From Amphirosellinia nigrospora (lineage: Eukaryota > Ascomycota > Sordariomycetes > Xylariales > Xylariaceae), in NCBI GenBank assembly GCA_004123355.1, contig SCHM01000004.1:2170001-2234000 (forward strand): DNA of 64,000 nt, read 5' to 3'. Both the position numbers and the translations under genes were made by a program. The notes below the pieces were generated by a model. The model was not told the origin of the DNA. It searched no databases and saw nothing but the letters and a program-made list of their open reading frames with translations. This document shows, one piece after another, positions 1 through 64,000 of this stretch. How positions within the stretch are numbered: position 1 is the first letter of the stretch; each line of letters begins with the position of its first letter.

Positions 1-354
1 TTGAATCTTTGAGACTATGCATCAAACTCAATTAACCAGCTGTCGCAAGAGACACCTGAACGACGGGCTTTATACGACAGCAGGCGTCTATAGCTGGATG
101 ACATGCAGGGTGTCTGGCACTAGCTACCACAAATTATATTTCTATTATTACCTGAGTACTTGTGTGTCTTCACAAACAGTGTCTCATCTTAGACAATATT
201 GACCAAGCTCGCCACGTTTACAACTATTTTTTGCTATAAATAGATCTGAGAAACTCAACAGTATGTATCTACAAGTATGCAACCAATTTAATCTATTACG
301 CTTCCCATTTTTCACGAAGCATCCCTTCGTACGAGGGACCTAATGTTTCAGGTA

Positions 355-1197
355 CTAACTAGCATCAAGGCTCACCTGACGAATGTGTTGGCTACACACT
401 GGTATCACTTTAATAGCTACCGCAATACTTTCAGACGGTGTCGATGGCACATCAATGGTGTTGTATGGGTCGTACTCACCTTCGTTCTCATCGTGGTCCT
501 CGTCGCCGAGGGCGCCGCCTTTTCCTTCTTCGTCCGATGGTGTCACATGTGTGGGGTCGAGCTTCAGATCATCTACCTGCTTGGTATCCCGCCAGCCTCC
601 AAGTTCAGAGATCGGCGACATCGAACGGGTTTGGCCTGGTAGCACAAGCCAATTGATTGGCGAGTACGGGCCGGCGAGGACTCGTACCTTGGGATCCCTT
701 AGTTGCAACGAAGTCATTCGAGACGCACAGTTCCAACCCCAGGATTTGCTGAAGTTGTATATCACCACACCGGGGATGCCGTACAGAAGTTCGATCTCGG
801 CCTCTTGTCGAACATGGTGAAGCCTCTCTACAGTCTCACGGCTTGGTTCATTGAGTATCTGTTGAACCTCTCTTGTTCCTTTTGTCCTAGGTCCGATCTG
901 GATTTGTTTCGCTGCCCGCTCTTGTTCTATCGATAACGCTGTCAGGGACTCTGACGTACCTTCATTCAGCCAAGCAATAGTTTCTTTCCGACCTCGATCT
1001 TGTGGTACGAAGGTTATAGTCGCATGGTCTCCGTGGGGATCGCTGCTATAAGCCTGTCGAGGAGAACATGCCGGCATGGGGCCACTTTTAGGTGATAGTC
1101 TCTGAAAGCTCCCCTCTACTGGTGAGCTTATCTGCCTCTTATGCTTTGCTTTATTCTCACTTTTGTGTGAAACGAAAAGTTGCTTGATGCGTTCCAT
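355..1197 (-). CDS. unrecognised protein, about 280 aa
   Basis: I do not recognise this gene. It is a single open frame of 280 codons starting MERIKQLFVSHKSENK. The first 50 residues are basic and Ser-rich (KHKRQISSPVEGSFQRLSP), which looks disordered. The middle has a short hydrophobic stretch (IELLYGIPGVVIYNFSKSWGW), and the C-terminal part is acidic (EEGKGGALGDEDHDENEGEYD). There is no signal peptide, membrane helix or known catalytic motif. The codon usage and the mix of disordered and folded segments look like a real fungal protein. The last ten codons may be intronic, because a GTGAGC donor follows the Gln codon near 377 and several AG acceptors lie before 345. The C-terminus is therefore uncertain. 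Confidence 0.45.
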   Translation of the reverse strand: MERIKQLFVSHKSENKAKHKRQISSPVEGSFQRLSPKSGPMPACSPRQAYSSDPHGDHATITFVPQDRGRKETIAWLNEGTSESLTALSIEQERAAKQIQIGPRTKGTREVQQILNEPSRETVERLHHVRQEAEIELLYGIPGVVIYNFSKSWGWNCASRMTSLQLRDPKVRVLAGPYSPINWLVLPGQTRSMSPISELGGWRDTKQVDDLKLDPTHVTPSDEEGKGGALGDEDHDENEGEYDPYNTIDVPSTPSESIAVAIKVIPVCSQHIRQVSLDAS

Positions 1198-2266
1198 CTC
1201 GGAAATATTTTAAGAGTGGTTCTCGAAAGGTGATTTGATGTGATTACGATAATAAGGTAGCCGTCCGTCATCGGAATTCGAGATGGGGGTTTATTAAGAG
1301 CAAATATTGCTAATTGCAACAACCAAGGCCTTTCTTTCAGGAGAAGAACAATTTGGGACTGGTCAAAGAACCAGAGGATTGTTTCTAGTTCATACAGCGA
1401 CAATGTGGATTGTTGGCTCTTTCACCACCCAGATTATGAAAGAAACTATTGTGACTAAGGGTGCAGTGAGTATATGGGTAAGCAGCCCATCATCGTCGGC
1501 TCTAAGCTATATTCTCTTCTTTCTATTATGATGATACTCTCCCTATATGTAAAATATTCATCTATGTTTGGTATATATTATGCATGTTGGCAACTAAGCG
1601 CTTGCACCTTCCACGCATGCGGAGAGATAATATTGATACAGGTACACATAGGTCAATCCAGATTTATTAATTAAACTCCTCATGGCAGCCTCAACAGTAA
1701 AACCGACCCCTAAGAGCCATAATCATTTTACCACGTCATGATAAAGCACCGAGTTGAGTACTAAGTTAGAATAGCCTTGTCATAGCAAGTGTGACTCGCC
1801 GGGTTAAAAGGCGATGGAGTACGACTACGCCTTTGATCTGCCTTTGACAATCTTCGCCTTTCAAGATGGTATATGAACAGTGCCTAAAAATAATCAGACA
1901 AAGGTAACCAGAGCACTAAGAACACAGGTTTGGCCACAATCCAAGGGATACAGGAGGTGTTTAAAAACGCCCCGCCTGTCCTCGTAACGAGGGAGAGGCA
2001 TGCAAACATATAGATAGACTTGAGTACATTTTGTACTGATTCATACCTCTCCTTTGTTTCTTTCTTTTTTCTTAACCCACTAATATCTCTTCGTTTCCTA
2101 CCCTATTCACACTCACTAATCTTGCAGAATTCGCAGTGCGTATTCCTGTTCTACATTCGCCTTACTGTCCGGTACAGATAATTACCCTTTCAATTCGATT
2201 CGAAACGAAGCACTAAGAAAAACATCGCAATATTTGATCAACAACCACTTCTAATTCATATCCAAG
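1198..2266. other. intergenic, pyrimidine-rich leader at its right end
   Basis: I see no gene here. The segment around 2041-2100 is a CT-rich tract of the kind found just upstream of fungal transcription starts, and the next gene starts at 2267. This points to a promoter and 5' UTR rather than coding DNA. The part from 1200 to 1750 is AT-rich and carries only short, unconvincing open frames. Confidence 0.4.
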
Positions 2267-3062
2267 ATGTGGTGCTGTGGTTCATCCGACGACAACTCAT
2301 ATACGGTTACTCCCTACCGTCCGATTTACGAACAACCCCACCATTCTGTCTCTCCACATCGGTATCCCCAACATGTAACCAGGGACCCGAAACGTGAGGA
2401 GTGGGAGAAGTGGCAACGCCAGAAACAAGCCACGGCAGCCGCTCAGCGGTACGGCTGGCCGACATCCCGTTCACCTCCCGGGGCAATGATCACCTCCAGA
2501 CTCCCGGCAACAGGGACTCGCTCATTGAGCCGACACTCGCTGGTGACCTTGCTGCTATGCCGGGTGTAGACTTTGGAGCGGTTATGACCCAAACCGCCCA
2601 CCACGGCCACCAAATTACTCATCAAACCCTCCCCAGCGAACTCAACGTCCGCCCCACGACGGACGAAGAGTAGTCAATCAGCAACCACATAGGATGCCCC
2701 TATGAATGCGCCGCCAAGACAACAACCCACGAGGCCACAGGCTCCGGTAGTCTACAAGGGCCCTACCATGCCCATGCCACCTACGCACGCGCCACCGAGG
2801 AGGGCGGTACCAAGAAAGATGTGAGGGCAGGACCTCCGGTAGCCCCCAGCGTCCTCCTGTGTCTATGCCGCCTAGAAACCCACCACCTGCATGGGCGCAG
2901 CCGAAGAAATACGCAAGGGCAGAGTCCCAGTGGTCCACGAGCGCCCCGGCCTCGCGCGGGAGGTCATCATCCAGAAGCAACCTAGTCCGCCTCGCGAGCC
3001 TGAGATGGCGCGGTTTTCTCTGGTGCCTCTGCCGACGCGAGCCACCAGGCGGCACTCCGTGA
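2267..3062 (+). CDS. unrecognised Pro/Gln-rich protein, frame-broken
   Basis: No family is recognised. The first frame begins MWCCGSSDDNSYTVTPYRPI and continues with a charged segment (KREEWEKWQRQKQATAAAQR). After about 2560, Pro-rich coding continues in other frames: YDPNRPPRPPNYSSNPPQR near 2590, MNAPPRQQPTRPQAP near 2704, and MSMPPRNPPPAWAQPKKYA from 2859. The consistent Pro/Gln/Arg composition across three frames argues for one gene with lost bases rather than several genes. One break near 2694-2704 is cured by a single extra C in a CCCC run, as in other genes of this window. The protein would be cytoplasmic and mostly disordered. A Cys pair at the N-terminus (WCC) could be lipid-modified, but that is a guess. 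The 3' end is uncertain. Confidence 0.45.
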
Positions 3063-3202
3063 TGAGAACCGCGTCTCGCTGTGCAGCGATGACGGCTTGG
3101 GAATCCCAAGAAACTGCGTCTCGCCACTGTACGAGTGAGCTAGCTATTAGGGGAAGGCTGAAAAGGGCGCTGCGCTTATTTGTAGCTCTGGATGAAGATT
3201 GA

Positions 3203-6200
3203 AGTCATATCTGAGAAACCTGTGAAGCCGAAAAGCCGCCCTAGACATACATGAGTAAGGAACTCGAGCATAGCTTCACGCAGGTGATCCAGCACAGCGC
3301 GAGCGAAGAATGGCCAACAAAGCGCAGCGGTGCCGGTACCACCAAGCGTGAACGAGAGTGTATCGAGAGGGTCAGTTAATTAAATAACAAGGAGTGGCGA
3401 ACACTCGATGTTGTCTCAACGAGCTAACAGACAAACTAGATGATAATTTATCCCCTATTCGATCAACACGAGGGAAGATTCAAGTAATTCACACATGTTA
3501 ATTGTATCCTCGTCGTCGGCTTAGATTCGTGAAATCGGGATGGGAGACGGCGAGAAGGGTCACATTGTGGTGGGCCCTATCTAATAGAAAAGAGGGAGAA
3601 GAATTGAACGTGTTCGTAGTATCATAATACAATTTTTACATCGAAATACTTGGAAGTTCCCGTAGCTTCAGATTTTGAAATACATGATAAGTTTAGCTTT
3701 ATATGATGCCTTAATATAGAAGGGATATTTTTAGTACTAGAATGAAGTGTTCTGTGCGAAAATCCTTATTCGTTCGAACGCTTCCTTTATCACTCCACCA
3801 TTGACGTAAACCATGCTTATCGGGAGTCGGACCCTGCTGCCACAGACCTACAGGTGAGGCCAAAATGTATGGTGCGGGGATGTAGAACTAACATTAAGGT
3901 ACTAATCGATCATCTCGGTTCGTTACTGGTGGGCCATGCGATCGTTGATTTGCGTTCCGGGGTAATAAGAATAGTAATGTCATATTCGCATTCCAAGGCA
4001 ACGCTTTTTCTTCTACAAAGGAGTAGAGAGAGGGTTGCCTGCGATACGCCCACCGTAATTCGTTAGCGACAGGGCGAGATGCGCCGCAGAAGACGATCAA
4101 GTTTAAGCGTCGTCAAATATCATCATATCGCTCATTCGTAACTTATTCGTGATCGATTACGTCTCCCCGCGGGAGTAGTTTCTATCCAATAATCTCAGGC
4201 ACCGGCATTCTGTCTCACTTAATCGTACCGACGGCACCAAGAGCAGACCAAGAGGGGCTTGGTGCGCGAGATGGTTGAAGGCACCCGGATTCCACAAGAT
4301 ATCATTGGCCCAATGGCCACGGTAGGGCTGATTCTTGCATGCATGCATGTCTTGGAGACCAAAAGAACAGAGAAACCCGTTTTGTACCTCCCTCCCTATG
4401 TAGGTCATGGCACTTATTGTCTTGGCTGTTACGTGTCTTCAATGGAAGGATGCAATCATATCCGCACCTACGCTATATCCGCATTGTCCTGATACTCGAC
4501 AAGCTAGGGACACTATGTATTGCGCATTCCTGATTGATTGCTGGGCAATGGGTTGAGGGGGCCAAAATAGTACTTCACCGGAGAACTCCCTAGGTTAGTG
4601 GGGAGCCCACCCTGCATGAAAGGCGGAACGAACGAATGAATTGTTGCAATGCAACCCCGAGAAGCAAGTGTGAGTCAACCAGGGGCAACTGACCAGAGGT
4701 GCAGCTGTAGCTATCCTACGGTAGTGTAGACGCGCGCTGGCCACACCACACTACTCTCCCGTTCGATACGAATCGCCCTCATCCCCCGGTTAAGTGGCAT
4801 GTCACATGTCTGAGCGAGCCTCAAGATAATGAGACAGAACCTGTCGCGAAGGAACCTAGAACGGTCTGATTAATTATACGGCACAGCGAGTTGCGTATGC
4901 TGTCATTTTCGCAGATACATCAGCCATGATTATATCGTTACTTGTACACACCCAAATGTAGACGGGTAATGTTGCGGATGGAAGCGTGCACTTAGCTCAG
5001 GTCTGCTTAGCTTAGTGTAGAGTAAGTAAGTATACTTATTACTCGGAATTGGCAAGCGATCTGAGTACAAGACGAATTTGGACTAGAGGAGGCTCTGTGA
5101 GTAAGTGATCTATCCTGGTGGGTGGATGACCCCAGCACAAACCCCATCAAGAGGCGCCAAGAATGGAAGCTGTCGTGGTGGCGAAGCATTAAGCCGAACC
5201 GAGCGCATCTGAGTCTCTTTAATTGCGCCAGCGCATAGGTACACTACACTGCGCTCCCGACTTTTAAGCTTGGCCATGGCCATTGGCCAAAATGGGCAAG
5301 GAGATCCAGAGCTGCGAATCTCACAAACACACTGACATGCCGACTACTTGCACCTAATGTGGTGTACTGTAAGTAGGTAGATACTTTAGTATATGTATAC
5401 TATCATAATGGTATGTGCTTCTTTATGCCATGAGCAGTCGGACCACTTAGAAATCATGGGCTGATTAATTAGATAGACTAGCTTGGTTCAAACCTTAGTT
5501 GTGCCGGTCCGCCGCGATAAATACTTATGGGGTCTCACTCGGAGACTTTTTATCAACTTTGAAACTAGCGTAGCATAGCTGAGGTTGAATGATTAGTATT
5601 ATTAATCTACCCAAGGCTGGAATATTTTATTTTTATTATTCTATGGCAATGGTTTGCCGTAGTTTTCTGTGCAGTCTCACCGACTCAATGTGATGAGTAT
5701 ACAGGTAAAACTAATTGTCTCGGTTGATTGATATTTAGGTGGTTTCAGGGCAGCGTAAGTAATATGCTGCTGGTTGTCGCGCCTTAGTGCACAGGTAGGT
5801 GTGCAATGCGATGAGTTCATCGTGGAGACAAAACGCCAGAGGAAGAGGCAAAGCGGTATAAGGAATAGGGTAGGGTGGTTAGCTCGCCAGTCCTAAATGG
5901 CCTAGCTTGAGGCCGGAAAGAAGGCGCAGCTGATGAGTCGCCGGGGTTGTATCGGGCCCGCTAGGACTCTGACATGTTCTGGACGATAACAGTGCAGGTA
6001 ACTTATTGGTTGCGTATAGGCTTAAAAATACCACTAGAGCCATCGTAGTCGACTTTGCATCGAGTTCGCTCGTTAATCCAGTCGACAGGGGGTGGGTCAA
6101 GGCTGTACCAATGCCAACGACTGCTGCCTAAATCCCACGCCGACACACATTTCAACGTCCATCCGAACCCGCCCGTCATTGTTATCCTCCCCGTTGCTCG

Positions 6201-7012
6201 TTCACGCCAAATACCATATCTCAGGCCACCATCTTTCTGTCCTGTCCTTGGTTCGTGCCCAGCTGTTGCTGTTGTTTTCCCACCTGTGACGATTCCGAGG
6301 ACGTGTTTTATCACTCATCCTGGCCCCCGAGACACCCGAACAAATTGTGCACATTGCCCCTCCATTTGTCCTCCCATTCATTCATCCATCCATCCTCTTC
6401 TCCCGCTTTCTCCCCGGCCGCATCACTCGTCGTTGTTGTTATTATACTATCACATCATCTGTCTCTGTTGCAGCGTACATACGTGTCGTGTCTTATTATT
6501 GTCTTGGACATGGTCTATCGGTAACTGGGGTTGGCTATACCTGTATCGGTCTGACCCTCCTTAAGAGCACGTTGCAAACAAGCTTTGGTAGTGCGATACA
6601 GTACACACCTCGAGTCTTTATTATCTCGTCGAGGCCCAGTCATCTTCATCTTCCGCTTCTGTCCGACACACAGGTCTAACTGAGGTCGTCTGTTGGTCTT
6701 CATCCCAGTAAGAACATTTATTTATCATCGTCAAGACGTCTCTCTTCTCGGGTGTGGGTGTGAACATAAGTCAACTCCTGTTCATTGTTCGGCATCATAT
6801 ATCGATTGGCCAATGTTATAACGGCGCTTGTAATATCGTCCTTGAGTCTTTTCGCCGTCATCAATCGGCGTATGCCCAAGGACGTTGTGACTCACAGACT
6901 GGCTCAGCCCTGCAGTGCATATCGGTACTAACCCACTGGTTCTCTACACAGTAACCACCAAGTAGCATTCGCTATCTTGTACATATCTTCTAGTGGGGCT
7001 TAGCTAGCCATC
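3203..7012. other. 3.8-kb intergenic region with long CT-rich leader
   Basis: No convincing gene is present. Open frames here are under 110 codons except one of 169 codons at 6055-6564, which lies in a CT-rich tract (6340-6470, rich in CATC and TCCTC) and overlaps others in all frames. That low-complexity tract and the 540 bases after it, just upstream of the zinc-finger gene at 7013, look like a long promoter and leader region. The stretch 3600-5800 is AT-rich with scattered TAGGTAGGTA-type runs, and I saw nothing in it that resembles a transposase or reverse transcriptase. Confidence 0.4.
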
Positions 7013-9389
7013 ATGTCCTCCAATCCTCGCCGGACTGGTGTTTTGGCGCGTTTGGATCCGAATGTTCGTGATGGCCTGAAACTTAAGAGTAACTTGGCCC
7101 TTCACAAAGGAGCTACCTTTCATTCTCCTGTCACTCCCCCGTCTAGCCCTCCGTCAGCATCCACTTTCAAGGTCCCTTCACTTCCTCGTCGGTCCCAAAC
7201 GAACTTGGATGATGTCGTCGGTGCCCATGTCCGCCGCGCAGCCTTGACCATCGGCAAATTTGAAGATAGCCTGACAGCAACTGACACGGCGTCTGTGCCG
7301 GGCCGTCGTTCATTCCATGACGACGACAGCCTTCCTGTTCCCCACGGCTTCCTAAACCACACCGTTATTACAAACAAGATGGCTATGGCTATGGAGCCCC
7401 CGTTCCCAGATAACGAGCGTCGCGTGTTGCGCCCTCGCACACGCCGCTCGTCTCAACACCATGAATCGGACAGCGGTTTGGGAACATCCGTTGCCTCTAC
7501 GGTACCAAAACGCAAGGAGGATAGGGCTTCTGGTGGTGCTTCTGCTATTACCAGGTCTGTCAACACTGCTAGGACCGAGTGCCTTCCACGACTGAGCAGC
7601 CGTGCTGTTAACCGCATTCATGAGCACACCTTGAAACCTTTGCTTGCAAAGCCTGAGCTGAAGGCTTTTCGCCCCATTATCCTTGATTGTCCCAGAAGGA
7701 TCCAGGAGAATCAGATTATATGTCTCAGGGATCTCGAGAAGACCTTAATCTTTATGGCACCGGTGAGTCAACTTCTGAAAGATAGTGGAGTTTGGGGAGT
7801 TACTTATCGTTCGTTGTGTTTGAAGGAGAGGGCCAGTTCTGCGAAAATGTACCTCGACTTTTGCACCACATCGATCCGATGCATTCAAGCTACCGTCGAA
7901 TACTTAAGCGACCGGGAACAAACGCGACCTCACGATCGGCCATACAACAGTGGCTATTTCATTGACCTCGTCGAACAGATTCGCCAACACGCACAACAAA
8001 TGCAAGACGCTCGGACAGACTAGCCTCGGGCGAAGACCTGAATGAGATGGACGTTGATCCGTATGTAATAGAGGCCCATACTCTTGACTGTCCAACGGCT
8101 AACCAATTCCACAGCACCGATGAAGTAAAGCTTATTGGTGGTATGGCAAACACTGGCCGTCCTGTCGAGCTCGTTCGTGTCAAGAAGAACGGTAAAGCTA
8201 TCTCACTCGCAACCGGTAAACCTGTCGAAGATATAGATGAAGAAAAGGGCCCGGTTCGGTTTAAGCGTTCGATGAGCCAGCAAGCCGAGGATGAAGAGGA
8301 GATCATGCGTTCAATGGCAAGACGAAAGAAAAATGCGACACCCGAAGAGCTGGCTCCTAAGAAATGTACTCATCCTGGGTGCAACAAAGAGTTCAAGCGA
8401 CCGTGCGATCTGACAAAACATGAGAAAACTCACTCACGCCCTTGGAAGTGCCCAATCCCAACTTGCAAGTTTCACGAGTATGGCTGGCCAACAGAAAAGG
8501 AGATGGCTCGACATGTTAATGATAAGCACTCGGCTGCGCCTGCGATGTATGAATGCGAGTATAAGCCTTGCCCCTATAAATCGAAGCGCGAGTCAAATTG
8601 CAAGCAGCATATGGAAAAGGCCCACGGCTGGACATATAAACGGTCCAAAGTCCCCAAGACCAAAGGAAGCAAGGCAGGGAGCTCTGCGGATCCTACGCCA
8701 ATGCTAAACAACTTGCCCACACCAAGCAGCGAGCAGACGGATCCAGTTTTGACACCTCAGGAAGAAGTCTTCCTTCCAACCTTTGAGGACAACCAAGATT
8801 TGTTCCCTACGTACCCAACTACCGAAGAATTCAACGCTGGATTGTTCGACAATTCAGGCTTTGACGGTGACATCTCGCTCGACTATTCTCCTATTGACAA
8901 CGGCACGCCTTCAACCGATGCTGGCCAGTTCAATACATACCAGGAGCTCAGCCCAGAGTTTACTGCCCAGTTCGAAGACATCTATGGAGCTCCAGTGCGG
9001 CTACCTACACCCACATATTCTATCTATAACAAGACAATGCCTGAAGTATTGAATAACTTCAGCACGGTCATGTGCCCTCCTCCACCACGCCGCACTTCTC
9101 TCCCTCAGGTCAGGGCAATACGATGTTGTACACACCCATCTCCATGTGTGATGTTGATGAAGGTTTTGATGACTTCAATCCGGTCAACAATTCCCACCTA
9201 GGAGGCGACTTCACCTTATTCCCACCGGGCGACATGGGGAAATCATCGGATTTCAATCCCAATCTATTCGGTGGCATGCCACCAAGCATTATTGCTGATT
9301 ACACTCAGCATTCGCCTCAGGACTTCAACTTAGACTTCACTATGGACTGGACATCTACCGATATTCACGGGTTTCCACATCAACAGTAA
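7013..9389 (+). CDS. C2H2 zinc-finger transcription factor
   Basis: A nuclear DNA-binding regulator, probably about 770 aa. The N-terminal part (7013-8023) has a Pro/Ser-rich stretch and a conserved helical region ending in DRPYNSGYFIDLVEQIRQHAQ. After a one-base frame break near 8020, the frame continues as GEDLNEMDVDP. An intron follows (donor GTATGT at 8061, acceptor CAG ending 8114, 54 nt). The zinc fingers lie at about 8365-8620: C-X4-C-X12-H-X3-H (KCTHPGCNKEFKRPCDLTKH), a second finger with Cys pair CPIPTC and His pair HVNDKH, and a third beginning CEYKPCPYKSKRE. A Pro/Asp-rich, possibly activating C-terminus follows. A second frame break near 9070 moves the last 105 codons into another frame, ending GFPHQQ. 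I recognise the fold but not the orthologue, so no symbol is given. Confidence 0.82.
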
Positions 9390-10958
9390 ATGTGTACACT
9401 TTCTCCTATCTCAAGACCGGAACTGGAAAGTTCAGTCATGTTAGTTAGCCAAATTTACTACCCGTCAAGGGTGGATGTTTTTTACGACGTTACGACGAGG
9501 AATGGTCAGAGCGAGGGTTGTAGAAACTGATGCTCAGATTGTTTTAATGTGAGGAGAGGCTACCGAGAATGCCGTCGGGCTAGAAAATGTCTCTGTTATC
9601 CCTGTACACCCATCTTATTCTTCAGCATGTTGGTTTCTTCGGACATCAAGAAGCGTTGTCAGTTAGACAGGTCGGTGGAGGGCCAGCCTATTTTAATGGC
9701 TGTTGGTATCAAGCCGCAACATTAGGTACATCATTGTCAGATTACGTTATCAAGAGGCAAATATGTCTCCTTGGGCAAATAAAAACTTGTTCATCCACAC
9801 CAATACCTGACCCATCGCTCAGTGTCGCGTGAACAACCATGTAATCAATCATCCTTGTATCATGATGTACAAGACAGATGTGGAGCAGGGTATGCCCGCG
9901 CTTAATATGTGCCATCTGTTCGCAGCTGAGATTGAGCTGTGTAGCCCCGCTCATCACGCTTAAACTGGACCTAGTCATTTTATATTTTTTTTGCTCTCCA
10001 TCCAATACCCCAATTTCTCCGTCACATCAGAGATAGGCATGTGCTTCGGATTTCGCTTGAACGTCCACGCCAACCTTCCACCTTGTCTGCTAGTCATACC
10101 TTTGCGTAGATCACTGAGGGTAGCTAGATGGTGAGTGATTACAATCCATAGGTACGTTGTCATCTTCTTCTCTTGTTCGGCCTCGTCCTTACCCTCTGCC
10201 TACCTCTTCTCTCTCTCGCATTCCACGATGATGACTCCGACACGCAAGTGTCCAACCTACCCAAAACTCATAGGAAGAGCCGTATGAGACCGTCCTCGGG
10301 GAACCCCGACGGGTTGCACCCAGTGCTTCCAGCCGGGTCATCCCCCTTCGTGCTTCCCCATTCGTTCAATTTGACCGCCCTCGCGTCCGAGGCCCGACGA
10401 GCGTCGTGTGTGCATCGCCACGTGCTGCCGCGTTGCGAGGCGGGTAGTAGGACCTTGAGGTGGCGCGGTGGTGGAGGTGGGGAATGTGTTATGCTTATAA
10501 CTTATCTGGTTTCTGATGTTGGAATGTTGAGAGATGTTTTCTTCTTTGCTCGGTATCGTTTTGACGCAGGAGGGGTGTGCTAACTCTTTCTGAAGATAGG
10601 AATCGGCTCGTGCGACTGTATACCATATCATACGCGAGACGTATAGAAGGGATCGTGACTACTTGGTATCCAGAATCGAGAGGCAAGATGCTGGAGGGTG
10701 TATAGGATGGATGGTCTGTTGGGTCCTAGCAAACGTGCTACCGTGACAACACTTTTAGTTATTATTGGAGACGGTCATAGATATAGCTTCAATATCAAAT
10801 GTTGATACCTCACGCTTCACCACGTGCCTATGGATATTATTTTGAACCTCGCCTCGTTATATACACGGTTCCCCTACACCAAAGACGTTCAATTCTAGCT
10901 ATGTAACATGCAGACCTTCCGACTCCACCACTAAGAACCGACCGGCAACTCAATAGTA
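9390..10958. other. intergenic, no convincing gene
   Basis: This region holds the likely 3' UTR of the zinc-finger gene and then mixed-composition DNA. One open frame at 10173-10583 starts with a hydrophobic stretch (MFGLVLTLCLPLLSLAF) that resembles a signal peptide. The rest of that frame is low-complexity Arg/Gly and I do not regard it as a gene. A CCACGTG-like box and a TATATA motif near 10820-10865 may be promoter remains, but no gene starts after them on the + strand. Confidence 0.35.
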
Positions 10959-12239
10959 TCAAGCTGAGCTCTCTTTCAACTTATCTGCCTTTGCCAAATC
11001 ATGACAGTCCTTAATCATGAAGCTATACGCCGTTAGTTGAAGGTCGCTTTGAAGCGTGGGGAAGAAACACGTACCTATACCAGAAGATATCCGGTCCTAT
11101 CGTACCGAGATGCCACAAGCTATGAGCATCCAAAGCTCCCCACAGCGGCGGGAAGTCCAGCAATTCCAAGCTCATGGCCAGCATGATCCACGCGACGAGC
11201 ATACTAGGCCAGATGGCCCAGGTCTGGCGGGTCGCCCGCCACCTCGTCCAGCTGAAGTACGTCCACAGCAGGTTATGGACCATGCCGACGACCATGTTGG
11301 CGCGCATGTTGTAGGTGTAATCCCACTTCCAGAACTTGAGGTAGGCGACGTGGGCGGCGTACAGGAGGCAGCAGAAGCCGGTCCAGAGGCGCAGGAAGCT
11401 GCGGCGGCGCGGGGAGGAGGACACGTCGAGGCGGGCGACGCGCACGAGGGCGTAGTACATGCCGTAGAGCACGCTGGCGCCGGCGCCGAAGTAGTCGAGC
11501 TGCTCGGTGGCGGCGAAGTCGCGCGTGTGGAAGGCGGTGCTGAAGACCCAGGTGGCGAGGGCGACGTAGGCGAACATCTCGTAGTACGCCGCATCGGGTA
11601 GTGCGCCGGCACCCGCTCACGCAGCCGCGTCAGCCCGTTGTGGTGCGCGACCAGGTTCCCGAGGCTGAAGAGGACCGAGAAGGGCTCCTGCATCCCAGCA
11701 CGCGCTCGAACGGCCACTTCCCGTGGAACTGCGTCACGGGCTTCCCGGCCTCGACGCGCCGCGCCGTCACGATGTGCTGGCATGTGTAGTCACATTCTTG
11801 CGCGCAGGTCCAGAAGAGGAGGCGGTGGTGGAGGGCTGTGGGCACGACGCGCGCAATGGTTAGTTTTCGGTTTCGTGGTATGAGGGTATGAGGGCATGAG
11901 GGAGTGGGTGAGGAGGACGACTCGGTGCTTGGCTGGTTAGAGAAATAGAGGAATAGGGCGCCTCTTACGTATGGGGGTTGGGTCATTGTTCGGATCGCAA
12001 TTCTCGCGGGCGCACACCTAGAATCAATCAGTGAGCTGGCGTCCTTGGCTACCATCCAGGTCCTTTCCCCAGCTTATGAGGGCATCATGGGGACAAACCT
12101 TAATACATTCTTTAAATTCAGGCAGTCTGTCGCCGAGCGAGGCATCGACGGTCCGGAGCAATAAACATAGTATTAGCCCTATGGGCAACAGTAGCGACAG
12201 TGGAGAGAGGCGCCCGCTCGTCGTCCGTCGTAGGGGCAT
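10959..12239 (-). CDS. PER1: Per1/PGAP3-type GPI lipid-remodelling protein
   Basis: An ER membrane protein of the CREST superfamily. In yeast, Per1 is the GPI-phospholipase A2 that removes the sn-2 fatty acid before remodelling. A signal peptide (LLLPIGLILCLLLRTVDAS) precedes the Per1 start GDRLPEFKECIKVC. The gene spans four exons: 12239-12099, 12017-11969, 11835-11075 and 11022-10959. The last exon encodes YSFMIKDCHDLAKADKLKE. Family hallmarks are LLFWTCAQECDYTCQHIV, FHGKWPFERVLG, the AFHTRD motif, and DAHSLWHLGTI with its conserved Asp and His. About six hydrophobic membrane segments lie in between. Two single-base losses disturb exon 3, near 11695 (a GGG run on the coding strand) and near 11592. 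The exon 3 DNA is very GC-rich compared with its surroundings. Confidence 0.9.
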
Positions 12240-13150
12240 CTTGTAGTCCGCATCGGGGAGAATTCGCTGTTCACGGGCAAGCTTGGTTGGAGGTGGCTGT
12301 CTTGGCCTCGAGTCAATCGAATCTTGGTAGTGCGCGCAACAAAGGTCGGCTTTGATTGGGCCATCTGCTCCCGCTTTCTGGGGAAGGTCCTATATCTGAC
12401 ACGTCATAGTGTCTCGTAAGCCCTAAAAATAGCGCTAACCCGCCTGCCACCTCAGATCTACCAAACTACCTCAACTGCGAGATCGATCTCGCTTCCAATT
12501 AGAAGTGCGCCACCAAAAAGACATATGGGCTTACTCTTACACAAAGTTCAAGATACACTAGGTACATGTTAAAGACATAAAGAATTGTCGTTAACTTAGC
12601 TCACATGTACAAACCCGTATATCTTCAGGAAACAGCGTGAAATTCTTATATATGTGTAGAGAGTAGTCTAATACAGCTTCTATACCTACCTATGCTATCT
12701 AGCAAGAAAAGCTGTTAGTATTCGAAATAATGTGATATAGTCTCCCTCGTTCGGAAAAAGAGTCATTTCTGCGAAACATGTGGGTGGTAGGGTTGAAACA
12801 AACCTCTGGCGTATTATATCCTGCTCTCGCCCACATTAGCTTGACTTTCGGTTTCTATCTCCCATCACCCTAACCGAATTGACTTTCAGTTTAACAGGCC
12901 CTGGAGTAACTAGTCTTGGTGTATGAGCTAGGCTCCTTAGCGAGGGGAGCTAGAAACTAAAGTGACGAGAGACGTTCTTCATGAACAGAATGGAGTCCAT
13001 AGCTTCCTGGAACCTGTCTAGTTTCGACCATTGCGTTGAATCCCTCGCATGATCACATGGTTAAGTAAAATGCGTTTGTACTACGATTATGTTATCCGTT
13101 TGTCTATTCTAGCTCAGCATAGGGCACTAATTTAGTCTTCATCCTGTGTC
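12240..13150. other. intergenic region, no gene seen
   Basis: The 5' flank of PER1 followed by AT-rich DNA. Open frames are all under 65 codons and overlap one another. I see no recognisable motif, tRNA-like box or repeat in it. Confidence 0.35.
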
Positions 13151-13216
13151 GTGCGTGGCCTCGAATTCCGTGGCCTCGAACTCCGCGGCCTTGACTTCCA
13201 CGGCCTCGAATTCCAC
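13151..13216 (+). repeat. 15-bp tandem repeat, about 4.5 copies
   Basis: A short minisatellite with unit GTGGCCTCGAATTCC. Successive copies differ by one to three bases (AATTCC, AACTCC, ACTTCC, AATTCC). Because the unit is a multiple of three it reads through as VASNS-type pentapeptides, but the open frame around it (13146-13409) soon becomes AT-rich and non-repetitive, so I do not call a gene. Confidence 0.75.
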
Positions 13217-13886
13217 TCGCAACACAACCTCAGCACGACGGAATGCAGGGACTAAAATAAAGGATAAAGATCAAAGCCAGCTACGCCATACCGGGGCGAG
13301 ATATTATTATTTGATCAATCCTTTGACCATCAACGGGCTACGCAGGTATGCAATATATTTCGCGAATCGAGCAAGCCATAAAGCCACTAGTAGGAGGAGT
13401 ACAATATAGCTTTCTACTGTAAGATGTACAAGGAGTTCAAGGACGTTGTGATTAGATGAAGAAATCACAACGATATATGCAGAAAATAACATACTACAAT
13501 AATACTAAACCCCTAGTAGAGGACCTAGAAGTCGTTGTGAAGGTAGGACTTAGACTAGATACTTGGTAGCTATACTAATATAGGTTCGTTCTAGCTTCGT
13601 GTTTCTTCTTCCTTATAGGAATTTAAGTTGGTAAATTTCTTGGCATACTAGTACTTATATTTATCGTAGAAGCCTTGTGTTCTCTGTTTTACAACCTAAA
13701 GTATATAACTGACTTGCTGCCACCTAAAAACCTCACTTACGACTTCCAAGGTTGGAAATCGGCAGTACCAAGGATAAATATATTGCAGATCTCCCGTCCT
13801 TGGTTAATTAATTAATCAAGACCAAGCCAGATGAACCCGGGCACCCGGGACGCCGAGACGTAGACTCGACCCAAGCGGAATGCAAC

Positions 13887-14420
13887 ATGAAATCCCATGT
13901 TTTAAGCATAGGAGACAGCCGCCAGAAGGTTCCATTCGTATCAACTACACCGATCTTGCTGAATTTAGCGTCCTACATTCATAAAAGTCGAGCTCATCTT
14001 GTGCTCCCAATGGAGCGATCTAGGTCAGGCTTGGCAGGAGATTGGAGGACTAAGTTGGCCGTGCTAGACAGGGTTCCCCGTTGTGCCTCGGCGAATCGGC
14101 TTCCCTTCCAGGCAACACGTTTTATTTCTCCGGCACCAGCATTACTCGCGAATGGCTTGAGCATGATAAAGCGGCTCAGGCCCCGAAGATCCGGCTCTAT
14201 CTTTGCATTACAAGGGGCCAAGAACTAGCGCGACGTCGACCAGACCTTCCTAAACATTGAGGTTTAGCAAGACTAGCCCAGCGTGCGCAGGACATAACTG
14301 GCATGGTCACGTCCGGGATCTCGTCCCAGGGGCGCGCTGAGGTGGCTCGACGGCAGTATAGCTCCGATGTCTTCATCAGGATTGCTCGGTGGTACACCAA
14401 CCTGGACAAGTTCTAATTCG
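13887..14420 (+). pseudogene. possible gene remnant, unrecognised
   Basis: Several consecutive stretches on the + strand read like coding sequence but in broken frames: EGSIRINYTDLAEFSVLHS near 13930, GNTFYFSGTSITREWLEHD near 14115, and SSDVFIRIARWYTNLDKF near 14370-14415. The composition is more GC-rich than the AT-rich DNA to the left. I cannot assign a family. It could equally be chance open reading next to the endoglucanase promoter, so confidence is low. Confidence 0.25.
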
Positions 14421-14583
14421 CGACCTTGCTGTAACCAGAACCCGCAGACCCGGATTGCTCTCCAGTGGGGACGTCTGTTCTAAAACATAAATATGTAACG
14501 CGCCGACAAGACAATATGTTGTTGGACTTGGCTTCCGTACGCAGGCTCGTTTGTTCTTTAACTTCAACTCTAGGTCCTTAAAG

Positions 14584-16308
14584 ATGGCGCCAAGCTTCAG
14601 AAGCGTGGTTGCAGCAGCCGTGCTGGCTAGCAGTCAGCTTGCCAATGTCAAAATCCTGATACTCAGGCTGATCGGTATGTAGTAAAATCTCATTTACCTG
14701 GTGCTATGTTTCTATTGTCATGATCATCTCGACTTTGTTCTCCCTAAGTGCCTGGCTAACTTTGTGGTGTAGTAAGTTGAATCCCACGTCTTGTCTAGAG
14801 CACAGAGGTCACACTTTGAATGTGCTGGGAGGCAATAATACGGTTTATCTAGTCGTGCACACTAACATGTCGTAGAGCACCCGGCGCTCACCGTTTACAA
14901 GTGCACCAAATCAGGTGGTTGCACCGCAAACACAAGATCTGTGGTTATTGACTGGAATTACCACTGGTTTCACACAGCCGATTTCCTGTCTTGCACGACT
15001 AGCTCTGGAGTCAACTCAACCCTCTGCCCGGATGAAGCCACCTGCGCCAAGAACTGCTTCGTCCAAGGAGCTTCTAACTATACAGCCAATGGCGTCACGA
15101 CATCGGGAGATACTCTGACGATGTACCAGTATACCATCGACGGAAAGGGAGTGGCTCAGAATGCCTCCCCCGTCTATACCTCCTAGGCGACAGCGGAAAC
15201 TACGAGATGCTGCAGCTACTGGGACAGGAGCTGACATTCACTGTTGACTTATCGACATTGCCATGTGGTGAAAATGGTGCATTATACTTGGGTGAAATGG
15301 ACAAGAGTGGTGGTCGAAACCAGTATAACACCGGCGGAGCCAACTACGGATCGGGTTATTGTGATGCCCAATGCCCTGTTCAGACCTGGAAGAACGGCAC
15401 TCTCAACACGAATGGCTCGGGCTACTGCTGTAACGAGATGGATAGTGAGTCGTCACTTGACACCTTTCCCCCCTTTCTCATGGTCGTCCTCACGACCTCT
15501 CCTCATGCTCTGTCGCTACGAAGGCGTAGATATTTCTCTATTGAGGTGTTCATATATAGAAATGTTGGCTGACTTTTAACTGCCAGTTTTGGAGGCTAAC
15601 TCCAAGGCAAATGCCTTCACACCTCACCCATGCAGCTCTACCGATTGCGACAAGGGTGGTTGTGGTCTCAACCCCTATGCTCAGGGATACAAAAACTACT
15701 ATGGTCCCGCGGCACAGTTGACACGTCGAAGCCCTTCACCGTCATTACGCAGTTCAACACCAACGACGGCACTACGTCCGGTACTCTGACGTCCATCACC
15801 GCAAGTACATGCAGAACGGCAAGCTCGTCGCCAGCGCCAACCCCGCGGGCGACATCATCACCACGACAGCTGCAACGCCGCGACGCCAGCGCCGCTCAAT
15901 TCGGAGGCCTGACTACCATGGGCCAAGCCCTGGGCCGCGGCATGGTCCTGACCTTCTCCATCTGGAACGACGGCAGCGGGTTTATGAACTGGCTCGACAG
16001 CGGCAACAACGGCCCCTGCAGCGCGACCGAGGGCAACCCGGCCCTGATCCAGCAGAACAACCCAGGCACGCACGTCGTCTTCAGCAACATCCGATGGGGC
16101 GACATCGGCTCTACCTTCAACTCTGGCAGCTCTGGCTCACCACCACTACGACCAAGGGTTCCTCGCCTACCACCACCACACCAACTCAGCTCCTCAGCCC
16201 ACAGTCCAGTATGGCCAGTGCGGCGGCATCGGATATACCGGACCTACGGTTTGCGCCAGCCCTTACAAGTGCAACAAGCAGAATGACTACTACTCTCAAT
16301 GCCTCTAG
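14584..16308 (+). CDS. cel7B: GH7 endo-1,4-beta-glucanase (Cel7B/EG I) with C-terminal CBM1
   Basis: A secreted cellulase that cuts internal beta-1,4 bonds of cellulose. A signal peptide ([17 protein letters not shown]) is followed by an intron (14675-14875). The GH7 domain then runs from [15 protein letters not shown] through [15 protein letters not shown]. The catalytic E-x-D-x-x-E motif (EMDILE) is present but split by a second intron with a GTGAGT donor near 15442 and an acceptor CAG just before 15586. The domain continues with [11 protein letters not shown] and [15 protein letters not shown] Ser/Thr/Pro linker leads to a family 1 cellulose-binding module with the expected Cys spacing ([17 protein letters not shown] ... 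DYYSQCL). The similarity to Trichoderma EG I (from memory) is strong along the whole length. At least six single-base losses break the frame, for example near 15170, 15707, 15798, 15867 and 15883, nearly all in C runs. All catalytic residues are retained. Confidence 0.93.
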
Positions 16309-16662
16309 ATCAAACAAACGTGGGTTAAAGGAATGCGTGGTCTGAACTTTGTAGTTAGATTTGAATAGGCGAGCCTGAAGATGATTTTGTATATACCCTC
16401 TTCAATCTCACATGTCCATACCTATACTCTCTCCGCAACCTGTGAACCCATGATATAAAATCCCATCACGATATGTTAATGTGTTTGCGTGTAGCTCCGG
16501 TAGACTATCAGGATCTACATATGCGGGTATATATGATACTTTTTATCACGCAAGGGGTCCAAATCCTTTGTGCCGTATGCTATTCTTTTATCTCTAGCTA
16601 TATATACACACGCGTCCTTGGTCCCACAGGACTCGGCGCGACGATACCGTGACATAGGTAGA
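16309..16662. other. short convergent intergenic region
   Basis: The two 3' ends of the endoglucanase and the GH5 gene face each other across about 350 bases of AT-rich DNA that presumably carries both terminators. No separate gene is seen. Confidence 0.4.
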
Positions 16663-18052
16663 TTATTTGCTTCCACGTGACCATATCCTCGAACCCTGTG
16701 GTGGAGGAGCAGGGCAAGATACAGGAGGTAGCGGTTCTCCAGCGTCAATCACGGTACCTTGGCTCATGGCAATGAAATGTTTCCGGATGAGCTGGATCCT
16801 GCTGTTCGTGTAGTCCGTGTTATTCGGGTTTCCGTACTGGAGCGTGAACCCGTCGCTGTGGTTCACAAACGTCTGATATTGCCTCGTCAGCTACTAGTTC
16901 TTCGAGGAAATGGGCTAGGGGAGTCTAAACAACCCGAGAGAAATGACTTACGCTGCAGTCTGGGCCGTTCCTGCCGAACAGGCTCCAGAAAGTGTCGCCG
17001 CCGACCGCGGGACTGTTCTCGATGATCTGGAAGAACGACTCGAGGAATCGCCGCCCGACGTTCCTACCAGTCGTACTCGCCCGCGTAGTACACCTTGTTG
17101 GCGCTTGCTACGGCCTCGATCCCGGCGTTCAGCTTGTTCGTGTCGACGGGGTAGAAGTGATCCGAGTACACGTCTACCTCGTCGATGTCGAGATGCGTCT
17201 TGTTGATGCCGTACGTCCCGTCGAAGAACAGCTTGTTCGGAGCCAGGCTCTTGACGTACTGGGCGATGTCTCGAACCCAGTCTGCGGGCAGTCCTCGTCT
17301 CCCCACACCGGTCCCAGCAGCTCATTGCCGCTCTCGTACGCGAAGATGGTGGGGTCCTCTGCGTAGGTCAGATTGTTGTACTGGTTCCTGTGCGTCAGGA
17401 GCGTCTTTATGTAGTCCTTGAAAGTAGCAACAATCGTGGCGTTGTTGTAGAACTGCTGGATCTCAGGGTTGGTGCTGTCCTGGCTCTGGGTGAGGTTGAA
17501 ACCAGCCCAGCGCAAGAAGTTGTATTTTCCCCCGTGATAGTAATCCTATTCATCGGCGGTTAGTACTCTCGTCTTGGAAGATGGAGGGGATGTCCCGTAC
17601 GTAGTTGTCGACGAGCGGCACGAGTAGACGGACGCCGTACAGGCCCGCTTGATATACAGCCCAGTCGATACTGTTGAACGCCTGTTCGTTCACCACGCCT
17701 TGCTCGGGCCAGACGCTCAGGGGGTTCCCGGTGCTGACTCCTAGTGTATGAGCCCTGATCATAGTTCCGCCCAAAGCATTGACCACCGCCATGACCTCGG
17801 TAGCGCGCTCCTTCGTGGGATAGCTGGCCTTGGTCACTGGGTCGTACGGCTGTCCAGCTGGCGGAGTCACGTTCTCGTCTACGCCGAGCCAGTAGACATT
17901 TGGCCTACTGCCTTCCATTGTTTGCCATCTACGAGGAGCTTTGAGCCGTCTCGGACGACGGGCGACAGCTGGCTGCGCTTTGGTAGTGACGGCAGAGCAA
18001 GCGTGCCGCTGGCCGTCAGCAGCGAGAAGCAAAGCGCCTTGACTGTAGCCAT
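16663..18052 (-). CDS. secreted GH5-like glycoside hydrolase (mannanase-type)
   Basis: A TIM-barrel polysaccharide hydrolase of the GH5 clan, most like fungal proteins annotated as endo-1,4-beta-mannosidase. The start at 18052 gives the signal peptide MATVKALCFSLLTASGTLA. Exons run 18052-17601, 17545-16952 and 16872-16663. Visible barrel motifs are NALGGTMIRAHTLGVS, FLRWAGFNLTQSQD and a YESGNELLG segment supplying the likely acid/base Glu. KLFFDGTYGINKTHLDID follows, and YYAGEYDW supplies the likely nucleophile Glu. Frame breaks occur near 17903 and 17287, each cured by one extra C on the coding strand, and near 17064. Neighbour to the endoglucanase at 14584 on the opposite strand, so both probably serve plant cell-wall breakdown. 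Substrate is inferred, not shown; an exo-acting or glucan-specific member is possible. Confidence 0.8.
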
Positions 18053-19741
18053 CTTCCCGATATCAGAAAGTACCGATCACAAAGAAGAATATCTGGGGAA
18101 CAGGGCGGGAGGAGGATGGTATCTCGTTCAATTTACCTTGAAGGAGAGGGCAATCTTTTATGTAAGCTCTCGATCGATCCCAGTCGCGCCACGCTTTAGC
18201 CCACGGAGTAGAACAGCCGCGGTTGCTGCTAGAACAGCCATGATATGCGTACCAATCTCGCCAATTTCGCTGTCGTCCTGTGAGGAAGCGACATTGATGA
18301 GGCTTGTTGAACGCCTTAGTATGGCCGCTTAGACTATACTGTGACGGGACGGAATCCTCCGTCCTCCGCATTTGGCCACTTGCCGAGTTGGGAGATATTT
18401 GACTCCACAATCCGTAATGAGGGATCCTATCGAGGCCTACGAGAAAGAGCACTAATTATCAACGTCTCGAAATCCGTCGTTTTTGGATGCTTTTTCTCTT
18501 TTAGCATAGTTTCTATCATCGTTGTATAAAAGACATGAAGTTCCTACTATGTATTGTATCTTGGCTTTGCACGTTCAAACCTACCACTTAAGACACTGAC
18601 TGCTTGGCGAAAATGCGCTAATTCTTACCTTGTTTACATACTTTCTCCTGTATCACGTTGAGAGATTGTACTCGATTTGATATCAAACATTGAAGTTTCC
18701 CCTAAAACCACGCTAGGCTTGTTTCAAAACTCATATTTAGTAACGGGTACGGCCGCACATGGTCTGTACACTTCGCAGACTACCAACTAAACTCACGTAC
18801 CACTAACAGACACACACACCTTTCATATTGATAACAGAGAACATATTGCCACTCATCTCGAGTTATTATAGCTACCTCTAGAGCCCATTGTGGGTTTCAC
18901 TATTCTTTCGAAGGCATTCGGTGTATGTCTAACTGGGTAGTTGCGGTAAGAGGGGTGCTGGTTTTAAATGATACCTTCTACCACAGGATAAAACTACGAT
19001 CCAATACACTAACTATGTCAACGCCCTCCATAGTCAGTATGCACAATGCATAAAAGGAAGAAGCGTATCCGGTGCGGCGTAACCGGGTACAAGTCCTTTC
19101 CCGTCTCTTTGAACGTACAGACTGCCATTCTGATCGTGGCTATGAGGGGTAGGTCCTACTGTAACAGTAACGAATATACACATCGTATTACGCCGGGTAA
19201 CGGTCAATATAAGTTAAGTTAAAACCGTGCTGTAGCAGGACGGAAATATCAGATACTACTAACAAGTATCCGCATCCCAAGATCTGGGGTTTACTGGATA
19301 CAAGGCAGATTTTCAAAAAGGATGAACTCTGTTTCTTGTGTTGGGACTTTACAAATTGGGGTATAGGGTCTATATTGATACCTGTTGTTGCGAAGAGAGT
19401 CTAGGAATCTCCTAGGGCCCGTCCCTGGCTATGTACAGGCCCTTTGTCCCCAGGGTCTCGGATCCCATGAAACCTGGCAAGTGAGGTATCGTGTGAGATT
19501 AGACGGTACTTATATAATGAACTCATATGATTCATGCAGTTTCGATTATTGATGCAAACGCTAAACTCTTCTGGCTAATGTGAAAGTAAAAGGGACACAG
19601 ACAGTCAGTCATACACCCCTTGGGTATCCTGAATTCGGCGAAGCTAAACTAAACTATGAACTTGGTTACAATTTGATAATATTGACAGCGAAACATAGGT
19701 TTGAATGTTCTCATGCAAACCCCATATCCATGACCGGGTTC
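18053..19741. other. intergenic, 1.7 kb, no gene seen
   Basis: The left 400 bases are the promoter side of the GH5 gene. The rest is AT-rich with only short open frames. No repeat, RNA gene or transposon motif was recognised. Confidence 0.35.
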
Positions 19742-20457
19742 CTACACGCCAGTGGCAAAAGCAGTTCGGTCCATGCACATACGTATATACCCGTCCGCCA
19801 TTTCTGGAGTCCGACAACTACCCCTACGATTCCTCGTCATAATATTGAGGATAGCCTTGGGATCTGTGACCAGGGTGACCAGTGTGTTGGTTGGTTCGGG
19901 ACTGAGAACATGGCTCGCGAGGGTCAGGAAGCATCGGGCGTTCATGATGTTCGGCCCCTCGATCATATTGCGCCGTAGGCCTAGCGCGAATAACTGGTAA
20001 ATCAAGCATGCCATCTCGATCACCTCGGGGCGACAGGTACTGCTGGCCATGGCCCTGCCGTGCAGGCTCTCGTGCCGCAGGGACCTCCAAGGCACGCCGT
20101 AGTATCGGGACGTCCCGGATCGACGGCAGCTGTCTCTCGGGTCGCTCCGTCGGATATCGGTTGGCGAAGATACGGGGATCGGGTGTGTGCTTCGGCGTCG
20201 GTTCACGATGCTGGTCCGGACCGCTGACTGGCGTGGTCGAATAGTGTTTGAGGGAGAGACATTCGACAAATTCATGTAGTAGGGCGGCACGGGGTTTGTG
20301 CAGTTGGGCAGCATGCGAAGCCGCTCGCGCGCGAGGCGAAATGCTCTCCACAGGCGGGACAGGTGAAGCGTTGATAGCTTCGTCGTGGCTCATTGGATCC
20401 ACTAAGGCGGCCATCTCTTCTCGCTGGAGGGATGTCAGACTCCTTTATTTGGTCCAT
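19742..20457 (-). CDS. unrecognised protein, frame uncertain
   Basis: No family is recognised. A start at 20457 gives MDQIKESDIPPARRDGR and then a Cys pair in QRFTCPACGEHFASRA, which resembles half of a zinc-binding site. From about 20314 to 19742 a different frame is open for 190 codons. Its later part (EVIEMACLIYQLFALGLRR, then NMIEGPNIMNARCFLTLAS) looks like helical folded protein. A third frame is open over 20414-19824, so the true frame between 20320 and 20080 is unsettled. One gene with one or two frame breaks is the likeliest reading. The 3' end may lie near 19742. Confidence 0.4.
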
Positions 20458-21826
20458 GGTAACAGTGTAAGACGCCAGAAGAATGTTTGGTGTATTTCTT
20501 CTAATCAAGGAGACAGAGAGGTGGGTGGAAGATGAGTATGCGAAGATGAATACTATACCTGTTCTCATATTTATTCTTTTGGCAGTCGTAAGAGAAAACC
20601 AGACCTTCTCTTCGTACAGGCCGAGTGCTATTTCTTCGTAGCAAGTGATATATAGTATATGTTACCACCAGCGCCATATTTATTGGTCTGTTAGCGAAGG
20701 ATGGTATGGGCGGTGAGCACGAGGAATTCTTCCGCTGAGGAGACAAACCTGGTGCCAGTTTTGTGCTGCGAACTAGTCTCAACGTGTTACCAATGACCCA
20801 TCATGGGACGTGTGAGGACCCTGTCCCGGTAACCTGAGAATATATTGCTTCGTCTGTGCAAGTCGAGTTGTCACTAGATTACGCAAGCTTTAGCCCTTAT
20901 ATCCCCAGGATAGCTGTCGGGCGTGTCTCATCAACCGAGCCTGGTGGTTAGACTCTGGGCTACAAAAAATCACACCGTATGATTCGAGTGAAAGATGGGA
21001 ATTCAGTTGAATACCACAAACCTTTCACTGTCACGATTTTCAAGCTATTAGTCACATGTCCCCGGCACCATATGGTGGCGTGTGCTCCGCATGTCCGTCC
21101 CCCTTGCGTCAAAATCTTGGGGAGTCAATATATGGGGTGGGGAGGATCATCATGGTTATGCGAAGAGGTATAAATTGTCATCTTTCTACACGAGTATCAA
21201 CCTAGCTTGCCCTTCTAATGTTTGCCTCTCTACAGGAACAGGAGCGAAACGAGGAGCCCATCAATACGTTTTAATTATAAGCTAATTTATTCTGTGACTG
21301 CTGTCCCGATGTCACGGAACTTCAGGGAGCAAGTCCCAGAGACCCGGGCCGTGAGACATGAGCTAGTAGTGCAAGTTCTACCACGCAGATAGGGATTTAT
21401 TCCTTGTGCAATACTGAACGTCGTTTTTTGGTACACCGGCGGTTGGAAATGTGACACACGAGTGCATACTAAAAATCCTGTCTCACCTCGTTGCGTAACA
21501 GTCATGCCTTACATTCAATGACAAATCGAAAGATTAAATCCTAATACTGGCTAACGAGAAAAAGAACCAGCTATTTCTAGATAGAAACCGTTGTTTGTCA
21601 GTGTATAAGGTACTTTTGCTGAGTACAGTAAGAATAGAAACCAAGAAATGTCCGAAGAAGGAGGGGAGTCATGTGTTTGATCTAATGCTAGAGATCTCCC
21701 AGCTTCAAGCTCTCATATCTAGGCAAACGGCCGGATTGTCACTATTGCAAATAAACTTTTTATGGTCATAACTCGTTACTGTCACCAGTTTTTCTGTCTT
21801 TCTTCATTCCACACCACGCCCCCTAT
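20458..21826. other. intergenic region, no gene seen
   Basis: Contains the upstream side of the 20457 start and the 3' flank of the phosphoacetylglucosamine mutase gene. Open frames are under 100 codons and overlap one another. Nothing recognisable. Confidence 0.35.
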
Positions 21827-23448
21827 TTAATTTCCGCCATACTGCTTCACGATGACAGCAACTTTGTTGGCGAGCTCATCAGCCTCGGACCTCGTCGCCG
21901 CCTCTGCATATACACGACAGGCATTTTCTGTGCCACTGGCTCGTGCGAAGGAGCGGGCATTTGTGTACTTCTTGACCTCTTTACCAATCTCATCTTGGCA
22001 GCCAACTGGATGACTGAGTTTTCGTTCCGCGTCAGTAGTTTGGAAGAGATCCTTGTTGCCGACCTCGACACGGACGAGTCTGTTCGGCAGATCTTGGTAT
22101 GTCAAAGCCCAGTCTTTCATCGACCATACTTTGTGTGCCAGAATAACCTCGACCAGGAGCATGTCGGAGATGGCATCGCCAACAGTTTGGTTGATTAGAT
22201 CAGCTAGGGCACTTAGGATTTCTAATGCATCCTTTTGAGCCGGAGACTGGGGCTCTTTTGTCTTGAAAGTTTGGATTGCATTTGAAGAGAAAAGGACAGT
22301 GCCATGGCCGTTCGCTTCGAAGTAGACGCCGATATCAAATGAACAGGCGGCATGGTGGAGATGCTTAACACCAGTAGGGGTGCACACAACGGGAAGTTGT
22401 AGGTGCTGCTCGATATACTTCGTGCTGGCACCATTGGCATAGGCAGTCTGAATGACGCCGATTCTCAATTGACCGTTAATGCCTGCGCTTCTGGAGAGAT
22501 CCGCAATGAACGAAGCGGCGAGCGTTGCGATGCGATCACCATCCAGCATGAAGAAGCCCTTTTCTGGATCGATCCAGTAGTAGATGAGGCGATCTGCGTC
22601 GCCATCAAGTGAACACCATCGATCGCCGGGCGTTGGCTTGGGGTTAGGCGGCGCCCGCTGTCGAGTCTTGACAAAATCGGCACCACAGTCAAGGTTCAGT
22701 ATTTCAGGTCGGAGCACATCATCGTTGACAACCTTGACGTGCAATCCTGTCTTCTGGGGATCATGGCGCTTGAGCAGCTCATTCAATTTGGGGCCGCCGA
22801 CGCCGTTTGCACAGTCAACAGTCAACCCCCCCGACACCTTGCGGCCTCGTAGAGCGCGAGAGAAAGCTTCCAAAAGCTTATTATAGTACCCTGCCTCGCT
22901 GATTTCTCCATAAGCTCCCGGTGTACCGGCGGGTTGATGCAACGGGTTAGATAGTGAAGCTGCGGCGTAGTCAAGATCTTATAGTCGCCGTAGGTTGTGT
23001 TGGTAGCGGCGAGCGAGTCGGCGAGCGCAGTGACGAGGGTAATGCCCGAGGGTCGAGTGTCTCTGCCAGCAATGACCTTGCCAGGCGACTTCAAGTCGAT
23101 CTTCAGAGTGTCGGCAAGCTTGAGGAAGTATTCGACAAGCTCCTCGTGGCTTGGAGCGTTGACCAGGTTGGTAGCATATGCCTCCCATTCCTGTTCTAGC
23201 ATATCTCCCATGGGATCAACAATCTTAACACCGTTATCAACGGCCGGATTATGGCTGGCGGTGATCATAACCCCGATAGCCTGCCCGTTCAGCTTGCGGG
23301 TACGGAGGGCGGCGAGCAAGCCCACCCGGAAGGTGACGCCATCGAGCAGATCCGCACTCATACGGAAGCCGGCGGTGCCATACTTGTACACCCTTCCTCG
23401 CACGATGTTGTGCTTCTGAGAAGCTGCGATGATAGTGTCTCTATCCAT
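21827..23448 (-). CDS. PCM1: phosphoacetylglucosamine mutase
   Basis: A cytosolic enzyme converting N-acetylglucosamine-6-phosphate to the 1-phosphate on the route to UDP-GlcNAc, which feeds chitin, N-glycans and GPI anchors. The start gives MDRDTIIAASQKHNI. Family motifs occur in order: the phospho-Ser loop MITASHNPAVDNG, VIAGRDTRPSG, ILTTPQLHYLTRCIN, the metal loop SLDGDADRLIYY, the sugar-binding EANGHGTVLFS, and the phosphate-binding FARASGTENACRVY near the C-terminus. The length (about 540 aa) fits the family. The frame is broken once, at about 22931, where a GGG run (CCC on the coding strand) needs one more base to join RCINP to GTPGAYGEIS. No intron is needed. In yeast this gene is essential, so an assembly error is more likely than decay. 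Confidence 0.94.
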
Positions 23449-24411
23449 ACTGGGCGATGGGCAATGGGCGAGTGTGGTTGGAGAGTCGGATTGTTAAGGA
23501 CGACGATGATCTTACTTACTATAAAGAACTAGGTCAGGGGGTTGGACAGCTCCGAGATTTTGTTGGGGTGGTTCTTGCTGGTGGATCCGTACCTTATTTG
23601 GTCGACCGATGTTATGTGTTGGTTGACTGGATATATGGAGGGATGTTGTGTGTTGTGGCACATAAGATGGACACCTGGTTGACGAATCGAATAAGCGAAT
23701 GGCAGCCAGTTATAAACCAACGCCGGCGGAGGAGGAACTGGCGGTCGGGCAGGCAATGTTAAGAGTTCCTTGTTGAGGGTTGAGGGTTGAGGGAGGACAA
23801 GGGCTGTGTTCTTGCGGATGGGTCCAAAATGTGATTATGCCAGATATCATAAGATGTACCTCCCTTAGGCATTAAGTATAGTATATACCCGTGACGGGTT
23901 GCTAGGCTGTCGGACGGCGAGTAGGTAGGCGACGGTACGCTATCAGTACAGAATCAGTACCTAGGCTATCAGCAGGCTATGGGCAACGAGCCCCCCTTCC
24001 TCGCTTCCTCGTTTCAATGCCCCTCTGCAAATGCCCCTCTTCCCTCGCCAGGGTAGCTGCTGGTGATCCGAGATTATCCCTGTACGCCAAGTCCACACCC
24101 TGTTGGCTACCTATTTTTGTTTCAGGTCAACCCCAGCCAATGCACCGATGACGTGGGTTTCCTGGATCAGTATAAGCTAGCAAAGTGGAGCCGGCAAGGG
24201 TAAACGAATCACGTGATTTGGCGCTTTAGGGAATCAGCTGGGACGCGTTGTTTGAATCGAGTCGCGTCCTTGCTGCACCATGACACGGAATTTGCTTCTT
24301 GCCCGAGATAGCCTACGATTCAAGTGGGCCTAGCGGAGCATATTGGACTCGTGCGGCCTCTTTTGCTACATTGGCTATATTGTTCGCTGTTGCTCTCTGT
24401 CACTACCTCAG
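23449..24411. promoter_or_regulatory. divergent promoter region between PCM1 and MUS81
   Basis: The two flanking genes point away from each other, so this 960-bp stretch should hold both promoters. It includes a CT-rich segment (23985-24050) and ordinary short AT blocks. No operator-like palindrome stood out. Confidence 0.4.
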
Positions 24412-26159
24412 ATGGCTTCGGAAGAAACATGTGCCAACCCCCTTCTCCTAGGATGGGTGAAAGAATGGGTTGATGTGGCTCGGGAGCGCAATTCCAAGGG
24501 CGTGACAACCTATAAGAATGCGTATAATGCGTTGAGAGCATGCCCAATTACTTTCAATCATCCTTCCCAGTTGCAACAACTCAAAGGGTTCGGTCCCAAG
24601 CTATGCGATCGCTTAACCGAGAAGCTTCAGCAACACTGCCAGGAGAATGGCTTACCAATGCCTAAGCGGCCTAGGCAGTGGCGTATCCCGGGCCTCAATA
24701 ATGAGAATGATGCTGATGATGACCTAGAACAGCGGCCCGCCAAGAAGCCGAGGAAGCAGAAGCCTTATGTCCCGGCTCTGCGATCTGGTGCGTACGCCCT
24801 GGTTCTCGGTCTCACTACCATAGGAGAGGAGGCCCCTGTTGGAATGACGAAGCCTCAGCTTATAGAGGTAGCGCAGCCCACTGCGATGCTTCTTTTACCG
24901 CGCCCAATGATCCTACCAAATTTTACACGGCATGGAATTCCATGAAGACACTGTTGGAAAAAGACTTGGTCTATGAGCGTGGCCGGCCTCTCAGGAGATA
25001 TGCATTGTCGGATGAAGGATGGGAAGTGGCACGGCGAATACAGCAGACTGCGGATCTGACACCCGCTGAATTGGCGGCGCAACATAGAAGAGAATTACAA
25101 CCCGAAATACCCGAGAACCCGCTGCCTGAGGCACCTCCTAGATCGCCATCACTTGAAGTGGAAGTTGTCGAGCAGCCATCGCAGTCAGCCTATGCCAATG
25201 TCGTGGCTAACGGAGACGCGAATTCGAATTTACCAAACTTCAGGCCAATTCGCCTTGCTCCAGGGACGTTTACGGTGCAGCTAGTACTTGATGTACGAGA
25301 GATACGAGCCAAGACTGACCGCGATTACATGCAACAAGAACTCACTAAAAAGGGGGTCCAGCCAATAATGCGTGCCCTCGAGCTCGGCGACGCATTATGG
25401 GTTGCTAAGTGCCACGACCCAAATTTCCTTTCTCGCGCCGGTGCCGAAGGCGATGAGGTTGTTCTGGATTGGATTGTGGAGAGAAAGCGATTGGACGACT
25501 TGATAGGCAGTATCAGAGACGGGCGATTCCACGAACAGAAGTTCCGGCTCAAGCGATCCGGAGTCAAAAATGTAGTTTACATTGTCGAAGAGATGGCGAT
25601 GGACTCCATGAGCTTTCAGAAGTATGAAGAAGCCGTCCAATCGGCCATCGCGTCTACCCAGGTGGTAAATGGGTATTTTCTGAAGAAGACGCAGAAGATG
25701 GACGATACTATTCGCTATCTAACCCGGATGACGATGCTGTTGAAAAAGCAATACGAGAGCAAGTCTCTTTTCGTAATCCCGACAGAAGTGCTCACTGCTC
25801 GCAATTACCTTCCACTACTCGAACACCTCAGAGAAAAGGAGCCTACTATGGGACACTACATCAGTTACCCGGCGTTCGCATCCATGGCATCAAAGTCTGA
25901 TATGATGACTCTACGAGATGTTTATCTTAAGATGCTCATGTGTACCAAGCAGGTGACCGGTGAAAAGGCACTTGAGATTCAGAAAAGATGGAAAACCCCA
26001 TATGATTTCGTCAAGGCATATGAGAGGTTTGGTGCTGGCGAAGAGGCCAAGAGATGGAAACAAGACTTAGTTTTCGCACAGATGGGGAATATGGTTGGAA
26101 GAAAGAAAGTGGCAAGAACTCTGAGTCACAAGATTGCGGAAATCTGGAGCGATGTCTGA
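24412..26159 (+). CDS. MUS81: MUS81 structure-specific endonuclease catalytic subunit
   Basis: The nuclease subunit of the Mus81-Eme1 (Mms4) complex, which cuts 3' flaps and recombination intermediates in the nucleus. The start gives MASEETCANPLLLGWVKEW. An N-terminal helix-hairpin-helix region contains LQQLKGFGPKLCDRLTEKL. A basic linker (KKPRKQKPYVPALRSGAYA) leads to the winged-helix part, and the ERCC4 nuclease core holds LVLDVREIRAK and the active-site VERKRLDDLIGSIRDGRF. A C-terminal HhH region ends the protein. The frame breaks once, near 24877, where one more C in CAGCCCAC reads AQPHCDASFTAPNDPTKF. The two frames overlap around 24942 and otherwise make one protein of about 580 aa with no evident intron. 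Confidence 0.95.
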
Positions 26160-26581
26160 TGTAATTACTTGTTGGCTTGGCTTGGATTCGCTGGTTCGCG
26201 GCGCGTGAGTAGCCTTGGTCATTCATAAGACATTCAATGGGACACTTATGTGCCCGCTTTGCGATGCCTTGCTTGACTGGTACATGTATGTATAAGTTGT
26301 TGTATTATATGAAAGATCAACATACCAAGGCTAGAAAGCCATCCCAGAGCCAGAATAGCGGCCTCAAAAAGATTATATGTTGACACGAGAAAGCCTTATA
26401 TGCTACTACTACCTGTAGCAAGTACCCATTTATGCTTAGCTCAAAATCCTCCCTTAAACTGCGTGTGCACCCACTGTAACAGAGTCAGTAACTGCGTCAA
26501 AATACATCGGAGGAAAGGTTTTCTTGCCCAGTACTGACAGGAAGAAAGAGGGGGCAGGCAGGAGGGGAGCATAGCTGAATA
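26160..26581. other. convergent 3' intergenic region
   Basis: MUS81 and riboflavin synthase end here from opposite sides. No gene or structured element is seen beyond AT-rich DNA suited to two polyadenylation regions. Confidence 0.35.
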
Positions 26582-27407
26582 TTACTTACTAGCCTGCGCA
26601 ACCATATTCTGCACCATGCTCTCGATAACGGGCTTGATAAGACTCGGACCACCGTGAACACCGAGGTACCCAGCCATGCTCTTCTCGGCGTATTTGGCGA
26701 GGACGTCGACCTCGACGTTGACGCTGTCGCCCACCTTCTTCCTCGTCATGACGACCTTGTCCTGCGTGTACGAGACGAGCATGACCTCCCACCAGCCCTC
26801 GGCGTCGTCGACCTTGGTGATGGTCAGGCTGGTGCCGTCGAGCGCGATGAAGCCCTTGTGGACGACGTAGCGCATGACGTCGGCGCGCTCCCGCTCGCGC
26901 GGCTGGAACCGGAACGTCACGGCGTTCCCGTCGGGCGTGATCCGGACGATGTCGGCCGTGGCGTCGACGTGGCCCTGCACGAAGTGGCCCCCCATGCGCG
27001 TGTCGGCGCGCACCGCCCGCTCCAGGTTCACCCCGGATCCCTCGGCCAGCGCCCCCAGGTTCGTGAGCCGCAGCGTCTCGGGCGCGATCCCGACCTTGAA
27101 GCTGGGCTGCGCCACGTCCGCCCCCGTCGATAGCTCCGTCGCCGTCAGACACACGCCGTTGATGGCGATGCTGTCCCCGAGAATGGCGTCTTCTAGCAAC
27201 TTTGAGGATGCCGGCAGTGTGATGGTTAGCGAGGTGCCTCCCGTCTCATCGTGAGAGTTCAGCTCCGCTACGGCTGCATACGGTTTGAGGGTTAGTCAAG
27301 GAAGAAGTTCATGGTCGGGAGTGAGGGGTCGTGAATGGGCGGGATGTTAAGTATTAGGAAATATGTAATGACTTACTCCCGATCTCCTCCACTAGTCCAG
27401 TAAACAT
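26582..27407 (-). CDS. RIB5: riboflavin synthase
   Basis: The last step of riboflavin biosynthesis: dismutation of two 6,7-dimethyl-8-ribityllumazine molecules. Exon 1 (27407-27377) encodes the family's invariant start MFTGLVEEIG. After an intron (27376-27274), exon 2 continues with VAELNSHDETGGTSLTITL. Two lumazine-binding repeats follow: the first with DSIAINGVCLTATEL and GHFVQGHVDATADI, the second with HKGFIALDGTSLTI and the segment VGDSVNVEVDVLAKYAEK. The total length (about 238 aa) fits the family. Exon 2 is notably GC-rich, with long open shadows on the other strand. No frame break was found. Confidence 0.95.
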
Positions 27408-28258
27408 CTTGCTAGATTGAATTGTTCAAGTTTAAAAGTCACAGGTAAGTCCGCTACGCAAAGACCTAGACAAGCAGGTAATGATGTTGTCGAGAGCTGT
27501 ACTGTAGTAAAAAATGTCATGACTAATAGCTTAAGGGTCCAATCGACCCCACCATCATCACATGCAGCATGCACATCTGTCAATCCTAGAACAAATCGGG
27601 ATAGCCAATTTGTCCATTTTAGCATGCCGTTATGTTTTTTACTACAAACCATCTACATACGTCTGAAGGCCTCTTCATTCTATGTAATAGTGATCTCTTC
27701 TCTATTGTACTGTCTTGTAGACTTCACCGGCAACTTGAGGACGTTGGCGTAGCTAGGATCGAGCACAAAAACTACAAATAGTAGGTAGGTAATGAATCAT
27801 ATTAAGCAGCAATAGCGCAGATATTTAGAGAAGTCGAAGTCTGGACACATGGGCGCAAATGAATCAGCTAGACAATTCAATCTAGTGTAGTATGTCGTGA
27901 ACATGGAGACAAAATGGTATTGATACCTACATAGAAATGCGCTGCTCGTGCTCGATTCTATTACATGTTTCCGTCATCAGCCGTCATCTATAGCTCTCTC
28001 ACGAAAGCTATACCGTCTAAACGTGTATGGTGATGCAATTAGCTCTGTCCTAAGGGGACGGCTGGCATGCGATTCAGCATATTATATTCAGCTGCTGTGC
28101 CCCGATGGGACTGAATGAGCAGACTTTGCCATACCCTCGTGGCACGCCAAGTAGCTACTTGCTTTGTTCAAGGCATAATGCCGACTCGCTCGGCGATAAC
28201 GCTGCCTTCCAAGATGGCTTACCGAACATGAATATCGCCTGGTACCCATAGGCAGTTT
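27408..28258. other. intergenic, no gene seen
   Basis: An open frame of 111 codons on the + strand (27417-27752) ends in a hydrophobic stretch but has no recognisable motif and starts inside the likely promoter of riboflavin synthase. I treat it as chance. Confidence 0.35.
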
Positions 28259-29655
<1,397 letters not shown>

Positions 29656-30078
29656 GGTGGGCAATGCACGACGCTTCTCTGACGGACCGGAGAGATCTGG
29701 GACAAGTTAAAATGAAGAAATGAGTGCTGGTAGCCCAGTTCCCAAAGTCGAGAGTCGAGGGAGCCTTATGAAATATTTTTTCTTTTCTTCACTTGCTCAG
29801 GCTCGAATCACCTCTCTCACACCAAAAAAGGAAATTCCACTGGTGCAGGAGTGGGTGGTCGGCATTAATCATTCACCGCCCGCCGCACAACTGCTGTTGC
29901 CCCTCCCATCCGGAACCAGCCCCGGTAAGACATCTGCCTACCTAGAGGTATCGATAAGGGACGCCTACCTGAATTCAGCACTGCCTCATGGAACGATAGG
30001 TACAAGTAATAAATCGCAAACAGAAGAGGTTCAATTCCCCGCTATTTTATATCAAGTCTCCGGTTCCAGATTACAAGC
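29656..30078. promoter_or_regulatory. promoter side of the arginine methyltransferase gene
   Basis: The 5' flank of HMT1 and the 3' flank of the PhoD-type gene. A T-loop-like GGTTCAATTCC occurs at about 30029, but no matching A box or cloverleaf is present, so no tRNA is called. Confidence 0.35.
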
Positions 30079-32555
30079 CTACGACTCAATATACATTTGT
30101 TCGTAACCAATAATGTCCCAATCCCACGTATCAGTATTCAATGTGATATTGGTGGGTTTCGTCTGACCTCCTCTCAGGGCTCCCGCCTCGACAGATCCTC
30201 CCCCAACAGGGCGCGTTAGCTTATTCTCGCCGCTGAGCACGGTGAAGTTGGCCAGCGGCAAGTCCCAAGAATTGCGCGACGCTACACTCGGTGATCCGTA
30301 GAACCGCGCTTCAACGCTATCCTGCTTCACCGAGAGGAATATGTAACCGCGATAGTAGCCGTCTTGCCATTGTAGTTCCGAATTGTTACCCACGCGGTAC
30401 TCCGCCTCTATCCGGGCTGGGACGATAGGTGAGTCCTGGCCGGTCGAGCTCACAGCCGTCCCGGCAAACTCAACACCTATAGACCCTTCCCCTGTTTCTG
30501 GATCGTACTCTTTTTCGTCGAGCCAGACCAGATCGGAAACCTGCGGTGGTCAGCCCTGTCTCAATTAAGAGCTAACAATTTGTGAAATGTCGAACCCAAT
30601 TCTGGTGGCTGTCACCAGCCAAAAACACGTTGTTTCCAATCTTATTATCGTATAGATGTTTCAGCGTACGATTACGATTCGCAGTATATCCCTGCTTGCT
30701 AGATTAGGGCAATCTTTCTTAACAAAATTATTGGGGAGGCTTCGTCGACTCACGCTCCAGTTATCACCGCTTAGTCCATACGATTCGTAGATGCGAGAGA
30801 ATAGGATTTGGTTACCCACGACCCTCCAAGCCGCACCACGTTTTGAAGACTTGGACAATTCGTTATAGAACCAACTCTCTTGGCGGGGGCCCATAAGGGA
30901 TCGGGATGCGTCGTCTCGTATCATATCGATGTAGTCATCATTCCAATCTGAATATTCTCCGTTAGGTCCAGCAAGCACTGGATACGGCATGGAAAGCAAC
31001 AACCCACATAGAGAGGTGATACTGCGGTCATAATTCCGCGTGTCAAGAATTATCAAGTCCTAGGAGTTTCTTCGATGAGTATATGGTCTCAACGGATTCC
31101 AGGATGCGGATAGTCAGTAAAGATGCATACTAATAGATTACCCATCTGAAACGTTCTCCAAACACGCAAATTATCATCGAGATCAATCTGTCTATGTGGA
31201 GTAGTCAGCAGATCTATAAGGTTCTTGATTCTCGGTTGAGACGCCTCACCGGATGGGCATCCACTCGAAATAAGCTCTCACGGCGTTCATCTTGCGCTGG
31301 TCCACGCTGACACGACCGTCCTTGAGGAAGGAGTCCTCGGTGTTATTGAGACCAGAAGAGCCGTCGCGATAGCCATTATCGCTTACTTCTGTTTGTTCAT
31401 GCTTAGCAGCTGTCAGACTACATGAAGTCTCGTACTTTCCACTTACCATGGTCATCCCAGGTTGCAATCCATGCAAAGTTTTGTGAGGCGAGTTGTAGAT
31501 CCGGATCGGTACGATACTGGAAGGAAGTCTGTGAGCTCTTGGAGTTTCAGCATGATAAATAGCACTGTACACACCTGCCCATGCCTAGTTCTATAGTCGT
31601 ATAAACTAAATAATAGGCGAGGTGGATCGTGGGCTCGCTCCCCTTGGTCTGCACCCTCATAGATGTAATCTCCAAGATGTATCTGATTCTAGTTTAGCAT
31701 GAGCCGCCAACATAACCAAATAGTGAAAAGCTTACGAAATAATCTTGATTATCTTTTCGAGCAGCGTTCCCATATGCATTGAAGTACCCATTCGCTTGAT
31801 TGTTCATCAGCCATCACACCGAGGAGCTGGAGGGTGAGAAAATGAGCTGGGTAGACTCACGATAATTGCTGCAGGAGAACACAGCAAAGTTAACCTCTGA
31901 TACATCGGCATCCGCCGTCGGGGCAGTCTTCGTGCGTCCTACTGGGCTCTTTACATCCGACCCGCAAATGGTGAATTGATAGTTGTATGTAGTAAACGGC
32001 TGCAACCCCGTCGCTTCAACCTATTCGCTTGTGCATTAGTATTTCCATTTAGCTCACTATTTCCCAACGAAAATAATCTCGAGTACCTGATTGTAAAATC
32101 GATATCACTGGTGGTATAAGCCTTGCCGCTTGCGATAACAGTCGATCCATTGACACCGCCTTGAGGAAATACAACCCAGTCGACGCAAATCGGACTAGGG
32201 TCAGCTTTGATGTAGGTTTGTGTATCGTGGCTATATAGGGGGACCGGCCCTTCAACTGTCACATTGCTCGTGTCGGAGTCCAGCGAAGGCGCAACTCGCG
32301 TCCAAAGGACGACTGAATCAGGGTAGGGTCTCCAGACGCTACACCGTGCGTGAAGCTTAGGTTAGCAGGAGCATACTCAACATTCCCGCCCTTCAGACTT
32401 CGTCGAGAGACATGCGGGACATCAATTCCAAGACTTGGGTGTCGTCGCGAGGGACTGGCATAGTTTAGATTTCCATCAAAGGCCGCTGTTACTGTCGTTG
32501 CCTGTAGTATGATGGCAGTGACCACCGCTAAGCTGGCTGTCATTCGCTTGTGCAT
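30079..32555 (-). CDS. secreted PhoD-type alkaline phosphatase/phosphodiesterase
   Basis: A metallophosphatase of the PhoD family, probably exported to scavenge phosphate from esters. The signal peptide lies in the first 24 residues (MTASLAVVTAIILQATTVTA). The N-terminal Fn3-like domain contains NLSFTHGVASGDP, VDWVVFPQG and TGLQPFTTYNYQFTICG. The catalytic part has FAVFSCSN, the metal motif IHLGDYIYEGADQG, LYDYRTRHGQY, FAWIATWDDHE, LIILDTRNYDRS and RVVGNQILFS. The last domain ends DTWDWDIIGYEQMYIES. About ten short introns interrupt the gene. A frame break near 32326 is cured by one extra C on the coding strand, giving GDPYPDSVVLWTRVAPS. Another near 32025 involves a G at a splice junction. 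The exact exon borders in the middle were not all resolved. Confidence 0.88.
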
Positions 32556-34036
32556 TTCACACTGTTCTGAGATATAAGTTCAAATGAAGTCAAATAAAGT
32601 ACGGTACTTATCCACTTCACTCAATGCGCGTCTCTCGAGCGGTGCAGGGAACCTAAGCGTACGTATATATAACCACAGCACGCAAGTTTGACAGAAACTC
32701 AACTCCCTTTATACTCACCGATCACGACCCCGCAACCTGAATGTGTTGCATCAGACCGCAGGCAAACTGAATACAACTTCTCAGCGTACAGTATATGCAT
32801 GCAACACCGGGATGAGACATAGGTGTACGGCAGTCAGCTACGTCACGCCATTGTAGGGATTCCAAGGTCTCAACAACGTAAGTGGAAGCTGCAGATATCC
32901 AACGGACTGCACAATCCAATAATATGATGCTGGGGTTTTGAACATGGTGGCACTGCCCTGCGCCCGATATTTTGGAAGAGAGAAACGTGAGAAATACCGT
33001 GCTTATGATTGGTCGCGATAGTTTGGGATGTAGACTTCCCTGTTGCTGCGGAGCTTGATCAACCTCGATGTTGCATGCATTGGAATCATCTGTCAGTGGC
33101 TGAGGGCTGAGGGCCGATATTCACGCAGGCCGATAGGCCAAGTAGTACATTGTATAGCTTTGAGGAACGGGGGTACGGGGTAGCTTCCGGTACCGACGTT
33201 GCTTTATGACCGTCATCACCGTGTTAGAAAGGCGATAATCGGGTCCCCCTGCTACTTCAGTGAGGTATACCCATTCCGTTTTCTCCAACATTCAATGCCT
33301 AATCCAGGGCTCTATGAATCTCTCAATAAGAATCACCCTTTTGTCTTTACACCTTTTCGTCTGCACTACTTAGGTAGTCTAGATATGAGACGGATCTAAA
33401 CACTTCGTGACTGCTGCTTGATCATGTCAGCAGACCCCTGACAAGAGATTTTACACTCACGGCAGATTCGGCGATTAGAAGGCGCATGCATACACCAGCG
33501 GATATAAGTGTATGCTGTTCTCAATTGCAGAGTGATATAAGGACTTTCGATAAGCTCAAGGATTTCGAAAAGTTGCGGCCAGGACTGTTACTAGAGAAAA
33601 ATCAACAAGGAAAATAGAGACACATACATCTGCGCACAACGGACAACACTGATAATTTGCTAGTCATCCACCAATCTGGCAATTAGGACTTGAATTAACA
33701 AGCCATGCCGTTAAGCGCTGAGCACAAGGGAACCCAATGCGAATTAGATAGGGTTTATTGTATTAAAAACCAAAGTTGTCTACCCAGTAGAGCGAACCAA
33801 ATGCCATCGAAGAGGTTATAATACAAACATTTAGAAGGTAGAACTATGAAGTTAATTGCCATACCTGTCCCATGAGGGCAGCACGCTACCCAGAAACAAA
33901 GAAGACAAAGTCTAGTCTCAATGGCAAGCCACCGTCTAGGCAAATACCGTTCATCCTAGGGGGACACTTGAACTGCCCATCTGGTAGGTTATCTTCACCC
34001 GAAAGATCTTATGTCAAGACCCGTGAGCCCATCTAT
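32556..34036. other. intergenic, no gene seen
   Basis: Starts with the promoter of the PhoD-type gene, then AT-balanced DNA with open frames under 70 codons. No recognisable element. Confidence 0.35.
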
Positions 34037-34058
34037 CCTCTCTCTCTCTCTCTCTCTC
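34037..34058 (+). repeat. CT dinucleotide microsatellite
   Basis: About ten CT units, directly after the stop of the 27-residue-repeat gene on the opposite strand, so it would lie in that gene's 3' UTR as GA repeats. Confidence 0.85.
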
Positions 34059-35282
34059 CTAAGCGGAACTAGAGCCTCCAGATTCCGACATTGACTTCGC
34101 ATCTCTTATCCGCGCGCCTCGTCTTAATTTCGCCGCTTGCCTTCTTCGAGTTCGGCGCGCAACTTCATGAGGGGTCCGGGCTCTCCGGGAAACAGGAGTT
34201 TGGGGTACCTCACTCTCCTGATCTTTTTCTGCGATCTTTCCAAGGACAAGGTCCTCAAATTGGCCATCAATATTCCCGGTCGACCGTCGGAGGTAGCTGA
34301 GTATCTCCTTGGTGCCGCCTTCTGCGTTCAAAATGTGATCGAGGACCTGTCCCCTTGTTCTTTCATTCTCCAGCATAAGCTGAAATTGCTCAGAAAAGCT
34401 TAATTTCTGGTCAAAGCGGCTGAGGGCCTCTTGTCTTCCGTTATCATTCTCCAGTATAAGCTGAAGTTGCTCATAATTATCCAATTCCTCGATTATGTTG
34501 CTGAGAGCCCCTACTCTTGTGTCTTTATCCTCCATCAAAATCCGAAATTGATCAGAAGCGTCTAACTCCTCGTTTATGTCGCCGAGGTAACGTTCTCTTG
34601 TGTCGTTATCATCCATCAAAACCTGAAATTGATCAGAGAAGTCTAATTCGTGGTCTATTTTGCGGAGATAATCATCTCTTGTGTCGTCATCCTCCATTAA
34701 AATCCGAAATTGGTCAGAGGCGTGTAATACCTCGTCTATGTCGCGAAGAAGATCCAGTCTTATGTCGCTATCCTCTATCATAATCCGATATTGATCAGAG
34801 GCGTTTATTTGCTGGCCTATGCTGCTGAGGATCTCTTCTCTTGTGTCATCGTTCTCTAGCATAAGCTTAAATCGATCCAAAACATCCAATTCTTGTAGCT
34901 CTAAACGATCTCCGCCACCGCCCCAGAGCTCGGGGGCTGCAGGGTGGTGAGCAAGAGAGGGATCTATTTCGGACACGATGTGCTTCTTGATGCGGAACTT
35001 GTAGAACTCCCCACGGCCGAAATCGTCGCAGTTATACCAGAGGCAACCATCATCAAGTTGACCGCCAGTCCATACATTTTCCGTAAAATCACGCTTCTCT
35101 AACTCTGCCCTTTTTATGTTGATCATAACGTTGGCCTGTCTGAGAGTTTCAAAGCTGCCGTAAAGAGTCTCCTCGCTGTCGCAACTAGTCTCCTCGCCGC
35201 CGGGCCCGAACAAAATCCGGGATTTTGTGCATGTTGCTTGATAATATGCCATTTTGCTACTAGGGCTGACGAATGTTGACAT
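34059..35282 (-). CDS. protein with seven exact 27-residue repeats, unknown family
   Basis: I do not recognise this family. The frame is open from 35459, but the likeliest start is the Met at 35282 (MSTFVSPSSKMAYYQATC) or at 35252. The first 120 residues form a Cys/Trp-containing domain with WTGGQLDDGCLWYNCDDF and YKFRIKKHIVSEIDP. Then come seven tandem repeats of exactly 27 residues (coding bases 34877-34311) with consensus D/E-Q-F-x-hydrophobic-L/M-M/L-E-D/N-x-D-T-R followed by a Leu/Ile-rich half ending in EEL-D-x-S. A Lys/Arg-rich tail (RRTRRRQAAKLRRGARIRD) suggests nuclear targeting or nucleic-acid binding. Repeats are diverged at DNA level but keep perfect spacing and frame, which argues for selection. 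Each repeat probably forms two helices, as in solenoid proteins; that is inference. Confidence 0.75.
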   Translation of the reverse strand: MSTFVSPSSKMAYYQATCTKSRILFGPGGEETSCDSEETLYGSFETLRQANVMINIKRAELEKRDFTENVWTGGQLDDGCLWYNCDDFGRGEFYKFRIKKHIVSEIDPSLAHHPAAPELWGGGGDRLELQELDVLDRFKLMLENDDTREEILSSIGQQINASDQYRIMIEDSDIRLDLLRDIDEVLHASDQFRILMEDDDTRDDYLRKIDHELDFSDQFQVLMDDNDTRERYLGDINEELDASDQFRILMEDKDTRVGALSNIIEELDNYEQLQLILENDNGRQEALSRFDQKLSFSEQFQLMLENERTRGQVLDHILNAEGGTKEILSYLRRSTGNIDGQFEDLVLGKIAEKDQESEVPQTPVSRRARTPHEVARRTRRRQAAKLRRGARIRDAKSMSESGGSSSA

Positions 35283-35459
35283 ATCAGTATGGGAGTAGAC
35301 TTTTGCAATTGAAAGCTTTGTTCTACAACTAAGTAGGAGATATGATGCTAGCCAGGGTTCATAGTTAGGGGATGTGTAAGTGAAGTCTAACCTGGCCAGG
35401 TTTTTCGGTACGCGTGAGAGATGAAAATGAGAAAAGGAGAGACGCGTTGTGGCGCGCAT

Positions 35460-36068
35460 GAAAAACGAACTAGCGTATGCCTGGAAGACAGGGGGGTGTA
35501 CGAGACGGCGAGGTGTTCGAAAACAAATTTGCTATCCAGGTATATTACTAATACTATTCAGTGTATCCTAGACGCATTAATACACGTCAACCTATCCCTC
35601 GCACCAAGTGATAGATTTCATGAGAGACGAGAATGATCTATCAATAAATTTTAGGGTGTGGCTTGCCTGTTTAGCCATTAAACAATTAAATATTAGCCAC
35701 AGTGGTCCACTTGCCCGCTATTAGCTTCGAAATGTAGAGGGGTTAAGGGTCCTGTGAATTGCCCGCCATCTGGCTCAGCACCCCGCCATATGGCCCTTTG
35801 AATTTTTTTCTCGTGTCATCTTGATACCTTGGTAGGTTGGCGCTAGCACTGTTTGCTTTCGTTCATTCACTGGTCATAACTTTAGTCGAGGAGCTCCGTC
35901 TTCGCTGAATGACTAAGTAGGTAGGTATGTAAAATTTCCCCAACTATCTACTTGCGCTAGCAACTTCCGTCACCATCCTCCCATCCACGCTACAAGTTCT
36001 CAACGAAGAGAACTATAATTGTTCCTAACCACTTATTAGATCTTCACCGAGTAGGTTACTAGTTCGAA
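35460..36068. promoter_or_regulatory. divergent promoter region before GMP synthase
   Basis: Lies between two genes transcribed away from each other. It contains AT-rich blocks and a TAGGTAGGTA run near 35915. No gene seen. Confidence 0.4.
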
Positions 36069-38935
36069 ATGGCCAATACCACCGCTGAGGCTGCCGCGCC
36101 TCATAGCACCTTCGATGTAAGTCAGCGAGCTCTCTGTATATGAGCGAGCGATCGTGTGTGCTGACACTAAGGTATCCATGCGCGTAGACTGTCTTGGTGC
36201 TGGATTTCGGTAGCCAAACAAGCCATCTCATTCTCCGGCGGTTGAGATCGCTCAATGTATACGCTGAGATGCTGCCGTGCACCACCAAGTTGGCTGATTT
36301 GGATTGGACCCCTGTTGGCATTGTCTTGAGCGGAGGTTCGTAGCGCATCACCTTGCATTGCCGGCAACGGCGATAGTTATGACTTGAATCCTCTGACTTC
36401 GTGACAAGGGCCATCTTCCGTTTATGATGAAGGAGCTCCTCGTAAGACTTCATATCGTTACTGTGTTTTTAAAAACCCTGCTAAATCGGGTCTAGTCGTT
36501 GATACTGCCATCTTTGATTTGGGCGTGCCAATTCTGTAGGTAGTTCTTTATATCCCACACAGTAACTCATAGGCTCGGCTGGCTAACAATAGTCATAGCG
36601 GAATCTGTTATGGATGCCAACTGATTGCCTGGCTGATAAATAACAAAAACGTTGCCCGTGGTGAGGCTCGCGAGTATGGCGAAACCGACCTGAAATCTAC
36701 AAGGTTGGCGGCTCCAATGGTGCCGACCGCCTCTTTGAAGGCTTGGGGGATACTCTCCATGGTAGGAAGATTTATTTCGACGCAATGAAACTAGATGCTC
36801 GCTATAATGTCGAGAAAAATACTTTCTAACTTTCAAACAGTTTTCATGAGTCATTTTGACAAGCTTATGCACTTACCGGAGGTTTCGTTACGATCGCGAG
36901 CACCAAAAACACACTATGCTGGCATTGCCCACGAGTCGAAACCCATATTCGGTAGGTTTTTCATCACTATTGTGTCACACCTGATCGTTGGCTGACTTGA
37001 CGCCTTGCAGGAATCCAGCTTCACCCAGAGATCTCGCATACAAACCGGGGCACAGACATACTCGCCAATTTTGCAATCAAGATCTGCAATGCCCGCCCAA
37101 CTGGGAAATGGGCAACTTTACTGAGAAGGAGATCATTAGAATTCGTAAACTTGTTGGTGACAAGGCCCAAGTTGTAAGCAGAACCACCTTCAACACCTAC
37201 TGCTTCGCTTAGGTGTCAATCTAATTCGAGTTCACAGATTGGAGCAGTCTCTGGCGGCGTTGACAGTACGGTGGCAGCTCGGCTAATGAAAGAAGCTATT
37301 GGTATACTTTATCCTCGTCTAAAGCTTGAAGCTCATTGTTACTAACAGATAGTTTCTTAGGTGACCGATTCCAGTAAGCAATTCTCGAAACTATTTATTT
37401 TGTTTTAGCAAAAATTTGGAGAACAGGATTTCCTCTTTGAGACAAGAAAATGTCTAGAAGCTTCTGGATTCCGTGCAATTCACGCTCTAAACGGGCATAA
37501 CTAACGTTGAGTATTAAAGTGCGATTCTTGTAGATACTGGTAAGTGCTCAGCTCACCTGGCGATACGCATGAATACTGATGAATTTGCTCTAGGGCTGAT
37601 GCGCCTGAACGAATGCCAGCAGGTTAAGGAGACACTCCAGGAACATCTCGGTATCAACCTAACGATTATTGATGGAGCGGAGCTATTCCTTAGCCGCCTT
37701 GCAGGCGTTGTGGAACCTGAAGCAAAGCGAAAAATCATTGGAGAAACTTGTCGGTCTTCCTTATTATATTGAACTTAGCCAGGGTTCATTCTTGCGTGCG
37801 GTACTGACCTAAGCAGTTATTGATCTGTTTGAAAAGGAGGCGATCCGAATCGAAGAAGAGGCCAAAGAAACCCACGCGCTGGAAAGGTAGAATGGTTTCT
37901 CAGGGGACTCTTTACGCTGATTTAATCGAGTCTCTTTCGTTCAAAGGCCCTCTGCTACAATAAAATGTACGTCAAGTTTAAAATCTCAATGATGATAATT
38001 GCCGGGGACTTACCATCAACCCTTTTAACCATTTTAATCATTCTAACCTCTATCACAGCTCACCACAACGTCGGGGGTCTTCCGGCTAGAATGTAAGTCT
38101 CTTCTTTCGAACTAAATACTCGGCAACTAATTTAGAACTAGGATGAACGGCGTGAGTGAGCTGGCCTAAACGCCCAGTTACCACCCCTAACATTGATAAC
38201 AGCAAGCTCAGCTTAGACTGATCGAACCCTCAGAGAGGTATGCCTGTATCTCTAAGTGATATAAACTGGGCTTACTGTTGACTGTTATTGTTAGCTCTTC
38301 AAGGACGAAGTACGCGCGTTCGGTCGCCAACTCGGCATTCACGAAGACCTCGTTATGCGACACCCATTCCAGGACCAGGCATTGCTATCAGAATACTTGG
38401 AGAGGTGACTCCTGAACGTGTTGAACTTGTTAGGAAGCCGATCATATATTCATTTCCATGATCAAAGAGGCTGGAATCTACGACCAGGTCTGTCTCGCCG
38501 GTTCCCTTTAAAATTTTGTCGCTGACCAGTTGAGCAGATGTCACAGGCTTATGCTGCTCTTGATACCAACAGAGGTAATTGAATCACTTGGCGTGGAGTT
38601 GAAATTCGTTTATTCTACACCGTCTCCTATGTGTGACGTTCTATTACTGACTCAACCTGTCTAATAGCCGTGGGCGTAATGGGTGACACTCGTGTGTACG
38701 GTATGATCTGTATCTTGAGAGCAATTACCAGCGTAGACTTCATGTCCGCCGAGCCATTCGAGTTCCCATTCCAGCTTCTCAAGAACATTTGCCGTAGAAT
38801 CGTTAACGAAGTCGATGGAATCACTCGGGTAGTATATGATTGTACCTCAAAACCTCCCGGTACGTAGCCATCATCTTTTTAACCCGTGATCCCCTCCTTC
38901 TAACTTTACGCACAGGAACTATTGAACTAGAGTAA
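36069..38935 (+). CDS. GUA1: GMP synthase (glutamine-hydrolysing), many introns and frame breaks
   Basis: Converts XMP to GMP with glutamine and ATP. No long open frame reveals it, but its exons read through in order. Exon 1 (36069-36116) gives [16 protein letters not shown] and exon 2 from 36188 gives [19 protein letters not shown]. The glutaminase nucleophile motif [11 protein letters not shown] lies near 36605, and [19 protein letters not shown] spans a splice near 36950-37010. The ATP-loop [17 protein letters not shown] is near 37230-37295. [19 protein letters not shown] lies near 37645, with [28 protein letters not shown] and the C-terminal SKPPGTIELE ending at 38935. About twelve introns are present, including a 10-nt micro-exon (38142-38151). 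Roughly ten single-base losses break the frame, for example near 36690, 36883, 37903, 37948, 38233, 38370 and 38437. Most are cured by one extra base in a short homopolymer. GMP synthase is normally an essential housekeeping enzyme, so assembly error is likelier than decay. Confidence 0.92.
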
Positions 38936-39563
38936 AACAAGCTCTTAAAACTAGATCATCGAATAGTATCCAGGAGATACCAGAGTCGACCTCGGTAGAA
39001 TATTTCATTGTCCACCACAATGTGGCAGGCCTCGCAGTCGAATTATGATCGCACTGAGCCGTTAGAGGATCTGTTCACCTTGAAGTGAGTCAAGTATAGC
39101 TTACAAAGAAGTGGCGTTTTTTACCAATTTCAACGGAGATTCCTACACACACCGTTATGTGTGTTCTCTCTCCTTTCGTTTGTGGAAGCGGATCCTCATC
39201 AGGAACGGAATAGAAGATGAGAAGCAAGCTTTCACCGAGGCGTTTGGTTTTCGTATTAGATTTCATATACCACCGGAACGGAGAGATAAAAATATCAACT
39301 GCGTAACGCATTGTTGTAGAGCGACTTGTAGAAAGTTCTCGGAAATATATCAAGTACCTGTTGTCAGTCGATAATCTAGCCATCTTGATGGCTAGAGTTG
39401 ATAGATCGTACATGACGGCATGATTCTAGTTAGGGCTAGGTGTAAACATGAATTCATTCGCGAGTATCTACACAGTACAAGCAAGCGACCAGTTAAGCTC
39501 ATCGCCAAGCTAGGTTCCTGGCTAGGTCTCTCACGCCATTTAGTACGGAAATGAGTTATCCGG
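38936..39563. other. convergent intergenic region, no gene seen
   Basis: Carries the 3' ends of GMP synthase and the X-family polymerase gene. Open frames near 100 codons on both strands (39090-39413) overlap each other and have no motif. Confidence 0.35.
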
Positions 39564-41795
39564 TCAGCACCACCGCTCATGTGGTTCCTCCACTGTACCC
39601 TAGAATCTCGAAGATCTTCTTCTCATCCTTGCCTCGTAGACACCACCTCCAGACAGCGCCCTATGATTCAACCTCTTTCTTCTTGCGGGCGAGGAGCCGC
39701 ATGCTGCGGTTGAACAGGTCGTTTCCGGTGAAGTAGATCAGCGCCGCGCCGATCTCCGTCTGCGGGACGAGGAGGAAGTCGATGCGTCGCCAGATGGGCC
39801 GGTAGTCCTCCTTGGGGCCGGGGAACGCGGCTTCGGGGAGGACGCAGCAGCCGTGCCATTTGTTTCCGGCCTCGTGTCGATGTGACGCAAGCGCGGCGGT
39901 CAGGAACCCTGCCTTGGTGAGAGTAGCGACGAGCGTATCGAGGAAAGAGGTCAGATCCTGCGTGGAAGATGACCCGTCCTTTGTTATGATCATGTCTATG
40001 TCCCGGATGTCTGCCCGCCGCGACGGTAGCTTCCCCCGATGATGAGCTCGACGCTCGGATCGATGGTGGCTGCCACATCCTTGACGTGGTCGCCCAGTGC
40101 CTTGACTTCGGCCCTCGGTATACGCGTCAATAAGTCGTCGTAATGTTCTACGCCGAGCTGTTGGTTTGTCGTGAGGGTGGCCTTTGTGCGAAGGTCATCT
40201 AAGGTACGATAGCCCATTTCGACCCATCTCTGCGCAGTCGGCACGCCCGCGCCGTAAACGTCGCAGAATATTCTCAGCGCTGCCTGGACGGCTCGTTCCG
40301 GAGATTGTCCAGTTTCTTGAAACGTCCCGTAGTAGCGATCTCTTCGATATGATCTGCTAGACTGCTGCCGATGTTAGGGAGCGCTGCGGCTTCTTTAGCG
40401 GTAGTTATCCTCTTGGGTTGTCGTCGAAGCGTGGCGACGGCCTTCCGATACGACTGGAGCCTCCAGATCTCATCTGAAAGTCGATGCTCCTCTGCCATTT
40501 CCTCAAATAGCTTGATGATGTCCGCATTTGGTCCAACAGTTGTCTTGTCTTGGGTGCCTCCCCTCATGCACATGAATCTGTTGTGGTTGAAATTGGTGTT
40601 CGCGTTGTTTCGCTGCGGTCTTGGATGACCTTTGCCCTTCTTCTTGGGCGGGCCTTCGTTCTCCGAAACGTGGGCGTCCGCGTCGCTTTCGTCGAGATAC
40701 TCATGTTTTTCTGGGTCATCGAGAACTGCCCCAATGCAGGTTGCCAATTCATCCGCGAACGTAGAGGATTTGGTTGCGTCAGCCTTTGAAGGGCCTTCGG
40801 TACCTTCAGCGCTCGGCTTTAGTGATTGGATCGTGTCGGGGTATGACGAAGGGATCAAGTCGCTACTTCTCTGGGAGGACTGTGACGAGGAATTTGCCGC
40901 TTAGGATCTCTTCGTTGTTTGATCGGCAAGGACGAGTCGGTTTCTTCAATTGGTGCCTGTGGCACAGCCTCCTTTTCTTCGTGTCTAGGATCATCCGGCA
41001 CTTCGTATTTACGCCTTTCCACCGTTTGGTAAGGGTCAATGACAGTACCTCTGATCATACAATCGACAGGATATCGGTCGTTCACGAGAACAACCGACGA
41101 CGGGGCTGGATTGTGATCCAGGGTGGGCATGATTTGACGATATGATAGACCTGTGTCAACAATGACGTGGGTTGCTTCACTAGCATCTCGCGTCCATGTG
41201 ACACCGTGCTCACGGGCTTTGGTTATCCTCATCCTCCGAGCAGGGTTCACATCATCATTAGGTATGTAGAAAAAGCACAGCCCTTTGAATATCTGCTTTG
41301 ATTCTGGAACCATCTGAAGGGGTTGGTCTCGCTTTCGTTTAGCCATTGAGATAGATGGAGATAGCTCAAGATCGGACTGTGACCTGAGGACCCGCGTAGT
41401 TAGATGGACACTCCCTCGAATAATTCTATTATTCAGATGTTGTTTAGTTTCTGGTATAACACGAGTCGACCTGCTATAGATTGACGCGGATACCGTTGCC
41501 TCTTGCGAGTTATTTCTGGGTGTAACCACAATGATCTCTATTTCTTCGTTTGCAGCGTTTGGTGTATAGGTATAGGATCTGACGCAGTTCTCCCATGGCG
41601 CAAGCCTGGCAGTCGCGGTTTGAAAGATGGGGAGGGTAGCTGCGTGACTGAGGTAGCTGCAGCAAGGGAGAAGGCCTTGCATCTGTGTCTGAGACGTTGC
41701 TCCTCTGAGCTCAGCGTATCTGACTCATCGTCACAGTCCTTGTACGCGTCGAGTTGCTCAAAGAACGCCTCCTTCTCTTTCAACGAGGGTTCCAT
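39564..41795 (-). CDS. POL4: X-family DNA polymerase with BRCT domain (Pol4/Pol lambda type)
   Basis: A nuclear gap-filling polymerase for end joining and base-excision repair. The likely start at 41795 gives MEPSLKEKEAFFEQLDAYKD. The BRCT domain runs from FKGLCFFYIPNDDVNPARR through HVIVDTGLSYRQI (about 41310-41080). After an acidic/basic linker come the 8-kDa region (SYRKAVATLRRQPKRI, LPNIGSSLADHIEEIATTG) and the fingers (EMGYRTLDDLRTKATL). The palm has IIGGSYRRG followed by RDIDMIITKD with the metal-binding Asp pair. It then continues to RRIDFLLVPQTEIGAAL and FTGNDLFNRSMRLLARKK. A conserved DEKKIFEILG near 39610 supports the C-terminus. Frame breaks occur near 41600, near 40014 (one extra G in a G run on the coding strand) and near 39597. 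The segment between LLARKK and DEKKIF is shorter than usual for the family. Confidence 0.88.
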
Positions 41796-42564
41796 CTCTG
41801 GCAACACGGTTGCCGGGCATTGGTGGTCGCACACCCGAGTTGTTGTGGATGAGGCATTTGTTGGTGAAACATTTGGCTACCTAGGCCACCGAAGTTAGTG
41901 TTACAGTAAGATGCAGCCTGGTGACCGTACGTGAGCGTCTCGTTATTATGAGCTGGATTAGATGGCAACTTGCATTAGGTTAGTTAAGTGCTACCTACAC
42001 AGTGCCCCAATGCCGCTATTTGTGAGGTGTCCGTCCAAAGTGGCTTTTTAACGGCGATGCCAGCCGCCGCACAGCTGCCACCCAACATCGTGGGCACGTC
42101 TTGGTTGCCTAGACCACGACCAAAGCGATGAAAACAAAGCGATGAAGTAGCGCTTCAAATATTGCATTAGGTTGCTATTTGTCATTACCTCGGTATGTTC
42201 TCACCATAGAACCTTGAATTAGTGGTGTTGAACACCATATACCAGTCTCGTCACAGAGGCGCATTTCCTTGGGATCAAGAAGTAAGAATTTATTGATAGT
42301 CGCGAACCTTACATTTCGTCCGTATACCACATTACATAGCATGGAGATGTTGATATTAGCTTGTAAGTATATGCACTATCAAAGATTGACATCATTTTTA
42401 TTAGATCTAGGATAACCACATCTTTGACAACACATAATGAGCCTAGTCAACCCGAAGTGTCCACTCTAGATCTTTATGAATCCATCAGAATACGTCTCGG
42501 TATGCTTGACTTCCATCTACCTAGGCCTGAACGAGACTAACATCATCTATGTACAGGTTCGGTA
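41796..42564. other. intergenic, no gene seen
   Basis: Promoter side of the polymerase gene and 3' flank of the secreted-protein gene. No feature recognised. Confidence 0.35.
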
Positions 42565-43379
42565 TCACACGCTATAGCTATACCCAGCATTATTAAAGTA
42601 AAACTGAATATAAAAGTACGGCCATTCTCCCGAGTTGAAAGACCCCTGGTACTTTCTCCAAGTCGTATCAATCGGTGGATCCAGCAGCCTATCGAAAAAC
42701 GTGCTGGGACTCTCGGTGAGCACGAGATCTGGGGGTGCTGGCCCTTTCTTCAGACCTTGGATGTAGAGGTTGATGAAGTCGATGTAAGAGTCACCTGGGT
42801 TGACCAAGGCATCCCCCTCGCCCAGAAGGTGAAGGTATAATCGGTGAAGGACGCATCAACCCAGTGGCGAAGAGCCAGATATTGCGCGTGGTGAACGTGC
42901 CTGGCGCTTCAGGTGGGTACGTAACGCGGAAGAGATTGGGCGATGAGTGAGCGAGGGACGCGTCTGATATCGCGGTAGCGTTGTTCACGTTATAAATGCG
43001 GCCGACATATATAGTCTCGTTTCCACTTTCGAAGTTCACGTTCAACGCCGTGGGGGATGGGGCGAGCGGTAGAGTTGTGCATTGGGTTATGCTGGCTGTG
43101 GTTGCCAGCGTAGTGGCGCCCGGTGGATAGAGACAGGAGCATGCTGACGATAGAGCGGTAACCCACAGGATGACTGGATCGGGTTGAGAGTCACCGTGCT
43201 GGTGGTTCCTGGTTGAGGCGGTGCGGTGAAGGTGCACAGAAGGCGGTAGATTGGACGAGGTTGCGGTAGCAGTTGTCTTGGTTGCAACCTGTCTGAGTAC
43301 AGACAGTTGTGGATGACTGGGCAGAGACTGACGACGCTGCCACGCCCAAGGCAATCAAAAGACGAGTAAGAGATGCCAT
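42565..43379 (-). CDS. small secreted protein, unknown function
   Basis: A signal peptide (MASLTRLLIALGVAASSVSA, cleaved before QSS) starts at 43379. The mature N-terminus has four Cys in TVCTQTGCNQDNCYRNLVQ and then STAFCTF. Later segments include WVTALSSACSCLYPPGATT, NETIYVGRIYNVNNATAIS with N-glycosylation sequons, NIWLFATGL and the C-terminal PYFYIQFYFNNAGYSYS. These segments lie in three different frames, so at least three single-base breaks or unseen introns are present. The likely product is about 260 aa and extracellular. The family is common among filamentous fungi as hypothetical secreted proteins; I cannot give a role. Confidence 0.6.
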
Positions 43380-44426
43380 GCTAAGAGACTGATGTTTCGA
43401 ACACTCAAACTAACAATTGGTGCCTATCGTCCTCTGGCCAAGGGCCGCCCGGGCACCTACCTTTATAGCATCACATCACTCCTTGCTGTTGTGTGAATGC
43501 TCACTTAAAGTTCAAACATGTTTTCAGCTAAGGCTCCCCGGCGCCCTTTCTGCGACAAATGAAGCCATCGAGGGCGGCGGCGCGCGTCGTGGGCCTATTA
43601 ACGGTGTAGGATACCAGGTGCAGCGCTTCAGCTCCAATGCAGGTAGGCATACACGAAGCAATAAAACATGCACCGTAAGGCCACGCTGACTGTGACATGA
43701 ACTGGAATTATACTAGTCATAGGGTTGACGTTCTTCCGGCTTACCTTGAGGACCATCGTGAGCTGTTGATGTTGGTTCACCGACATAGGTAGATAGATGT
43801 CTTAGACGCAGTTACCCCGTAGGCAGCAATAAGCTTTTTCCATTCATCCCATTTAAGGTCTTCGTTACAAGCTATATTATTTTAAATATCATTTTAAAGT
43901 TAGCTTGGCATGACGTAAGCCCTATAATACCGACGAAAACGAATGCTTTGTGCGGATCTCGTGGGGTAAAGGTCCCTGAATAGCCCAGTCTAGACGGCTC
44001 CATGACCAGCTACGCACCGTACATATACAAAGCCACATTTACATAGCATTCTAGATACAGCATAGCTCTTACTCAAGCGGCTGAAGACCGCAATTCACAT
44101 CTTTCATAAATATAGATGCTTTCCCTTCGTCGGCAAGAGTTTCCCCTATTCTCGTCCATATCGCCCGAAAGCATTGATAAGACAATAATCGGTGGCGCTT
44201 AAAGGGAGAGCCTAGCATGAAGTTTAATCACTACGTCCAGGTATTTGATAGGAGTCAGATGTCAATATATCACGATGTGAAACGTATATCATAATACAAT
44301 TAATCTACTAAACACAGTATAGCCTAGTCCCTCTCCTTTTTCTTCAAATATCGTACACCTAAACTTGCTTGTATTATGAAGCTTGGACCTACTACTATTG
44401 AGCATGAGGGGTTTGAGACGACTGCC
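43380..44426. other. intergenic, no gene seen
   Basis: One kilobase between the promoter of the secreted-protein gene and the 3' end of the ammonium permease gene. AT-rich from 43800 onward; nothing recognisable. Confidence 0.35.
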
Positions 44427-46220
44427 CTATAAACCTCTAGCATCTATCAAGGGAATACTATTCTTTTCGCGAGGGTCGAAGGTTGGGTTGCCCTCTACCG
44501 AGAAACGGCTCATGTCGTCATTCTCAACCTCATTCAGCACTTCTCTCGTCAACTCAACATAGTCGTACGCGAATTCGCCGATCTCTGCATCGTCGATACC
44601 AAGAATCTCGGCCTCCTCAGTCGCGCGGATCTTCAGGCCCGGTATTAAGTTGATTACGAAAAGAATAATGCATGTCCCGCCGAAGGAGTAGACGCCACCA
44701 GCAGCTGTGTCAGCCAGCTGATATGCGAGTTGTATCCAATGCTGATTAAGCCAGCCGCCGTTAATCACCGTCACGCCGTCCAGGTGCGCGATGTAGTCGG
44801 CAGCGAAGAACCCGGTCAGAATGTTCCCCACGATTCCGCGACGGCATGAACGGCGAAAATATCGAGGGAGTCGTCGATTTGAAGTATGAACTTGAGTTTC
44901 GTAGCATAGTTGGCGAAGCAGGCGCCGAGAACGCCAAAAGGCACTGCGGCCCACGACGGGACAAATCCTTTTGTTCGTCAGCCATTATTCGCCCAACGGA
45001 ATCCATTTCGCCTTACCTGAGCCTGGAGTGATGGCCACGAGACCAGCTACGACGCCAGAGCAGAATCCCACAGTAGACCACTTGCGCTCCAAACGATAGT
45101 CGAGGACGCACCATGTGATTCCACCAACGCATGCGGCTAAATTAGTCACTACTGCTGCCATCACTGCTCTCAAGTTGGCCGAAAGAGCGCTACCAGCATT
45201 GAAGCCGAACCACCCAACCCATAGAAATACAGTTCCGATAACAATATGTGTGACGTTATGGGGGCGGTAGTTCAACTCGTGGGTTCCGTGGCCTCGTCGC
45301 TTTCCGAGCATCATCGAATCTGCCCAGGTCAGGGTTAGCTTAGCTTAGACTCTACTATAGTATTGAAGTATGCTCGGTAGCCGAGCGAGTTTTGAAGGAA
45401 TGCTATGACCTCGGGTTGATCGCAACACTTTGAGGATGCCAGAGATGGATTTATAGGGAGATCACTAACAAGCAAGAGCTGCGGTCCCTGAAGCGATGTG
45501 GACAGGTGTTCCTCCAGCAAAGTCCAAGCCGCCAAGTTTGTTCGACCATCCAGCCGGATTCCAAGTCCAACAAGCGATAGGGTCGTAGATGATAGTCGAC
45601 CATATAAACATGAAGATGACGCATGGCAACATTCTCCCTCGTTCAGCAACGGCGCCCGTCGCGAGGGCCACCGTGATGGCCGAGAACATGCCCTGGTAAA
45701 CAGCGAACATAAGATCGGGAACTCGAGGAGAGCCCACAGAAGGTCGCGCGAGGACGTCCTTGAATCCGAAGTTCGACAGGTCTCCGATAAACGAGCTGGC
45801 CGTATGTGAAAAGGTCAATGAATAACCCCAGAAGAACCATTGAAACGTGGTAACTGCTGTGGCCATGACAGAGAGCCATATTAGAGATAACGCTGACTTG
45901 CGGCGGGCAAGACCAGAGTAAAAAGCTTGCAGGTTTTGTCAGTCGGCCATCGCCATGGGACCTGGTGCACGAGGGACCTACCCAACACCGGGAATCATAA
46001 GCAGCACCAAAGCCGTTGCTGTTATCATCCACCCGATATCACCGCTCTGATCGGCGCAAATGAACTCATCAGCACGATTCATCTAGTGACCGAGATAGTT
46101 AGAGAATCTTACCTCATAGAAAAGGTTGAGATTTTCGCCTAGCGAGGTCGCAGTAGTGTTGTAAGGGAATTTGGGTATGTAGTTCAAGGCATCTAAATCA
46201 ATGCCGTCCAATATGGTCAT
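44427..46220 (-). CDS. ammonium permease of the Amt/Mep family
   Basis: An 11-helix plasma-membrane transporter for ammonium. The likely start at 46220 gives MTILDGIDLDALNYIPKF. Exons then encode QSGDIGWMITATALVLLMIPGVG, YSGLARRKSALSLIWLSVMA, FQWFFWGYSLTFSHTASSFIG and GMFSAITVALATGAVAERGR. The first pore His lies in GGTPVHIASGTAA. Further helices are GTVFLWVGWFGFNAGSALS and GFCSGVVAGLVAITPGSG, and the second pore His lies in DIFAVHAVGGIVGNILTGFF. The cytosolic tail ends KNSIPLIDARGL. Introns are near 45930-45980, 45330-45470 and 44985. A one-base break near 44838 is restored by an extra G on the coding strand, giving AVGGIVG. In fungi such genes are usually induced by nitrogen limitation through GATA factors; I did not confirm clustered GATA sites. 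Confidence 0.92.
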
Positions 46221-49200
46221 TGTGGCGGCTGAACCCTGAGAGGTTCTTGTGAAGACCGAAACTGATGCCAAAGTTAATGGATCAGACGATTTCCACTTCG
46301 AAGGATCGTGCTGAGTAGAGGGACGCCGAGGACTTCAGAATAGTTGAAGTCAAGAGCAGAAAATGAGGAGTACAGGGCAACATATGAAAAAGCCAACATG
46401 CCAAGCATTGGATCTTGGTGTCTCACCAGCTATGGTAGGGAAATGGGATGCTTTGGGTATGGTGGCAGGACGAAGTGCTGAGAAAAGGCAATCGGAACAC
46501 ACCGAATTGCAATTCGCTGGCCGCAGATAACGGCAAGGCGTCGACTCATGCAGGCTTCACGCCACACACACCCCCCCTCCAAGAAGCAATGTTAATCCGA
46601 TGGAAGGGGGAGGGCGTTCTTGTCAGCGTTGTATCGAACGGGCATGTACTTGTTCTAGAAGGAGCCTCATGCGTATCAAACAGTAGTATCACGGTCAGCG
46701 TCCCCTATTGCAACGGTGATATTGTAAATTCAATTGATGCGGTACTCTACACCAGCGGCGACGCACTCATCGCCTGTCTGTTCACCTTCTATTGATTGAT
46801 GGTCTGGTGGGACCAATAGTCGTGCGGAAGGGCTCGAGTATTGAGCCGAGAGACAATAAAACTGGACATAAGAATAGCAAGGGATGGGGCGACACATGCT
46901 GATCATGAGAAGCAATGACATATCATCAACACTAGACGGCCATATACCTGCAACTAGGAAGCTAAACTATCTACGTAGTGTAGAAGCTTTCTAGCCTTCC
47001 GAAGGACCCGTTTGTGGGACGAGCTCCGGTCCCTGTCGTATCAAACTATAATCGAGGTGTATTTTGAAATGTAATAGGATAAGACAATTGGGGCAAAAAC
47101 GAAGGCGTTCTGGTACATGCGCAGCAGCTTGAGGATGGTGGTGTGGGGGCTGCATAAGAGCTTGTGGCGTCGTGGAATGAAAGGAGGTCGTATTTCGACG
47201 GAGTCTTTCGGAGCTTAGCTGACAGCAACAACACATACTGATAGGATATAGGATCATATAAGAGACTGAACTTATTCCAAAAAGAAGCTTCTTTCTTACT
47301 GGACCAGTATTTGATACCAGGCAAAAGGCATACGACGTCAAGGTTACTGACGATGTCATTGGGGTCATTTGAAAAAGGCGCCGAGGATATCTCACATAAG
47401 GGACCCTGTCAAGCCCCTGTCTAGTTGATAGGGTAACAGTGGGAACTTGAACGCCAAGCGTCCATCCCACGGTTCACGATAGCACTAGGCCAGGCTAAGT
47501 AGGTAGGTTTGGCACCAAGCGTTAGTCTAGGGTACTTCTAGATGCCATCATCACCACAGCTATCTCGAAGAGTCAGGTACATACATTTCCAGCTTTCCCT
47601 GACGCAATGCAACCAAGAGAAGGTTTGGCGACTCAGCCTTCACCAAAATCGCCGTTGCTGCTCTGGCACGAGACACCCCCGCAAAAGAATCTCATGACGA
47701 TGACCCGATCCCCCAAGGAGACCGTAGTTCAACAGTCTTAAACTATCCGACTTTCTAGCGTAGCCTCGAGTCTAGCTACAGACGACAACATTATCTGAAA
47801 GTAAACATACGAGGGACCTCAGGATCTTAATATATAAAATAAACACCTAAATGACAGGGTTACCCACAAGTCCGATCATCCTAGAACCCGGTCTCTTGGT
47901 AAGCTAAACCGTCCCAGCTACATACGATATACCTACACTAACGCACTTCCTACAGCTGTACAGCATACATTAGTCAGTGCTGCAAGCTCCTCTCACTACC
48001 GCGTGGGGAGGAAGAAGTAGAAAGTGATCGCTGCATCAAGGTAGACAGGCAAGTATCCGTATCTGGCGTCCAGTGTGGGAGTACAACAATAAGCCACCTA
48101 CTGACCGTCATATTTCGCTTCCTTTTATTGACACTAAACAGCCCCAGTAATGGTACATTCACTTTTCGCTATGCGATTCGCATCTCACTTTGGAAACAGA
48201 GTTCAATATCAGCCGAGCAATATAGCTGAACCCAGGGTACACAATAGGATTTTCAATCTATCTTCCTGAGAGTTGCTGAGATAACACGGCTACTGTCTAG
48301 TTAGGACGCTGGTTTCAACATTGTCTGAACTGAAAATTGTTCTCTATTTCCCAGCCACTTGCTTCTCCCGCGTCAAACCCGCCCTCGAGGGCCCATATCG
48401 CCTCACCCGCCACTAGAATTCGCCGCATCTGACATGCATATGTCCATACAGATGCCCATATGCCGAAGCGATCTTGCCGGAGTAAGACGATGAGCTGACC
48501 TGTTTGCCAAAAGGAGGCCCCTATTTCATCCTTGGGACATTCTCTCGGTAACACAATTTTCTCGTTACTCCTACTCTAACCACGATTTAACGAAATCTGG
48601 TAGTGGGGTGGCAGTGCGTAGCCGTCGGGCGATTGAGGCGCAATGCTCTTTTGCTACCATAAACCTACACCAGCCTTGAGATAGTTGTAACAAGATGATA
48701 GCGCAGTATTCTCAATCCGAGTGCTTCCAACAGGCCTCCTTACTCCAAGTGATGTCAACATGTTTTGATCCTCACCAAATACCATGCCTCCTCCCCAAAA
48801 AGGTTTAATGCTCGCATCGAGCTATTAGCCAAGTCGTGATCGCTCCAGCTGAGGCACGCGATCTCAAGATATAGACGTCGATTCTTTTTTTAGTTCGTCT
48901 CTTCCAGGCGAGAACTCCCGTGTGTATGATTACTCAGAGTTACATATAACCTTGCAGCGTATAGTCTCGGTCAGCGTTTCAGGGGCCAAACTATCAGGTT
49001 ATTTCCCCCCTGCGTCTGGCCCAACGCAAAATCAGCCATCAGTACCGATGTTCCTTAAGGTGACTACAGTGTATAGGCAACTCGAGTGAATCATGCGATA
49101 CAGGATTCCTGATGCCATTGATGCGCGACTACGATACTTATAGTACGGGTATTTATACCTGAAATAGTTTCCGGGCATCGAAAAATAGTGTGAAAAGACA

Positions 49201-51361
49201 TGTTCTTCCCACTACAACTATAGCGAGAATGAAGCCTCCTACAAAACTTCATCATCCATATAGTGCTCATACACGATACAATTAAAAGTTAAAAGGACAA
49301 TACTTGTTTAAAACCACCTTGTGGTCGCACTTTATACTTATCATTCTTCGGTATTTCTTTGTCGTTGGAGGCGTAAATGTAACTATTGATATATAACTAC
49401 CAACTGTATTTTCGTCAGGCACTAGGGTCGCAGGTCTGTCACATAGGAATCGGATACATAAAGACCTACGGCCTTGTTAAGGAATTAATGATATTAAGCG
49501 CCTGCCCCAACAATTCTACCAGTGACCTACCAGTTACCCAACGGCGACCCTACGTCACTCTGGGAACAAACGACCCGACAGGGCGCTGCTCCTATGGATG
49601 ATGAAAGAGCTACTGCGATAGCAAGGAGTGACGTGGAATGCATTGGTGTAAGTATCAGTGTTGGTATCGGTGTGTAGAAACCAAAATACATTGAGATATT
49701 TTAGGGGAATTGGCCGAATACTGTCGAGCGTAAAGATAATGTTTTGATGAGGATAGAGTATTGAACTAGCAGAAAGGTAGGATTTCCCATTGTATTTTCT
49801 ATTCTCCTGAATAACGGCACCGGCCTAACCCGACTATTAACTATCTAGTTCAACCAAGACATCTTTGGTTCTACTAGCAACGCTCGGAGACAGTAGTAAG
49901 AAATAAAGCTTGTCATATTATTCGAATAGTACATTCGAGGCATGAGAGTCGTCGTTCATCTTTACCATATAGAGCTCCGATCGCATTGTTTAGTGTGAAA
50001 TAATAATCAAAGGCGTAACCTCCACATTCATTCTGATCAACCTCGAAAACATATTTATTCGGAGTCTTATCTTCTTATCAACCCGGGTAAGTGTCAAATA
50101 TCATGAAAAAAACTATCCGAGGCTTCCTAAACTTGATTAGACCCTCCTCCGTACTACAATAAGTCGAGGAGATCTAACATAGTAATTTTGATTGGCTACC
50201 TAATTTTCGTTACGTAGCTACCACTCCATTGGCCGGGAGAGCACTGTACACCCTCGCGCCATCGCCGTCGCACACGATCAAGTACGTCAAGAGGCCCTCT
50301 TCTTCTTGGCCAGCGACCTTGTGGTAGTTCCGTGTGCAGCACCGGAGAACGCCGTAGCCAGCGAGATCTCACCTATACACAAAACACTGCAGCTTAAACT
50401 TCACACAAATCTGACCGAAAGCATCGCCGACCATCTTTCACAGAAAACTTACAAGCGAAAGCTCTATAGACTATGTTACATATCTAACGCATCCTAGAGG
50501 CGGCCCCGCCTTGTGCTTCGTCTGCGGATCAATAGACTGCTTCTACATAGTAGTCTCTCTTGATTGTAGAGATTCCGTTTTAGGACACTCGGGCCGCAGA
50601 ATGTGAACGCCAAATAGGGGCTTTGTGTGTTGTATACGCGTTATGTGACCACATATGGATCATACTAATTATTGTTACTTACGATAGCTTCTCCCCTCAA
50701 TCACCCTGCTCAAATGTATACTAGCGCACAAAACAGGTGCACCCTTTTTCTAAGATACACTGTGCCCGCACACGTAACTGCATAGCGACAACACACATCT
50801 AGTAAGATATGTGCTAGATAATTAAAACGAGACGCGTTTTATGATGTTAAAATCTCACTAACGAGTGGATTTCGGATATCGGTTTTCCAGTTCCTCGATG
50901 AACAGACGACGATATGATGTTACAGTTAGTCGAGAAACAAACTGATTATCATATGAATGTCAACAACTATATCGGTAGCTTCTTGTTGTGCTGCCTTGTG
51001 CATTGCAACATAAGTTACCACCGATGAAGACCATTACGAGTCACAGATCTACCCTCCCTTGAAGCACGACATATGCACGAAGCTTGCATCTCGGTCAAAT
51101 TTGGTGCGCCAATAAAGACTCCAGTCGCCATCAAGTTTTGCCGCAAGGAGACAGTTGCATGTTTTTGGCGAATCGACCGTCTTCGCCGACTAAACGTATA
51201 CCATGCCATATTCCTACCATTTTGTGTATAAATACTTCGTGATAGCCCAACGCCAGTTCTCCTTGACCTCTATTCTTCCTCAAGCTGCACGACCGCATCA
51301 TTTTGGCACTTGAAAGCTAGCTTATTAGACACAGCAAGTCACAAACCCCTCAAACGCCACA
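46221..51361. other. 5.1-kb gene-poor region
   Basis: No gene is convincing. The first 250 bases are the permease promoter. Open frames are at most 160 codons (46991-47470, minus strand), have no motif and overlap others. A more GC-rich patch at 50225-50400 reads on the + strand as HPRAIAVAHDQVRQEALFF then LASDLVVVPCAAPENAVAS, which resembles a coding remnant of unknown origin. The rest is AT-rich, which would fit an old decayed or RIP-mutated region, but no element family could be recognised. Confidence 0.35.
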
Positions 51362-52026
51362 ATGAAGGTCCACGGCTTCTCGCTTCTCTTTCTGCTTCAT
51401 GGCATTTTGGTTAATGGTACATCAATTCATGATGTGTCGGCAGCCGGCAGTGACCCGATCAATGCCGCTGACTGCTGCCCGAGCCATGACCGGGGCATTT
51501 CACTTATGTTTGTGATGATGGTTCTTCGAGTGGTCTCGCGCTATGCTGCGGAAGGGGCCCATGCAACATCTTCTGTTGCAACTGCGATAACGGTGAGTGT
51601 TTTGCTTTTTCTAGTATAATCAACGCCTAGACGAATTCGTCCATTCTAAACAGGAATGTCGACATTACAGGATGTAAAGGACACGACAAGGGCCTTCCCC
51701 TTTCAAGCAACCAGAATAGGCTTGGATCAAGCCACGGGGGGCATGATTCGTATAAACAAGCTTGTCCAACTGAAGTCGGGTCTATGAGCCTGGGCGAGTT
51801 CCTCAAATGGGTGTTTGAGAATGGGGATCCCGACGCCATGGGCAGTATAACTAAAATGCTCATGTGGATTGAACACTTCAACGCGTAAGTTTATGTTACG
51901 GATAAATACTGAAGAAGATTATGTTCACATGTATACAGCTACGACGCCAACAACGATGGCCTAATTTCGGCGCATGAGATGCAAGCTCCCCCCGCGGATC
52001 ACGACGTCCGCCTAGAGCTTGTTTAA
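51362..52026 (+). CDS. secreted Cys-rich protein with an EF-hand
   Basis: A signal peptide (MKVHGFSLLFLLHGILVNG) is followed by a Cys-rich domain with a CC pair (ADCCPSHDRG), then CDDGSSSGLALCCGRGPCN and IFCCNCDN. An intron with a GTGAGT donor follows at about 51591-51651. Exon 2 encodes GCKGHDKGLPLS, a Gly/His/Ser-rich stretch and a helical part (SLGEFLKWVFENGDPDAMG). After a second intron, exon 3 gives the canonical EF-hand loop YDANNDGLISAHEM with Asp, Asn, Asp, Ser and Glu in ligand positions 1, 3, 5, 9 and 12. The Cys-rich part sits in a frame one base off the signal peptide, so at least one or two single-base losses are likely. The product is extracellular and probably binds calcium. 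Function unknown. Confidence 0.65.
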
Positions 52027-52944
52027 GATGTCATATCTTATGACAAACGATGCGAGGGATGGGAGGACTCAGAAGAAGTAGACAATTGGTATCGCTGGTT
52101 AGTTGGAAACAAGGGAGAATGACATCAGATTTTTTTTTATCGGGATACTATAGCTTGCACCACTATGATGCACTCGTTTTGAAATCTTACAGTTTATGTT
52201 GACCGCAATATACTTAAACAAATCATATCCCCAGGCTTGTCGCTTCTCCAGAGTCCTTAAAGGGCAAGAGCTTTTGGGCAAGCTCGCGGAGACTGGCTTT
52301 GTAAGTCTGTACTTTGAAGCAACAGGCAAATTACATTTCAAGACAGAAACAGATTGTATCAACAGATAAGGATAAAAGCTTAGAGAGAAATAGGAAACTA
52401 GACTGTACTGTCAAGATATAGAACTGCGACACCATAACACGACAATATTAAAAGTAGAACATTGTTAAGTCGAGTACTTGACCGCCTGTAGTCGACTATA
52501 TGTTTACTGGATTTGTGATACGTATAGATTGAAAAGAGACTGAACAGAATCCTAATTTCCAAGCACTTTAGCATCAGTAATATCTTTTTAAACCAATAGA
52601 GTTTAAGAGATCAATCAATACGTTATCTACACATCAAAATCACTTAACAGCACGATCGAGACACTCGACGAGAGTTACGGCCACATACTCGACCTCCAGG
52701 TGCTCGACAGAGTCGAGATTCCCAGCTTGAAGACGTCCGACATCTGATCTGGAGGAACGATAAGGTACTAGGGCCGATGGTCAGGTTCGCTAAGCAGTGG
52801 CTTCACCTTCACGACGGCGTACATCTGCAATACCAGGCATCGGCGCCCGACAACACGTCCCATACATCCGCGTTCTCAGCGGTCGGCATCTAGTCCGAGC
52901 CGAGCTCCTCGGCACGCTTGACGAGTTCCCCCCAATGAACCTGG
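52027..52944. other. intergenic, no gene seen
   Basis: AT-rich from 52100 to 52650, then a GC-rich transition into the next disrupted gene. Nothing recognisable before 52940. Confidence 0.35.
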
Positions 52945-53589
52945 TCATCGGCCTGGGCCGGCCTCGCTCCAGGTTTCAGAGCCGCTGTCGAACTCGAGGT
53001 AATCATCGATGGCCAGCCTAAACATATCGTGCTCCATAGCCGACCGCATCGCCAGCCTTAGGCGCGGGTCCAGCTCGGCAGTCGTAATGGAGTGCGGCAC
53101 CGTTACAGCCGTGCTGAAGTCGGTGATCCTGCCTTCGATTAGCTGCCGCGCCGCCACATCGATGTACATGATGATGCCGAGCTGCTGCAGCTAGCCGACG
53201 TCACAGAGAACCTTGCGCGCGAGCGGGGCCACAGTGTTCCTCCTCTTCTTTGTATTGATACCTGAATTGCTTCACGACGCTGCCGGGGTACAAGATGTCG
53301 CCGTTGAGGTTGACGCGGGGAAACCGGGCATGCAGGGCGCGCTCGTGCTTCTCGTCTAGCAGTACGTAGCCGAACACCGCGGAGATCTGCTCGCGAATCG
53401 TCACCTTGAAGACATGTGCGTGCAGGCCCTCGCCGGCATGCTCGAGGAAATCGATTGCTTGCGCGCTGTCAAAAAAAAAAAAAAAACAATGAACGGCTCT
53501 AACTTGGAGCCGTCATAGCGCGGTAGAGGCACCAGGCCCGCGTCAGAGCGCGGCCAGTCGGGATACCTGGTGTATATAGCGTAGACCAA
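52945..53589 (-). pseudogene. disrupted FTA2/kinase-like gene
   Basis: Three minus-strand segments in different frames look like one fungal gene. These are DFLEHAGEGLHAHVFKV and FGYVLLDEKHERALHARF with LYPGSVVKQFRYQYKEEEE (53460-53201), and MYIDVAARQLIEGRITDFS with AMEHDMFRLAIDDYLEFDS (53169-52945). The phrase LEHAGEGLHAHVFKV followed by a Pro/Tyr-rich region recalls fungal proteins of the FTA2 (Sim4 kinetochore) and kinase-like group, from memory. The order of parts seems rearranged (CFGYVLLDEKHERALHARF normally sits downstream of the LYPG segment), so this is likely a relic rather than only an assembly error. A run of 16 A lies at 53471-53486 inside it. Confidence 0.4.
53471..53486 (+). repeat. 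homopolymer of 16 A
   Basis: A pure A run interrupting the disrupted gene at 52945-53589. On the coding strand it reads as poly-T (FFFFF). Confidence 0.9.
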
Positions 53590-53667
53590 TTGCTATTACT
53601 GCGCGCGATACTCGGTCTAAAAGGAAGACGAAAGAACTCGCGATGAGTCGTGGCCATTGTGGATTTC

Positions 53668-53687
53668 TATATATATATATATATATT
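53668..53687 (+). repeat. AT dinucleotide microsatellite
   Basis: About nine to ten AT units just upstream of the disrupted FTA2-like gene. Confidence 0.85.
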
Positions 53688-53689
53688 TA

Positions 53690-54816
53690 TCGTAGTACTA
53701 TAGGGTGTCGAGTTGTTGTGTTCGCAATACCAGGAACAAGGGCGTGGTGTAATGTGCTTAGTCATTCTTGTGATACCTACTGCCACAATCTTGGCATAGC
53801 TAGATGGAGCCACAGCCCAATCTCTCCATTCCCATCTACCATCACACACTATACTACAATAGCATTGTCTGTTACATGGAGGTTTCCTGCATATAAGATA
53901 ATAAAAGTAGAAAAGCTACCTAATGTAAACGTTAGAACTTAAATAGTAGATCTACTCTGGATTAAGTTCCACATTCCTGGTAGAGCAGATCGAAGAAAAT
54001 AGATAAAGCATATCAGACAACTATAAGCATTAAGGGCGGTCCTATGAGAAAAGATTCATTGAATAAAATACTTGGGAGCGAAATAGTCACATCGCGACAC
54101 CATAAGCTAGGCCGCCACAGACAGGCATTGTTTGCCTATTTGAGCACAGCCGCTTATTGGCTGTTGGCCAAACAATGGCAAACGAGCAAACAATAACAAC
54201 ACGAATCATATATCAACATCCGTTCACTCTAGGGAAGACCTATTCGCGAGTCAAACAAGAAGCTCCTCAACCGCGAGGCATATCCACAAGCCTAGAGACC
54301 CCCGCAAATATCAACCTCGAAGCCTTCATTAGGTGTGGTTCAATACAGTCGAACGTAAACCAATAGGGCGTGCTATTGAAGTTTATATTCACTATTTTAT
54401 TCACCTTCACGAAGGCACACATTCGCATGCCTCAACAAAGCCCTTGGTATTTAATTAGCCTTCGCAGTCAAATACAATACAACTCGTCTTTCGTTATCAG
54501 CCACTCTCGCCAGAAATATTCATTTGACGACGGTAGCATCGATTATTGGGTCATCTTTGGTTCTCATCTCAACCTCAAGCGTATCTTCTGGTCGCACTTC
54601 ACATTGGATTCTTAGCCTACACCACTGCTTCCTTCGTTTCTTCTGTTCTATCGCTTCTTCCCATCCAACATCTCCTTTGTCTGGTGGTTTGAAATTGGCT
54701 ACCCTAGGACATAAAAGATGGAATATACGAGGCAGGCTTTTTCCGAAGGTATATTATATCACTCATTTTGCTTCAAGAGAAAAATACTCATCTGCGGCCA
54801 AGAAAACTCACAGACA
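53690..54816. other. intergenic, no gene seen
   Basis: AT-rich DNA with several overlapping open frames under 105 codons on the + strand. The last 300 bases are CT-rich and probably form the leader of the gene starting at 54817. Confidence 0.35.
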
Positions 54817-55487
54817 ATGGACAAATTAATCGAGCCCGCCAAGCCCCGAATTCGGCAAATCCTGAAACAATATCCTCAAGGTTCGTGATAACATCTTGCT
54901 TCGTTGCCAGGCAACATCTATCTAATACTGAAATACAGCCGTGGAAAAGTGCCGAGCCTTCACAAGGAACAATCCGTCATCAGAACCGAAGCGATGCTTT
55001 CAGCAGCCGCCACAAGGTGGTGAGTTAGATCTCCCAGCATCAAGACTTCAACGCCAGACCAACTAACAATAAACTTAGCGGCGTCAGAAGTTCCTGTCAT
55101 CGACCTCGAGCCGCTACGGGTTCTGAATGCTTATCGTCGTGGTCTTGGCCTCGGGCCATCTCCGAACCTCATCAGCAGCGCCATCTACGATTGGGATCCT
55201 GCTGCGATTGCCGCGTGCTACGACAAAACCATGACGAGCGACTTCTCCTGCTTCCCCTATAATTTCCCCCAATTGAGAAACAGATCGCAGAAAATCGCCT
55301 CACATCTTTCAGAACAGCAATCAATAGTCCAACAAGCGAGCATGACATAAGCAGCTCCTCTTCGTCATACCAGCACGAAAGCTCAGATGAGCATACTAAC
55401 GATACCCAGCCATCAACTACCGAATTAAGTGGTAATTGTGACAGCGTTGACTTTTGTCCACGCTATATGGCACGCGCAGACCAGTAG
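54817..55487 (+). CDS. unrecognised protein, paralogue of the 56682-57554 gene
   Basis: Three exons: 54817-54880, 54939-55019 and 55079-55487. They join in phase: MDKLIEPAKPRIRQILKQYP, then AVEKCRAFTRNNPSSEPKR, then ASEVPVIDLEPLRVLNAYR. The segment LEPLRVLNAYRRGLGLGPSP with NLISSAI matches LEPLHILNEFRATKGLPPSR with NLISSTI in the convergent gene at 57.4 kb, so both belong to one family. A single extra C in the CCCCC run at 55266-55270 joins YNFPPIEKQIAENRLTSF and a Ser-rich, acidic C-terminus ending YMARADQ. The product is about 190 aa with no signal peptide. The RRM-like half found in the other copy is absent here, so this one is a shorter or truncated member. Function unknown. Confidence 0.6.
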
Positions 55488-55833
55488 CGCAGTTCTCATA
55501 AGGATGACAAGAAAGGCAGCCGGGATGAGCAAGTTGGTTGCACAACATCAGTTCTATCTTCCATGATATGCTACAGATGTAACCATAATAAGAGTGATTG
55601 GGAGCGGTATACATATTTGGTACTAAAGAACCCCGTTGGCATGTAACTGAGGCTTGGCGAAGCAAACCTTTTTTGGCACAGATGTGGCGAATCACGCGGT
55701 GGACAACTATCATGGCGAGAGTCTGGTATTGCGAAGGTTAGAGATAGTATATACAGACGCCGGCGGGTTTTGGTCCCTAAATTTTGTGCTCTGCGCAAAT
55801 TCTTCTCGTACTTGATCCTATCTACGGTTACTA

Positions 55834-56466
55834 AATGGTAGCTAGCGAAAAACGATCAATCCGACCTAAAAACACTTACGGCCAAGCATAGCGTGGCCAG
55901 GATCGAGTCGATACTATGAAGCTGTTTTTTCAGACTCTTCGTAAGTAGCGACGTCATCTTAACCATCGTGAGCGCGACGATCGGACCCGTTTCTTCAAAC
56001 CCTCCGACTTCACCTCGAGAGCTGTTTCATCAAACTCTCCCGATGACAACAGGACCCTTAGGAATACGAACGCAGTATTCGTTGCAGCTAAGTAAAACCC
56101 TCTGCACAGAATCCATTCCGGAATAGCCGTGTCTATTCCTTCGACACCACCGCATCCGGGTCGTGGAAACGCGACGCCGACGTCTACGGTTAAACACTAC
56201 CAGCTTTGTTTCTTTAAACTGCTTGGGACACTCAGCACCTCGGAGAGAGCTCGTTGTTTTGTCAAACTCGAGCTGTCGACGATACACAGAATACCCCTAA
56301 CGGCCGTGGCTGTTTACTAAAACTCCACGAATCGTCGTGACATCCGATTCATCTTCATTTCTCTCGCCTCGTAAACCGCTAAAAACTGTTTGAAAAACTG
56401 ACACGCAGATTTATCATGACATTCACTCATTACCCAAGCTATCCTTTACCAAATGGTAGCTAGCGA
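55834..56466. repeat. direct repeats of 16-21 bp bounding the hairpin cluster
   Basis: The sequence AAATGGTAGCTAGCGA occurs at 55834-55849 and again at 56451-56466. With one mismatch the match extends left to TTACYAAATGG. The 600 bp between the two copies contain the hairpin cluster. The repeats contain the palindrome GCTAGC. Whether they mark a duplication, an insertion or two functional sites cannot be told from sequence alone. Confidence 0.7.
55880..56350 (+). repeat. cluster of covarying stem-loops
   Basis: Seven elements share CT-GTTT-N4-AAAC-T between outer arms that differ from copy to copy but pair with each other. The arms are GAAG/CTTC (55918-55940), TCGGA/TCCGA (55981-56007), TCGAGAG/CTCCCGA with one mismatch (56015-56043), TGCAG/CTGCA with a degenerate core (56083-56106), CCAGC/GCTTGG with a bulge (56200-56226), AGCTCG/CGAGCT (56248-56274) and CGTGG/CCACG (56305-56329). 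GTTT and AAAC also pair, giving a second inner stem with a 4-base loop. Simpler hairpins lie between them: GGCCA/TGGCC (55880-55898), ATCGT/ACGAT (55965-55981), GAATAC/GTATTC (56062-56080), GGAATAG/CTATTCC (56120-56139) and GAATCG/CGATTC (56329-56350). Arms were paired by eye. No protein reading frame explains the pattern. I know no named element with this structure. Confidence 0.6.
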
Positions 56467-56681
56467 TACGGTGAACAGAGCATGCATGACTATCACAGAC
56501 ACTATGATCTGTAGCTTGCAGAGGCGAACACCATATACGATGTTCTTATCAACCGTAGGGTTCGCCAAAAGTGACATGGCTTCATTAAAGGGGTACAAAG
56601 AAGTTAATTACATCTATCAACCAAACCCCTTAACAACGCACCCGCTACAATCAAGACCTTCGTCCAACAAGACGCACCATC

Positions 56682-57554
56682 TCAACGCCTCCGAAGAACA
56701 CATGGATCGGCGAGATACATTGCCCGAGCATACCCAGCAAAGTGCCTGTTGATCAACCTATAGATAACCTGCGCCTGACCTCGAAAGCTCCCAAACGCCC
56801 AAGTGATCTCACTCTGTCCGCCCCTCTCTCGCCCGCGTGAAATCGCACGAAGTCCGTGTCGAACCGGATCAGCCAGCATTCCGAGAAGACCTGGGCGAGA
56901 TACTCTGGCTGCACTACCGCCGGGGCCGACGATGCGGAGGACGCGAGACCTGCCGTTGACGTGGGTGGGTTCGGCACGGATCCTGTGTCGGGCGACCGTG
57001 GCGACGTGCTTTCCGACCGTGAAGGGTTTGTTACTGGCCTGTTCGAGAAATCGATTCGCCGCGTCGGCGGCGAAGAACGTCAAGGAAGCGGCGGCTGTTT
57101 CCCATGGCCCGGTGCCAGATAAATTAGGTGCGATAATTTGGCAGGCAGATACAGGACCTATACCTCTAATGCGTTTTAGAAGTTGGTGTACGGTGCATGT
57201 CGCAGGCAGGCCGGTGATCCATAGTCGGCAATTTCGTTCGTCTAGAACTTGAGCACTATCGTTGACATGGAGCGAATTGTCTCTCGAGTTACTTGAGCCG
57301 TTTGCCAACTCTCCTTTCGTCATGAGAATGGTACTACTGATGAGGTTCCGCGACGGAGGAAGCCCCTTTGTAGCGCGGAATTCGTTGAGGATGTGCAAGG
57401 GCTCTAGGGTAGCCAAAGAGACGTTTAAGGTCACTGTTTATATACGTTAGCCAAGGCAGCTCCGGCCAGTAAATGACCTGGTTGTTGATGACAAAATGTA
57501 AGAAGAGCATGGATACGAGTGAAGACACATACCTCGATGCTGCTGTTGAGCCAT
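56682..57554 (-). CDS. protein with a degenerate RRM-like region, paralogue of the 54817 gene
   Basis: A short exon 1 (57554-57533, MAQQQHR) joins in phase to exon 2 starting at 57433: VTLNVSLATLEPLHILNEF. The N-terminal LEPLHILNEFRATKGLPPSR is shared with the gene at 54817. A region reading CRLWITGLPATCTVHQLLKR ... ACQIIAPNL ... AASLTFFAADAANRFLEQA follows the beta-alpha-beta order of an RNA-recognition motif, with LWITGL in the RNP2 position. The second half (RVLRIVGP, then VVQPEYLAQVFSECWLIRF in another frame, then QSEITWAFGSFRGQAQVIYR) looks like a second such unit with two frame breaks near 56925 and 56820. Probably a nucleic-acid-binding protein of a fungus-specific family; function unknown. 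Confidence 0.6.
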
Positions 57555-58877
57555 GTTGTTGTACGTCCATCTAAGACGAATCTTGGATCAAAGAAGTGAT
57601 GTGCGATGAAGATAGAGACATTGCCATTAAGTTAACTAGGCAGACATAGATATACATGAGAGCAAGATGCGCCTGAGGAACCACAGCAACCACAGCAACC
57701 ATTTGCGTAGTTGCCACTATGCTAAACCGGGCAACCTGGTGCTCGGACCGTTATCGAGATAACGTTGAATTCATTGTTCAGTCACGGTACTATGTCTCCT
57801 ACACCGTCCGATTTTATCACCTAGGAACAGCAAAATAGCTTCATTACCAACCCACCGCACCAAGTCTTTCCGAGCAAAACAAAACTAACTGATTTTGAAT
57901 ATATATATAAAACTCTGTTTTTTTGCCACCTTCGCAGTTTTAAGACAGAAAGAAATAAAAGTTAATGAAGGCTGAAGAACTATATCATGTTCCAGAAAAT
58001 TTTTTCGTAAATCCGCCCATACAGCTTATGATTAATAGGAATGCCTATAATCCAATTATATAGCACTGTATGCAGTGGCCTTTACGTATCGAGTGATTCG
58101 CTCCTCTCTGCATACCTAGACACTAAACATGATAGTGAGTTCCCCATCAGTATTCATTCCTTGACATGCTCAGCACCTGATAGGTACACCGATATCGCAA
58201 AATATTATTGTCACTCTTGTATATCTCTAGTACTATCTCGGTGAGACAGGCAAAGAGATTGGAATCGGGGCATATAACCGGGTGTGACCCATAGGTATTG
58301 GGTATTAGAACCTTCGCGCAACAAGGAATGCGATACTTTACCCTACGAGCAGCCCACACGGAGGTACCAGCAATTAACAAACTACACCATTCATAGCAAA
58401 ACATCAAAATATAATATAGACGACCTTGGAGCTTTCTGGAGGTGGCACACGCGTTTTCCAAGGGCAGTGGCGAAGTTGTGAGCCGTACTGGTGAAATAAA
58501 GGGCAACGCATGACCTTTAGGTTAATGCTGAGATTTTCCCTCGGCCTCGCCCTCTCCCAGCTGACCTATTCCCTGATCGGTTGGCTACACGGACACTAAG
58601 GGCATGATTAAGCAGGCTATTGAAAGTACTCCTTAACAATCTCCAGACGTTATGACAGGAAACATAGTTAAACCAAGTATCGTTTGTATCATAAAATAGT
58701 GTTCTGTGATCAAGCTTGTGATTACGAGGTATCAAGGAAATTAAGAGCAGCTACTCACTCCGAGCTCCAAATATGAACATGAAATCAACAAATCAAATAT
58801 ATGTTAAAGCCCAGTTTCGAATCCCCCCTCCTTGATGTAAACGGTCAGTGCTATAAGACAGCGATGGTAACTAAATA
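57555..58877. other. intergenic, no gene seen
   Basis: Upstream side of the RRM-like gene and 3' flank of the tyrosinase. AT-rich in the middle (57880-58020). Open frames do not exceed 119 codons and show no motif. Confidence 0.35.
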
Positions 58878-60979
58878 TCATGCTACAAGATCAAAATTCG
58901 ACTCGACTTTTCCCCATATGGGAAGTTCATCTTCTCTTGTTGGAGCCATGACCATTGAACTGACGATGCTGATGCGGAGTCCATCAACTTCATTAGCGCT
59001 AACCACCGTCCCATCCACTAGAGCGATTCTCAGTTGTAGATCTGTCTTCAGAAATGGTTCGACATCCTTCGGGTCCAGACTTGCGATAAGACCATCAGCG
59101 GCCATACGCAACAATGCTGAAGTCAATGGAATGGTTCCGGTAATTTTTCCGTCTCTTGCTCTCACAGACCGGCCGTGGCCGGCAAATACTCCTAGAGAAC
59201 CAACCAGCCGATCAAGGTTCCGCCATGACGAACTGTCATCTGAGATATTATCTCCTAAGAAAATATAGATCAAGAAAGAGCTATTTAATGCATGTTTCTT
59301 GACTTCTATATTCGCGAGCCATTCGCGATAGGATTTCCCATTAGGGTTAGCCTTGAAGATGGCATTCGTCTTCAGATGGCTTATAGATTGGTGTTGCCAT
59401 GCCATAACATTTGACTCATGGGAATGCGGTGGATATGCAGTTCTGGACGCTTGATCCTGGACTGACTGACTTGCACGAACCGGCGGATTTCCGTGGCTTC
59501 TGAGAGGTATCGTTGCTGGTGTATAGTTCGTATACAGACGGTTAACCGCAGCTACGACCTCCTCGCGGGTCTTATTATTAACCTCCATGTACGTGTAACC
59601 AAAAGTTTCGAGGTTCCTGACCATATTCGACGTCCAGAAAGAAGTGTCGTTGACGAAGAAAGGCTTTAGCGGCGTTTGAATATCTTCAATATCTCCCTGG
59701 TTTTGTGTGTGGGATGCGTAGACCGCTGCCGTAGGAATCACGTACGTGTCGTTATGAATAATCTGCCACATGGCAAAAATTCTGTCGACATTTGCATGAT
59801 GTAGAAAGAATAAGGGGTCAAATGCAGAATATGCAATGATAGCCATGTGACCCCAACCCCCGCCTCCGATTGTATGGACAGAATCATGGAGCGATTCGAT
59901 TGAGTCATAGGTGCCATTGTTCTGAGCAATCCATCCCTCGTTGCTAAAATGTGTGTAATTAGGATAATTTGCAAAAAGATTGTAAAGACGCTGTTGGTAA
60001 GATGGGAGATGATTATCAAACGAGGCGGCTACAAACGAGTTATTCGACACAGCGTTAGGATCAGTTGTGGATATGGGGCACGCTTCGTTTCGTTCCATTT
60101 ATTATACTATAACGGTGGTCAGCATCGTGGGAATTTCGGCAGATCTCATTCGGGACAACTTACAGGAGCATCGGGGAATATAGATCCATTGAAAGGCCTA
60201 AAAGCGAAGCTGAAAAGGGGTTCGAGATACTTTGAATTCCGTTAGGGCCGGATACATTCATCAGAGGAGAGCCGCTGATGCTAATAGGAAGCACACTCTC
60301 TCCGGTTGGAGGTGCGGCAGCCCAATCCCAATATGGAATACGAAACTTTTTGGCAGCCTTCTGAACTCGATCAAGCTCGCTGGGTGGCCACAGAGAGGCA
60401 ATGTATTGAACTATATTGTACAGTGTTTGCTGATATGCGACAACTGGTCAGCGACGCCTCGACTTGCTAACCTATTATTAGTTCGCATTTTCTTACCTCG
60501 TATAGCACAAGGTACGGCCGATGCCAGGTAGGGAAGAGAATAGAAACATGGTGACAATAGCCTATGTTGTCATTTCCTGGAAGAGGCGCAACATTGCCCC
60601 ATGTTAGGCCAGGGGCACCATGGATGCCTACTCCGCGTCAGTATCACCAAGTCTTCTATCAGATGGGTCGCCACCCACCGGCAATCTGGTACCACGAGAA
60701 GGGAGAATCTTGCGACGTGTACTGCATCCAACTAAGGGCGAGGATATACAAGTTCCACTGGTCGTCATCCTTTTCTAGGTCTCGAATCTCTAGTCTTGGC
60801 TGCAGCTGGCCATCTACAAGGGGGAGGCTTCCCACAATTGAAGATTGACCGAAGTCCCACTTATGAATGCCAAGGTTTGCGGTGCGGCCATAATCGTATC
60901 CCTTGGCGCCGTAAACACCTAGGAGGCCACGGGGAAAGAACAAAGAGATGAAAAAAACGAAGACGTAGATGGGCTCCAT
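58878..60979 (-). CDS. tyrosinase (binuclear copper oxidase)
   Basis: Oxidises monophenols and o-diphenols to quinones, as in melanin-type pigments or phenol detoxification. The start at 60979 gives MEPIYVFVFFISLFFPRGLLG, a signal-like hydrophobic segment. Exon 1 continues with WNLYILALSWMQ and PFSWYQIAG. After an intron comes the CuA part IHGAPGLTWGNVAPLPG and CHHVSILFPTWHRPYLVLYE. The next exon has KFRIPYWDWAAAPPTG. The last exon holds the CuB part: SLHDSVHTIGGGGWGHM and FDPLFFLHHANVDRIFAMWQ. A long C-terminal domain with FLIYIFLGD and GVFAGHGRSV follows, typical of the latent-enzyme tail in fungal tyrosinases. A single extra C in the run at 60217-60220 (GGGG on the + strand) restores NPLFSFAFRPFNGSIFPDAP. 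All six copper-ligand histidines appear to be present. Confidence 0.92.
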
Positions 60980-62632
60980 GGTAGACGTGTACAATGGACG
61001 GACGAAGCTGCTAGATGAGTCATGTAAGGCTAGACGCTGCGAATAGAAGGTTGACTAGAGCGTGAGTTGTTTAGGATTCGGGCGTACAGGCGATAAGTAG
61101 AGCAAAGCCAGGAGGTATATGTGTGAGCTTGGTTCGAAAAGGAGTGTGTAGAGAGGCCGAACTGAGGGCCCCGCGGCAGTCTACGTCAAGTCTTGACCTG
61201 TAACGAATGGCAAAGCCAACGGCACTGGTCAGGGGAGTGATGATCTACAAAGGAGTGTGAGGAGTGTGAGGAGTGTTAGGAGTGTGAGGAATGTGAGTGT
61301 GAGGAGTGTGCGCAAGATGATCTTTAAGATTTCAGAGGGTAACATGGACTCAGCGCCCGTACGCGTATGATAGAACATGTCGCGAAAGAAGGAGGAGGAA
61401 GCGGCAGGGCCCATCTTGGGAAGAGGCGATCAGAATTAAATCGAATCAGTCGATTACCGACCTCGGTGACGGCCGGCGTCGCGGAGTGGTCCACATCGGG
61501 TATCGCAACCAATATGATGGATACGTAGTCGTGTTTGACAGACACGGCTAAGGAGCGAAAGAGATATGAACTAGTACAAGAGGTATCACCCGGCATTTTT
61601 GCGCCCCTGTGATATGCTAAGGATACGCGTATATACCTAGCCGGGCCTCGGCCGCTGTTTCCAGTACTCGATGATTCATCGTTTGTGGGAAAGAGCAAAC
61701 GGGTGGCGAGTGATGCTTAGCACCCAACGATCCCATATCTGTGCTTGCAGATAGTAAGTAGCACCCTGCCCATACACTTGCCTTCGTCATTACCTTTTAG
61801 TCTTCGCATATACCAGCTATCTAGAGGAGGAGGTGGGAATCTAAAACTCAAGTATGTGTAAGTACCTTGGTAGATGAGTGATAGATATAAGTAAGGTAGA
61901 TAAGTGTATAGATGAACTCTTAGAAGTTCCTCAAACGTGTATTAATTGTTACCTATTCGCTTCCCTTCATTCCTGCCACTAGATAGGGACGCGTATGTTC
62001 ATGTAGTGTAAACGGAGGTACGACCGACTGTAAAAGATGAAATAATTCTAGAAGGCCGCGTCTTCGATCGCTCATCACCTAAATTTCTAGCCTGTCCTAC
62101 AAAGCTCTGATGAGCCGTAGGAGAATCAATGGCCACACTGCCCTGCTGAGGATATATTCATGGATCTGTCCACTTGGGTTTGGGCGAAAATCCGCTTACA
62201 ACGTGACGCGAGTGAGAAGCAACCGAATTGCGTTGAGATGGTACGCTACAAGTTGGCCGCGGTCGAACACTCGCTTCTGCCCCTTGTGCCTTTGTCGCCC
62301 TGCCTACGGGGCCTGCATTTCTGTCACGTTCTACTGGTATAGCTCGAATGATTGTAATACAACTCGTACTGTGTGTAACACAAGCCGGCCAGAATCTCGG
62401 GTACATGCCTCCGCGTGATCTTCACCTGGCGGAGCACATGTCTGACATTGTTCAGGTTTAGTTTCGAACGAAGTATGAGAACACATTGTGGTATAGGTTG
62501 CTAAAAATAGGAAGCCGTGATGAGATTAATATTCGCTGATTCCATGTTGGTTTGTTCAGCCAAGATAGAGTTCACCTTTGGGTAGACTCCAAAAACGCCA
62601 GTCCGATGAAAACATGCTCGTAGTATCTCGTA
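60980..62632. other. intergenic, with a minisatellite
   Basis: No gene is convincing. A minus-strand frame of 124 codons (61324-61698) lacks any motif. The right part (61740-62630) is ordinary AT-balanced DNA and includes the probable 3' UTR of RPA135. Confidence 0.35.
61251..61310 (+). repeat. 9-10-bp GGAGTGTGA minisatellite
   Basis: About six imperfect copies of AGGAGTGTG in tandem, with one TTAGG and one AATGTGA variant. Purine-rich on the + strand. No coding role apparent. Confidence 0.8.
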
Positions 62633-64000
62633 TCAAATACAAATATGTAGGCAAAATTTGTCTTCGTTATGCTCGGTTGAAACCAAGACCGGCAGATGCT
62701 TGTTGTCGAGGCCTATACCTTCAGGGGTCTTCTGTATCAAGCGACCTTTCCGTATAACATCTTTTGAATCTACCCGATACCTCAGTTTGACTCCCATAGC
62801 TGCAAGTTCTACGTCAAGGTACTTCAGCGCTCCTGGAACTGCTACCTTCGTGGTTTCTTCGCCTCCGACCCACTGGTTACCCTGTCCATCTTCCATATCT
62901 CGCCTTTTAACTTGCTTACTTCAACGCCCGGGATTTGATCCAAGCGCCTCGCACAGTTACGACAGCGCACCGTGTTCACAACCTTTTTCTTCCCGCTGAA
63001 AGGTGTGACCGTCGGCTGAACCGACAAGAACGAACCACACTTTCGACAGACCCATGTAGGGGTGTAGTCGGAACAGTTCATGAGACGATCTTGTAGAAGG
63101 AAGGCGGTACCATGAGCCAGCAGGGCATCTCGCTCCATTTCACCTACACGAATACCACCTCCACGTTTCCTACCCTTTATCGGCTGCCCGGTAGTAGCTA
63201 CCACTGGACCCGTGGTTCGAACCTGATATTTCGTTCACCATGTGTCGCAATCGTTGATAGTACACAACGCCAATGTAAATGTCGGCCGCCAGCTCCTGAC
63301 CTGTAATACCAGAGTACATTGGCTCATTGCCATGATAGTTGTAGCCAGCTTTCATGAGCTGATGGCCAAAGTAATCAGCTGCGGGGTTATCTTCGTCGAA
63401 CCGGAACGGTGTCGAATCTTGGCTAGCCCGTGAAGGGCCCCGGCCTTGCCAGCAAGCGATTCTACAAACATACCGATCGTCATACGGGACGGGAAGGCAT
63501 GAGGGTTGATGATGATATCGGTTGAATGCCTGACTCTGAGAAAGGCATGTCAATAGCAGGCCACTTCTGCGAGCACACACCTTTCTGCCCATGTCGCGAA
63601 GAGAATTTGTCGCCGATGATCGGTGATCGGGGTATCCGGAACTTGATCGAAATTGTCTGGGCCGGTTCATTACCCAGTTCGGTCCGATGATTCGTACCTC
63701 CTCGATAAAACCCTGCTCCGAGTCCTTGTACTTCTCATACTTGGTAACGCCATCTCGGTTCACAAGTTCTCCACTATAATCTGCCGAGACCGCATGATAA
63801 GCAAAGATAACATCGCCCTCTTGTACGGCACGGCCCACGTGAGGGAGACCGTCGTCGTCGAGCATGGTTTGTGTCCAAGCCTTCACCGTGCTGCCGGGAG
63901 CGAAACCGAAGAGCTTAGTTACATTCTTAGTTGACTTGCTTCGGCTTTCGTCTTTAAGTGTATACTTCTTTGTCTTGTAAATCGTCCCATGACCGAAACC
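62633..64000 (-). CDS. RPA135: RNA polymerase I second-largest subunit, 3' part only
   Basis: The C-terminal portion of the Pol I subunit that transcribes rDNA; the N-terminus lies beyond the right edge. Visible segments in order are [35 protein letters not shown] and the hybrid-binding [15 protein letters not shown]. These are followed by [30 protein letters not shown], the active-site-side [19 protein letters not shown] and [15 protein letters not shown]. The next segment, [15 protein letters not shown], is characteristic of this family, then [22 protein letters not shown] zinc ribbon (CRKCGSF ... CRNCARR) ends the fold, with [20 protein letters not shown] after it. The Pol I rather than Pol II or III assignment rests on [17 protein letters not shown]-type text and the zinc ribbon. 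Frame breaks occur near 63640, 63560, 63430, 63230 and 62893. Confidence 0.93.

Follow-up and report, generated by a model that had tools for sequence, protein, structure and literature searches.

In the stretch of Amphirosellinia nigrospora DNA analysed here (the window; 64,000 nucleotides of contig C6, in a genome of 11 contigs and 48.1 Mb), positions 55849–56402 hold an array of RNA hairpins built on a common core. We are highly confident that this array goes back to an LTR retrotransposon, in which it belonged to the 5′ leader, because it lies between a primer site and the end of an LTR (LTR-B) and has a second copy on contig C1 upstream of Ty3-type reverse transcriptase and chromodomain sequence. 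Very probably, it has also been under selection as RNA structure. The features of the window, in order along the plus strand, are as follows.

55836–55848, plus: left primer site TGGTAGCTAGCGA, inside a 16-nucleotide repeat at 55833–55848
55849–56402, plus: structured leader (the hairpin array), 69% identical to C1:10136021–10136585, with a local folding excess on this strand only
55916–55942, plus: core hairpin 1, with the core GTTT/AGAC
55965–55981, plus: plain hairpin ATCGT/ACGAT, which abuts core hairpin 2 and has base 55981 in common with it
55981–56007, plus: core hairpin 2
56016–56042, plus: core hairpin 3
56062–56080, plus: plain hairpin GAATAC/GTATTC, read from the sequence and present in the local fold
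56083–56106, plus: hairpin TGCAG/CTGCA, without the GTTT/AAAC core, present in the local fold
56120–56139, plus: plain hairpin GGAATAG/CTATTCC, read from the sequence
56200–56226, plus: core hairpin 4, with the lowest covariance-model score of the six
56248–56274, plus: core hairpin 5
56304–56330, plus: core hairpin 6
56329–56350, plus: plain hairpin GAATCG/CGATTC, which abuts core hairpin 6 and has base 56329 in common with it
56403–56451, plus: remnant of LTR-B, roughly its 3′-most 50 of 156–166 bp, ending in TATCCTTTACCA, with 78–93% identity to the LTR-B ends in five further locations
56454–56466, plus: right primer site TGGTAGCTAGCGA

Six units of the form CT-GTTT-N4-AAAC-T, with small variations, lie between 55916 and 56330, and their arms differ in sequence yet pair. 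Exact cores on a stem of at least 4 occur four times in the window against a mean of 0.02 in dinucleotide-shuffled sequence; when up to two core mismatches are allowed, the count is six against 1.14, and in neither case did any of 300 shuffles reach the window. A sequence-only reading of this DNA had described a covarying hairpin cluster with a common core and had proposed counting hairpins next to cores in shuffled sequence. The cluster is real by that count, the shuffles giving fewer throughout. Six of the seven core copies that the reading listed hold up; the seventh (TGCAG/CTGCA, 56083–56106) is a hairpin that lacks the core. Likewise, GTTT-N4-AAAC is present in every unit except one of the six, which has AGAC, and the abutting hairpin pairs had been placed correctly. 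A direct-repeat search blind to pairing recovered five of the cores as one family, with a shorter family adding the sixth.

The arms pair specifically with their own partners. With the internal loop fixed at 2/1, 32 of 36 pairs form, and among the 720 possible orders only the true one reaches that number. When the loop size is left free, foreign arms form a mean of 3.63 of 6 pairs, and 1 of 30 combinations reaches 6. We also aligned nine hairpins (alignment A3), six from the window and three from the C1 copy; C1 hairpins 1, 2 and 4 were left out because their loop lengths differ. Here 92.2% of cells are paired, against at most 54.4% in versions with slid partners, and the covariation score is 0.647, against 0.205 for shuffled alignments (0 of 500 reach it). 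Six pairs have two-sided changes, a number reached by 42 of 500 shuffles. Because the alignment rows were chosen as hairpins, their pairing is partly built in and the arm permutations are the fairer control. Conservation falls on the asymmetric internal loop, with CU facing U, and on the GUUU/AAAC inner helix; the outer stems and the tetraloops vary.

A covariance model was scanned over 29 sequence sources, some of them overlapping. One scan gave 20 matches, of which 11 fall within the two leaders at 22.2–35.1 bits; nine of the 11 had served to train the model and two had not, and the model did not recover C1 hairpin 4. Outside the leaders, one match reaches 22.4 bits; it comes from L007, in a stretch with 11% GC, and this locus had been picked by the core pattern CTGTTTNNNNAAACNT, which the window cores themselves do not match. 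The other eight score at most 16.5. In a further scan, the best match outside the C1 leader scored 17.7. Genome-wide, CTGTTTNNNNAAACNT has 19 matches against 21 for its control, a count that says nothing on the motif since the window cores do not fit the pattern. About 20 bases past the primer site of locus L026 we found CTGTTTCATCAAACC, whose core is identical to that of window hairpin 3 and which the covariance model did not list.

Local folding of 55849–56402 is stronger than in shuffled sequence on the plus strand, with z = −2.57 at a span of 45 (2 of 200 shuffles as low) and z = −2.84 at a span of 70 (3 of 200); the effect is weaker at a span of 30 (z = −1.82, 8 of 200). The minus strand has no excess, with 17, 42 and 24 of 200 shuffles as low at spans of 30, 45 and 70. 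Unrestricted folding of 55849–56445 was not significant on either strand (plus, z = −1.50, 9 of 100; minus, z = −0.43, 37 of 100). The C1 leader folds locally above its shuffles at a span of 70 only (0 of 200; 13 and 20 of 200 at spans of 30 and 45). Nine other 450-base stretches that follow the primer-site motif, not all of them established as leaders, gave no clear folding excess (plus-strand z from −1.65 to 1.35; lowest, 6 of 100). The proposal of the sequence-only reading that RNA structure is under selection thus gains from three sides: the covarying arms, the local folding excess on the plus strand only and the retention of the arms in a copy that is 69% identical.

The array is framed by two primer sites and an LTR end, all of which that reading had missed. 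The 16-nucleotide repeat AAATGGTAGCTAGCGA stands directly before the array at 55833–55848 and recurs at 56451–56466. The TGGTAGCTAGCGA within it is complementary at 13 of 13 positions to the 3′ end of tRNA-Met(CAT), ..TCGCTAGCTA(CCA), including the CCA, which identifies it as a reverse-transcription primer site; 19 other distinct tRNA sequences match it at 3 or 4 bases. The tRNA set came from a tRNA family search with 58 places, 30 of which entered the ARAGORN comparison. From features of its acceptor and T arms, we take this tRNA-Met(CAT) to be the initiator; guessed initiator-tRNA sequence patterns gave no match. With up to one mismatch, the 16-nucleotide motif occurs 15 times in the genome and 0 times when read backwards, and it often stands just past an LTR-like ..CA end.

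The acceptor end of the tRNA-Met at L052 is palindromic (AGCTAGC/GCTAGCT), so the primer site includes the palindrome GCTAGC; our guess is that this could also serve RNA dimerisation. Just past the primer site in L028, L035 and L033 there is another repeated hairpin, approximately CAAGG-TYGAGYTACTC-CCTTG; L028 and L035 have two copies each and L033 one, and the first copy in L028 reads ACTTG. The folding of these three stretches overall is not clearly above that of shuffled sequence.

LTR-B is 156–166 bp long with TG..CA ends (TGACAC..TTTACCA) and has six further occurrences outside the window and C1. The solo copies listed carry exact 5-bp target duplications in 4 of 4 cases (ATGAA, ATTTT, ATATA and TTAAG), and a fifth, mutated solo copy has GGGAT on both sides as judged by eye; the sixth place is C9:398608. 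No target duplication was seen for LTR-B in C1 or in the window. The window copy consists of a 554-base leader followed by a 50-base LTR remnant, with no coding region (the longest open stretch on the plus strand is 74 codons), and is a deletion relic of an LTR retrotransposon without gag-pol. No LTR was recognised upstream of the window leader, both copies lack a 5′ LTR-B, and we found no place in the genome where LTR-B stands directly 5′ of the leader. Because LTR-B is not directly 5′ of the primer site and leader, we describe the window copy as derived from such an element and not as an intact member. Comparisons of its outer flanks with the interior of a small element described below, with LTR-A, with LTR-B and with each other gave nothing beyond shuffles.

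Whole-leader DNA searches of the 48 Mb genome, made with each of the two copies and which decayed AT-rich copies could escape, found the leader at two places only, the window and C1. The C1 leader (C1:10136021–10136585, minus strand) and the window leader have the same starting position relative to the primer site. Of the 165 differences, read from window to C1, 118 are C-to-T or G-to-A changes, with CpA the most affected context (30 of 34), a pattern that marks the C1 copy as scarred by repeat-induced point mutation. GC content is mostly 11–35% inside the C1 element and 46–48% around the window copy. Read in the leader's direction, the 5′ part of the C1 element comprises LTR-A, the primer site, the leader, about 1.35 kb of AT-rich sequence and the gag-side frames; its 3′ part comprises reverse transcriptase, an integrase end with a chromodomain, LTR-B, the last bases of LTR-A, the primer site, a 350-bp interior and LTR-A. 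The coding matches in C1 are the following.

C1 2851–3647, leader's orientation: gag-side frames, homologous to L019
C1 5645–6673, leader's orientation: reverse transcriptase (RVT_1 in the relative L019)
C1 8181–8736, leader's orientation: integrase end with SH3_Tf2-1 and chromodomain (SH3_Tf2-1 and Chromo in L019)

By homology to L019, the C1 element thus has the Ty3-type order, reverse transcriptase and then an integrase end with a chromodomain, downstream of the leader. The gag-side frames matched no Pfam family and owe their name to position; a strict CCHC search in L019, L044, L016 and L038 found no zinc knuckle. About 1.35 kb separates the C1 leader from the first gag-side match, and another element, L038, shares only the last 0.45 kb of it. 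Sixteen further places in the genome match the gag-side stretch of C1 at 64–81%. Whole-leader searches found the leader at none of them, which speaks against a tight link between leader and pol, and scans of L038, L039 and L044 showed neither the hairpin array nor a sense-side primer site. Between the reverse transcriptase and chromodomain pieces of L019, an open frame at 3670–4128 on the plus strand carries a Csm1/Pcs1 chromosome-segregation domain.

Directly 5′ of the C1 leader stands LTR-A, not LTR-B. LTR-A, about 100 bp (TGACACGG..CCGTGTCA), belongs to a miniature LTR element with a primer site and a 350-bp interior, found at L043 4072–4636 and at both ends of L016; an insert-free outer element at C6:5742k (L031, L043) has the order LTR-A, primer site, interior, LTR-A. 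From the order in C1 and this insert-free copy, we conclude that leader, Ty3-type pol and LTR-B belong together and sit nested inside a miniature LTR element. A segment running from leader to LTR-B between tRNA-Met primer sites is present at two unrelated places, L016 (C1:10127900–10137500) and window 55833–56466, and this two-sided flanking suggests that primer sites served for insertion or recombination. Had a one-LTR circle recombined at the primer site, the window copy would be accounted for, though not the scrap of LTR-A that precedes the right primer site in C1. The copies could also have arisen by template switching. An intact source element was not found in this genome.

All six hairpins are recognisable in C1, where the arms form 33 of 36 pairs and only 1 of 720 orders reaches that number. 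In hybrids of window and C1 arms, homologous hairpins form 5.2 of 6 pairs and non-homologous ones 2.6 of 6. Exact cores are mostly lost: C1 keeps one with a stem of at least 4, a count that 7 of 300 shuffles also reach. If as many as two core mismatches are allowed, there are eight against a mean of 4.22 (12 of 300 shuffles reach this), and with up to one mismatch and a stem of at least 5 there are five against 0.31 (0 of 300). Of 127 pairs in the local fold of the window, C1 keeps 118, against 106.4 ± 3.3 under a context-stratified null (0 of 3,000) and 112.5 ± 2.0 when the null is also held within paired and unpaired sites (19 of 3,000). Two-sided changes between the copies number 13 against 11.3 under the null, which is no excess. 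Compensation is therefore visible between hairpins and not between copies.

On balance, we favour a joint reading of leader origin and a repeated protein-binding RNA site. An internal loop and a fixed helix presented six times on freely varying stems are what recognition by one protein would be expected to leave behind. In a Xylariaceae-like fungus, the array would have begun as the 5′ untranslated leader of a Ty3-type LTR retrotransposon. Its sense RNA would form six hairpins, each carrying the conserved loop and inner helix on an outer stem of its own and each offering a putative site for one protein. The array would gather several copies of that protein, most likely Gag, on the element's own RNA, and the bound RNA would thereby be chosen for both packaging and reverse transcription from the neighbouring tRNA primer. 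That the protein is Gag, acting in packaging, we hold to be nearly an even call. Gag would be the likeliest candidate by analogy, because the 5′ end of Ty1 RNA bears packaging sequences, according to the accessible parts of two accounts (PMC5454406, PMC4974528), and because stem-loops that repeat one motif package RNA viruses. Structured sense RNA in a 5′ leader, as expected of a packaging signal, is what was found here. We suggest only tentatively, again by analogy, that a compact array of at least six hairpins may be a multivalent platform gathering several Gag molecules at one end of the RNA.

The leaders of yeast Ty1 and Ty3 are alike in having 5′ sense RNA structure by the tRNA-iMet primer site that acts in cis for packaging, as far as the available portions of these sources go (PMC4974528, PMC5454406). 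The Ty1 model given there has a pseudoknot and two kissing hairpins, whereas the array here repeats a single core over six hairpins. Packaging signals of RNA viruses and HBV, in the accessible descriptions, similarly show one short motif many times in stem-loops; they are scattered across the genome and recognised by coat or core protein, whereas here about 550 bases beside the primer site hold candidate binding sites. Gammaretroviral packaging hairpins with GACG loops likewise place several hairpins with a common motif in the leader. In those the common motif is the tetraloop; here the tetraloops vary, and the inner helix and internal loop are conserved. As far as accessible text goes, the open-licence literature yielded no multivalent packaging-hairpin array in an LTR retrotransposon. 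Ty RNA packaging sequences are reported, in the part of the account available, as not precisely defined (PMC4974528). If the platform reading is true, a design known from RNA-virus packaging signals would occur in a fungal Ty3-type retrotransposon. The repeated core on covarying stems is a concrete candidate site for the selection of Ty-element RNA, natural variants included.

An unlikely alternative, by analogy, is that the asymmetric loops would bind a host export receptor of the Mex67 type. The constitutive transport element of some retroviruses binds the export receptor through internal loops, and the most conserved part of the array is likewise a repeated asymmetric internal loop beside a short helix, on the sense strand. 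Against it, no Rfam family matched inside the array: a search of 54000–58000 gave four matches at E ≤ 5, all far under the cut-off and none inside 55849–56402.

Translation control, with ribosomes shunting past a structured, AUG-poor leader or entering internally before gag, we consider quite improbable. The C1 leader does lie upstream of gag-side frames, and it has 1 sense AUG against a shuffle mean of 5.3 (34 of 2,000 as low), the only significant depletion of the two; the window leader has 2 against 4.0 (358 of 2,000). AUGs are frequent from C1 position 1543 onward, and mere structure would need no common core on covarying arms.

It is very improbable that the repeats are a DNA element of dyad transcription-factor sites. 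GTTT-N4-AAAC is a dyad, and Sireviruses have palindromic repeated motifs in non-coding parts of LTR retrotransposons (PMC2829016, in the part available). Those motifs, located in the LTR and near the env-like gene, bear a CGG-CCG signature and are read as transcriptional, and covarying arms are not described in the accessible portion (PMC2829016). Outer arms that pair despite differing sequence, and a folding excess on one strand only, would be unexpected of a DNA-binding site; since such a site needs no outer-arm pairing, the degenerate protein-binding array considered in the sequence-only reading is likeliest at the RNA level and disfavoured as DNA.

Equally remote is the idea that the host has adopted the window copy as a non-coding RNA; its intact, scar-free hairpins would then be explained. 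The higher GC content around the window copy than in the C1 element and the persistence of all six hairpins in the window fit it. Short repeats, however, commonly escape repeat-induced point mutation. The suggestions of a mobile hairpin element and of a likeness to mitochondrial double-hairpin elements gained no support. The one other whole-leader copy that DNA searches turned up in the genome is part of an LTR-retrotransposon structure, which tells against a free mobile hairpin. The double-hairpin elements of fungal mitochondria, which also have hairpins, some of them abutting, are dispersed mitochondrial repeats, unlike this nuclear leader with one other copy found; a double-hairpin mobile element would be expected in many dispersed copies, and the whole leader was found at 2 places in 48 Mb.

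Beside the array lies a tyrosinase gene on the minus strand at 58878–60098, whose closest named matches are in Xylaria curta (81% identity) and X. cubensis (80%), with 84% in the top match. Elsewhere in the window are a phosphoacetylglucosamine mutase (21827–22942, minus strand), an ERCC4-domain protein (24942–26159, plus strand) and a piece of Rpb2 (63170–63886, minus strand).
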